A stretch of 64,000 bases of DNA, taken from Pomacea canaliculata (taxonomy: Eukaryota > Mollusca > Gastropoda > Architaenioglossa > Ampullariidae). The position numbers and the translations under genes were made by a program. The notes under the pieces were generated by a model. That model was given only the letters and a program-made list of their open reading frames with translations, searched no databases and was not told the origin of the DNA. Location: contig NC_037591.1 of the NCBI RefSeq assembly GCF_003073045.1, positions 20,300,319-20,364,318 on the forward strand, written 5' to 3'. This document shows, in pieces, positions 1-64,000 of this stretch; position 1 is the stretch's first letter; every line of letters begins with the position of its first letter.

Positions 1-1046
1 CACATTCATCTTCTCAGAGGGTCAGGATCTGTACCACGTGCATGGAGGTCAGTGTGTGTCGTCTGCCCAGCATAAAAATACGTCTTCCCTCCCTCCCCCT
101 CCTATCTCGGGTTTTTATGTTGTTCATATCCGTAAAAGGAAGCAAAGAGAAAATGATGTTCTTCTCTCACGACACGAGCGCCCACACACAGTACACATTA
201 GCTACAAAAAAAAAATAAAAATGAAAATAACGACAGAAATAAAACGGTTTGTGAATGCATGAGTGTGTGTATGCATGTGTATGTGTGTGTGTGTGATTTA
301 CCTGCAGTCGCTGGAGATGAAGTAAAGACGTTGACATGATTACATTTTCAGACAGGTGCAAGCCAGACAGCGGCCTGTACTGGTACACGTATCTCCAGTT
401 CTGCTTCATGTTCAGTTCCCAGCAGGCTACCTACAATGTCGCCAAGCAGGACTGTGAGGCTAAGGGCTTTCGCATAGTTGACCTAAACATGGACCTCAAG
501 TACAACATGACGAGACTTCGCATCCTGCACTTTTCAGGTAACGGTTTTAAGAAAAAGGTGGTGTTTTTTTTTCTTCGGTGTCCAGTAACCATGGCCACTA
601 CTTCATTATCTTTACTCTAGGACACCTTTGCTATCGCTTTATCAGTGTGGTTCCCTGAGTAGAACATCTGCTGGGTCTGAACATTATAACTTTATCATCA
701 TCATCATCTGTCTACCTGCTTTCGTCATTAATTTACGTTTGTCTATCACTCTTTCTGTTTACTATCTCTTCCATGTATACTGATTCCAGAAGCGAATTGA
801 TTTTGATTTTGTGATTTTGCAGATTTAAATCAGCGGTCGTACTTCATTGGGGCGGAGAGAAGTCCTGGTCAAAACAACTGGACATGGGTGGATGGATCAG
901 CAGCCAAGAACCTGGACTGGGCTCCAGGTCAACCAAGTGGCGTCACAGAAAATTGCATCGATCTTCACTTGTATCGTGATTTCAGAATCAATGACCAGGG
1001 TTGTGAGTATAGCCTAGGATATGTTTGTGAGCTACCGAATCCATAA
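1..1046 (+). CDS. C-type lectin copy A (type 1), 5' end outside window
   Basis: This is the 3' portion of a secreted C-type lectin gene. Seen: the end of exon 1 (1-47, ending GGAG before a gtcagt donor), exon 2 (352-537, 186 bp, after ttttcag) and exon 3 (823-1046, 224 bp, ending TAA). All junctions are phase 1. Exons 2 and 3 give the lectin fold: cysteines, an FIG core, WTWVDG, WAPGQPS, an IND..C stretch and a C-terminal GYVC. Compared with copies C and E it differs by a few substitutions (YTY for YPY; VDLNMD for VVLNTD). Its exon 1 end reads EGQDLYHVH, as in copy H. The reading frame is open throughout what is visible. It is a type 1 paralogue (Gln in the QPS motif). The signal peptide and the start of exon 1 lie left of the window, so completeness cannot be judged. 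Confidence 0.8.
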
Positions 1047-1529
1047 CATCGTCTCACCTTCTGCAGGATTACGTGGAGCAATCATCAAATATTTTATACT
1101 GAACTAAGTCGACCAGGATAATGCGACTATGATCTAAAGCCAAGACTTAATATGCGAGGAGACAATCGACCATCGATGGCAGAAATTTTTAGTCGATTTC
1201 ACCACGAACTTGTATTACTGGACTGCTGGCAGACGATTCTTTTTCCAGTTAACTACTAAAACGAGGCAGATTTGTTCAAAGCCTCCGGCTTAGTCACATT
1301 CATTGTTAAGGCTCGCCGAGACTAACAGTGGAGAACTTTACAAGAGGCTAAGCGTTGGTCTCGGCAGACAGACAGCAGTCCACCTATACACGTCCATGAG
1401 TCAGCTTAGCGTGTTCGATTTGGTCCTGGAATAAATGGATTGCAATTTAGGTCGCGGTAGAATCGTCACGATCAGGTGATCGATAGTGAGGTTGTCACGT
1501 TTGTTGTTACTCTTTATCTGCAGACATCT
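1047..1529 (+). other. 3' flank of copy A, pre-insertion version
   Basis: This stretch matches the sequence after copy C (7886-8600) closely but lacks the 232-bp retrotransposon fragment. The site reads aagcgttggtctcggcag without interruption at about 1349-1367. The first AATAAA is at 1430-1435, far from the stop codon. No reading frame of interest was seen. Confidence 0.7.
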
Positions 1530-1846
1530 GTACAGCTTTGCACAATCAGCTGTACGTATGTGTGTATGATAATACAAGAACGAGATGGAAAATAGAAAGA
1601 GTAACAGATATGCACCCTGATATCAACGAAGGAAGCAGAGATGATGTTGATGATGATGGTCAACTTCTCATTTTATGCCAAGACCACAAAATCGGAAGTG
1701 ATCGAGTACATTTATATACTATGAGAACTTGCATAGCTACCTGAAAAGTGCAGGAGGCGAAGTCTCGTCATGTTGTACTTGAGGTCCGTGTTTAGGACAG
1801 CTAAGCGAAAGCCCTTAGCCTCACAGTCCTGCTTGGCGACACTGTA
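1530..1846 (-). pseudogene. Inverted fragment of a type 2 lectin (exon 2 part plus intron 2)
   Basis: On the minus strand this segment reads as the 3' two thirds of exon 2 followed by intron 2 of a type 2 lectin, including the unspliced donor. It matches copy H (about 35,736-36,050, reverse orientation) rather than copy D: the deduced antisense peptide shares QLLILC and RVTD with H, where D has QFLILC and RITD. The segment interrupts the 3' flank of copy A and is bracketed by a 12-bp direct repeat, cagacatctgta, at 1521-1532 and 1847-1858. The intron is retained, so the source was DNA and not a spliced transcript. It cannot encode a functional product. Confidence 0.75.
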
Positions 1847-1898
1847 CAGACATCTGTAAAGAAAACAATCTCCAAATCGCAAAGAAAATGTACCAAGC

Positions 1899-2032
1899 AT
1901 CTACACATTCATCTTCTCGGAGGGTCAGCATCTGTATCACGTGCATGGAGGTCAGTGTGTGTCGTCTGCCCAACATGGAAGTTACATATTTTGTCATATT
2001 ATTTATTTTATTTCGGTCATCATCATCATCAT

Positions 2033-2064
<32 letters not shown>

Positions 2065-2919
2065 GCTTCCAGTCCATGTTGCTGATACACAAAGATCCAG
2101 AATCTCATTAAACGATGCGCGCTTCGGAGAGAGGAAAATATAAAATTGGGAATAATCGAAGGGGAGAGATATAGCTGTATTATAAGCCCATTAAGTTAAT
2201 GACCATTACGCTTAGTTGAAGAGGTACATTCTTGTGGATAATCGTACATTATTAGGCATATTCATTATTACATTTTCAGACAAGTGCAAGCCAGAAAGCG
2301 GCCTGTACTGGTACCGTATCTCCAGTTCTGCTTCATGATCAGTTCCCAGCAGGCTACCTACAGTGTCGCCAAGCAGGATTGTGAGGCTAAGGGCTTTCGC
2401 TTAGCTTTCCTAAACACGGACCTCAAGTACAACATGACGAGACTTCGCCTCCTGCACTTTTCAGGTAGCTATGCAAGTTCTCATAGTATATAAATGTACT
2501 CGATCACTTCCGATTTTGTGGTCTTGGCATAAAATGAGAAATTGACCATCATCATCAACATCATCTCTGCTTCCTTCGTTGATGTCAGGGTGCATGTCTG
2601 TTATTCTTTCTATTTTCCATCTCGTTCTTGTATTATCATACATACATACGTACAGCTGATTCCAGCTGCAAAGCTGTACTGTTTTGATTTTGCAGATTTT
2701 AGTCAACGGTCGTACTTCATTGGGGCGGAGAGAGGTCCTGGTCAAAACACCTGGACATGGGTGGACGGATCGGAAGTCAAGAACCTGGACTGGGCTCCAG
2801 GTGAACCCAGCAACGCAACAGAAAATTGCATTGATCTTATTTTCTTTGGTACATTTCGCATGAATGACGAGAATTGTGCCTATGGCCTAGGGTACGTGTG
2901 TGATGTACCGAATCCATAG
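1899..2919 (+). pseudogene. C-type lectin copy B (type 2), truncated chimera
   Basis: This is a type 2 lectin lacking the 5' half of exon 1. Its exon 1 remnant (1899-1950) is fused directly to the type 1 3' flank at a shared ctacac. The signal peptide and any obvious start codon are therefore missing. Exon 2 is 2280-2464, 185 bp, because gtacccgt has become gtaccgt near 2313, which shifts the frame. Exon 3 is 2696-2919, ends in TAG and is intact, with the EPS and MNDENC motifs. The start of the remnant matches type 1 (cacattcatc) and then becomes type 2 (catctgtatcac), so it is a mosaic. It is probably not expressed as a lectin. The 1-bp exon 2 deletion could be a consensus error, but the missing 5' half is structural. 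Confidence 0.75.
2017..2066 (+). repeat. Compound (CAT)n(CAG)n microsatellite, intron 1 of copy B
   Basis: A CAT run passes into a CAG run interrupted by one TAG. The same compound tract, with different lengths, is in intron 1 of copies D, F and H, about 65-70 bp after the exon 1 donor. Confidence 0.9.
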
Positions 2920-5352
2920 CATCGTATCACCTTCTGAAAGATAACGTGGCGACATCATAGACTATCTTGTGGCCGGACAACTCCATAATAAACCAAGTCG
3001 ACCAGAGCTATTTGACTATGATGTAAAGGCAGTTCGACTCAGCCAACACTAAAACTGTCTTAGAGACGATCACAGATGACAGAAATTTCTAGTCTTTTTT
3101 GTCATCTTGGCGTGTTAAATTTGGTCTTGGAATTGATGAAGTGATATGTAGTCGTGGTAGAATCGTCCCAATCTATTTAATTTATAATGAAGTTGTCCAC
3201 CTTTGTTGTGACACTTTATCTGAATGCATGTTTCTGTATAGAAAACAATTTCCTAATCGCAAAGAAACATTCGATGTCTGCCCACACAGATACACACATA
3301 CCTGACACACACACACACACACAGAATGTATCCTATCCCCTACAGACTTGTACAATCTTACAAAGCAACTGACCTGATGGTGTCTTTGCAGCAGATTATG
3401 TCCAACTTATGTCCACTTATTAATTTGCCTATTTTTAATGTATACTATTATTCCTTTACTGGAAATGGAGATGTGATGGTCTTAAAGGGTTTCTTGAAAA
3501 ACGTTGTACATTACAGGTCACAAGGTAAGCCTTTGTGGACACTCACTGTTGTCTCCTTGTTATCTTGTCGGACACGATTAAGTCCCTTCGCATAGCAGGC
3601 TGAGGGTGACAAACTCTCCTGTAATCGTGTCCTTTTGTTTATAGATATGTCCTGACGTGAATATCAGCTATAAATAGCCATGTTTATGTGTTTTTTGACA
3701 TTTCTAGATATCGATGATGATCGCCATGTTTGCATTTTCCTGAAGTGGGTTGTGGCTCTTTTCCTTTCACTCTTCGCATCATCGCCATTGGCAATTGACT
3801 AACTGAAGGTCTCGCGTGTGGAGAAAAGAGAAATAATGAAAGCAAGTCTCTAGGAAAACCCATCTCTAGGAAAACGATAAACAGAGCCAGTCTACACATC
3901 TGTGTAAAGGAGAAGCCTTAATCCAGTCCAAGAGGTAGTTTATCGACATCTCTTCTTAAAAACATTCTTCTAGTAATTCTTGAACTGTGTGACTTTTAAT
4001 CTACAGTCATCTGCTGAATTTCCTATCATCTGCCAATCTCCTCATGTTACCGTTGCCTAGACTTCAGATACCAATCAAGCTGGTACAGCAAAGCCTTTTG
4101 CTGTGTCCGACGACCGAAGTCTTGTACTGATCTGTCTTAGCAAGTTTTCAGTAACATGTTAAACAGCTCCAGGCTATCCTCACCGGTGTAACGGTAAACA
4201 ATCAATTCATTACAAGAGATTATCTTTGAATATTTCATCTCAAAAACATTGAGTTTCTGAAGAATTTTTGAAATATATCATTGACTTTTGATTACAGGGA
4301 TCTTCCCTTGTTTAATACCAAACTGTTTAGTGTTGGATGCTAAATTTCTCACCACCTGTCACTCTCTTCAGTTTTATTACCTTGTCAAGAGAAACCTGCT
4401 GTCTAAAGCTTCACAGAAGAAAAAAACTGTAACACAGTGGAGTAAACTAGTCTATAAAAACTGTTTTGAACATCAATCTCAATACGTTACAGAAAATTGA
4501 AATCAAGTTCGGTTGTCGCAGTCCTTTCTTAGATATGCTATAGCAATTATTATCCCATTGGTTTATGTGAAGTCCAAAGATAACATAAATAAATTTTCTG
4601 TCACTATTATTATGTAGCAGTCTGTTCTTTTGTTCTCAGTTACTACTCCATCAGTAAATGCACCAACGTCTGCTTTGCTCAGACGTAAAGCCATCAACTA
4701 GAAGTAAATATAAACAAAGATCACTTGTTTGAATAGCTGCAAACTGTATTTAACTCAGTTTTTGCGTATGAATTTCCCTTCCGTCGATTGTGCGGAAGTA
4801 GGCACGAGTTTTACAGGAATTTTAAAAACCTTTACCTGAGTACTTCAGCTTACCTGATGATTACTTTTACTTCACTTTTTAAAGCTCATTGAACTCACTG
4901 TAAGTAGGGGGAATAAACTTTATAATGTATTGCTGTTGTGGTTATTGTCTTCTTCTGGTTGTTAATTTTTTATAATTTGTTTGAAAAGCGCTTTTAGGAA
5001 AAATAAATATATATATGAGCAGGATATGCTGCTGTTGTTTTTTTGTTGTTTTTTTCGCAGTAAATCTGTAGAAGATGAACAGAAGAGCAGAAAGAGTAGA
5101 AAACACTTGTGAAAAAAGATGGAGAAAGATTTTATTTTTACCCAAGACGACGGTTACTACAGAGTCCTTAAAAATTTGAAAAATGTTACGAAATGCGTGC
5201 TAATCCTGTAAATTTTTACGATTAATGTTTTTGAACAATAACAATTAATAAACACATATAACCAAATTATATAGAAAATACGATAGAAATATACAGAAAT
5301 GTTTAGCGACATATTTAGAAAATAAATATCTAGAAAATATAAAAGAAATGTA
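2920..5352 (+). other. Intergenic stretch between copies B and C
   Basis: A polyadenylation signal AATAAA lies 68 bp after the copy B stop (2987-2992). A (CA)n tract is at 3302-3323. The stretch from about 4665 is homologous to the stretch after copy C from about 9360, so the type 1 and type 2 genes arose from an older duplication that included flanks. A small inverted repeat (acgtctg/cagacgt, 7-base loop) is at 4666-4686. No protein-coding region was recognised. Confidence 0.5.
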
Positions 5353-5507
5353 CTAATTAATTAATTATCAAATTTATAGAGCGCATTTCTCCATTGTCAG
5401 CCGGACTCAAAGTACTATACAAGTAGGCGCGCTGGCACCTTTCTCTGTAAGTGTCAGGTTACTGTCATGAACACAGAAATGTAGACAGCAAATTATTAAT
5501 TAATTAG
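5353..5507. mobile_element. MITE-like 155-bp element upstream of copy C
   Basis: The element is bounded by near-perfect inverted ends, ctaattaattaat on the left and its reverse complement on the right. The interior contains a tttatagagcgc motif and gactcaaagtactatacaag. That interior resembles the common 'subterminal gcgc ... ctcaaagcgctttaca' repeats of invertebrate genomes, which I recall only loosely. The target-site duplication is unclear (possibly TA). Identical copies occur at the same place in the next two units. Confidence 0.4.
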
Positions 5508-5913
5508 ATTTCTACAGAGTTTTGCTTAATATCACTGTACTCTGAAAGGAGTTACCTTGTATCTATTCCCGTTGCAGGTCTTATTTTCGGGTTTTTTGTT
5601 TTGTTTTGTTTTTTCTTTTGGATGCTGACATGGTTGCCACTTCTTCCACGAAGCCGTTTTGTCATCTAATCAAATATTGAGCATTAGCTTAAAGGAAGTG
5701 TGAATTAATAATGTGGATGTTGAAATTCGCTGGAAAGACAATCTTGCGAACTACCCAGCAGAAAATTCCACCTAAAGCTGTCGATGGTTTCTGAAAGATA
5801 AAGTTACATGCTAACAATGGATAATTAATTTTTCGCCAGCTCGCAAGCCTTTGACCATGTCATCATTCTAAGTACAAACTTTTATCGTTTTTTCCTATAT
5901 ATTAGCTACTAAC

Positions 5914-6016
5914 ATGGCAACAAAAAGAGTGGACAGGAAAATCAAAGTTCCAAACCCTCAGTTTGCCGTGTACTGGAGCAAGGACTTTCGGTGTCTCACG
6001 TTTTGTGCAAAAGAAG
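5914..6016 (+). other. Candidate 5' untranslated exon upstream of copy C
   Basis: A 34-codon open stretch starting ATGGCAACA ends exactly at a GAAG|gtaat donor. The 3' part, from ccctcagtttgcc to aaaagaag|gtaat, is conserved upstream of the type 2 genes (12,207-12,270; 34,211-34,280), where the frame is closed by a TAG. That suggests a conserved non-coding first exon rather than coding sequence. Splicing in phase 1 to the lectin exon 1 acceptors would not keep the lectin frame, which also argues for a 5' UTR role. Confidence 0.35.
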
Positions 6017-6621
6017 GTAATTTTGTAACTTTGTTTTTTTCTCTTTACTTTTTTGGCAACTATTAACATAATGTCATGAAGTATTTATCTCGTTATATTT
6101 AAATTGTCAGAATATTTAGGTAAATTTATACGATAATATTAGGCTTATACTTGCTATTTTTCCAAACAGCTGACACATAAAAATGCTAAAGAACGAGGGG
6201 GGAGGGACCTCAATGTGCTATAGAGCACAACTGTGTTGTAAAATTATTTTCTGGGAAAGAACTCGTGATACTTTAGAATTCCGATGTTAAATAATATTCA
6301 GATGTATTGTGAAATCGTGATATTGTTCAGGCGACGAGATGTATAGCTGACAGGTGTCTCCTCAAAAGTCGTTTCAAGATAGATATCCCTTCCTCTTGAA
6401 AACAGATATATGTTTGCTTGCTGTTGTTTCCACTTATAAAGGTATTTTACTTAGATCTTAACAAACCGTTCTGCACATTAAGTTTTTCTTTAATAAATGG
6501 TTAGACCACTTTCATTCCATAATTACACCTTCCCGTGTTTACACACCTCGCACTAAGTGGATGGGTGTGACACTTACAACTGCTTTTGTCTGTAAGTCAG
6601 GTGCAGGTCCTTGTTTACACG

Positions 6622-7885
6622 ATGGCCCTCAGTCCGTTCATGGTGTTCCATCTTTTCCTGACGGATGTGGCCTTGCAAGGTCACCCAGAAATGCTAGATC
6701 AGTCCGTGTACGTCACTTCCCCTATGACATGCGCGGCGCGCTGTCTGAGCATTGACCTGTGTCAGGCGTTTTTCCTCAAGAAGTCTGAAGACAAGTACAG
6801 GTGTACGCCGGCATACCGTCGCTTCGTTCGCCAGCTAGGCTACACATTCATCTTCTCGGAGGGTCAGCATCTGTACCACGTGCATGGAGGTCAGTGTGTG
6901 TCGTCTGCCCAGCATAAAAACACGTCTTCCCTCCCTCCCCCTCCTATCTCGGGTTTTTATGTTGTTCATATCCGTAAAAGGAAGCAAAGAGAAAAGTATG
7001 TTCTTCTCTCACGACACGAGCGCCCACACACAGTACACATTAGCTACAAAAAAAATAAAAATGAAAATAACGACAGAAATAAAACGGTTTGTGAATGCAT
7101 GAGTGTGTGTATGCATGTGTATGTGTGTGTGTGTGATTTACCTGCAGTCGCTGGAGATGAAGTAAAGACGTTCACGTGATTACATTTTCAGACAGGTGCA
7201 AGCCAGACAGCGGCCTGTACTGGTACCCGTATCTCCAGTTCTGCTTCATGTTCAGTTCCCAGCAGGCCACCTACAATGTCGCCAAGCAGGACTGTGAGGC
7301 TAAGGGCTTTCGCATAGTTGTCCTAAACACGGACCTCAAGTACAACATGACGAGACTTCGCATCCTGCACTTTTCAGGTAACGGTTTTAAGAAAAAGGTG
7401 TTGTTTTTTTTCTTCGGTGTCCAGTAACCATGGCCGCTACTTTATTATCTTTACTCTAGGACACCTTTGCCACCGCTTTATCAGTGTGGTTCCCTGAGTA
7501 GAACATCTGCTGGGTCTGAACATTATAACTTTATCATCATCATCATCTGTCTACCTGCTTTCGTCATTAATTTACGTTTGTCTATCACTCTTTCTGTTTA
7601 CTATCTCTTCCATGTATACTGATTCCAGAAGCGAATTGATTTTGATTTTGTGATTTTGCAGATTTAAATCAGCGGTCGTACTTCATTGGGGCGGAGAGAA
7701 GTCCTGGTCAAAACAACTGGACATGGGTGGATGGATCAGCAGCCAAGAACCTGGACTGGGCTCCAGGTCAACCAAGTGGCGTCACAGAAAATTGCATCGA
7801 TCTTCACTTGTATCGTGATTTCAGAATCAATGACCAGGGTTGTGAGTATAGCCTAGGATATGTTTGTGAGCTACCGAATCCATAA
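6622..7885 (+). CDS. Secreted C-type lectin with N-terminal PAN/apple-like exon, copy C (type 1)
   Basis: Exons are 6622-6889, 7192-7377 and 7662-7885; the CDS is 678 bp and encodes 225 residues. Exon 1 gives a signal peptide (hydrophobic FMVFHLFLTDVALQG) and a cysteine-rich segment with TCAARCLSIDLCQAFF, typical of PAN/apple domains. Exons 2 and 3 give a C-type lectin domain of about 135 residues with FCF, QDCEAKGF, YFIGAE, WTWVDG, WAPGQPS, ENCIDL, INDQGCEY and GYVCE. I chose ATG 6622 because A at -3 and G at +4 suit initiation and it opens the hydrophobic leader. The product is probably secreted and binds glycans. The QPS motif replaces the classical EPN/QPD, and the tryptophan of WND is replaced, so sugar binding is inferred. 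The frame is fully intact. Confidence 0.9.
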
Positions 7886-8188
7886 CATCGTCTCACCTTC
7901 TGCAGGATTACGTGGAGCAATCATCAAATATTTTATACTGAACTAAGTCGACCAGGATAATGCGACTATGATCTAAAGCCAAGACTTAATATGCGAGGAG
8001 ACAATCGACCACCGATGGCAGAAATTTTTAGTCGATTTCACCACGAACTTGTATTACTGGACTGCTGGCAGACGATTCTTTTTCCAGTTAACTACTAAAA
8101 CGAGGCAGATTTGTTCAAAGCCTCCGGCTTAGTCACATTCATTGTTAAGGCTCGCCGAGACTAACAGCGGAGAACTTTACAAGAGGCT

Positions 8189-8440
8189 AAGCGTTGGTCC
8201 AAAAACACCCTGTCCAAGACGATCCTACAAGGAACCCTCGAAGGGAGCCGTCGTCGTGGTCGTCCGAGGAAAAGCTGGGTCACCAACATCAAAGAATGGA
8301 CCGAACGTGAGATGCCAGACCTGCTCTCATCTGCTCAAGACAGGACCGGGTGGAAAATTCTGTCTGTTGCTGCTGCCAGACGGTCCCCCCTACGCCCGGA
8401 CCGGGCATGGGATTGACCTGACCTGACCTGAAGCGTTGGT
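8189..8440 (+). mobile_element. 5'-truncated non-LTR retrotransposon with target-site duplication (after copy C)
   Basis: A 232-bp insert (8199-8430) is flanked by a perfect 10-bp direct repeat, aagcgttggt (8189-8198 and 8431-8440). Translation of the insert in one frame gives about 70 residues resembling the C-terminus of non-LTR reverse transcriptases. It contains a basic SRRRGRPRKSWVTNIKEW stretch followed by DRTGWKIL and ends with TGA inside the tail. The tail is (ACCTG)x3, a short tandem 3' end as in several non-LTR clades. Copy A has the uninterrupted target at the same place, so insertion by target-primed reverse transcription is well supported. The clade is not determined. Confidence 0.88.
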
Positions 8441-11400
8441 CTCGGCAGACAGACAGCAGTCCACCTATACACGTCCATGAGTCAGCTTAGCGTGTTCGAT
8501 TTGGTCCTGGAATAAATGGATTGCAATTTAGGTCGCGGTAGAATCGTCACGATCAGCTGATCGATAGTGAGGTTGTCACGTTTGTTGTTACTCTTTATCT
8601 GCAGACATCTGTAAAGAAAACAATCTCCAAATCGCAAAGAAAATGTACCAAGCATCTACACACACAGATTCACACAGATCCGATACGCTCGCGCACACAC
8701 ACGCACACACAGAATGTATCCTATCTCCTACGGACTGATGGTGTCACTGCAGCAGATTATGTCCAGCTTGGTTACTCCCGCTGTCGCTGTTGCAATCCCG
8801 ATGGGGATGTGTGAGCTGCAGCTGTCAATGTTAGATCCCCAGTACTAGCTGTCCACCTCCCCGAGTATGTAGGTCTCGGTATTGTTGTTGCCGTTAGTGT
8901 TTGCTCTTGTCAGTGCCATAGGCGTGCACACTGTCTGTCAGTCTGTTGTCAAGTCTTGCTGCTTGCTGCCTCAGTTCAGTGTCGTCTGTAAAGTTCAGGT
9001 TGCATGGGGACCTTCCATCAATGGAAATGGAGATATGAAGGTCTTAAAGAGTTTATTGATAAGCGTTCTCTAAGATGTTGTACATTACAGGTAACAAGGT
9101 AAGCCTTGGTGGACACCTTGGTGGACACCTTGGGCCACGTTTTTGCGTTGAGGTTGTTTGTTGTTAAATCATCGCCTGTTTGAGCAGCTCCCCTGAGACT
9201 ATCAACGCCAGGTGACTACTCTCCACTGAGACTTTGAATAGCACAGTCGACCTTTCGCCATTATACTGGTAGGTTGTATGGTTGTTGTATGTTTGCTTTG
9301 TATAGTCTTGATGTCTTTCCCCAGCTAAACGGTGTACAGGTCGAGGTCATATTCGCGGCGTCTGCTTTGCTCAGACGTAAAGCCATCAACTAGAAGTAAA
9401 TATAAACAAACATCACTTGTTTGAAAAGCTGCAAACTGTATTAAACTCAGTTTTTTGCGTCTGAATTTCCCTTGCGTCGATTGTGCTGAAATAGAAACGA
9501 GTTTTACAGGAATTTTAAAAACCTTTACCTGAGTATTTCAACTTGCCTGATGATTACTTTTACTTGCTGTAAGTATGGGTTATAATGTATTGTTGTTATT
9601 GTCTTCTTCTGATTGTTATTTTTACGATAATTTGTTTTAAAAGATTTTTAGAAAAAAATAAAAGTATTTCTATGAACAGGATATGCCTTTGTTGTTTTTG
9701 TTTGTTCTTTGCAAATATGCAAAAGAAAATCGGAAGAGAATCGATGAACAGAAGTGCAGAAAGAGTAGAAAAACCTTGTAAAAAAGATGAAGAAAGATTT
9801 TATTTTTACCCAACAAACGACGGGCTGCTACAAAGTTCTTAAAAATTTGGTGAAAGAATTTCTATAAAGCTCGTGAAAGTGAAGGCTTTAAAGACACACA
9901 GACATAGACTGATGACACCGCTTCCTGAAACATTTGACAAAATTCCGCAAACAATTCTCCCGAGATTGGACCACACCTTTTATGTTCTAATGAATGTGTT
10001 CATGAGAAACCTATCTTGCTTCACAGTGAATAGTTGCCTCTCGATGTTCTTTGAAGAAACATAGTGTAAACAGTAAGATGGTCCTTTGGAAGGTAGTTTG
10101 CTTATATCCGCAAAACTTCTCGCTCTATTATTAAGAAATAACTGAGACATAAAAGGTAAAGTGGTTTATAGAGTCACAATATGATGTCCAAATGTTACTA
10201 GATTGAAGGAATCTTTTTCAGACTATCATATAAGACTTAAAGAGCTTCTCTTTTCTAAACATTAACTCGGATTATGTCCCCAAATGGACTGGTGGGAATC
10301 AAGTCTGTCTGATACCTTGAGTACCTTACTTTAAAACCCCGTGGAATCTCTAGTCACTATGTACTCTGACTTCACTTACATAAATAGTATATTGTTAAAT
10401 AAAATAGAAGACTCGTTTCAATTGGAAAAAACGTTTTATTTAAAGGTCTCATACCTTCCTTGTTAATTGTTTTTGTGCTCCTTGCGTTTTTCGAAACAAA
10501 TATTTTAACTAAAATTAGCTAGAGATTTGAGTTTATTTGAAAAAAAAACCTCACAAAATTTGTTTTAAAATGGACATGCAGTACTCACTGAGATGTCTTT
10601 AAAAGACGAAGATGTTCATTCTTTTTATAAGGCACAGATTTAAAATATGAACACGATCATTTGGAAATTGATGCCGTTTCAAAGACACTAAAATATTGTA
10701 TTTGGAATCGAACTGCGTTCTTTTGACTCTGCTGTAAACGACTGAGAATCGAATAAAGCTGCGCACGTGCCCACTGAGCACTTAACAGGGCAGCGGATAC
10801 GAACATGACTACCATCTATACTGAATGTCTGAAGTGGCGATGCTGTGTTGTTTTTCTGCTCTTGTCAGCCAATGTTGTCAATTAGAACAAGCGGTGAAGC
10901 CAGACAGTAGTACCTGTACGGCCACTTAACGTTGTCAGAGATGAAATATGCAAATGTACAAAAAAGTGAAGTGGTATTTACCGGCACCATTTCTACAGCC
11001 TGGCCATTAGGTTTGCTATTAAACTCAGGGCTTTCGACATCGGTGATTGACTTTAGTGAACTGGTGCATTAGTGAGTAGACTTCAGTGTTCATGCCATGA
11101 CGGTTGCTAAAACAATGCGTTTGTTTGTAGGGACTAAGGCTGTGATTGTTAACCGTCAGGGTTAGAAGACGTTAGTACTGCAGGTGCCTCTCGTGCCAGT
11201 CAAGCAGATGCTCTGGCCTCTCTGTTCCTGAGACAACTTCAGCTCTTCTCTGACTGAACAGTGAGCCACACCTAACTCCTTGCTGCCTGTAGAACGCATG
11301 TAAGTCTTTGAAGCGTACAAGGCAGTCAACTGCTACTTTATTTCTTAAAATGGTCGTCAAAGAGCTAGGGATAGTAGTTTTGTCGCTTCTCCTGTCGATG

Positions 11401-12822
11401 TGCTAAGGAGAAGTTTAAACGTAAGGGAACTTGGTCTCGTATGACTTTTGTTGTGAAAGACTTCTACAGAAGAAGGGCTTTTCCTGCACCAAAGTATGTT
11501 TATCAGCAAGTCACAGTTGTTCAACCCTTCGCATTGTAGCAAAACAAGTTTTTGTTCCACCCACTGCGCTATTACATATTAAGTATAACTATTTCTCGAA
11601 GAATTTCCTGTTCCATAATGAGTACAACTGTTTATTGATTGTCGCGGATCAGTCCGTGCTTCCATTTTTTAAAGTTAGTTTAATCCCTTCGCTGTTTGTA
11701 AATTACAATGGTAACTAGCATGTATTGATGTCAGCGAGGAAAGGGAGATCACTCTAGCGACATATATAGAGAAGCAGACGGCATTGGCGGACATGAGCGT
11801 AGATGCTGTGTGTTGATGGGAGCGTAGATCTTAGAAGTGATTCCTTTCCTAGACAAGGTTTCTTTTTTCTCTGTGTACTGGCGATTGTGTTACAACTCTT
11901 TTGATCAAGGATTCGTCTAGATCTAATCTTGTCCCCTTCGGTGGAGCGCACAGCAGTGTGTGGACTGTGTGTACCGTGGATTTCTTGCCGCCAACAAAAT
12001 GTAAACAAAATAATAAAATTTGAACTGTGTGTGGACAAACAGAACTGTGAGTTGCAGGTAGACAATTGATTTGTGGATTTTTCCCCAGCTCGTCAGCCTT
12101 TGATTCACTCCTCATTATAAGCAGCACGATTGTATTGTTTGTACTGCAGCGACTAACACTGGGATGAGAGATATGGAGATGAAAATATAATTATCTGAGC
12201 CCTCAGTTTGCAGCCATCTCCATAAAGTGAAGCAAGGACTTTTAGTGTCTAACGTTTTAGACAAAAGAAGGTAATATTTTACTTCGTTTTTTTTCATTTT
12301 TACTATTGAAACCATTTAACATTTGTGATGATGCTACTTAATGTGTTGTCGAAATATTTGCACTGATTTCTACGATAATATTTAGTTCATAATAGTTATT
12401 TTTTCCAAACCGCAGTCACGTAAAAGTGCTAAAGATGTGTTATAAAAATATTTTCTAAACTGTGATGTGAAATAAATTTCAGGTATGATAGTCGTCACAC
12501 AATAGTACTGCGACTCCGTCACCTTATAGATAAAACTAGTTGTGTCACTCATGTCTCCACAAATGTAGTTTCAAGATATAAAAAGATATATCTGTGTTTA
12601 CGATCGTCGTACTATAGTTGTGTTATAATAGTTCTACCCTACATGTGCTGAAGACGAAAAGGACCAGAGCAAAGTTCCCTGTCACTTATTGTGTAAAATA
12701 TTGTGGACAATATGTGACAATGTATGGTAAATCATTTCTATGACTCATTGTAGCAATAAGCCACACGTATTACAAATGTATTTAAAAGTACTTTACTTAG
12801 ATCCTAATAATCCATTGGGCAC
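8441..12822 (+). other. Intergenic stretch between copies C and D
   Basis: The stretch contains (CA)n-rich DNA at 8657-8711, a 12-bp direct duplication (ccttggtggaca) near 9102-9125, and sequence homologous to 4660-5260. The part from about 9380 to 12,822 corresponds at lower identity to 31,341-34,856 upstream of copy H. A conserved candidate 5' UTR exon end (aaaagaag|gtaat) lies at 12,270. The minus-strand open frames at 11,754-12,127 reflect low-complexity flanks and are not conserved as proteins. No gene was recognised. Confidence 0.5.
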
Positions 12823-13004
12823 ATGAAGTCTGAAGACAAGTACAGGTGTACGCCGGCATACCGTCGCTTCGTTCTAGAGTTAGGCTACACCTTCATCTTC
12901 TCGGAGGGTCAGCATCTGTATCACGTGCATGGAGGTCAGTGTGTGTCGTCTGCCCAACATGGAAGTTACATATTTTGTCATATTATTTATTTTATTTCGG
13001 TCAT

Positions 13005-13045
<41 letters not shown>

Positions 13046-13904
13046 GCAGCTTCCAGTCCATGTTGCTGATACACAAAGATCCAGAATCTCATTAAACGAT
13101 GCGCGCTTCGGAGAGAGGAAAATATAAAATTGGGAATAATCGAAGGGGAGAGATATAGCTGTATTATAAGCCCATTAAGTTAATGACCATTACGCTTAGT
13201 TGAAGAGGTACATTCTTGTGGATAATCGTACATTATTAGGCATATTCATTATTACATTTTCAGACAAGTGCAAGCCAGAAAGCGGCCTGTACTGGTACCC
13301 GTATCTCCAGTTCTGCTTCATGATCAGTTCCCAGCAGGCTACCTACAGTGTCGCCAAGCAGGATTGTGAGGCTAAGGGCTTTCGCTTAGCTTTCCTAAAC
13401 ACGGACCTCAAGTACAACATGACGAGACTTCGCCTCCTGCACTTTTCAGGTAGCTATGCAAGTTCTCATAGTATATAAATGTACTCGATCACTTCCGATT
13501 TTGTGGTCTTGGCATAAAATGAGAAATTGACCATCATCATCAACATCATCTCTGCTTCCTTCGTTGATGTCAGGGTGCATGTCTGTTATTCTTTCTATTT
13601 TCCATCTCGTTCTTGTATTATCATACATACATACGTACAGCTGATTCCAGCTGCAAAGCTGTACTGTTTTGATTTTGCAGATTTTAGTCAACGGTCGTAC
13701 TTCATTGGGGCGGAGAGAGGTCCTGGTCAAAACACCTGGACATGGGTGGACGGATCGGAAGTCAAGAACCTGGACTGGGCTCCAGGTGAACCCAGCAACG
13801 CAACAGAAAATTGCATTGATCTTATTTTCTTTGGTACATTTCGCATGAATGACGAGAATTGTGCCTATGGCCTAGGGTACGTGTGTGATGTACCGAATCC
13901 ATAG
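12823..13904 (+). CDS. Leaderless C-type lectin copy D (type 2)
   Basis: Exons are 12,823-12,934 (112 bp), 13,264-13,449 (186 bp) and 13,681-13,904 (224 bp, TAG); the total is 173 residues if translated from ATG 12,823. Against copy H, a 303-bp deletion joins the 5' flank (gcacat) to the middle of exon 1 (gaagtctg). This removes the start codon, signal peptide and first PAN cysteines. The junction itself creates ATGAAGTCTGAAG in the correct frame. The lectin domain is intact, with WAPGEPS, ENCIDL and MNDENC. Without a leader the product would not be secreted by the normal route, so this is either a pseudogene or a cytosolic lectin. A separate upstream leader exon cannot be excluded. AATAAA follows at 13,972-13,977. 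Confidence 0.65.
13001..13050 (+). repeat. Compound (CAT)n(CAG)n microsatellite, intron 1 of copy D
   Basis: Perfect CAT and CAG runs; the CAG part is two units shorter than in copy F. It is the counterpart of 2017-2066. Confidence 0.9.
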
Positions 13905-16339
13905 CATCGTATCACCTTCTGAAAGATAACGTGGCGACATCATAGACTATCTTGTGGCCGGACAACTCCATAATAAACCAAGTCGACCAGAGCTATTTGA
14001 CTATGATGTAAAGGCAGTTCGACTCAGCCAACACTAAAACTGTCTTAGAGACGATCACAGATGACAGAAATTTCTAGTCTTTTTTGTCATCTTGGCGTGT
14101 TAAATTTGGTCTTGGAATTGATGAAGTGATATGTAGTCGTGGTAGAATCGTCCCAATCTATTTAATTTATAATGAAGTTGTCCACCTTTGTTGTGACACT
14201 TTATCTGAATGCATGTTTCTGTATAGAAAACAATTTCCTAATCGCAAAGAAACATTCGATGTCTGCCCACACAGATACACACATACCTGACACACACACA
14301 CACACACACACAGAATGTATCCTATCCCCTACAGACTTGTACAATCTTACAAAGCAACTGACCTGATGGTGTCTTTGCAGCAGATTATGTCCAACTTATG
14401 TCCACTTATTAATTTGCCTATTTTTAATGTATACTATTATTCCTTTACTGGAAATGGAGATGTGATGGTCTTAAAGGGTTTCTTGAAAAACGTTGTACAT
14501 TACAGGTCACAAGGTAAGCCTTTGTGGACACTCACTGTTGTCTCCTTGTTATCTTGTCGGACACGATTAAGTCCCTTCGCATAGCAGGCTGAGGGTGACA
14601 AACTCTCCTGTAATCGTGTCCTTTTGTTTATAGATATGTCCTGACGTGAATATCAGCTATAAATAGCCATGTTTATGTGTTTTTTGACATTTCTAGATAT
14701 CGATGATGATCGCCATGTTTGCATTTTCCTGAAGTGGGTTGTGGCTCTTTTCCTTTCACTCTTCGCATCATCGCCATTGGCAATTGACTAACTGAAGGTC
14801 TCGCGTGTGGAGAAAAGAGAAATAATGAAAGCAAGTCTCTAGGAAAACCCATCTCTAGGAAAACGATAAACAGAGCCAGTCTACACATCTGTGTAAAGGA
14901 GAAGCCTTAATCCAGTCCAAGAGGTAGTTTATCGACATCTCTTCTTAAAAACATTCTTCTAGTAATTCTTGAACTGTGTGACTTTTAATCTACAGTCATC
15001 TGCTGAATTTCCTATCATCTGCCAATCTCCTCATGTTACCGTTGCCTAGACTTCAGATACCAATCAAGCTGGTACAGCAAAGCCTTTTGCTGTGTCCGAC
15101 GACCGAAGTCTTGTACTGATCTGTCTTAGCAAGTTTTCAGTAACATGTTAAACAGCTCCAGGCTATCCTCACCGGTGTAACGGTAAACAATCAATTCATT
15201 ACAAGAGATTATCTTTGAATATTTCATCTCAAAAACATTGAGTTTCTGAAGAATTTTTGAAATATATCATTGACTTTTGATTACAGGGATCTTCCCTTGT
15301 TTAATACCAAACTGTTTAGTGTTGGATGCTAAATTTCTCACCACCTGTCACTCTCTTCAGTTTTATTACCTTGTCAAGAGAAACCTGCTGTCTAAAGCTT
15401 CACAGAAGAAAAAACTGTAACACAGTGGAGTAAACTAGTCTATAAAAACTGTTTTGAACATCAATCTCAATACGTTACAGAAAATTGAAATCAAGTTCGG
15501 TTGTCGCAGTCCTTTCTTAGATATGCTATAGCAATTATTATCCCATTGGTTTATGTGAAGTCCAAAGATAACATAAATAAATTTTCTGTCACTATTATTA
15601 TGTAGCAGTCTGTTCTTTTGTTCTCAGTTACTACTCCATCAGTAAATGCACCAACGTCTGCTTTGCTCAGACGTAAAGCCATCAACTAGAAGTAAATATA
15701 AACAAAGATCACTTGTTTGAATAGCTGCAAACTGTATTTAACTCAGTTTTTGCGTATGAATTTCCCTTCCGTCGATTGTGCGGAAGTAGGCACGAGTTTT
15801 ACAGGAATTTTAAAAACCTTTACCTGAGTACTTCAGCTTACCTGATGATTACTTTTACTTCACTTTTTAAAGCTCATTGAACTCACTGTAAGTAGGGGGA
15901 ATAAACTTTATAATGTATTGCTGTTGTGGTTATTGTCTTCTTCTGGTTGTTAATTTTTTATAATTTGTTTGAAAAGCGCTTTTAGGAAAAATAAATATAT
16001 ATATGAGCAGGATATGCTGCTGTTGTTTTTTGTTGTTTTTTTCGCAGTAAATCTGTAGAAGATGAACAGAAGAGCAGAAAGAGTAGAAAACACTTGTGAA
16101 AAAAGATGGAGAAAGATTTTATTTTTACCCAAGACGACGGTTACTACAGAGTCCTTAAAAATTTGAAAAATGTTACGAAATGCGTGCTAATCCTGTAAAT
16201 TTTTACGATTAATGTTTTTGAACAATAACAATTAATAAACACATATAACCAAATTATATAGAAAATACGATAGAAATATACAGAAATGTTTAGCGACATA
16301 TTTAGAAAATAAATATCTAGAAAATATAAAAGAAATGTA
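13905..16339 (+). other. Intergenic stretch between copies D and E
   Basis: This is a near-identical copy of 2920-5352: a polyadenylation signal at 13,972-13,977, a (CA)n tract at 14,288-14,313 that is slightly longer than in unit 1, and no recognised gene. Confidence 0.5.
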
Positions 16340-16494
16340 CTAATTAATTAATTATCAAATTTATAGAGCGCATTTCTCCATTGTCAGCCGGACTCAAAGT
16401 ACTATACAAGTAGGCGCGCTGGCACCTTTCTCTGTAAGTGTCAGGTTACTGTCATGAACACAGAAATGTAGACAGCAAATTATTAATTAATTAG
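16340..16494. mobile_element. MITE-like 155-bp element upstream of copy E
   Basis: Same element and inverted ends as at 5353-5507. It was carried along by duplication of the unit and was not independently inserted. Confidence 0.4.
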
Positions 16495-16900
16495 ATTTCT
16501 ACAGAGTTTTGCTTAATATCACTGTACTCTGAAAGGAGTTACCTTGTATCTATTCCCGTTGCAGGTCTTATTTTCGGGTTTTTTGTTTTGTTTTGTTTTT
16601 TTCTTTGGATGCTGACATGGTTGCCACTTCTTCCACGAAGCCGTTTTGTCATCTAATCAAATATTGAGCATTAGCTTAAAGGAAGTGTGAATTAATAATG
16701 TGGATGTTGAAATTCGCTGGAAAGACAATCTTGCGAACTACCCAGCAGAAAATTCCACCTAAAGCTGTCGATGGTTTCTGAAAGATAAAGTTACATGCTA
16801 ACAATGGATAATTAATTTTTCGCCAGCTCGCAAGCCTTTGACCATGTCATCATTCTAAGTACAAACTTTTATCGTTTTTTCCTATATATTAGCTACTAAC

Positions 16901-17003
16901 ATGGCAACAAAAAGAGTGGACAGGAAAATCAAAGTTCCAAACCCTCAGTTTGCCGTGTACTGGAGCAAGGACTTTCGGTGTCTCACGTTTTGTGCAAAAG
17001 AAG
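16901..17003 (+). other. Candidate 5' untranslated exon upstream of copy E
   Basis: Duplicate of 5914-6016, with the same 34 open codons and GAAG|gtaat donor. Confidence 0.33.
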
Positions 17004-17607
17004 GTAATTTTGTAACTTTGTTTTTTTCTCTTTACTTTTTTGGCAACTATTAACATAATGTCATGAAGTATTTATCTCGTTATATTTAAATTGTCAGAAT
17101 ATTTAGGTAAATTTATACGATAATATTAGGCTTATACTTGCTATTTTTCCAAACAGCTGACACATAAAAATGCTAAAGAACGAGGGGGAGGGACCTCAAT
17201 GTGCTATAGAGCACAACTGTGTTGTAAAATTATTTTCTGGGAAAGAACTCGTGATACTTTAGAATTCCGATGTTAAATAATATTCAGATGTATTGTGAAA
17301 TCGTGATATTGTTCAGGCGACGAGATGTATAGCTGACAGGTGTCTCCTCAAAAGTCGTTTCAAGATAGATATCCCTTCCTCTTGAAAACAGATATATGTT
17401 TGCTTGCTGTTGTTTCCACTTATAAAGGTATTTTACTTAGATCTTAACAAACCGTTCTGCACATTAAGTTTTTCTTTAATAAATGGTTAGACCACTTTCA
17501 TTCCATAATTACACCTTCCCGTGTTTACACACCTCGCACTAAGTGGATGGGTGTGACACTTACAACTGCTTTTGTCTGTAAGTCAGGTGCAGGTCCTTGT
17601 TTACACG

Positions 17608-18871
17608 ATGGCCCTCAGTCCGTTCATGGTGTTCCATCTTTTCCTGACGGATGTGGCCTTGCAAGGTCACCCAGAAATGCTAGATCAGTCCGTGTACGTC
17701 ACTTCCCCTATGACATGCGCGGCGCGCTGTCTGAGCATTGACCTGTGTCAGGCGTTTTTCCTCAAGAAGTCTGAAGACAAGTACAGGTGTACGCCGGCAT
17801 ACCGTCGCTTCGTTCGCCAGCTAGGCTACACATTCATCTTCTCGGAGGGTCAGCATCTGTACCACGTGCATGGAGGTCAGTGTGTGTCGTCTGCCCAGCA
17901 TAAAAACACGTCTTCCCTCCCTCCCCCTCCTATCTCGGGTTTTTATGTTGTTCATATCCGTAAAAGGAAGCAAAGAGAAAAGTATGTTCTTCTCTCACGA
18001 CACGAGCGCCCACACACAGTACACATTAGCTACAAAAAAAATAAAAATGAAAATAACGACAGAAATAAAACGGTTTGTGAATGCATGAGTGTGTGTATGC
18101 ATGTGTATGTGTGTGTGTGTGATTTACCTGCAGTCGCTGGAGATGAAGTAAAGACGTTCACGTGATTACATTTTCAGACAGGTGCAAGCCAGACAGCGGC
18201 CTGTACTGGTACCCGTATCTCCAGTTCTGCTTCATGTTCAGTTCCCAGCAGGCCACCTACAATGTCGCCAAGCAGGACTGTGAGGCTAAGGGCTTTCGCA
18301 TAGTTGTCCTAAACACGGACCTCAAGTACAACATGACGAGACTTCGCATCCTGCACTTTTCAGGTAACGGTTTTAAGAAAAAGGTGTTGTTTTTTTTCTT
18401 CGGTGTCCAGTAACCATGGCCGCTACTTTATTATCTTTACTCTAGGACACCTTTGCCACCGCTTTATCAGTGTGGTTCCCTGAGTAGAACATCTGCTGGG
18501 TCTGAACATTATAACTTTATCATCATCATCATCTGTCTACCTGCTTTCGTCATTAATTTACGTTTGTCTATCACTCTTTCTGTTTACTATCTCTTCCATG
18601 TATACTGATTCCAGAAGCGAATTGATTTTGATTTTGTGATTTTGCAGATTTAAATCAGCGGTCGTACTTCATTGGGGCGGAGAGAAGTCCTGGTCAAAAC
18701 AACTGGACATGGGTGGATGGATCAGCAGCCAAGAACCTGGACTGGGCTCCAGGTCAACCAAGTGGCGTCACAGAAAATTGCATCGATCTTCACTTGTATC
18801 GTGATTTCAGAATCAATGACCAGGGTTGTGAGTATAGCCTAGGATATGTTTGTGAGCTACCGAATCCATAA
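17608..18871 (+). CDS. Secreted C-type lectin with PAN/apple-like exon, copy E (type 1)
   Basis: Exons are 17,608-17,875, 18,178-18,363 and 18,648-18,871, each exactly 10,986 bp after those of copy C. The deduced protein (225 residues) appears identical to copy C: signal peptide, cysteine-rich PAN-like segment, then a C-type lectin domain with QPS and INDQGC. All splice junctions are GT-AG and phase 1. No break was seen. Identity with copy C over introns and flanks implies very recent duplication or a collapsed or duplicated assembly. As with C, secretion and glycan binding are inferred from the domains. Confidence 0.9.
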
Positions 18872-19174
18872 CATCGTCTCACCTTCTGCAGGATTACGTG
18901 GAGCAATCATCAAATATTTTATACTGAACTAAGTCGACCAGGATAATGCGACTATGATCTAAAGCCAAGACTTAATATGCGAGGAGACAATCGACCACCG
19001 ATGGCAGAAATTTTTAGTCGATTTCACCACGAACTTGTATTACTGGACTGCTGGCAGACGATTCTTTTTCCAGTTAACTACTAAAACGAGGCAGATTTGT
19101 TCAAAGCCTCCGGCTTAGTCACATTCATTGTTAAGGCTCGCCGAGACTAACAGCGGAGAACTTTACAAGAGGCT

Positions 19175-19426
19175 AAGCGTTGGTCCAAAAACACCCTGTC
19201 CAAGACGATCCTACAAGGAACCCTCGAAGGGAGCCGTCGTCGTGGTCGTCCGAGGAAAAGCTGGGTCACCAACATCAAAGAATGGACCGAACGTGAGATG
19301 CCAGACCTGCTCTCATCTGCTCAAGACAGGACCGGGTGGAAAATTCTGTCTGTTGCTGCTGCCAGACGGTCCCCCCTACGCCCGGACCGGGCATGGGATT
19401 GACCTGACCTGACCTGAAGCGTTGGT
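19175..19426 (+). mobile_element. Truncated non-LTR retrotransposon with target-site duplication (after copy E)
   Basis: The insert at 19,185-19,416 is bracketed by aagcgttggt (19,175-19,184 and 19,417-19,426). It is a duplicate of the insertion after copy C, at the same position in the unit. Confidence 0.88.
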
Positions 19427-22400
19427 CTCGGCAGACAGACAGCAGTCCACCTATACACGTCCATGAGTCAGCTTAGCGTGTTCGATTTGGTCCTGGAATA
19501 AATGGATTGCAATTTAGGTCGCGGTAGAATCGTCACGATCAGCTGATCGATAGTGAGGTTGTCACGTTTGTTGTTACTCTTTATCTGCAGACATCTGTAA
19601 AGAAAACAATCTCCAAATCGCAAAGAAAATGTACCAAGCATCTACACACACAGATTCACACAGATCCGATACGCTCGCGCACACACACGCACACACAGAA
19701 TGTATCCTATCTCCTACGGACTGATGGTGTCACTGCAGCAGATTATGTCCAGCTTGGTTACTCCCGCTGTCGCTGTTGCAATCCCGATGGGGATGTGTGA
19801 GCTGCAGCTGTCAATGTTAGATCCCCAGTACTAGCTGTCCACCTCCCCGAGTATGTAGGTCTCGGTATTGTTGTTGCCGTTAGTGTTTGCTCTTGTCAGT
19901 GCCATAGGCGTGCACACTGTCTGTCAGTCTGTTGTCAAGTCTTGCTGCTTGCTGCCTCAGTTCAGTGTCGTCTGTAAAGTTCAGGTTGCATGGGGACCTT
20001 CCATCAATGGAAATGGAGATATGAAGGTCTTAAAGAGTTTATTGATAAGCGTTCTCTAAGATGTTGTACATTACAGGTAACAAGGTAAGCCTTGGTGGAC
20101 ACCTTGGTGGACACCTTGGGCCACGTTTTTGCGTTGAGGTTGTTTGTTGTTAAATCATCGCCTGTTTGAGCAGCTCCCCTGAGACTATCAACGCCAGGTG
20201 ACTACTCTCCACTGAGACTTTGAATAGCACAGTCGACCTTTCGCCATTATACTGGTAGGTTGTATGGTTGTTGTATGTTTGCTTTGTATAGTCTTGATGT
20301 CTTTCCCCAGCTAAACGGTGTACAGGTCGAGGTCATATTCGCGGCGTCTGCTTTGCTCAGACGTAAAGCCATCAACTAGAAGTAAATATAAACAAACATC
20401 ACTTGTTTGAAAAGCTGCAAACTGTATTAAACTCAGTTTTTGCGTCTGAATTTCCCTTGCGTCGATTGTGCTGAAATAGAAACGAGTTTTACAGGAATTT
20501 TAAAAACCTTTACCTGAGTATTTCAACTTGCCTGATGATTACTTTTACTTGCTGTAAGTATGGGTTATAATGTATTGTTGTTATTGTCTTCTTCTGATTG
20601 TTATTTTTACGATAATTTGTTTTAAAAGATTTTTAGAAAAAAATAAAAGTATTTCTATGAACAGGATATGCCTTTGTTGTTTTTGTTTGTTCTTTGCAAA
20701 TATGCAAAAGAAAATCGGAAGAGAATCGATGAACAGAAGTGCAGAAAGAGTAGAAAAACCTTGTAAAAAAGATGAAGAAAGATTTTATTTTTACCCAACA
20801 AACGACGGGCTGCTACAAAGTTCTTAAAAATTTGGTGAAAGAATTTCTATAAAGCTCGTGAAAGTGAAGGCTTTAAAGACACACAGACATAGACTGATGA
20901 CACCGCTTCCTGAAACATTTGACAAAATTCCGCAAACAATTCTCCCGAGATTGGACCACACCTTTTATGTTCTAATGAATGTGTTCATGAGAAACCTATC
21001 TTGCTTCACAGTGAATAGTTGCCTCTCGATGTTCTTTGAAGAAACATAGTGTAAACAGTAAGATGGTCCTTTGGAAGGTAGTTTGCTTATATCCGCAAAA
21101 CTTCTCGCTCTATTATTAAGAAATAACTGAGACATAAAAGGTAAAGTGGTTTATAGAGTCACAATATGATGTCCAAATGTTACTAGATTGAAGGAATCTT
21201 TTTCAGACTATCATATAAGACTTAAAGAGCTTCTCTTTTCTAAACATTAACTCGGATTATGTCCCCAAATGGACTGGTGGGAATCAAGTCTGTCTGATAC
21301 CTTGAGTACCTTACTTTAAAACCCCGTGGAATCTCTAGTCACTATGTACTCTGACTTCACTTACATAAATAGTATATTGTTAAATAAAATAGAAGACTCG
21401 TTTCAATTGGAAAAAACGTTTATTTAAAGGTCTCATACCTTCCTTGTTAATTGTTTTTGTGCTCCTTGCGTTTTTTCGAAACAAATATTTTAACTAAAAT
21501 TAGCTAGAGATTTGAGTTTATTTGAAAAAAAAACCTCACAAAATTTGTTTTAAAATGGACATGCAGTACTCACTGAGATGTCTTTAAAAAGACGAAGATG
21601 TTCATTCTTTTTATAAGGCACAGATTTAAAATATGAACACGATCATTTGGAAATTGATGCCGTTTCAAAGACACTAAAATATTGTATTTGGAATCGAACT
21701 GCGTTCTTTTGACTCTGCTGTAAACGACTGAGAATCGAATAAAGCTGCGCACGTGCCCACTGAGCACTTAACAGGGCAGCGGATACGAACATGACTACCA
21801 TCTATACTGAATGTCTGAAGTGGCGATGCTGTGTTGTTTTTCTGCTCTTGTCAGCCAATGTTGTCAATTAGAACAAGCGGTGAAGCCAGACAGTAGTACC
21901 TGTACGGCCACTTAACGTTGTCAGAGATGAAATATGCAAATGTACAAAAAAGTGAAGTGGTATTTTACCGGCACCATTTCTACAGCCTGGCCATTAGGTT
22001 TGCTATTAAACTCAGGGCTTTCGACATCGGTGATTGACTTTAGTGAACTGGTGCATTAGTGAGTAGACTTCAGTGTTCATGCCATGACGGTTGCTAAAAC
22101 AATGCGTTTGTTTGTAGGGACTAAGGCTGTGATTGTTAACCGTCAGGGTTAGAAGACGTTAGTACTGCAGGTGCCTCTCGTGCCAGTCAAGCAGATGCTC
22201 TGGCCTCTCTGTTCCTGAGACAACTTCAGCTCTTCTCTGACTGAACAGTGAGCCACACCTAACTCCTTGCTGCCTGTAGAACGCATGTAAGTCTTTGAAG
22301 CGTACAAGGCAGTCAACTGCTACTTTATTTCTTAAAATGGTCGTCAAAGAGCTAGGGATAGTAGTTTTGTCGCTTCTCCTGTCGATGTGCTAAGGAGAAG

Positions 22401-23810
22401 TTTAAACGTAAGGGAACTTGTCTCGTATGACTTTTGTTGTGAAAGACTTCTACAGAAGAAGGGCTTTTCCTGCACCAAAGTATGTTTATCAGCAAGTCAC
22501 AGTTGTTCAACCCTTCGCATTGTAGCAAAACAAGTTTTTGTTCCACCCACTGCGCTATTACATATTAAGTATAACTATTTCTCGAAGAATTTCCTGTTCC
22601 ATAATGAGTACAACTGTTTATTGATTGTCGCGGATCAGTCCGTGCTTCCATTTTTTAAAGTTAGTTTAATCCCTTCGCTGTTTGTAAATTACAATGGTAA
22701 CTAGCATGTATTGATGTCAGCGAGGAAAGGGAGATCACTCTAGCGACATATATAGAGAAGCAGACGGCATTGGCGGACATGAGCGTAGATGCTGTGTGTT
22801 GATGGGAGCGTAGATCTTAGAAGTGATTCCTTTCCTAGACAAGGTTTCTTTTTTCTCTGTGTACTGGCGATTGTGTTACAACTCTTTTGATCAAGGATTC
22901 GTCTAGATCTAATCTTGTCCCCTTCGGTGGAGCGCACAGCAGTGTGTGGACTGTGTGTACCGTGGATTTCTTGCCGCCAACAAAATGTAAACAAAATAAT
23001 AAAAATTTGAACTGTGTGTGGACAAACAGAACTGTGAGTTGCAGGTAGACAATTGATTTGTGGATTTTTCCCCAGCTCGTCAGCCTTTGATTCACTCCTC
23101 ATTATAAGCAGCACGATTGTATTGTTTGTACTGCAGCGACTAACACTGGGATGAGAGATATGGAGATGAAAAATATAATTATCTGAGCCCTCAGTTTGCA
23201 GCATCTCCATAAAGTGAAGCAAGGACTTTTAGTGTCTAACGTTTTAGACAAAAGAAGGTAATATTTTACTTCGTTTTTTTTCATTTTTACTATTGAAACC
23301 ATTTAACATTTGTGATGATGCTACTTAATGTGTTGTCGAAATATTTGCACTGATTTCTACGATAATATTTAGTTCATAATAGTTATTTTTTCCAAACCGC
23401 AGTCACGTAAAAGTGCTAAAGATGTGTTATAAAAATATTTTCTAAACTGTGATGTGAAATAAATTTCAGGTATGATAGTCGTCACACAATAGTACTGCGA
23501 CTCCGTCACCTTATAGATAAAACTAGTTGTGTCACTCATGTCTCCACAAATGTAGTTTCAAGATATAAAAAGATATATCTGTGTTTACGATCGTCGTACT
23601 ATAGTTGTGTTATAATAGTTCTACCCTACATGTGCTGAAGACGAAAAGGACCAGAGCAAAAGTTCCCTGTCACTTATTGTGTAAAATATTGTGGACAATA
23701 TGTGACAATGTATGGTAAATCATTTCTATGACTCATTGTAGCAATAAGCCACACGTATTACAAATGTATTTAAAAGTACTTTACTTAGATCCTAATAATC
23801 CATTGGGCAC
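19427..23810 (+). other. Intergenic stretch between copies E and F
   Basis: Near-identical copy of 8441-12,822, with 1-base homopolymer differences from about 22,999 onward. The long minus-strand open frame at 22,740-23,222 exists only because of such indels. No gene was recognised. Confidence 0.5.
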
Positions 23811-23992
23811 ATGAAGTCTGAAGACAAGTACAGGTGTACGCCGGCATACCGTCGCTTCGTTCTAGAGTTAGGCTACACCTTCATCTTCTCGGAGGGTCAG
23901 CATCTGTATCACGTGCATGGAGGTCAGTGTGTGTCGTCTGCCCAACATGGAAGTTACATATTTTGTCATATTATTTATTTTATTTCGGTCAT

Positions 23993-24044
<52 letters not shown>

Positions 24045-24892
24045 TTCCAGTCCATGTTGCTGATACACAAAGATCCAGAATCTCATTAAACGATGCGCGC
24101 TTCGGAGAGAGGAAAATATAAAATTGGGAATAATCGAAGGGGAGATATAGCTGTATTATAAGCCCATTAAGTTAATGACCATTACGCTTATTGAAGAGTA
24201 CATTTCTTGTGGATAATCGTACATTATTAGGCATATTCATTATTACATTTTCAGACAAGTGCAAGCCAGAAAGCGGCTGTACTGGTACCCGTATCTCCAG
24301 TTCTGCTTCATGATCAGTTCCCAGCAGGCTACCTACAGTGTCGCCAAGCAGGATTGTGAGGCTAAGGGCTTTCGCTTAGCTTTCCTAAACACGGACCTCA
24401 AGTACAACATGACGAGACTTCGCCTCCTGCACTTTTCAGTAGCTATGCAAGTTCTCATAGTATATAAATGTACTCGATCACTTCCGATTTTGTGGTCTTG
24501 GCATAAATGAGAAATTGACCATCATCATCAACATCATCTCTGCTTCCTTCGTTGATGTCAGGTGCATGTCTGTTATTCTTTCTATTTTCATCCGTTCTTG
24601 TATTATCATACATACATTCGTACAGCTGATTCCAGCTGCAAAGCCTGTACTGTTTTGATTTTGCAGATTTTAGTCAACGGTCGTACTTCATTGGGGCGGA
24701 GAGAGTCCTGGTCAAAACACCTGGACATGGGTGGACGGATCGAAGTCAAGAACCTGGACTGGGCTCCAGGTGAACCCAGCAACGCAACAGAAAATTGCAT
24801 TGATCTTATTTTCTTTGGTACATTTCGCATGAATGACGAGAATTGTGCCCTATGGCCTAGGGGTACCGTGTGTGATGTACCGAACTCCATAG
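23811..24892 (+). CDS. Leaderless C-type lectin copy F (type 2), frame disrupted by small indels
   Basis: Exon 1 (23,811-23,922) has the same signal-peptide deletion and junction-made ATG as copy D. Exon 2 (24,255 to about 24,439) lacks one C in gcggcctg, and its donor reads cagtagct instead of caggtagct. Exon 3 (24,667-24,892) has several 1-base losses and gains (gagagagtcc, gatcgaag, gtgccctatggc, ggggtaccg, cgaactcc). There are hardly any substitutions relative to B and D, so most breaks are probably consensus errors in this part of the assembly rather than decay. The underlying gene is a duplicate of copy D, with EPS and MNDENC still recognisable. Confidence 0.6.
23989..24044 (+). repeat. 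Compound (CAT)n(CAG)n microsatellite, intron 1 of copy F
   Basis: Same tract as in copies B and D, with the longest CAG run of those three. Confidence 0.9.
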
Positions 24893-27324
24893 CATCGTAT
24901 CACCTTTCTGAAAGATACGTGGCGACATCATAGACTATCTTTGTGGCCGGACAACTCCATAATAAACCAAGTCGACCAGAGCTATTGACTATGATGTAAG
25001 GCAGTTCGACTCAGCCAACACTAAAACTGTCTTAGAGACGATCACAGATGACAGAAATTTCTAGTCTTTTCTGTCATCTTGGCGTGTTAAATTTGGTCTT
25101 GGAATTGATGAAGTGATATGTAGTCGTGGGTAGAATCGTCCCAATCTATTTAATTATAATGAGTTGTCCACCTTTGTTGTGACACTTTTATCTGAATGCA
25201 TGTTTCTGTATAGAAAACAATTTCCTAATCGCAAAGAAACATTCGATGTCTGCCCCACAACAGATACACACATACCACACACACACACACACACACACAG
25301 GAATGTATCCTATCCCCTACAGACTTGTACAATCTTACAAAGCAACTGACCTGATCCGTGTCTTTGCAGCAGATTATGTCCAACTTATGTCCACTTATTA
25401 ATTTGCCTTATTTTTAATGTATACTATTATTCCTTTACTGGAAATGGAGATGTATGGTCTTAAAGGGTTTCTTTGAAAAACGTTGTACATTACAGGTCAC
25501 AAGGGTAAGCTTTGTGGACACTCACTGTTGTCTCCTTGTTATCTTGTCGACACGATTAAGTCCCTTCGCATAGCAGGCTGAGGGTGACAAACTCTCCTGT
25601 AATCGTGTCCTTTGTTTATAGATATGTCCTGACGTGAATATCAGCTATAAATAGCCATGTTTATGTGTTTTTGACATTTCTAGATATCGATGATGATCGC
25701 CATGTTTGCATTTTCCTGAAGTGGGTTGTGGCTCTTTTCCTTTCACTCTTCGCATCATCGCCATTGGCAATTGACTAACTGAAGGTCTCGCGTGTGGAGA
25801 AAAGAGAAATAATGAAAGCAAGTCTCTAGGAAAACCCATCTCTAGGAAAACGATAAACAGAGCCAGTCTACACATCTGTGTAAAGAGAAGCCTTAATCCA
25901 GTCCAAGAGGTAGTTTATCGACATCTCTTCTTAAAAACATTCTTCTAGTAATTCTTGAACTGTGTGACTTTTAATCTACAGTCATCTGCTGAATTTCCTA
26001 TCATCTGCCAATCTCCTCATGTTACCGTTGCCTAGACTTCAGATACAATCAAGCTGGTACAGCAAAGCCTTTTGCTGTGTCCGACGACCGAAGTCTTGTA
26101 CTGATCTGTCTTAGCAAGTTTTCAGTAACATGTTAAACAGCTCCAGGCTTATCCTCACCGGTGTAACGGTAAACAATCAATTCATTACAAGAGATTATCT
26201 TTGAATATTCATCTCAAAAACATGAGTTTCTGAAGAATTTTGAAATATATCATTGACTTTTGATTACAGGGATCTTCCTTGTTTAATACCAAACTGTTTA
26301 GTGTTGGATGCTAAATTTCTCACCACCTGTCACTCTCTTCAGTTTTATTACCTTGTCAAGAGAAACCTGCTGTCTAAAGCTTCACAGAAGAAAAAAACTG
26401 TAACACAGTGGAGTAAACTAGTCTATAAAAACTGTTTTGAACATCAATCTCAATACGTTACAGAAAAATTGAAATCAAGTTTCGGTTGTCGCAGTCCTTT
26501 CTTAGATATGCTATAGCAATTATGTATCCCATTGTTTATGTGAAGTCCAAAGATAACATAAATAAATTTTCTGTCACTATTATTATGTAGCAGTCTGTTC
26601 TTTGTTTCTCAAGTTACTACTCCATCAGTAAATGCACCAACGTCTGCTTTGCTCAGACGTAAAGCCATCAATGCTAGAAGTAAATATAAAACAAAGATCA
26701 CTTGTTTGAATAGCTGCAAACTGTATTTTAACTCAGTTTTTGCGTATGAATTTCCCTTCCGTCGATTGTGCGGAAGTAGCACGAGTTTACAGGAATTTTA
26801 AAAAACCTTTACCTGAGTAACTTCAGCTTACCTGATGATTACTTTTACTTCACTTTTTAAAGCTCATTGAACTCACTGTAAGTAGGGGGAATAAACTTAT
26901 AATGTATTGCTGTTGTGGTTATTGTCTTCTTCTGGTTGTTAATTTTTTAATTTGTTTGAAAAGCGCTTTTAGGAAAAATAAATATATATATGAGCAGGAT
27001 ATGCTGCTGTTGTTTTTTGTTGTTTTTTTCGCAGTAAATCTGTAGAAGATGAACAGAAGAGCAGAAAGAGTAGAAAAAACTTGTGAAAAAAGATGGAGAA
27101 AGATTTTATTTTTACCCAAGACGACGGTTACTACAGAGTCCTTAAAAATTGAAAAATGTTACGAAATGCCGTGCTAATCCTGTAAATTTTTACGATTAAT
27201 GTTTTTGAACAATAACAATTAATAAACACATATCAACAAATTATATAGAAAATACGATAGAAATATACAGAAAGTTTAGCGACATATTTAGAAAATAAAT
27301 ATCTAGAAAATATAAAAGAAATTA
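24893..27324 (+). other. Intergenic stretch between copies F and G
   Basis: Copy of 2920-5352 carrying many 1-base indels. AATAAA is at 24,961-24,966 and a (CA)n tract at about 25,275-25,300. No gene was recognised. Confidence 0.5.
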
Positions 27325-27479
27325 CTAATTAATTAATTATCAAATTTATAGAGCGCATTTCTCCATTGTCAGCCGGACTCAAAGTACTATACAAGTAGGC
27401 GCGCTGGCACCTTTCTCTGTAAGTGTCAGGTTACTGTCATGAACACAGAAATGTAGACAGCAAATTATTAATTAATTAG
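27325..27479. mobile_element. MITE-like 155-bp element upstream of copy G
   Basis: Third copy of the element at 5353-5507, in the same position of the unit. Confidence 0.4.
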
Positions 27480-28592
27480 ATTTCTACAGAGTTTTAGCTT
27501 AATATCACTGTACTCTGAAAGGAGTTACCTTGTATCTATTCCCGTTGCAGGTCTTATTTTTCGGTTTTTGTTTTGTTTGTTTTTTTCTTTGGATGCTGAC
27601 ATGTTGCCACTTCTTCCACGAAGCCGTTTTGTCATCTAATCAAATATTGAGCATTAGCTTAAAGCGAAGTGAATTAATAATGTGGATGTTGAAATTCGCT
27701 GGAAAGACAATCTGCGAACTACCCAGCAGAAAATTCCACTAAAGCTGTCGATGGGTTTCTGAAAGATAAAGTTACATGCTAACAATGGATAATTAATTTT
27801 TCGCCAGCTCGCAAGCCTTTGACCATGTCATCATTCTAAGTACAAACTTTTATCGTTTTTTCCTATATATTAGCTACTAACATGGCAACAAAAAGAGTGC
27901 GACAGGAAAATCAAAGTTCCAAACCCTCAGTTTGCCGTGTACTGGAGCAAGGACTTTTCGGTGTCTCACGTTGTGCAAAAGAAGGTAATTTTTGTAACTT
28001 TGTTTTTTTCTCTTTACTTTTTTGGCAACTATTAACATAATGCATGAAGTATTATCTCGTTATATTTAAATTGTCAGAATATTTAGGTAAATTTATACGA
28101 TAATATTAGGCTTATACTTGCTATTTTCCAAACAGCTGACACATAAAAAATGCTAAAGAACGAGGGGGGAGGACCTCAATGTGCTATAGAGCACAACTGT
28201 GTTGTAAAAATTATTTTCTGGGAAAGAACTCGTGATACTTTAGAATTCCGATGTTAAATAAATATTCAGATGTATTGTGAAATCGTGATATTGTTCAGGC
28301 GACGAGATGTATAGCTGACAGGTGTCTCCTCAAAAGTCGTTTCAAGATAGATATCCCTTCCTCTTGAAAACAGATATATGTTTGCTTGCTGTTGTTTCCA
28401 CTTATAAAGGTATTTTACTTAGATCTAACAAACGTTCTGCACATTAAGTTTTTCTTTAATAAATGGTTTTAGACCACTTTCATTCCATAATTACACCCTT
28501 CCCGTGTTTACACACCTCGCACTAAGTGGCATGGGTGTGACACTTACAACTGCTTTTGTCTGTAAGTCAGGTTGCAGGTCCTTGTTTACACG

Positions 28593-29854
28593 ATGGCCCT
28601 CAGTCCGTTCATGGTGTTCATCTTTTCCTTGACGGTATGTGGCCTTGCAAGGTCACCCAGAAATGCTAGATCAGTCCGTGTACGTCACTTCCCCTATGCA
28701 CATGCGCGGCGCGCTGTCTGAGCATTGACCTGTGTCACGGCGTTTTTCCTCAAGAAGTCTGAAGACAAGTACAGGTGTACGCCGGCATACCGTCGCTTCG
28801 TTCGCCAGCTAGGCTACACATTCATCTTCTCGAGGGTCAGCATCTGTACCACGTGCATGGAGGTCAGTGTGTGTCGTCTGCCCAGCATAAAAAACACGTC
28901 TTCCCTCCCTCCCCCTCCTATCTCGGGTTTTTATGTTTTCATATCCGTAAAAGGAAGCAAAAGAGAAAAGTATGTTCTTCTCTCACGACACGAGCGCCCA
29001 CACACAGTACACATTAGCTACAAAAAAAATAAAAAATGAAATAACGACAGAAATAAAACGTTTGTGAATGCATGAGTGTGTGTATGCATGTGTATGTGTG
29101 TGTGTGTGATTTACCTGCAGTCGCTGGAGATGAAGTAAAGACGTTCACGTGATTACATTTTCCCGACAGGTGCAAGCCAGACAGCGGCCTGTACTGGTAC
29201 CCGTATCTCCAGTTCTGCTTCATGTTCAGTTCCCAGCAGGCCACCTACAATGTCGCCAAGCAGACTGTGAGGCTAGGGCTTTCGCATAGTTGTCCTAAAC
29301 ACGGACCTCAAGTACAACATGACGAGACTTCGCATCCTGCACTTTTCAGGTAACGTTTTAAGAAAAAGGTGTTGTTTTTTTCTTCGGTGTCCAGTAACCA
29401 TGGCCGCTACTTTATTATCTTTACTCTAGGACACCTTTGCCACCGCTTTATCAGTGTGGTTCCCTGAGTAGAACATCTGCTGGGTCTGAACATTATAACT
29501 TTATCATCATCATCATCTGTCTACCTGCTTTCGTCATTAATTTTACGTTTGTCTATCACTCTTTCTGTTTACTATCTCTTCCATGTATACTGATTCCAGA
29601 AGCGAATTGATTTTGATTTTGTGATTTTGCAGATTTAAATCAGCGGTCGTACTTCATTGGGGCGGAGAGAAGTCCTGGTCAAAACAACTGGACATGGGTG
29701 GATGGATCAGCAGCCAAGAACCTGGACTGGGCTCCAGGTAACCAAGTGGCGTCACAGAAAATGCATCGATCTTCACTTGTATCGTGATTTCAGAATCAAT
29801 GACCAGGGTTGTGAGTATAGCCTAGGATATGTTTGTGAGCTACCGAATCCATAA
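28593..29854 (+). CDS. Secreted C-type lectin copy G (type 1), frame disrupted by small indels
   Basis: Exon 1 is 28,593-28,862, exon 2 about 29,166-29,349 and exon 3 29,633-29,854. The layout matches copies C and E. Exon 1 has several 1-base indels (near 28,617, 28,635, 28,700, 28,738 and 28,832). Exon 2 has lost bases in caggactg and gctaaggg, and its acceptor reads ttttcccgacagg instead of ttttcagacagg. Exon 3 lacks one base in each of ggtcaacc and aaaattgc. The density and kind of the differences match the unit-wide indel pattern, so the breaks are probably assembly errors in a gene equal to C and E. If they are real, the copy would be a pseudogene. Confidence 0.6.
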
Positions 29855-30157
29855 CATCGTCTCACCTTCTGCAGGATTACGTGGAGCAATCATCAAATAT
29901 TTTATACTGAACTAAGTCGACCAGGATAATGCGACTATGATCTAAAGCCAAGACTTAATATGCGAGGAGACAATCGACCACCGATGGCAGAAATTTTTAG
30001 TCGATTTCACCACGAACTTGTATTACTGGACTGCTGGCAGACGATTCTTTTTCCAGTTAACTACTAAAACGAGGCAGATTTGTTCAAAGCCTCCGGCTTA
30101 GTCACATTCATTGTTAAGGCTCGCCGAGACTAACAGCGGAGAACTTTACAAGAGGCT

Positions 30158-30409
30158 AAGCGTTGTCCAAAAACACCCTGTCCAAGACGATCCTACAAGG
30201 AACCCTCGAAGGGAGCCGTCGTCGTGGTCGTCCGAGGAAAAGCTGGGTCACCAAACATCAAAGAATGGACCGAACGTGAGATGCCAGACCTGCTCTCATC
30301 TGCTCAAGACAGGACCGGTGGAAAAATTCTGTCTGTTGCTGCTGCCAGACGGTCCCCCCTACGCCCGGACCGGGCATGGGATTGACCTGACCTGACCTGA
30401 AGCGTTGGT
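30158..30409 (+). mobile_element. Truncated non-LTR retrotransposon with target-site duplication (after copy G)
   Basis: Third copy of the same insertion (30,167-30,399). The left repeat reads aagcgttgt, one base short, and the right one aagcgttggt (30,400-30,409). A few 1-base indels interrupt its frame. Confidence 0.85.
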
Positions 30410-33400
30410 CTCGGCAGACAGACAGCAGTCCACCTATACACGTCCATGAGTCAGCTTAGCGTGTTCGATTTGGTCCTGGAATAAATGGATTGCAATTTAG
30501 GTCGCGGTTAGAATCGTCACGATCAGCTGATCGATAGTGAGGTTGTCACGTTTGTTGTTACTCTTTATCTGCAGACATCTGTAAAGAAACAATCTCCAAA
30601 TCGCAAAGAAAATGTACCAAGCATCTACACACACAGATTCACACAGATCCGATACGCTCGCGCACACACACGCACACACAGAATGTATCCTATCTCCTAC
30701 GGACTGATGGTGTCACTGCAGCAATTATGTCCAGCTTGGTTACTCCCGCTGTCGCTGTTGCAATCCCGATGGGGATGTGTGAGCTGCAGCTGTCAATGTT
30801 AGATCCCCAGTACTAGCTGTCCACCTCCCCGAGTATGTAGGTCTCGGTATTGTTGTTGCCGTTAGTGTTTGCTCTTGTCAGTGCCATAGGCGTGCACACT
30901 GTCTGTCAGTCTGTTGTCAAGTCTTGCTGCTTGCTGCCTCAGTTCAGTGTCGTCTGTAAAGTTCAGGTTGCATGGGACCTTCATCAATGGAAATGGAGAT
31001 ATGAAGGTCTTAAAGAGTTTATTGATAAGCGTTCTCTAAGATGTTGTACATTACAGGTTAACAAGGTAAGCCTTGGTGGACACCTTGGTGGACACCTTGG
31101 GCCACGTTTTTGCGTTGAGGTTGTTTGTTGTTAAATCATCGCCTGTTTGAGCAGCTCCCCTGAGACTATCAACGCCAGGTGACTACTCTCCACTGAGACT
31201 TTGAATAGCACAGTCGACCTTTCGCCATTATACTGGTAGGTTGTATGGTTGTTGTATGTTTGCTTTGTATAGTCTTGATGTCTTTCCCCAGCTAAACGGT
31301 GTACAGGTCGAGGTCATATTCGCGGCGTCTGCTTTGCTCAGATGTAAAGCCATCAACTAGAAGTAAATATAAACAAACATCACTTGTTTGAAAAGCTGCA
31401 AACTGTATTAAACTCAGTTTTTGCGTCTGAATTTCCCTTGCGTCGATTGTGCTGAAATAGAAACGAGTTTTACAGGAATTTTAAAAACCTTTACCTGAGT
31501 ACTTCAGCTTGCCTGATGATTACTTTTACTTGCTGTAAGTATGGGTTATAATGTATTGTTGTTATTGTCTTCTTCTGATTGTTATTTTTACGATAATTTG
31601 TTTTAAAAGATTTTTAGAAAAAATAAAAGTATTTCTATGAGCAGGATATGCCTTTGTTGTTTTTGTTTGTTCTTTGCCGTAAATATGTAGAAGAAAGTCG
31701 GAAGAGAATCGATGAACAGAAGAGCAGAAAGAGTAGAAAAACCTTGTAAAAAAGATGAAGAAAATTTTATTTTTACCCAACAAACGACGGGCTGCTACAA
31801 AGTTCTTAAAAATTTGGTAAAAGAATTTCTATAAAGCTCGTGAAATGAAGGCTTTAAAAATCACACAGACACAGATTGATGACACCGCTTCCTGAAACAT
31901 TTGACAAAGTTCCGCAAACATTTCTCCCGAGATTGGACCTCAGCTTTTATGTTCTAATGAATGTGTTCATGAGAAACCTATGTTGCTTCATAGTGAATAG
32001 TTGCCTCTCGATGTTCTTTGAAGAAACATAGTGTAAACAGTAAGATGGAAGGTAGTTTGCTAATATCCGCAAAACTTCTCGCTCTATTACTTAGAAATAA
32101 CTGAGACATAAAAGGTAAAGTGGTTTATAGAGTCACAATATGATGTCCAAATGTTACTAGATTGAAAGAATCTTTTTCAGACTATCATATAAGACTCAAA
32201 GAGCTTCTCTTTTCTAAACATTAACTCGGATTATGTCCCCAAATGGACTGGCGGGAATCAAGTCTGTCTGATACCTTGAGTACCTTACTTTAAAACTCAG
32301 TGGAATCTCTAGTCACTATGTACTCGTTATTTTTCATAAAGCTTTGACATTATGATAAATCTTTCCTTCACTTACATAAATAGGATATTGGTAAATAAAA
32401 AAGAAGACTCGTTTCAATTGGAAAAAACGTTTTATTTAAAGGTCTCATACCTTCATTGTTAATTGTTTTTGTGCTCCTTGCGTTTTTCGAAACAAATATT
32501 TTAAATAAAATTAGCTACAGATTTGAGTTTGTTTGAAAAAAAAAAAACTCACAAAATTTGTTTTAAAATGGACATGCAGTACTCACTGAGATTTCTTTAA
32601 AAGACGAAGATGTTCATTCTTTTTATAAGGCACAGATTTAAAATATGAACACGATCATTTCGAAATTGATGCTGTTTCAAAGACACTAAAGTATTGTGTT
32701 TGGAATCGAACTGCGTTCTTTTGACTCTGCTGTAAAAGACTGAGAATCGAATAAAGCTGCGCACGTGCCCACCTGAGCACTTAAGAGGGCAACGGATACG
32801 AACATGACTACCATCTATACTGAGTGTCTGAAGTGGCGATGCTGTGTTGTTTTTCTGCTCTTGTCAGCCAATGTTGTCAATTAGAACAAGCGCTGAAACC
32901 AGACAGTAGTACCTGTCAGGCCACTTAACGTTGTCAGAGATGAAATACGCAAATGTACAAAAAAAGTGAAGTTGCAATTTACCGGCACCATTTCTACAGC
33001 CTGGCCATTAGGTTTGCTATTTAACTCAGGGCATAGTCCCTCTTTCGCCATCTGTGATTGACTTTTATGAACTGGTGCATTAGTGAGTAGAATTCAGTGT
33101 TCATGCCATGACGGTTGCTAAGACAATGAGTTTGTTTGTAGTGACTAAGGCCGTGATTGTTAACCGTCAGGGTTAGAAGACGTTAGTACTGCAGGTGCCT
33201 CTCGTGCCAGTCAAGCAGATGCTCTGGCCTCTCTGTTCCTGAGACAACTTCAGCTCTTCTCTGACTGAACAGTGAGCCACTCCTTGCTGCCTGCATATCG
33301 CATGTAAGTCTTTGAAGCGTACAAGGCAGTCAACTGCTACTTTATTTCTTAAAATGGTCGTGAGAGAACTAGGGATAGTAGTTTTGTCGCTTCTCCTGTC

Positions 33401-35001
33401 GATGTGTTAAGGAGAAACTTAAACGTACTGAAACTGTGTCTCGTATGACTTTTGTTGTGAAAGACTTGTACAGATGAAGTGCTTTTCCTGCACCAAAGTA
33501 TGTTTATCAGCAAGTCACAGTTGTTCAACCCTTCACATTGTAGCAAAACAAGTAAACTAGTTTTTGTTCCACCCACTGCGCTATTGAATATTAAATATAA
33601 CTATTTCTCGAAGAATTTCCTGTTCCATAATGAGTACAACTGTTTATTGATTGTCACGGATCAGTCCGTGCTTCCATGTTTTAAAGTTAGTTTAATCCCG
33701 TCGCTATTTCTAAGTTACAATGGTAAATAACACGTTTGATGTCAGCGAGGAAAGGGAGATCACTCTAGCGACAGATATAGAGAAGCAGACGGCACTGGCG
33801 GACATGAGAGTGGATGCTGTGTGTTGATGGGAGCGTAGATCTTAGAAGTGATTCCTTGCCTAGACAAGGTTTCTTTTTTTGTCTGTGTACTGGCGATTGT
33901 GTTAGAACTCTTTTGATCAAGGATTCGTCTAGATCTAATCTTGTCGCCTTCGGTGGAGCGCACAGCAGTGTGTGGACTGTGTGTACCGTGGATTTCTTGC
34001 CGCCAACAAAATGTAAACAAAATAATAAAATTTGAACTGTGTGTGGACAAACAGAACTGTGAGTTGCAGGTAGACAATTGATTTGTGGATTTTTCCCCAG
34101 CTCGTCAGCCTTTGATTCACTCCTCATTATAAGCAGCACGATTGTATTGTTTGTACTGCAGCGGCTAACACTGGGATGAGATATGGAGATGAAAATATAA
34201 TTATCTTTACCCTCAGTTTGCCGCCATCTCCATAAAGTGGAGCAAGGACTTTCAGTGTCTCACGTTTTAGACAAAAGAAGGTAATCTTTGAACTTTTTTT
34301 CACCTTTACTATTGAAACCATTTAACATTTGTGATTATTGCTACTTAATGTATTGTTGAAATATTTGCACTGATTTCTATGATAATATTTAGTTTATAAT
34401 AGTTATTTTTTTCCAAACCGCTGACACGAAAAAGGGCTACAGATGTGTTATAAAAATATTTTCTGAACAGGAACTCATCGTACTTTAAAACTGGGATGTG
34501 AAATAAATTTCAGATATGATAGTCGTCTCACAATAGTACTGTGACACCGTCACCTTATTGATAAAACTAGTTGTGTCACTCATGTCTCCACAAATGTAGT
34601 TTCAAGATATAAAAAGATATATGTGTTTACGATCGGCGTACTTTAGTCGTGTTATAATAGTTCTACCCTACATGTGCTTAATACAGAAAGGACCACAGCG
34701 ATGTTCCCTGTCACTTGTTGTGTAAAATATTGTCACCAATATGTGACAATGTATGGCAAATCATTTCTATGACTCTCATTGTAGCAATAAGCCACACACA
34801 TTAAACAATGTGTTTAAAAGTACTTTACTTAGATCCTAATAATCCACTGTGCACATTAAGTTTTTGTTTAATTTAAATGGTGAGATTACTATCATGCCAT
34901 AATTACACCTTCCCGTGTTTACACACCTGGCAGCATGGTGATGGGTGTGACATTTACAACTGCTTTTGTCTGTAAGTCAGGTGCAGGTCCTTGTTTACAC
35001 G
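30410..35001 (+). other. Intergenic stretch between copies G and H
   Basis: Up to about 31,340 this copies the sequence after C and E. Beyond that it matches 9380-12,822 with scattered substitutions and larger differences, including an extra stretch near 32,325-32,362. From 34,857 it keeps 303 bp, including the real exon 1 start, that copies D and F have lost. A candidate 5' UTR exon end lies near 34,280. No other gene was recognised. Confidence 0.5.
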
Positions 35002-35351
35002 ATGGCCCTCAATCCGTTCATGGTGTTCCATCTTTTCCTGACGGATGTGGCCTTGCAGGGTCACCCAGAAATGCTAGATCAGTCCGTGTACGTCACTTCC
35101 CCTATGACGTGCGCGGCGCGCTGTCTGAGCATTGACCTGTGTCAGGCGTTTTTCCTCAAGAAGTCTGAAGACAAGTACAGGTGTACTCCGGCATACCGTC
35201 GCTTCGTTCTAGAGTTAGGCTACACCTTCATCTTCTCAGAGGGTCAGGATCTGTACCACGTGCATGGAGGTCAGTGTGTGTCGTCTGCCCAAAATGGAAG
35301 TTACATGTTTTGCCATATTATTTATTTTATTTCCGTCTTCATCATCATCAT

Positions 35352-35422
<71 letters not shown>

Positions 35423-36292
35423 GCGGCGGCGGCGGCGGCAGCTTCCAGTCCATGTTCCTGATACACAAAGATCCAGAATCTCATTAAACGATGCGCGCTT
35501 CGGAGAGAAGAAAGTATAAAACTGGGAATAATCGAAGTGGAGAGATATGGCTGTATTATAAGCCCATTGAGCGAATGGACATTACTCTTAGTTGAAGAGG
35601 TACATTCATGTGGATAATCGTACATTATCAGGCACATTCATGATTACATTTTCAGACAAGTGCAAGCCAGAAAGCGGCCTGTACTGGTACCCGTATCTCC
35701 AGTTCTGCTTCATGTTCAGTTCCCAGCAGGCCACCTACAGTGTCGCCAAGCAGGACTGTGAGGCTAAGGGCTTTCGCTTAGCTGTCCTAAACACCGACCT
35801 CAAGTACAACATGACGAGACTTCGCCTCCTGCACTTTTCAGGTAGCTATGCAAGTTCTCATAGTATATAAATGTACTCGATCACTTCCGATTTTGTGGTC
35901 TTGGCATAAAATGAGAAGTTGACCATCATCATCAACATCATCTCTGCTTCCTTCGTTGATATCAGGGTGCATATCTGTTACTCTTTCTATTTTCCATCTC
36001 GTTCTTGTATTATCATACACACATACGTACAGCTGATTGTGCAAAGCTGTACTGTTTTGATTTTGCAGATTTTAGTCAGCAGTCGTACTTCATTGGGGCG
36101 GAGAGAGTTCCTGGTCAAAACAACTGGACATGGGTGGACGGATCAGATGTCAAGAACCTGGACTGGGCTCCTGGTGAACCCAGCGACGCCACAGAAAATT
36201 GCCTTGATCTTCTCGTGATTCTTACGTTTCGCATGAATGACGAGAATTGTGCCTATAGCCTAGGGTACATGTGTGATGTACCGAATCCATAG
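35002..36292 (+). CDS. Secreted C-type lectin with PAN/apple-like exon, copy H (type 2, complete)
   Basis: Exons are 35,002-35,269 (268 bp), 35,656-35,841 (186 bp) and 36,069-36,292 (224 bp, TAG); the protein is 225 residues. It has the same signal peptide and cysteine-rich PAN-like exon as type 1, then a C-type lectin domain with FIGAE, WTWVDG, WAPGEPS, a leucine-rich variant segment (CLDLLVIL) and MNDENC. This is the only type 2 copy in the window with an intact leader, so it best represents the ancestral state of copies B, D and F. Introns are GT-AG, phase 1. AATAAA lies 68 bp after the stop. It is probably a secreted glycan-binding protein. The Glu of EPS aligns with the Glu of mannose-type EPN lectins. 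Confidence 0.92.
35338..35442 (+). repeat. Long compound (ATC)n(AGC)n(GGC)n microsatellite, intron 1 of copy H
   Basis: About 105 bp of three successive trinucleotide blocks sit in intron 1, about 70 bp after the exon 1 donor. The GGC block is unique to this copy. Translated, it yields poly-Ile/Ser or antisense poly-Asp/Ala frames, which are artefacts. Confidence 0.95.
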
Positions 36293-36359
36293 CATCGTAT
36301 CACCATCTGTAACATAACGTGGAGCCATCATCGACTCTCTTGTGGCCGGACAACTCCAT

Positions 36360-36365
36360 AATAAA
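36360..36365 (+). promoter_or_regulatory. Polyadenylation signal of copy H
   Basis: AATAAA, 68 bp after the stop codon. It is conserved at the same distance in copies B (2987-2992), D (13,972-13,977) and F (24,961-24,966). Confidence 0.6.
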
Positions 36366-38479
36366 CCAAGTCGACCCGAACAATTTTAATATGATGTAAA
36401 GGCAGTTCGACTCAGCCAACACTAAAACTGTCTTAGAGACGATCACAGATGACAGAAATTTCTAGTCTTTTTTATTATCTTGGCGTGTTAAATTTGGTCT
36501 CAGAAGTGTTGGAGTGATATGTAGTCGTGGTAGAATCGTTCCAATCAATTTAATTTATAAAGAAGTTGTCCACTTTTGTTGTGACACTTTATCTGAAGGC
36601 ATGTTTCTGTATAGAAAACAATTTCCTAATCGCAAAGAAGCATATTTGAAGTCTGCCCACACAGATACACACATACCTGACACGCGCGCGCACACACACA
36701 CAGTATGTATTCTATCCCCTACGGACTTGTACAGTCTTACAAAGCAACTGACCTGATGGTGTCTTTGCAGCAGATTATGTCCATCTCGGTCACTCCTGCT
36801 GTCGCTGTTGCAATCCTGATGGGGATGTCTGAGCTGCAGCTGGGAATGATAGATCACCAGTACTCAAAGCTGTTCACCTCCCCGAGCTGTAGCCCATCGT
36901 GTAGATTTTGGCAATGTTTTTGCCGCTGGTGTTGACCATGACTTTGCTGGTCAGTTCTGGTCTTCATTCCATCTGCCTTTGCTGCTGGCGGTCGACTCAG
37001 ATCAGTGTCGTCTGTAAAGTTCAGATTTTATGAGGGCCTATCAGCAATGGAAAGGTAGATGTGATGGTCTTAAAGGGTTTATTGAAAAACGTTGTACATT
37101 ACAGGTCACAAGGTAAGCCTTGGTGGACAGTCACTGTTATCTGAAAGACTGTTGTCTCCTTGGTATCTTGTCGGACACGATTAAGTCCCTTCGCATAGCA
37201 GGCTGAGGGTGACAAACTCTCCTGTAATCTTGTCCCTTTGTTTATAGATATATTTTGACGGGAATGTCAGCTATAAATAGCCATGTTTATGTGTTTGTTG
37301 ACATTTCTAGATATCGATGATGATCGCCATGTTTGCATTTGCCTGAAGTGAGCTGTGGCTCTTTTCCTTTCTTTCTGCGTATTGTCGTCAAAAGTAAGAT
37401 ATTATCATCAGAGGGAATCGACTGTAACTGAAGGTCTCGGCTGTAGAAAACCACGGATGTAGTCGTCTCTTATATCTACAGCTATTTCACTTTGAATTTT
37501 GTTTTCTTTGTAGGGATTAGGATAGATGCACTTTTTTTTTTCTTGTAGAAATTCCTCAATGACTGACTTTATAGAAAATAAAGTAGCTGATATTCCAAAA
37601 TGTGTTTTATTGACGCCAATTGTGAAGTTTTATGAATGTCAAGGGCGTACAGTAACATATTTTCAGCTGTATTACATGTACAGGATAGTTGTGTTTGTCA
37701 ATCCTTTACTTTACACATTATTTCTCAAGAGTGAAAAATATTTGGGTATAAAGTTTTACAAATGAACGCTGAGATGAAGGAAATATTGACGAACACTTAA
37801 TAAAATCACTTGATTAAGAAGATATATTTACAGACTCAATCAGTAAGATCAACATCCATTTTACTGTAAGCTAAGTATTTAGTCCACAATAACATCCATT
37901 TTGTTTCAAGACCAGCAACTATTTCAAGACAAGATCAGGTCGTAATTCTGGGCATTTTGCAGAGTTCCTTCCTTTTACTAAATGCTTACGATGTATTTGT
38001 TCACAAGTTGAAGGCTGAGAAGATCTAAGCCTGAACCTCCTTTTATGTCCGTCGTCATGTTAAAAGGTCTACAGAGACATAAAGGTAGTGCTTAGAGAAG
38101 AAAGAATCCACACATTCCGTGAAGTACACAGGTGAGCACTACCTGTACAAAGTGTTTTGCCACAAAAGTCAAAAGATTTTCGGTCGCTCACACGACACCT
38201 TCTATCTGGAAAACCAACTAGTCTGAAAGAAATACCAAAAACATTCTTTACCTGCAATACAACTCGGCGTGGGTGGGAAGCAGGGTGTGTGTCAGGTGCA
38301 GTCAGGTCAGGAAACCGACGGCGTCGTCGCCGAGCGTTGCTGTTCAAATGTCATTGGCATGATGGCATGAGGGATGCGTTTACCTGTAATTTGCCAGGAA
38401 ATCCCTCAGTACTCTCCAACACTGGTCAGGAACTGCGGTCAAAGAAATGTGACAATGGTGGATTTCTGTGACCTGTCCA
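36366..38479 (+). other. 3' flank of copy H running into unique sequence
   Basis: Up to about 37,370 this is homologous to the sequences after copies B and C, including a (CA/CG)n tract at 36,682-36,702. It also keeps a stretch, 36,770-36,890, that is shared with type 1 flanks but deleted after B and D. Beyond 37,370 it is unique and no gene is recognisable. The open frames at 37,526-37,765 and 38,157-38,471 have no protein-like features. Confidence 0.45.
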
Positions 38480-39180
38480 TGCAGACAGGTTAAAAAACAC
38501 GAAGACAAGAGAATACACAGAGGTTATGCAAACATGCAGAGGTAAAAAAATATATACACAGGTAAAACGAACATACCTAGAAAAGTTAAACCAAAAAAAA
38601 CATAGAAAAAAAGCAGAGGAAAACATCTCGAAAACAAACACAAGTAAACAAAATAGGCATAAAGATGAGAAGCTGGCAAAGGTGAACAAAATATTCAAAG
38701 CAGTAGAAAACATGTAGATGTCAAAGACGTCAAGAGAACACATACAGGACAAGAAAACACGTAGAGGGCAAGAAAAAAAACTTACAGATGTTAAGCGGAC
38801 GAGCTGACAAAGGATAAGATAACATTTGGAGGAAAGGAAAACTATCAGAGATTAAGAGTTCTTGCTTATAAAAAAACCCACAGAAGCTTTGAATTTGTTA
38901 GCAGAAGAAAAACATAAAGAGATCGAGAGAGAAAATTGACAAAGTTTGAGTAAACTCTTTGGCAAGCTTTCAAGAGAGTGTTTACAAAGGTAAAAAGAAA
39001 CATACAGGAATCAAGATTTTATAGAAGTCAAGTGTACATAGATCAAAGAACATACCGACAGAAGTGGAGAGAATATACCTAGACCAGGCAACATTTAAAA
39101 TAAAATTGTGTCACATAGGTTAAAAGAACACACGAAGGTGACAAACATACTTACAAGTCAAGACAACATAGGACCAAGTC
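38480..39180 (+). repeat. Purine-rich degenerate tandem repeat
   Basis: A strongly A/G-biased strand in which variants of gaaaacatayagatgtcaag recur roughly every 20-25 bp (for example 38,703, 38,730, 38,750 and 38,772), with drift. It looks like an old minisatellite. The Lys-rich open frame inside it is a by-product. Confidence 0.5.
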
Positions 39181-39749
39181 CAGATTTTTCAAAGCTGCTT
39201 TTCATTCAGTAGTAAAGATGTGAAAAGAGAGAAAAATATACAGAACAGGGAAAGATACTTGGCTGTAGTGAGATATAAGGGTAAAGACTATATCATGGAT
39301 GTGGATAAAGACTATAATGAAATACAGAAATAGAAACATTAGTGAGGTAAAGACTTTATAAGCCTCGTGGGTTGTTTTTCTTCAGGTAAATAATTATTTA
39401 TCTGCCTATCGTTGATTGTACGTCTTTCTCTATAGTTGACTTTTTCTGTTTTGATTTTCTTGTAGGATTTCTTAAATAATCTATCAATATGTTACTGAAT
39501 TGCATATTAGTGTACTGCTGACTATAGGCTACATAAAATGGATTGTCACCTCAATCAAGTCGGAGTGAGATGTCTGTATGTGTGTTGTGTCGTGTCTTCA
39601 CACACACTTGCCTACTCGTGTCTAGTTTCTGACCACAAGCTTCCTGTGCACGTTCAGACGCGGGTGAATAATGTTGCGTGGAAACACTTGAAGTTTTCTG
39701 ACAATTCCGAAAGACACACAGAGCACAGGAGCTCAGTAGGCTGTTTGCA

Positions 39750-39894
39750 CACGGCTCTCATCTGTTTACCCGGCGTCCCCCGCGCGACGTCATTAGACGC
39801 CAAGAGCGAGGCTGTATGAGGCAGACGACAACTGTGGTTCTAACGACTTCGCACATTTTACCAAGACATTCAGTTGGAGAGTAATGTTGTTAAG
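39750..39894 (+). promoter_or_regulatory. Probable promoter and first exon of the LPMO-like gene
   Basis: A local GC-rich stretch (39,770-39,815, with gcgcgacgtcatt) lies just before a short exon ending GTTGTTAAG|gtgaat at 39,894. The ATG at 39,884 in this exon joins in frame (phase 2) to the exon at 40,446. The transcription start itself is not visible, and no TATA box was identified. Confidence 0.4.
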
Positions 39895-42800
39895 GTGAAT
39901 ATTTGTTTCATTTCTGTGTGTCCTTTTTATCTATTATCGTTTTCTCTTTCATTTTTTTTTTGGTTGGTTTCTTCCTTACTAAAGTTTTGTAGTTTCTAGT
40001 GTGTTCAGCTTCTCTTGGTTTCCTTCTAACACTTCTGTGTCTTTGAAATCCACTTCTCCCTCGCTCTGTTTGGCATGCACGTTAGTCATCTCAATGCATG
40101 TACATCTGTCACTTTCATACATATACATTTTGTAATTTTTATGTACAGCTGTATGTACATTTAAAGATCATGTCCACCTCTTTTACTTACATTTTTCCTG
40201 TTCGTTGGTTTGGTTTCAGTGTGTGTGCGTGTGTGTGTACTCGTCCAAGTTTGCTTGGAAAACAATCAGGATTTAGTGCAGAACCCGGTACGTGTTGAAA
40301 CATTCTCATGTCCACATTGTTGTAGATGAACCATCAACACGTTGGTGAACCTGAACATGTTTATCACGCTCACTTACAGTCACATGGCACAGGTCTGTAA
40401 ATGATGTGCTGCTTGTTTGACATGTTAATGGTCATCTGTCTACAGGGTCAGTCATTTCTCACAATGGCACAGTCTTGCGATGGTCGGCATTATTCTGTTC
40501 CTTGACCTTCCATCTACCCGAGGCCAGGGTCGACTGCAACTGCCCTTCGCTCGGTCGAGCGTGTGGAGGTCGGGACTGGACACAGTCCACAACTACGATG
40601 ACCACCTGTTAGAATGTGGTGGATACTGGGTGTGTCTCGTATTATTATCTTATTTCATTAATAAAACATAATTTTGGTGATTGTTCGATATTAGGAAAAG
40701 TCATTAAGCATAGGATTTTTGATTAATTATTGAAATGAACAAACCAGGAAAAAGTGAATAAACGGTTATTCAACATTTTTTTTGGTACATATTGTTGTGT
40801 TATGCTGGATGCTAAACTGTAGTTGTTTTAATAGATAATGAACTGGGCTATACTGTAGTCTTTGTGTCATGTGTCAGGCGATACAGATGTATATTGTAGT
40901 TGTGTTATGTGTCAGACTACACTGTAGTTGTTGTGTCATATGTCAGACTACACTGTAGTTGTTGTGTCATATGTCAGGCTACACTGTAGTTGTTGTGTCA
41001 TGTGTCGGGCTATACTGTAGTTGTTGTGTCATATGTCAGACTACACTGTAGTTGTTGTGTCATATGTCAGGCTACACTGTAGTTGTTGTGTCATGTGTCA
41101 GACTACACTGTAGTTGTTGTGTCATGTGTCGGGCTATACTGTAGTTGTTGTGTCATGTGTCAGACTACACTGTAGTTGTTGTGTCATGTGTCAGACTACA
41201 CTGTAGTTGTTGTGTATCATGTGTCAGACTACACTGTATTTGTTGTGTCACGTGTCAGACTACACTATAGTTGTTGTGTCATGTGTCAGACTACACTATA
41301 GTTGTTGTGTCACGTGTCAGACTACACTGTAGTTGTTGTGTCACGTGTCAGACTACACTATAGCTGTTGTGTCACGTGTGATACTACACTGTAGTTGTTG
41401 TGTCATGTGTCAGACTACACTGTAGTTGTTGTGTCATGTGTCAGGCTACACTGTAGTTGTTGTGTCACGTGTCAGACTACACTGTAGTTGTTTTGCTTGT
41501 CAGTACAAGAAGCGCAGAGGCAATCAGTGTGGGTTGTGTGGAGATCCCGTTGACGGACCCAGAGATCATGAAGCAGGGGGACGTTACGCTACTGGTATAC
41601 TGACGGCAAGCTACTACCCGGGACAAGTGAGTTACCCCGCCTTGGTGACGTCATCTAGTGCATGGCAATACTTCACTGTCTTGTTTTTACCATTTCTCTT
41701 ATTGAATTTAAATGTTTTCAACTGTTAAAGACGCAGTCGATAGAATGCAGTTGAAACTGTGCCTATTTCAAATACGATTTCGAGAATTATCGAAAAAAGC
41801 GATAAAATTTGCTTTCAAATTTATGTATGAATAACAAATGTTTTCAGGTTTCGAATGTTCGCCGAATGTGTCATCACTTGTAGCACCTTCACTGGCTTAT
41901 CGTTAGTTATGTCACTGAACAGTACCTTCATCGGCATTACAATGTTACTGGATTGATTAAAATATGGCTCACAGAACGATCCGTTTACCAAACACGACAT
42001 TTGACTTCTCGGCCAACCTCACATCTCTAAACATTTTATGTTTGTAAATTTGTCGAAAATCGGGTTAGAAAGCTGATAACTAAGAGACACTTAAAATATT
42101 GCCCGCAGAGGACACAGTTCAAAGTCCTGATGAATACCAACCAAGGAGGATATTTCCAGTTTAGCATCTGTTCTCTGCAAAGCTCCAGCGAGGCATCAAC
42201 CCAGGCGTGTTTCGACCAGCATCCAGTGCCACTTGCTGACGGATCTGGCTTCAGGTATGGTACAGACAGCAGTGACGACTTTGTACGGACACATTTTATT
42301 ACAAAATTACATTTCTAAATTATATTTATATAGTTTATAAGTGCTTTTTGTGTGCAATTTCTCTACTCATAGTTGGTCTCATAGCAAGTATAAGTGTTAT
42401 AACACAACCTGGATTTGTTAATCTTCAAGTGATATTGTTTTCTATTCTACACCTTAACTTAATGTTGAATTTAATACATTTGATATGTTTTTTACAACCA
42501 ATACAATTATTTCTGGTATTCAAATAATAATATTTTCAATGTTAATACTACTTACAAATAAGTATCATGCATATAATAATTTCTTTTGAAGCATTTACGG
42601 CAATGAAAGTAAAAGGTATAAGTTATAACTGTATAATTCAAATGAAGTCGGTGCTTTTCAAAGATAACGCATTTTCTGTTTAGCTTTACACCAGTGTAAA
42701 CTGTTTCAAATGTCCATCACTACGAGCTTGAGTCAGTGTACCAGTCACTACAGTTGTGACTACACTGATGCAGCTTCAGACACTAACTGACAAAAAAATA

Positions 42801-44822
42801 GACAAGAAAGAATCTGAGCGGGAAAGCATTGTTGTAACTTTGTGCAGGTACTATTTACCTGAGAATCAGCAAGGTGTCTTTACGGTCGACGTTGTCATCC
42901 CGGAAGTGACTTGTCAAGCGTGTGTGTTGCAATGGATATACACCGGAAGTAAGTTTCGGGGTTACGTGCAGAGTATGCGATGTATAAGTAAACCTTTCAG
43001 AAAGCGAAGGACTGAGTATGAATGTGATATTACCTGTCATGTTGCGTTAAGACCGTTCTTAACCAGAGAAATGTTTGAGCTGGTATGGCAAATTTTTGTA
43101 TAACTGTCAGGTGTAAACTTTCTGTGTCCGTGTTTTTCTGGTTAAGAACAACTGTAAAGCAAAACATAAGCGAAACCAGTAGATCCTGGGAGCAGCATTC
43201 TTTTTCTCAGGACAGATGCGCAAGTAGCAAAAAGTTTTCTAGCACAAGTAGCTTATGCGGGTAGTTATGTCAAAAAACAATCAAAGTCTCACAATGATAC
43301 CCTCATAAACACTAGATAATGCAAATATTTCTTGTCATAATTACAAACTAGGAAGCAAATCCAGCATTTTGTTGTGCTTACTGTTTTTCTTTTGTTTTTG
43401 TTTTTTTTTAATTTTTACAAAATCCTCGAAAACGTGCGTGCCTTGGACAGATCATGCCTGGGGTTTTGATGCTGATGGAAATGAGTGTCGGGGCTGTGGA
43501 CCTCAGTACGAACTGAGGAACTGCGCAGACGTGGCCATCACTTCCGGTGCAACAGTACAAAGTACTAACCCCTTTTATGAGTATCCTTAAATTCAGTCAC
43601 TTCAAGCCCGAAAAACAATTTTCCTTTTCTGTTTACCATTGAACTGTTGAACCGATATGTTTATCTCTTTACAGCTTTGTGTCCAAGTAAAATATATTTC
43701 TGAATGATGAAAATTGTCCTCAGCAAGTTAACCCTTTTTCAGATTTTTTAAATTCCTTTCGTGTCTTCTTAATATTTATATTTTGTATTAATTTCAGTCA
43801 ATCCAGTTATTCAAAACTACAACAGAGCAGAAATCAATGGTGGCAGCTCAGGAGGGCCTTACCTGTACAATCCATCCAATTCTCCGACGAGTCCGACATT
43901 CGTGTCCCCTGATCTGAACGGGTTCAACACCGGGCTCCGTTGCGTCGCCGTGGGAACCAAACGGAACATGCGTGGTATGGACGACTGGTGTACAGACAAC
44001 TGCAACAAGAACTACTGCCCACAGGCTACGTGCTCGTGTCAAGGGTCACAGCAAGCGCCCTCTGGCACACCGACGGTTAGAGTTAACGATCCTTGGGGCG
44101 ATAGCGTGAAGCAGCTTCCTTTCACAACCCCACCACGGTTTAACGGATTCGTCACCCCCAACGTTTATCCCCCTTACCAAACTGAAGCAGAAAGTGTTAC
44201 GAGTGGAAAGCGAAACTGCGTTGGCGTTGGACCGCAGAACGATGTTCCTGGGATGAGCGAGTGGTGCTCTGACAACTGTAACGACCAGTTCTGTCCCAGG
44301 GACCTCTGTTCTTGTGAAGGGTCTGACGGCACCGGGCAAAGCACCTCAGGTGATCAGAATGGTGAGCCTGACCTCAAGCCTGCTGATCCCTGGGGCGTCC
44401 CACAACCTCCCACAGACCTTGACGGTCCCATCGCAGGTCCGGTAACTCCGTCCCTTCAATGCGTCGCCATAGGAACGAAGCGCGGAATGAGAGGAATGGA
44501 CGAATGGTGCACTGAAAACTGTAACAGCAATTATTGCCCCCGTGGCACGTGTTCTTGTCAGAGCATTGGCAACAGCCCTCCTCAGAGCCCGCAGTCGGGA
44601 ACCGAGGACCCTTGGGGAAATGCGTACAACCAGCAGGGAGAGACTGAGAGAAAATCCCCCGGTGCCCTCCCTTCGGTCGTGCGTAACGACAACATCAACA
44701 CCAGCCATGATGGACAGAAGAAATGCGTTGGAGTCAGTCCCAGGATGGGGCACATGGACGAATGGTGCACAAACAACTGCAACAGAAACCACTGTCCGCC
44801 TGCACTGTGCGCGTGTACTTGA
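39884..44822 (+). CDS. AA15-type LPMO homologue lacking both copper histidines, with four C-terminal cysteine modules
   Basis: Exons are 39,884-39,894, 40,446-40,629, 41,504-41,626, 42,109-42,254, 42,848-42,948, 43,451-43,546 and 43,798-44,822, giving about 561 residues; all phases agree. A signal peptide (h-region MVGIILFL) ends at STRG. The mature protein then follows the AA15 pattern: GRLQLPFARSSVWR, NYDDHLLECGGYW, QCGLCGDPVDGPRDHEAGG, GGYFQFSIC, TCQACVLQWIYTG, AWGFD and RNCADVAI. The mature N-terminal residue, His in AA15 enzymes, is Gln31 (CAG 40,525), and the second brace residue (NHxG) is Gln118 (CAA 42,142). It is therefore probably not an active copper oxygenase. The last exon adds four C-x13-15-C-x3-C-x4-C-x4-C-x-C modules with WC and NC pairs, the first three each followed by DPWG. 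It is probably a secreted polysaccharide- or matrix-binding protein. The first exon is inferred; ATG 40,480 is the alternative start. Confidence 0.85.
40846..41494 (+). repeat. 31-bp minisatellite, about 20 copies, in an intron of the LPMO-like gene
   Basis: Head-to-tail copies of a 31-bp unit (gactacactgtagttgttgt followed by gtcatatgtca) with few substitutions, for example atatg/atgtg/acgtg, gac/ggc and one 2-base insertion. The array runs into the 3' splice site of the next exon (cag at 41,501-41,503), so its last copy supplies part of the pyrimidine/branch region. Confidence 0.93.
43935..44819 (+). repeat. Four protein-level repeats in the LPMO-like tail
   Basis: Modules start at about 43,940, 44,218, 44,460 and 44,725. 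Modules 1 and 3 share CVA(V/I)GTKR and RGMD; modules 2 and 4 share CVGV and lack TKR. The alternation suggests duplication of a two-module block. Linkers after modules 1-3 carry DPWG. I do not know a named domain for this pattern. Confidence 0.85.
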
Positions 44823-46240
44823 CAATGAGGAGGTCATCGACACACTCGTCAACGATTGAGAATCATGTACGGTCTCTGAAGTAAGGCTAGCCATATCGCT
44901 TGTATCATTTGTATCGTTTGTATCGCTTTTTCTGCATTTGATTAAAAATTCAAAGTGTCTCGTTTCTTGTAGCTAGAGATGCAGTGTGTGACAATGAACC
45001 CTGTGAACTAGTTAGGTGGGGAAGACACAGAAACACAACAAGAGGAAGATACACACACACGGAGCAGGAGAAAGACAAAATATTTAAAGCTGAGGAAAAA
45101 ATACACGAACAGTAGACTGTCTATGTATGTGTATGTCGTCCTGTCTATTCTAGCTGTGTGTCTGTCTGACGTGGATGTGGATGTGTTTCTGCCCGTATAG
45201 TCTACCTATGTGTTCTCTGCTTCTCTAGATGTGTGTCGACATGTCTGCCCATCTAGTGGCTTATCAATCTTCCTCTACATTTATACTGTTCACAAAGACA
45301 ACAAAATTTTCTCGTAATGCATCTACAATAATCCTTTAGTCTGTGAAAGACAGATGAATAGGTGATTAGAATTATAGATCGATTTCTTCCAAATATTTCC
45401 TAAGGTCTCACATATTGGCACAAGTGTACGCGCATGATTATATTCACAAACACACAAACTGTAATGCTAGTGGAACCTTTTAGATCGTTTTTAATCTACA
45501 CAGAAATACTTTACATCACGAATTGTTAAAAAGAAATTGGAATTTAATGGAGCAGTTCAGTGGGGACTTTCACCATTCCCCGCTCTACCCTGTTGCATCG
45601 TCTTTCCACGCGGACTTGTTTGAGTTTTTAACGGAGCACATGGCAGCAGAACACTGGAGGACAGCTGACCAAGATGGACATCAGCAAGTGGTGGCGATGT
45701 GCAGCTGCTGCATGTCTCGTTGACGTTGTTGACATCAGAGCCTGGATGCAGCTGCTTTATTTTCATCTGAAACAGTTTGACACAGTGACAAAGCACAGAC
45801 ACAGTGGCATAGCTCTCATACATCTACTGGGTTCTTATAAGGAATTCTGCCACAGCGACTGACACTGTGACATGTTTGTGACACAGTCTCACAGCCCTGA
45901 CATAGCCTGGGCGTCAGTGAATCCCAAACTGTCAATAACGACATGATGACACACGGCACACCCCACTACAAAATGAATTGTTCACGGCATATGAGTATAT
46001 TCCAGCACATTTTGGGAATCATTTGTGTTAACAAATCGCTACTCACCTGATTTACTAAATCTTCCTGTAAGCTGAAAATTGTATGAGAACCCTATTCGTT
46101 GATTATTTTCGTTAACTTTCGCTTTCTGTAAAAGATTATTTGGAGGAAACTATTTAAAAGCTTCAATACAGCAAAAGTAGTAACATTACATTAACATTAG
46201 TTCACATTAATGCTGTACACATTCATAATTCCATCTTTGA
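44823..46240. other. Convergent intergenic region between LPMO-like and GLUT genes
   Basis: ATTAAA at 44,941-44,946 is a possible polyadenylation signal for the LPMO-like gene. The rest contains low-complexity gacacagtgac-like patches (45,776-45,960). The open frames at 45,523-45,862 on both strands have no recognisable domains. Confidence 0.45.
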
Positions 46241-49200
46241 TTAACTACTAGGATGGAACTGACCAGTCGTTGTTTCGTATGAGACGAAGTAATTACCTTC
46301 CTTGAATGGCGGAGCAGATTTGTCTTCCTTGGCCCGCCAGACCATGGTGATGTCTTCGATCGTACGCCCTTTGGTTTCAGGAAGGTACACGAACGTGAAA
46401 ATGGCGAAGAGCAGAAGAAAGACCGTGAAGGGCAGGAAAGTATAGTCACCAAGTCCTTTCTGTGGAAACAAAATGAGGATCGCCGTGTGAACATTAAACA
46501 GTCTAAAACATGCCGGCATTGTAAACAGGATATTTCCGCAGGACGCACTCGTCGACTGTTAAAATGGAAGCGGGAGTCAGTTTGTCAGCCACTCAGTTAC
46601 TTTTACCGAGACACACGAGCGTAAAAGAGATGACTGTTGAGTTATAAACTGTTGCAAAGGTAAATGTTGCATGTTCGACCAAACTAATTAAAGTACTTGA
46701 ATGTGGACAAAAGGAATAGCTATGAGTAAATGATAATACAGATCAAATTTTACTTTTCTAATGAAATGAAGAATAATATTTAAAGCGATATAAGTGTTGC
46801 TTTCCTCAATCGCCATCTTACGATAAAGTAATATTCTTTGATCAGCGCTAGCAAACTAGAAGGTAAGATGATTAGCAAAAGAACTTTTGACCTGAATGAA
46901 AGGGAAAGAGTAGCCCACGATGAAGTTGGCCACCCAGTTGACCAGCACGGACACACTGATCGCCACTGATCGCGGGCCCTGTGCGAAGAGCTCGGCCACT
47001 ATCAGCCATGGAATGGAGCCTGGACATAGGAGTCACGTGTGTGTGTCAGCTGGTCAGTGCGTGTGGCAATTCATCTTTTTCTTTCATTCTTGAAGTAATC
47101 ACATACTAGAATGCAGTGAAACTCGTCTTCAATATCACAGGCTTTACATTTAGTCTGTAACCTTGGTACATTGGATCCTATTGTCCTTTAAATGTTGTCA
47201 ACGTTTGCAAGACCGTGGATTAGGAAACACGGTGGACTTACCAGGTCCCAGTGCAAAGAAGACAACGAAGATGAGTGACACAACGATACTGCCTATCTTG
47301 AATCCTTCCACTTCATCCTGAAAGTCAACCCAGTCGTGAATGACAATAGAGGAGGAGGCAATCTAGACGTATCAACAAGGCAGCTCATGTCTTTTACATT
47401 TTGTTATTAGTTTGGTCAACTGAGCTCTGTCCTACTGAGCTGACTATGTTAGGAGACAGCGAATCACACAAAAAAAAAATAAAGAGAGAAAAGAAAATCC
47501 CCAACGAACTCGGTAGCTCCTGTCGGTTAGTCACGACACTCGTTATTTTTTGACGGTTAGCAAGTTGTGTCCTTTGCTGCATAATATAAGAAATGGCAAA
47601 CATGACCTGTTAAAGTCTTTGCTACACGGAGTGTCAATGTTTTTCCCACATAACTAGTTAAAAAACTTACATCGATTCATATCTACACAAGCCAGTGCTA
47701 AAACAATATCTGATCCTGCAGGTGGCTTACCTTCAGTGCCAAGGTGAGGGTGATGAGGATGCTAAACAGGAACATACCGCCGAGACCCACCATGTGCAGC
47801 GTTCGCCTGCCCAGCCTGTCCATCAAAGGAATCGTCACCAGTGTCATGGAAACCATGACCGCGCCCACTCCGCTAGTGGCATGAATGGCCGTGTCCTCCT
47901 CCAGACCGGCGCCTTTGAAGAGGCTGGAGGAGTAGTAGAAGATCTGAAGACGAGAACGAGGCAGCGAGCGTGACTGTCAGTACGGGTGGTGAGGTTGAGG
48001 TATGTTAAATCTCTAGACCGACAGCATGGTACAGGTATTCGGGGTGTCCTGGTGCTTACCTGCGAGCTAGGGCAGTCAATCATTTTATTTACTTCACAGA
48101 CAATTGAATGTTTCGACATTTGCTTCCACTGATGCTGTCTCGGATCATTAGTTAATCATTAAATCATCGGCACGTCTATGACATTCTGCATTCCTTTGTA
48201 CTTTAATGTCAGGTTATATTCCTGTTAAATTATTCTTAATCAGAAGGAAACGTTTGAAGATAAGTTTCAAAACTAAATGGCACAGCCACCCAGTCAGTGA
48301 GTGACCCACCCCGTTGATACCAGACAGTTGCTGCGACAGTTGCATGACGATGCTAATGATGAGTGGCGTGCGCAGACTCTTCTTGCTGACGAAGTCTTGA
48401 AGGCGTATCTGCAGACGACATTTGGAAAACTTTGTCAGGTGAACTTGTTTAGTATGTTACTGAAGTTAAAACATAAGTTCTTGTAGGTACATGTTTTATG
48501 TAAAAACTGGGATGCTGTCTTGAACCAAGTTGGTTAGCTACCTTGTAAAGTCCATGTCTTGAGGTCTCACTTCTCTCTATCATTCTGTATCAAGCTCTAT
48601 CAAGCCACTCTGTATTAATTCCGTTCAGGACACACAAGGATTTGTCAGACACACATCCATTCTGTCCACAGTACCTTCGGTTCCGATGCCGTATGACAAG
48701 CTTCTGCTTTCATCTCTTGGATGTCGTCGTCAATGACATCTGTACCTCGCAACATCCGGAGAACTGTCACAGACGTGACACACAATTTATACCTCCAGGA
48801 ATCTTGTTTCCCCTTTTAACAATGCCAATATCCATATTATATATATACGCAGTAACAACATATTCGATTACAACACACTTGTATCTTTGATATCAAGGGT
48901 CAGTACACAAAAGATCACAAGTGAATATAATAGTTTCTTTCTCTTTCTATATATAAACACACACACCTAATGTTTTCAAATATAATCAGTGTCACCAATG
49001 CGAGAAGCAGTGACCGGGTTGTTTAGGGGGGAGTGGGAAAACTGGCCTTGACACACTCCACTTCACCAGGTAGGAATGTTTTGTCAAGCGATGCAGTCAA
49101 CAGACTCGTTCAGAGCAACTGTTACCTCTCCGCGCCTCCTCCTCCTGTTCCTTGGCGATGAGAAGAAAACGCGGGCTCTCCGGGCACACGGGCAGCAGCA

Positions 49201-52200
49201 GCAGTTGAACAACGCACGGTACTATCGTCAGACCTGAGCCAAGTAAACACACACACGCACATCAACAAACAGACAAAGACACACATATCTATACACACGC
49301 ACGTGCTGAGTGTGAACAAATAAACATATGACGTATATACGCACGAGACGTATACACACGCGCACGCACGCACTTATCTTTGCTCAGGTAGCGGCATGTA
49401 CACTGTAAGTACCCAATGAAATATATTTGAATAGTAGTTATACACACTTTAAAGCAGTATTGTCATTCAAAGTAGATGTTACATTTTAAATGATGTTAGT
49501 ATTTGTTTAAAGAGTAAAGACCTACATTCTTACCAATGCAAATATTGATATATATATATATGTAGACTCATGCTTTGTATGTTTGTTAGTTACTAAACGT
49601 TGCCATAAAATGGACAAAGGAAGGAGTAAAAGTAAGTAGTGTGTAAATAATTTGTGCTTGTGTCCTCCACTGACACGTGACCCTCACCCAGCAGGATTTC
49701 CCAGTAGTCGTCAGTGCCCAGGATTTCAGGAAAGCCCAGAATCTGTGAGAGCAGGATGCCGCACACAACTCCCAGCTGATGGAGGACGCCCAGCGCTCCC
49801 CGGATGTGCAGCGAACTGACTTCCGACAGGTACATGGGGGTGAGTCCGGTGTACAGGCCTGGCAGCAACAATACATATAGACACCAACGTTTGTACATAT
49901 GTTCCGTGTGACAGGTCTGCTAATGTCATTGTGTCATCAGTGGCACAGTGTAAACACCAACGTATGTACATATGGCGGTCTGTCACGTGTACAGCTGTGT
50001 AAACATCAGTGACACAGCATCGACACCGAGATAAGTGCACTGGGGTCGTTTGAGTACAGGCCTGTTACGCAATGACAGAGATATGGAACACAATATCGGT
50101 TTAAAGATAGTTATCTGTCCTCCGTCTTGGCATGGTGGCCGCAGTGACACACTGACACAGTGACACCAAAGGGAGGGAAGTAGGTAGGAAGTATGAAGAG
50201 AATGCGCTGGACGTGGGAAGGGACGTGTCTCTGAATGTTATTCGTACTTCTGAGGTACAGCAAAATATTAAGTACTTATCTTGCTAACAAGCTTACTGCG
50301 TCTAAAAATCCAGTTAATTTTGCGTTGCTTTTTTTAAAGTTTGATAGCTGATCACTTCTGTTGTCACTGATTACTTTCTTGTCCACAACTACAGCTTGCT
50401 ACTCGTGTTGACACTACCTATGTGTACCGCCGTATGTCTCGCTATACAATTATCAGCTGCTTCTTGTACTCGTCCCTGTCGTCTTGTCTTTACTGTGGTC
50501 AAGCCAATGTGACAGTGAGCTGCGCACCTGACGAAAAGCCGATGACGAGTCTGCCGACAATGATCATTTCGTACGCCGCGGCTTGTTTGCTGAAATACAT
50601 CAGAGCCGCCCCCACCACTCCAACCACAGCGCTGATCGCCATCCCGTGTTTCCTGCAACAACAGTCACACGACAGTTCTATTCTATTACAGGCACACTAC
50701 ACGCCCTCGTGCAAGCAAACAAGTAAACAAGTGTGTTTGTAAGTATGAACGTGTGAGTGTGCATGTGAGGTAAAGACAGAGAGACTGTGTGTCTTGGGGG
50801 GAGGATTCGATCCTCTAAATGCTTATTCGCTCTCGTTGCAATCCTCAGTAAAAAGGAAACAGTTGTAAAGTTGTATCAACCAGTCACAGAGAGAGTTCAA
50901 CTGACCGGCCGAAAAAATTGGACCAGGCTCCAGCCAGGATCCCGCCAACACAACCACCCACAGCAAAAATGGCCACAATGAGGGCGTACAGACAGGTCAC
51001 ACGGTCAGATGATGCTGGTGACCCCGACCTGTCCCAGTCTGTCTTGTTCACGAAGTCCTTGATGTTCTGAAAAAGGAGCAAACTTATAGATGATATCCCA
51101 TCATACTTTGCGGCAACTCGTGTGCGCTGAGGGACTTGCCTCAGGGTTTACTCAGTTTTCTCACATGGTTTACAGGCTTCTTTTGGATCCTTGTATCTAG
51201 AGACTGAAAGCTATCGACATTCTCTATCTACAGACGGAAAGCTATGAACATCCTTGTGAATCAGGATTAAGTTTACCCTCGAGATCAGATACCATGACGA
51301 TGGAATAGAAGAGATGCGTGTTGGGTTATTCAGTTTCCAGTTCCTCACTTCCTTTGTGACAACTGTGGTGCACACAGACCGATGTTTATTGTAAGAGGAA
51401 GAAATGATAAAGTAATAAGAAGTCAGCAGCAGGCAGGATCATCAACATGATAAAAACCCTGGGAGTCCCATCTCACCTTCTCTGGGACGTTGATGACACC
51501 CGTGTTGTACCCGAAGCACAAGGATCCCATGACAGCATAGAGTACGGCCAGCATGAGCCGTCCAGTCACCCGCTGTAACATGACACGACACAATCACTCG
51601 CTGTGACATGACACGACACAATCACTCGCTGTGACATGACACGACACAATCACCTGCTGATATATCACGCCTCATATATTAATAAATATAGTAATAATTT
51701 GTATATCGCATACTCACACTCCTAAGGAGCATGTTCCTAGAGCTTTAACAACAAGAACGAGACATGGACAGCATATGAGGGAGAGAACGAAACAAACAAA
51801 TAGCATGAGCTACAGAAGAATAAACAATAGTATCGAGGATGAATAAGAAAACAAATACAGAAAACGCAAAGAGAAACCAAGTGGCAAGGACTGAGAGTGT
51901 CGTGACTGTGCACAAGGAAGACGAACAGGGAAGTTTCCATACGCGGAAAAGGAGGGAGGGATAATGTGGACAACAAAAATAAATAAAACGACTAACATTA
52001 GGGGAAAGGTTGTTAGGAGTAATAGTTAAGGAAGAAGTAAATGAGTTTTAATTGTTTTAAAAAATTCAATGGTGGGTAAGTGGCGGATGTGGAAAGGGAG
52101 AGAGTTCCATTGTTTCGCTGCACACTGGCTAAACATTCTGTGGCCATATCGCAGTATGGAAATGGCAGCCTTGTTAGAGTCATGACATGGCATCTGTTAG

Positions 52201-55200
52201 TCTCGTTAAATCCTGACATTTTATTGAATGTAGATTAACATCTGGAAAGCACAGCAGTTTTCCTAGGCACGAGCGTGTGCCTCAAGTGGCCAAGTGTGAT
52301 GAGAACACTGAGCAGAACTCACCCCTCGCGATGGTACGATGGTCGCTTGCAAGGTCTTGGACTCCATGTCATGGAAGTTGGTCTTTTCACTGGATATGCT
52401 CTGGTATTTCTGCACAAGTAATTATTCATATGTTGGTCCAACGCAAATATCTGATGGATGATTTCATGATATGAAGTTCGTTTAACTTGGATAAACACGA
52501 AATTAAAAAGTGGGTTTGTTGTAAGGCCAACAATTATTTAACCGGAAATATAGAAATATTGTCTAAATATTGTTAAGACAAAACTAATTTTCTGAACAAT
52601 AATTCCTTCCTTATCAAAATCACTTGCATCGACGTCCATTAGCCAGATGACAATGCCATCATAGAAAGGGGCTAACACTTATTGTTTAATAGTCAGGTGT
52701 CAAGATGTTTTGCCACAGACACCTGTCACTTGACACTGTCTGTGACACCTCTCAGCTGACACTGTCAACTCTCTCCGAGCTTTCTACGTAAACAGGAAAT
52801 ATTCAGTTAACACGCTCTTGTCAAACAAGTCCCGGGACGCCTGTCCTCCTCCTCTCTGAGCACAACAGTCAACAATCAGAACAACAACACAGCTTATGTT
52901 AAAACCCTTACGTAGATCGTTGCTGTCCTCCTTCTGTCTTCTGAGCACAGCAGTAAACAAAATGAGAACAACAGCACACCTTATGTTCAGAACCATTAAA
53001 TAGATCGTTGCTTACATGAAACCAAACCATAGTGTGAATTGCGAGAGGCAGAAATATATTTTAAAACATTAATCACGGCTTCAAAAATAAGTCAGAAAAG
53101 GATTTTCTTGCAAATATTTCAAGCAAGTGTAGTGCACAACTTGTTAGACTAAATGTACACCAACCGCTGCAGCAAGCGACAACGGTCACAAAGTGAAGGA
53201 CTGCCATGACCGGTAAAGCAAGTGTACGTGAAGAAAGAAAAAGAAAGAAAGATGATAAATCATACAACTTGCAGGCCTTTATGTTGAAGGAAGAATGTGA
53301 GAGTTGGCAGGCTCAGACGATGCCGCAGTTGTTGGCACCTCGTCCCTCAGTCCCGGGTGGCCGGGTACCCCAGCAGCTCTGCATGGGAGGGTTAGTGACA
53401 GTAGAAGTAGAAGGCTCCAGTGAGAAGAGACTTTGGGGTCACTCAGGACACGTGACAAGCAGCGGGGCGAGGACAGAGTGGGGTCCATGTTTTAAGTCAG
53501 TTCATTACTGCTGTCGACGATATTTGCATCACACTCCTGTCTGCACAAGCAGAGGAACAGCAGCGCCGCCACCACAAGTGTGCCGCAGATCGCATAACTT
53601 TAGTTATTCAGGTTCTCCCCTTGTTATATTCTAAATCACCATAAGTATGACTGGCCCCCGGTGTCACAAAACCACAGAACACACAACAGTTGGCTTCCCT
53701 CCTCCTGCTGGAGGCGGTGTTTGCGAGATGTTGACTGTCGTCATGGTTACCGACGTCTTAGAAGAGATAGGATGTGACGCGCCTTCAAGATCATGATAAT
53801 TCTAGTTTCTTATTGTTTGCTTTTACAATATCATTCACTGCACACAATCCTTTTTTTCTCTCACTTTCTCAGCTCATGGAACTAAGAAAAGAAATGTGTG
53901 TTTGTGTATGTTTGTGTGTGTGTGTGTGTGCTAAATTAGAGGGACGGATATATATGCTCAAATTAATCCCTATGCCTCGGACCCCACTGGTGCTAAGAAC
54001 GGGCTTCCACATATAGAACACGATATAGAAAACGATACATCGTTTATGGAGCCATAATGACTCTTCAAAATGCATTTGATGTTCACTAGTGAAGTGGTAA
54101 TTATCGAGTGTGAACGAAAGATATCCCACCCCCCAACACACACAGACACGCACTTCAAAGAATGCCTCGGTCGTTCCACTATGTGTGGCTCTCATATCAC
54201 AGTGCACTACACTCCAATGAGAGTGGATGTCACAAGATACACGGAGGACTCATGTTTTGCACAGTTATTGACCCAGACTTCTTAAATATATGTCTCTGTC
54301 CATGTTGTCTACAGGCACAGTTCTCACCCTATCTTTCTCTCACTACCCTTCCCTCTCTCTGTGTTTCTCTTTGTCTCTGTGTGTATCTCTCTCAGCATCC
54401 AGTCAGCTGCTCACAGTTTTGTTATTATGGTCGTTGTAGAGCGTAAAGGTTAAGGTTATAAGTGTAAATGAGAAAATCTTTCGAAAACGCACAACTTTTC
54501 AACAACAAATTATTCGCAAAGTGAGAAACTAAATTCGGTTAGATAAGCCAGAAAGTCGGCCAAGTACTGAGAGACACAATAGAAAGCTTCGTCTACAGTA
54601 GTTAAAGAGATTTGAACACACGTTCAAAGTTTACATTCTTCGGATAACTGAAATTGTTATGCAAGAGTTATTTTGTAGACACGTACGTGTAACATCTCAG
54701 TAGTAATTTATATTGTGAAAATAACTATTTCCCTGTCAGCTTGTACAAGTGATTAAAGATGATTAATCGATTAATGATAATGTCCACTTGGATGATCCAC
54801 CATTTGGCTGTGATACGCTGGTACCTATGGCAGAGAAGCTAATCAAGACAAAACCTAATTCTGTCTGTACTGATGTGGAGAGAGAGAGAGGCGGACGGGA
54901 AATGGATCCCGTGACTCAGCACCTTCAGCCCAGTCCCTGCCCGAGTCGACACTTGCAACAACATGTTGACAGTCTTGGCACTGGGAACATTCGACTTTCG
55001 TTCTTGGGACAAAATGATCTTAACTGGTACGAAATGGACATAGCTGGACGAACTGACGAATTGACTGTGGGTTGACTGTGGGGCGAAATGACTGTTGACC
55101 GAGTATGTGTGTGTCTAAGAAGCGAGAGAGGCAGCGTTATGGTGAGAGAGAGAGAAAGAGGAGAAACCGATGTTATCTATTAAAGCATGAATTTTGTTAA

Positions 55201-55397
55201 TGCAAGCCTCTAGTCAAATCCTGTTTCTTACTTCTTCCCAACTGCCAACATATGTGAGTGTTGACAGCCCGTGACGTGCTAACTAGGGCGCACTCTGACC
55301 TCTGGTTGTTGGCATCACGTACAAGCTCCGACTAACGCTGACAGTTGATGACAGACAGTATACTCACTGTGGTGACCTCCATGTCTCTGGTGGTCAT
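46241..55397 (-). CDS. Facilitative glucose transporter (SLC2A/GLUT family, class I-like)
   Basis: Twelve coding exons on the minus strand, in transcription order: 55,397-55,368; 51,572-51,477; 51,066-50,906; 50,652-50,528; 49,858-49,688; 49,233-49,126; 48,763-48,675; 48,408-48,310; 47,943-47,731; 47,317-47,242; 47,019-46,892; 46,459-46,241. These sum to 1515 bp, 504 residues, the usual GLUT length, with consistent phases. Family motifs are in order: [12 protein letters not shown] in helix 1, NFFGRK in the first intracellular loop, [34 protein letters not shown] in helix 7 (QLS is typical of class I glucose carriers), [21 protein letters not shown] in helix 10, and PETKGRT before the C-terminus. 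It is predicted to be a 12-helix plasma-membrane sugar uniporter. The exact subtype is not assigned; GLUT1-4 orthology is likely. No defects were seen. Confidence 0.95.
51571..51654. repeat. 28-bp tandem repeat overlapping a GLUT splice acceptor
   Basis: Three copies of a 28-bp unit (cgctgtaacatgacacgaca followed by caatcact). The first begins inside the last two bases of GLUT exon 2 and contains its acceptor. Each unit therefore repeats an acceptor-like cag on the minus strand. Confidence 0.8.
52841..53007. repeat. Degenerate tandem duplication of about 85 bp
   Basis: Two adjacent copies share ctgtcctcc, ctgagcaca, cagt-aacaa, agaacaaca, cttatgtt and tagatcgttg in the same order, with many substitutions. 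This is an old local duplication in GLUT intron 1. Confidence 0.6.
53950..54022 (-). repeat. Dispersed repeat, left member of an inverted pair
   Basis: The reverse complement of this stretch matches 55,796-55,870 at high but imperfect identity; the shared core is cagtggggtccgaggcatag. The two members lie about 1.8 kb apart on either side of GLUT exon 1. It is probably a fragment of an interspersed element whose family I cannot name. Confidence 0.65.
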
Positions 55398-55795
55398 GTT
55401 GACACTGGTGTGGCCTCTACACACAGGCTGCTGTCTCCTCCCTGCTGCTGTGGGCTGAGTGGCATCTGCTGCATTTCGTATTCCCTGTCGCCGCTCGTAA
55501 ACTTTTCACTGTTGGAGCCCGTCACGACCTCTCGCACGAGTCACGTGGACAGAGTCACAATGCGCCTCTCATAATTGTGTTTGTGTCTCAGCTGAATCTG
55601 CGAGTCAACTTGTTGCTCGTCACGACGGATGTACACACCATGCAGGTATCTACACATCATGTACGTATGTACACACCATGCATGATATCTGACCTACTAA
55701 ACTGACAGGTGATAGCAGATCGCAGGCTTACCTGTGTGTTTGTTGCAGCAAGTGCTGTGTGTCCGTGTGTGTGAGAGAGACAGAGATTTTAAACA

Positions 55796-55870
55796 CGTGT
55801 TCTACATGTGGAAGCCCATTCTTAGCCCCAGTGGGGTCCGAGGCATAGGATTAATTTAAGCATATACTTA
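55796..55870 (+). repeat. Dispersed repeat, right member of an inverted pair
   Basis: Counterpart of 53,950-54,022 in opposite orientation. The shared pieces are cgtgttcta-atgtggaagcc, cttagc-ccagtggggtcc and aggcatag, followed by gattaattt-agcatata. Confidence 0.65.
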
Positions 55871-56358
55871 TATATTTACCATATTAATGAAAAACGCGGG
55901 GCCCTAGACAAATGCTTCGTCTGTCTGCCCGCAAGGCCCTGTATATGTGAGTGCATTTCAGAAAGTTTTAAATATCTATCTCAGCTATGTGTGTGATAAT
56001 GTGTCTGTCTGTGTGTTCATACCATCAGTCTGTGAAAGACTGAAGCAATCTGGAATATATATATATTTCATCCTGATAACGTATTTTGAAAGAGGTAAAA
56101 GAGGTCGTTGATCACATTGTAAAAATAATAAGGGTCGCAAACATGCAATTTATTTGATGTTCCCCTTTATCTCTCAAAATTTTTCCATAAAATGTCAAAA
56201 CTAATCTGCACAAATGTTTTTATTTTACACGTGAATTAAAAAAAGAAAATACATGAAAAATGATTACCGTGGAAATAAATATAAAATAATGACAGTCTTG
56301 TTCACTTTCAACTTCGAAATGCCTCTTGTTTTATTGACGTTTTAAACCTAAGGGTTTG

Positions 56359-56384
56359 GTGGTGGTGGTGGTGGGGGGGGGGGG
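56359..56384 (+). repeat. GGT microsatellite merging into a G homopolymer
   Basis: A run of GGT triplets followed by about a dozen G. It could form a G-quadruplex and is error-prone in assembly. Confidence 0.8.
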
Positions 56385-59300
56385 AACCCCAGAATGTTCA
56401 GAGGAGGTACAGGGGAGACCATCCACAACTTTATCACTTATCATTTTTAGACGGTTGTCTCCCTTACAAGACTGGAACGAAATGGTGAGCGAAACTACGA
56501 TCCTCTATCTCACGTGACTGTCCGTTTCATCTCGCGACAATAACTGACTAAAAGGTTAAACGGAAAAGTACATAACACTGTTTAATATCCATATCAAAGC
56601 TAATTGAAAGCAGGAAACACACCACTTGCCAAACACTTCTTTTATTTCATAAGAATGTCATGTTAACAATGAAGGACAATAAACGCTTTGGTGCTTATCT
56701 GGAATTAATAATGAATTAAGACTATGGTATCATACTTGACAGATTTATGAGCTTTTTGCAATAAAATATAGTGATATGGCATGAGAAATTTAAAAGTAAA
56801 CAAAATAATATATATAACGACATAACAAAGAAAAAATAACAGTTGGGAAAGGAGACAAATACGTGAAAACAAATGAACAAACAAAAAACTACACACACAC
56901 GTGCACACACAAGAACACACGGATGTTGAAAGAAACCATTATTTCTCAGGAGTGAGTTGTACATGAGCGGAAACACTACTGTAGCCTGGTAGAGATGCTT
57001 GATGTGAACTGTCTGATAGACAAGTGTTGAAAATATGTTTGTATGCTTTACAGATTCGCGCTTGAATAGCAGCGCACCATGGAAGGAGAGACATTTTGTC
57101 TGCCAAGTGAAAGGTTCCTGACAGCATCAAGAGAGAAATGATACTTGGAAAGCACTTTTAATAAAAACTCTCTTTTGAAACAGCGTTTTCGCTGCTTGCC
57201 ATCATGCAGAGCTCCCTAGGGCTGTAGGGCACTAGTATGCTCAAATATCAAACAATTTCAATCCACTCTGTGGAAGAATATGGTGGCAGCAATTTTGTCG
57301 ACGAGGAAAATAGAACGTTGAGATGGGTCTGAAATTACAATCAAAATTTATAAAGCCTCATATTGTAAAAGTGCAGGTTGTTAATGATATTAAATGTTCC
57401 TGAATAAAACTGTTTTCTGCTTGGCGTTCTGATTATAAAAGATTATTTTCCAAAAATTAGTTGTCAAAATTGTTTTTCGTGACTTTTAGAAAAAACTTCT
57501 TTAACAAACACGTCTGTAAAACTGATTTTGTTTGTAGGATATAACTTCAATAGGACACCTAGTAATAAATAGTTGCCACAGCTCAGATGTGGAGTCCTGT
57601 CGTGTCGCCCCGTGCTGGGAGCCTGTGACTGTTTGACTGTCCTGGTCATGTAATGAAACATGAATCCAAGCCTCTCATTTCCTTGCATATTTTTATTATT
57701 CCCATCATTTATATACAAAATAATAACAAAGTTGTAACAGCAACAAAAGTGTGCTACACGAAAGGTATGTGACAGACTCTCGTTTAAGACAAGACACGGC
57801 TTGAAAATTAAAAATCAAAGATTTATATAACTGCTGTTTTATGTCCCTTGTTTTGCCCTTGATTGAATCTTCAAAACCAATTTCAGTCCTGTCCACTGCT
57901 GGTGGGCAAAGATGATTTGTGATTCAATGAGCGCTTTATTAAGGAAAGTAAGTGTAGCTCCTGCTTTCCTCTGTTGTACAAACAATTCGTTTGGTGACGA
58001 GGAAACTGATGTAAACTGATGTAAACTGATGTGAACTTGTATGGCTGTTAGCTGGACGTGCAGTGTTTTTCAAATAGCGATCAAACTAGCGCATTGACAA
58101 CAGCCAACAGTAAACAAACACACTGATAAGAGCAAACTACTAAAACCTATGACTATAGCAGAGAACACCACCAGCACAGCTGATACCTGAACACACTAAT
58201 GTCAGGTAAACCAGGTTGACTGTCAGGTTGACTATTGTCCATCATGGCAACACGACATGGGGAATATATTATGCACAAATGATTGGTGGTGCTTTGATGC
58301 ATTCATAATATTTTGCTTATTTTGATTAAAAATAAATTTTGAAAGACTTTGTATACCTGCTGCAACTTCCCCAGCTGATGGACACTCACCGGTGGTGACT
58401 AAGAGCTGCGTGCTCTCTCGACTTGAACATCGCAGTCAGTTACACCTTGCATCACACCGCGCTCGTCACTTGTAGCAATACTTTCTTTACATCCGCATTT
58501 TTCAAACTAACAAAGTGCCTGTGAAGATCAATATATCTAAAGGTTCCAGTGTTACAATATACGCAAACCTTCCTTTCAAATTATTTCTCCCATCACACAA
58601 ATCTCTCGCACCCCTCATCCTATGGCCACCATCTCCATGTTTTAAAGGACTTTTTGCACAACACAAAGTGAACATTGCATCATCTGGAGTGATCATCATT
58701 GCATTAGTGGCGCTTGGCAGGTTTGACTTTTTGTTTCATATTCCGAATATATCCCTTTATTGCAATATAATGTGTTGATGTATATACATGCATATATATA
58801 TATTATTGCATTGTCCGAGGCCAGATTCATCGTAAATATAGCTTATGAAAAATGATATTGTTGTATCTGTGGCTTCAAAACACACTGACATACAATGTGA
58901 TCTCGTGTTTTGTCTGTCGTATCGTGTTACGCAGGAAATGACGAAAAGACGGACAAAGACTGCCCCTGGGCTAACCCGGGGTTACTGGAATCCAGTCCAC
59001 CATTCAAATGGTCTCTAACTTGTTAGACTCCTTAGAAACCTTTTCACTTTGTTGCTAGTAAATCAAGCACTTGAGGTACTGCAGGTGATGGTCCGCTAAA
59101 AACGAATCCACATTTTCAGTTCCTACTTGTCTGGACATGCCCAGGGCTTACATTACTTACATTACTCCAACCACTTGTAACAGCCACTAGAATCCACGAG
59201 GCCGTATAGACATTGTCTGGCACAGTCCATGAGTAAGCAGTGAGTTCGTGGCATCTGTTCAGCGCAGTACATTCAGGTCTTCACTGAGAGAATCGGCCAA

Positions 59301-59417
59301 CCACCTCCACTACATCTGAGTTGTAATCCGTCTGCTACATGCTACACACTACACGTCGAGTGTCTGGATCTGTGGTCAGCCGCCGCTGGAGTCTGTCCAC
59401 TTGCTGGTGTGAACAGG

Positions 59418-61745
59418 TCAGTAAATGAGACTCCTCAGCAAAATGTCGTCACTGCTGACCTGCTTTTTAGTGCGGGGGTACTGGTGACCTTTGTCCTTTC
59501 TGTTCTCTGCGTCTGCCATGTTAGTTTGAATAGGCGGCAGTCCACACGACTTCCTCCCTGTCTTGTGGTGGTACAACTCACCCTCAGCTGAAGCCTCGTT
59601 TTCCTCGTCGTCCTCCTTAATGTTTCCAGCTTCCGGCTGAGCCGATGACTCGCTCGCAGATGGCGTGACGTCACCGGAAGTCACGAGTTTTCCTTTTAAA
59701 TTGCGAAGGTCCGGAAGCGAAACTGAATCTTTGCGGCTGCGCACAAACGGCCTGTCGGTGTGGATGGCATTGTACAAGACGTCGCCAGGGTGGTCGCAGT
59801 CGCCTGCCCCTTGCTGACGGGATCCCGACTTGAAGAGATTCACGAAGCTTTGCCGCGCGGCGTTCGCACGCGGTGCTGTGACGCCCTCGCCAAGCCCTCT
59901 GTCGGGCTCGTGAGATGGCGCTGGTCGGGGATCTGACGTCACGCCCTGTGACCGCCTGCGTGGCGACTGCAAACCGTCTGTGTGGACCGTGTTGTTGACC
60001 GTCTTTAACCTGTTGCCTCCACTGCGGCCCTCGTGCAATCCTGTAGGTTTGTGGAGGAAAGATTGCTGCCCTCCTTCGTGCGACTGGGGGAGAAGCTTGT
60101 GTCCTATTCGAGGGGAAAGCGTTTTTTTCCCTCTCTTTGGAGGCAGCAGCAGTGGCTTTTGCTTGCTGTCTGTTCTCGTCCAGGTCAACCTTCTGTTGCT
60201 GGGAGACCGTTGAGGAGGAAACAGAGACTGCAAGCAGGATGTCATGGATGCGTGTCCTTCAGTCTGCGCTATTTCGAGAGGTGTCTGACCTGAATCAAAG
60301 ATAGTAACACATTCGACAAAAACTGGTGGTTAATAGGCAACCAATTTAATTCTAACTTCATTTCTTTCAATTTATATTTATAAACATGTGCACAGATGAA
60401 TAGGATTATAAGACAATTGTTTTTCTTTCATGTCGACTGCAATTTTTTTCATACGATGTTGAAGTCTGTGCTTGTTATTGGCTCCTCAAATGCGATGGGA
60501 GTTGTTTCTGTTTTTTTAAAGAAGGTGGCGCTGATTTTAAACTTTTATAAAAGCAAAAAATCTACTGATGGGATGGCTACATATTACAGTTTACAGTTAC
60601 ACTGTTCAGTTACAATTTACGAGTACAGATTATAGTTTACGATTACAGTTTAAGATTGCAGTCTTCGTCGCTCTTATCTTTTTCCCTTTCGTCGCATCTC
60701 TTTTATCCGCATTTCACCGAGTCTTTCTTCCCTGCATGACTGTTCCCCCCTCATTACTCCATCATCCCCTCCCTGTCTCTAAAATATTTACTGTCTTCGA
60801 GTTGTTCAGTTAATTAATTAGACGACGTGTGCATTGTCGCTTCCTGGGTGGTAGCGTGACTCACACCCCTGAACACATCCTCTGACTGGGATTGGCGTGA
60901 GACGGATGGGAGGGTAGGTATGGGTTACTGATTAGAGCTGTAACCGACACTCTGACACACATTGACGACTGTCAGCATAACTTGTGAATGAAACATTCAT
61001 CTTCAGAACTCCGTCTTAAAATAGAATATAGTATTAGACTGTCCATGACTTCCTTCACTATAATAATACTTGTAAGTCAAAATACAGTTGTTGATTGTGA
61101 CACTCTAATATTTATCAAGTTTCAGTAAGAATGTAGTATTTTGATCACTGGAACATAAAGATAGGTTAGTGCAATCGTGAAATGTTTTGCTTTCTTTCTG
61201 TCTGTGAATGGCTCACTCTCCATCTTGTCCTGCACGCACCTCAGTGTACTATCATGATTCAGAAAGGTGACAGCACGTGACTCACTTACCCAGATTGTTT
61301 GTTTGCGACAAGAGGGAAGAGCACTCTTCCTGCTGGAGAATCAGTCCCAGGATCTCCTCGTTGCCGTGTCGGATAGCGTACACGACCGCGGAGTTACGTC
61401 CTTGTCCCGGAGACTGACGTCACATCCGTTCTCCAAGGCCATGAGGACGGCCTCCAGGTTGTCGGCGATGCAGGCGTGCATGAGGAGGGTGCGGCCCGTG
61501 GCGTCCTGCACGTTGGGGTTCCAGGCGCACACCTCCAGCTTCTGCACGAGGGCGCTGCGACTCTCGGCCTCAGTGTCCATGTGGCACATCCTCATGAGCG
61601 GCGTTTGATGGTCGTACACTGCCTCTCGCCTGTCCAAGTCCACGCGCTGGTCGTCGAGAAGGCGGAGGATTCTTGTGACGTCACCAGCGGTTATGGCTGA
61701 ATTGAGGAGTTTCTGTGGGTCAGAGCTGTCCTCATGTGACGTCAT
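59418..61745 (-). CDS. Ankyrin-repeat protein resembling ANKRD34, with an apparent 1-bp frameshift in exon 1
   Basis: Two exons: 61,745-61,290 and 60,289-59,418 (stop TGA 59,420-59,418). The N-terminal part has ankyrin repeats: QTPLMRMC, NPNVQDATGRTLLMHAC, GCDVSLRDKD, then in another frame SAVVYAIRHGNEEILGLIL, and after the intron GQTPLEIAQTEGH. The frame change needs one extra base near 61,396 (gttacgtcc on the plus strand). With it, the phase-1 splice to exon 2 also fits, giving about 442 residues. The C-terminal half is basic, Ser-rich and presumably disordered, ending near LPPIQTN and SSDDILLRSLIY. Repeat spacing, the LPPI motif and the tail recall the ANKRD34 family; its function is poorly known. 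The missing base is either a consensus error or an inactivating mutation. ATG 61,745 was chosen because an in-frame stop precedes it. Confidence 0.75.
60290..61289 (-). other. Intron of the ankyrin-repeat gene
   Basis: A 1.0-kb intron with a strong donor (G|gtaagtgag) and a cag acceptor. It contains a short run of repeated ttacagtt/tacgattaca words (60,584-60,660). Nothing else was recognised. Confidence 0.7.
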
Positions 61746-64000
61746 CCTCTCGTTGTTAGCCCCAGTGGTCACATTCTGAGTAACAGTTGCCAAGGGCTAC
61801 CGAAAATTCCTCCAAGTCCTGGTCGGTCATGGTGCTAAAAATAGATATAGACAAAATATCTCATTTACACTGGCACATGCTTTCGCGAAAATGTTTAATG
61901 AAAATATAAATCTGTTTCTCTCAGTTATCCAGTCATCTCAATTATCAGAAACCGCATAATCCAACTGAGAAACATTTATATTTTCACGAAACATTTAAAC
62001 TGCAGCTGTGACATTATTTGTCATCTTCTTTTATGATAATATCTAAAATATACGACATGCTCATAACCCTTCAGCTGTCTACAGATGACATCATCAATCA
62101 GACTGGTTTCGGGTAAACTCTCTGGATTACTTCTGGTTTGGTCAAGTTCGGTTGTGTGACATGTGATACAAGATGAGCTTTCGTTGGGGTTGGCGGGAAG
62201 GGTCATGAGGACTCAACACTCAGCCGTTGCTTGGATAGATGACAATCATGGTGAGGGCGTGAAGATTCCTTTAGTCGACAGACATAAATCCGTCCCGAGT
62301 AAAGGTGGGATTCGTACCGCCACCTAACACCACCTGAGGTGTGCCGCTACCTGCACGGTGCTTGGGTACACTGATACCTGCATTGTACTGCATTGTACTG
62401 CATTGTACTGCATTGTACTGACACTCACAGCTATGAATGGCGGAAACACTAGGAGAATATACAGGGAGCAGCCACTTCAACCGTTTATCTTCTTGGTTCG
62501 ATGTTCCGGTGAGCATTTCCGTATTGACTATCTCCCCTCCGCTGCTGATTTCCAATGGTATTCAGTTTCTAAATTATTCATTTACTTCCTCTCTAATGAC
62601 TTAGCACAGTGACGAACGTGTGAATAATTAACTGGCTGCAGTCAAAGCTGGGAAATAATCTACTAAGGCTTGCCGGCCGGTCAAAGCGACCCACGTGATC
62701 AGCGCCATGTCCCTCGTGCTCACCTCCCTTCCCCTGCACCCTCCACCAACCTCCCTCGTGACTTCTCTCACATTTCACACCTTACACGTCTTCTCAGACA
62801 CGAGAGTGAACACGTCTCTGCTCTCTCTACCTGTCGACATTTTCTAGATTAAGAACCTTTGTTGATTGTCCGAGTTAAATATTTTATATTAAATAAGTTA
62901 TACTTTGATACTCATTAGTGGAGTGGTAGTGACACCGCAGAGAAAAATGTCGGCCGAAGAACAGAAGTATCTATTTGTTTGGTGGTGTGTCAGCGTGTCT
63001 GTACTGTAAAGATAATAAGATATGACAGTTGTTTAAAACCCAATAAAAGTACCCCTGTGTGTGAGACAGTATCTTTTTCTTTCTTTCGCTCTCTGCCAAC
63101 AGTCGCTAGGGAGCCATCAACATGTCTCCTATATTATGGATCCTGAACTATGTCTGTTGACACTGCGACACCTCTTGAACTCTATTTGTTGTCTGTGGAT
63201 ACTGGGACACCACTTGTACACCAAGTTGAGGAATGGGAGGTGGGTTGGAAAAGGGTTCAGGCTGCTTGCAACGTCCTCTTCCCCCGTGTATTGTTTGTAC
63301 CACCATAACATCGGCCATCCACCCGGTCAAGAGGCACAAAAACGCTCTGCTAACTGACGGCTGCATTGTGGTGTCCCTCCCGTCACCTCCAAGCTTTTGC
63401 AGGGAACGTGCTCTCAAGACAGACAACTCTACGATCCGCGAGCTTGTCATCACAACATCCAACACCGGTCACACCTCACTGCGCAGGCCATGGACGAGAC
63501 TAACACGGTCAACCACTCCGACAAACGGCTATAGACGGCGCTGGGGAAGCCTTGTCAGGACATCATGAATACCAGTTAATCTTCATAAGCCCTCGGCTTA
63601 ATGGCCTGAGGAGCAGATTTACTTGACAGAAGAATGGCGCCCAGGCGGCACTTGAGACTTGTCATGTGCAGTCAGCCGGAACCGATGTTATTCGACTTCT
63701 TCTTCTGGCGGACGTTAGGTTTGCGAGGCGGTGCGATGCCATTTGTAACTGTGTGTGATGAGAGTTTGCAGTGTGGTACAGCCACGTGTTACAGTGTGTT
63801 ACAGAAGATTTTGTAATGGGGCACGGCGAGACCTGTCGTGTGTAACTCTTCCTGTGTCAGCGTGATGTGTGCGCGCGCACGCGTTTATCTGTGTTGTGTG
63901 AGCGCGTGCGGACCTGTCATCGCATGACTGTGAGTGGTTGTTTATGTAGGTATGTGCTTGTGTATGCATGAGTATCGAAGAGTGGTAAGTACCTGTTCAT
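61746..64000. other. Flank upstream of the ankyrin-repeat gene; no gene recognised
   Basis: A minus-strand ATG at 61,830 opens a 24-codon frame (MTDQDLEEF start) that ends in TGA just upstream of the main ATG. It may be an upstream open frame or a frame-shifted true N-terminus. A 10-bp repeat (tgcattgtac, four copies) is at 62,378-62,420. The last 1.2 kb has short open frames on both strands without domain features, and an alternating purine-pyrimidine tract (gtgcgcgcgcacgcg) at 63,868-63,882. Confidence 0.4.
62378..62420 (+). repeat. 10-bp tandem repeat
   Basis: Four successive tgcattgtac units; the last continues into tgacactc. Confidence 0.85.

Follow-up and report, generated by a model that had tools for sequence, protein, structure and literature searches.

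The window analysed here is a stretch of 64,000 bases of the Pomacea canaliculata genome (C2:20,300,319-20,364,318). On its + strand lies a gene of six exons, read from the splice sites in the DNA, in which all intron borders are GT/AG. Its frame starts with the ATG at 40,480, stays open for 546 codons (counted with the earlier of two candidate donors of exon 5) and closes with the TGA at 44,820-44,822. The original prediction had confined this gene to 40,522-42,150, which is too short: that interval reaches only into exon 3, and the gene ends at 44,822. The exons were aligned to TdAA15A, an AA15 protein of the firebrat Thermobia domestica (PDB 5MSZ), and the gene is laid out as follows:

40,480-40,629, + strand: coding part of exon 1, signal peptide MVGIILFLDLPSTRG and then mature QGRL... 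(exon end GT)
40,525-40,527, + strand: CAG, coding for Gln in place of copper ligand His1 (5MSZ alignment, DNA reading)
40,899-41,492, + strand: minisatellite in intron 1, 31-base unit, 19.1 copies
41,504-41,626, + strand: exon 2, CGLCGD region (AG/GT borders, alignment to 5MSZ)
42,109-42,254, + strand: exon 3, NQGGYFQF region (AG/GT borders, alignment)
42,142-42,144, + strand: CAA, coding for Gln in place of copper ligand His91 (5MSZ alignment, DNA reading)
42,848-42,948, + strand: exon 4, CQACVLQW region (AG/GT borders, alignment to 5MSZ)
43,451-43,546 or 43,561, + strand: exon 5 with two candidate donors, CGPQYELRNCADVAI region (splice sites, alignment to 5MSZ)
43,513-43,515, + strand: CTG, coding for Leu in place of axial Tyr184 (5MSZ alignment, DNA reading)
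43,798-44,822, + strand: exon 6, which encodes a linker followed by four six-cysteine modules and closes with TGA at 44,820-44,822 (AG border, open frame)
43,941, 44,217, 44,460 and 44,724, + strand: starts of the four modules, which span 43,941-44,819 (pattern scan, alignment)

Elsewhere in the window, the sequence at 387-36,339 is duplicated in tandem, the period being about 10.98 kb, and for many 300-base samples identity from copy to copy is 100%. The tandem unit includes a C-type lectin domain at 35,960-36,289 (Lectin_C, E 9e-07). Downstream of the gene, on the minus strand, three open frames at 46,241-49,916 match Sugar_tr and are read as exons of a sugar transporter-like gene in the opposite orientation.

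Three protein searches of the genome (440,159,624 bases, 24 contigs) together gave at least 14 AA15-like loci, window gene included. Eleven came from the first search and three more from the second, these counts being lower bounds; the third added only C4:10.34 (E 7.65), which is not among the 14. Positions 1, 91 and 184 were read from the DNA and from the alignment. Both histidines and Phe (H/H/F) were present in nine of the 14 loci found, and both histidines were missing in four, each by different substitutions, as follows:

C1:37.98, C2:19.24, C2:20.215, C2:20.22, C2:23.003, C2:23.014, C2:32.64, C6:5.85 and C6:31.03: H/H/F
Window gene, C2: Q/Q/L
C2:23.446: R/M/Y
C2:23,566,751-23,568,146 (C2:23.567): G/L/Y, with His1, Gly2 and His91 lost (G/S/L)
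C4:8.44: G at position 1 and non-His at position 91, which lies at an exon border (Q by eye, G in the alignment); axial exon not found
C2:19,388,339-19,391,375 (C2:19.39): N/H/F, His1 replaced by Asn (AAT), 33 of 34 invariant columns kept, five C-terminal modules, short branch

The last of these is a predicted half-brace protein. Loss of the histidine brace is thus not confined to the window gene: the same genome has three other brace-less loci and one half-brace locus, which the original prediction had no means of seeing. Two of the brace-intact loci (C2:20,215,403-20,224,245) lie about 117-125 kb upstream of the window gene, in mutually opposite orientations. Single-base frame breaks were seen in the AA15 exons of C1:37.98, C2:20.215, C2:20.22 and C2:23.446, and may be assembly indels or decay; the window gene has no frame break.

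The start of the window protein was read from the DNA around exon 1. An in-frame stop lies at 40,426, and the sole in-frame ATG downstream of it is the one at 40,480. The peptide encoded from this ATG has the layout of an AA15 signal peptide, with a hydrophobic core and Gly at -1, and ends before residue 1. Thirteen of the 14 loci were lined up at residue 1 (C2:20.215 was left out, as its frame breaks there), and Gly stands at -1 in 12 of the 13, window gene included. Two of the 13 (C2:32.64 and C4:8.44) have no clear hydrophobic core in the frame read; in C2:32.64 a signal-peptide-like hydrophobic stretch, read by eye, seems to lie in a different frame from HGRL. The mature window protein therefore most likely starts with Gln where the canonical paralogues start with His, at the level of the predicted sequence. 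An upstream exon supplying another mature N-terminus, which the original prediction had named as a possible refutation, found no support, given the single in-frame ATG and the paralogue-like Gly at -1. A coding exon further upstream, spliced to an acceptor at 40,446, is possible and would not place His at residue 1. The N-terminal Gln of the mature protein probably cyclises to pyroglutamate.

When the first domain was compared with the PDB (phmmer), the best match was 5MSZ (E 9.7e-45, residues 2-189 of 190), and the only other row for this domain had an E of 0.23. At E 9.7e-45 chance similarity is no concern for the match to AA15, which covers the whole domain at about 42% identity to TdAA15A. 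No relatives outside the snail were found in phages, viral contigs or prokaryote genome contigs, so 5MSZ served as the sole outside reference. The copper site of TdAA15A consists of the ligands His1 and His91 and the axial Tyr184, and the axial letters in an arthropod AA15 set are given as Y, F or T in a figure legend (PMC5823890). The printed 5MSZ alignment begins at residue 2, right after Gln1, and further on it sets the second Gln against the His of APHIGFF. The proposed alignment to an AA15 protein confirmed both Gln codons, in frame and opposite His1 and His91 of TdAA15A, and added a third change at the copper site. AA15 proteins have one His as the first mature residue and another at position 91; the window protein has Gln at both, and its axial residue is Leu in place of Tyr, Phe or Thr.

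The surroundings of these positions are conserved as had been claimed, with WR, CGGY, CGLCGD and NCADVAI all preserved; the motif described as QCVLQW-like is also present, its exact letters being CQACVLQW. The domain has the ten cysteines of AA15. Nine of them coincide with cysteines of TdAA15A, and the remaining one is displaced in the way seen in snail paralogues. Tyr24 and Tyr166 are the aromatics that border the flat face of TdAA15A (PMC5823890). In the window gene position 24 is Tyr, as in seven of the nine brace-intact snail rows, and position 166 is Trp, as in all nine. The Pfam family LPMO_10 (PF03067) did not match the window domain at E up to 10. The same profile recognised TdAA15A and six of six further snail domains, including one that lacks both histidines and one that lacks His1. 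Against Pfam as a whole, AA9 and the Egh16-like family (PF11327) included, the window protein matched no family. Judged from its sequence, the copper site is lost in the window protein, which should then neither hold copper nor be catalytic. The two His-to-Gln changes, in a gene that is open and conserved elsewhere, thus mark a pseudoenzyme candidate as had been proposed, and the loss of the axial Tyr or Phe now joins them; that the gene is retained is borne out only in part.

Exon 6 encodes four copies of a six-cysteine module, each ending WC-x3-C-x4-CP-x3-C-x-C. Between copies (26 codons each) dN was 0.14-0.32 against a dS of 0.79 to saturation, and this constraint on the modules may predate the loss of the copper site. 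A strict pattern scan of limited DNA around the loci found modules in eight of the 14, with 1 to 5 copies each, as follows:

C6:5.85, C2:19.24, C2:20.22, C2:23.014 and C6:31.03: brace intact
C2:19.39: N/H
C2:23.446 and the window gene: brace-less

No Pfam family matched the four copies or one paralogue copy. NCBIfam gave a single match, NF043005 ('SCE4755 family polysaccharide monooxygenase-like protein'), which at 26.8 bits fell short of the cut-off of 75. Two weak PDB matches to phage coat proteins (best E 0.0069) were taken as chance. The AA15 sequences of T. domestica are described as catalytic domain only; in other species about one AA15 member in three is reported to have a C-terminal extension, mostly a carbohydrate-binding module (PMC5823890).

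Among known proteins, TdAA15A shares with the window protein the whole domain, the cysteine framework and the signal-peptide layout, and differs in having His1, His91 and Tyr184 where the window protein has Gln, Gln and Leu, followed by four C-terminal modules. Canonical snail paralogues (C6:5.85, C2:23.014) have the same exon 1 layout and AA15 domain, and several carry the six-cysteine module; they keep both histidines and an axial Phe, whereas the window gene lacks all three. Brace-less LPMO-like proteins are a known kind from fungal AA9. LsAA9B, a fungal AA9-like protein, is described as having no histidine brace (PMC10354095, PMC6950343). Like the window protein it is an LPMO-fold relative without a copper site; it differs in belonging to AA9 and in its N-terminal Arg, whereas the window protein is changed at both histidines and the axial residue. 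The window protein thus has a brace-less LPMO-related domain of the LsAA9B type and lies outside AA9, its sole significant PDB relative being an AA15. Also described are AA9 proteins of fungi whose first residue is Arg or Lys, one of them characterised with no activity detected, and the Egh16-like proteins (PF11327), LPMO relatives with an N-terminal His and no second His (PMC6950343). The latter resemble the window protein in their incomplete brace and differ in being fungal, with no Pfam match of the window protein to them. For another snail, Achatina fulica, AA15 is listed by dbCAN with a count of 8, and the accessible text does not comment on the brace (PMC10295696). The open literature searched (most subscription journals lie outside it) reported no brace-less AA15 or animal LPMO-like protein, and yielded no paper on a P. 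canaliculata LPMO, a shell-matrix LPMO or an invertebrate AA15 with a lost brace.

With moderate confidence, we read the window protein as an AA15-like pseudoenzyme that is secreted, holds no copper and carries four cysteine-rich modules; it would probably bind polysaccharide without catalysis. It may be a shell or matrix protein, as the original prediction suggested. The signal peptide would be removed to leave a mature protein starting with Gln. Because both brace histidines have become Gln and the axial residue Leu, no brace is left for copper, and the protein should not act as an LPMO. Since nothing known holds copper without the brace, oxidative cleavage is very unlikely. With the cysteine framework, Tyr24 and Trp166 kept, the flat face, which rests on polysaccharide in relatives, probably still binds crystalline or fibrous polysaccharide, for which chitin would be the first candidate, a guess from relatives. 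The four C-terminal modules would supply extra binding sites or cross-links, making the protein a multivalent, non-oxidising binder. The sequence itself shows the homology to AA15, the three substitutions, the unbroken gene, the cysteines and a signal for secretion; we infer every step of this scheme beyond the absence of the brace. It is supported by the open frame, the GT/AG borders, the ten cysteines and the Gly at -1 shared with the paralogues, and the nine brace-intact paralogous loci show the ancestral type.

The main alternative is a relaxed or decaying gene, in which the copper ligands disappeared once the need for the enzyme had ended, with the frame still unbroken. Its evidence, which also counts against the binder reading together with the missing LPMO_10 match, comes from conservation and branch lengths. 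Columns constant across TdAA15A and the nine brace-intact snail loci (ten rows) formed an invariant set of 34; because the rows were sorted beforehand by their histidines, the counts describe the rows and do not test them, and the window gene keeps 26 of the 34, fewer than two other brace-less rows. C2:23.446 keeps 29 (two of its five misses are a gap or X) and the incomplete C4:8.44 keeps 23 (seven of its 11 misses are gaps). C2:23.567 keeps the other 31 without a brace, so the fold can outlive the copper site. The end branch of the window gene is 1.6, against 1.41, 1.56 and 2.49 or more for the other brace-less rows and 0.18-1.51 for the nine intact snail rows; such long branches fit either relaxed constraint or a new role. 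The frame breaks in four other loci, possibly decay, point the same way. Against decay, 546 open codons, the splice sites and all ten cysteines are intact in a gene whose domain is only 31-46% identical to the other rows. When random substitution was simulated from the window domain, an open frame and ten cysteines survived in 0.55% of 2,000 runs at 10% substitution; at 2% substitution 36% of runs stayed intact, so a very recent loss of constraint is possible. We consider decay fairly unlikely.

The protein may also have been kept for another job in immunity or egg fluid, for example, where its partner would be a protein, a pathogen surface or a microbial glycan and the polysaccharide face would be reused or unused. 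A secreted, cysteine-rich protein with four repeated modules of no named family would suit such a role, and the tandem C-type lectin genes nearby are a hint at most, gene neighbourhood being weak evidence in animals. The aromatics bordering the flat face are kept, which argues against it, and we regard this reading as unlikely.

A third reading appears very improbable: that a metal site of another kind exists, formed by the His of NHAWG, which adjoins Trp166, or by other residues. Where the window gene has this His, each of the ten brace-intact rows has Asn, and by the position of Tyr166 the column lies near the former copper site (PMC5823890). One His with two Gln would, however, make a poor copper site. 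To our knowledge, a copper site of this composition has no precedent. Sequencing or assembly error at the three codons is extremely improbable: one base suffices for each His-to-Gln change and the frame breaks in four paralogous loci may be long-read assembly indels, but those breaks look like indels where the window changes are substitutions in two exons, at least two bases separate the axial CTG from any Tyr or Phe codon, and four other loci lack one or both histidines.

The reading of the window protein as a copper-free polysaccharide binder extends to the other brace-less loci in a weaker form. Placing the four brace-less rows in one clade lowered the log-likelihood by 6.94 (p-AU 0.031), a marginal rejection in a poorly resolved tree, and one clade of the three without the window gene was not rejected (3.78 lower, p-AU 0.135); no inner branch of the AA15 tree was starred and the tree is largely unresolved. 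Independent losses of the brace among the four loci are likely, not proven. That AA15 LPMOs repeatedly became secreted polysaccharide binders without catalysis in apple snails is a tentative proposal, which we hold possible and would not yet call probable. If true, it would define a group of pseudo-LPMOs in animals, some of them carrying the unnamed six-cysteine module in arrays, that perhaps build or protect the chitinous structures remodelled by their active paralogues. Where the brace is treated as the signature of an LPMO, brace-less relatives are missed or misread, and LPMO_10 is blind to the window protein. Brace-less and intact AA15 proteins side by side in one genome would provide a natural test of the LPMO fold as a polysaccharide binder, which bears also on the role of AA15 in molluscs.
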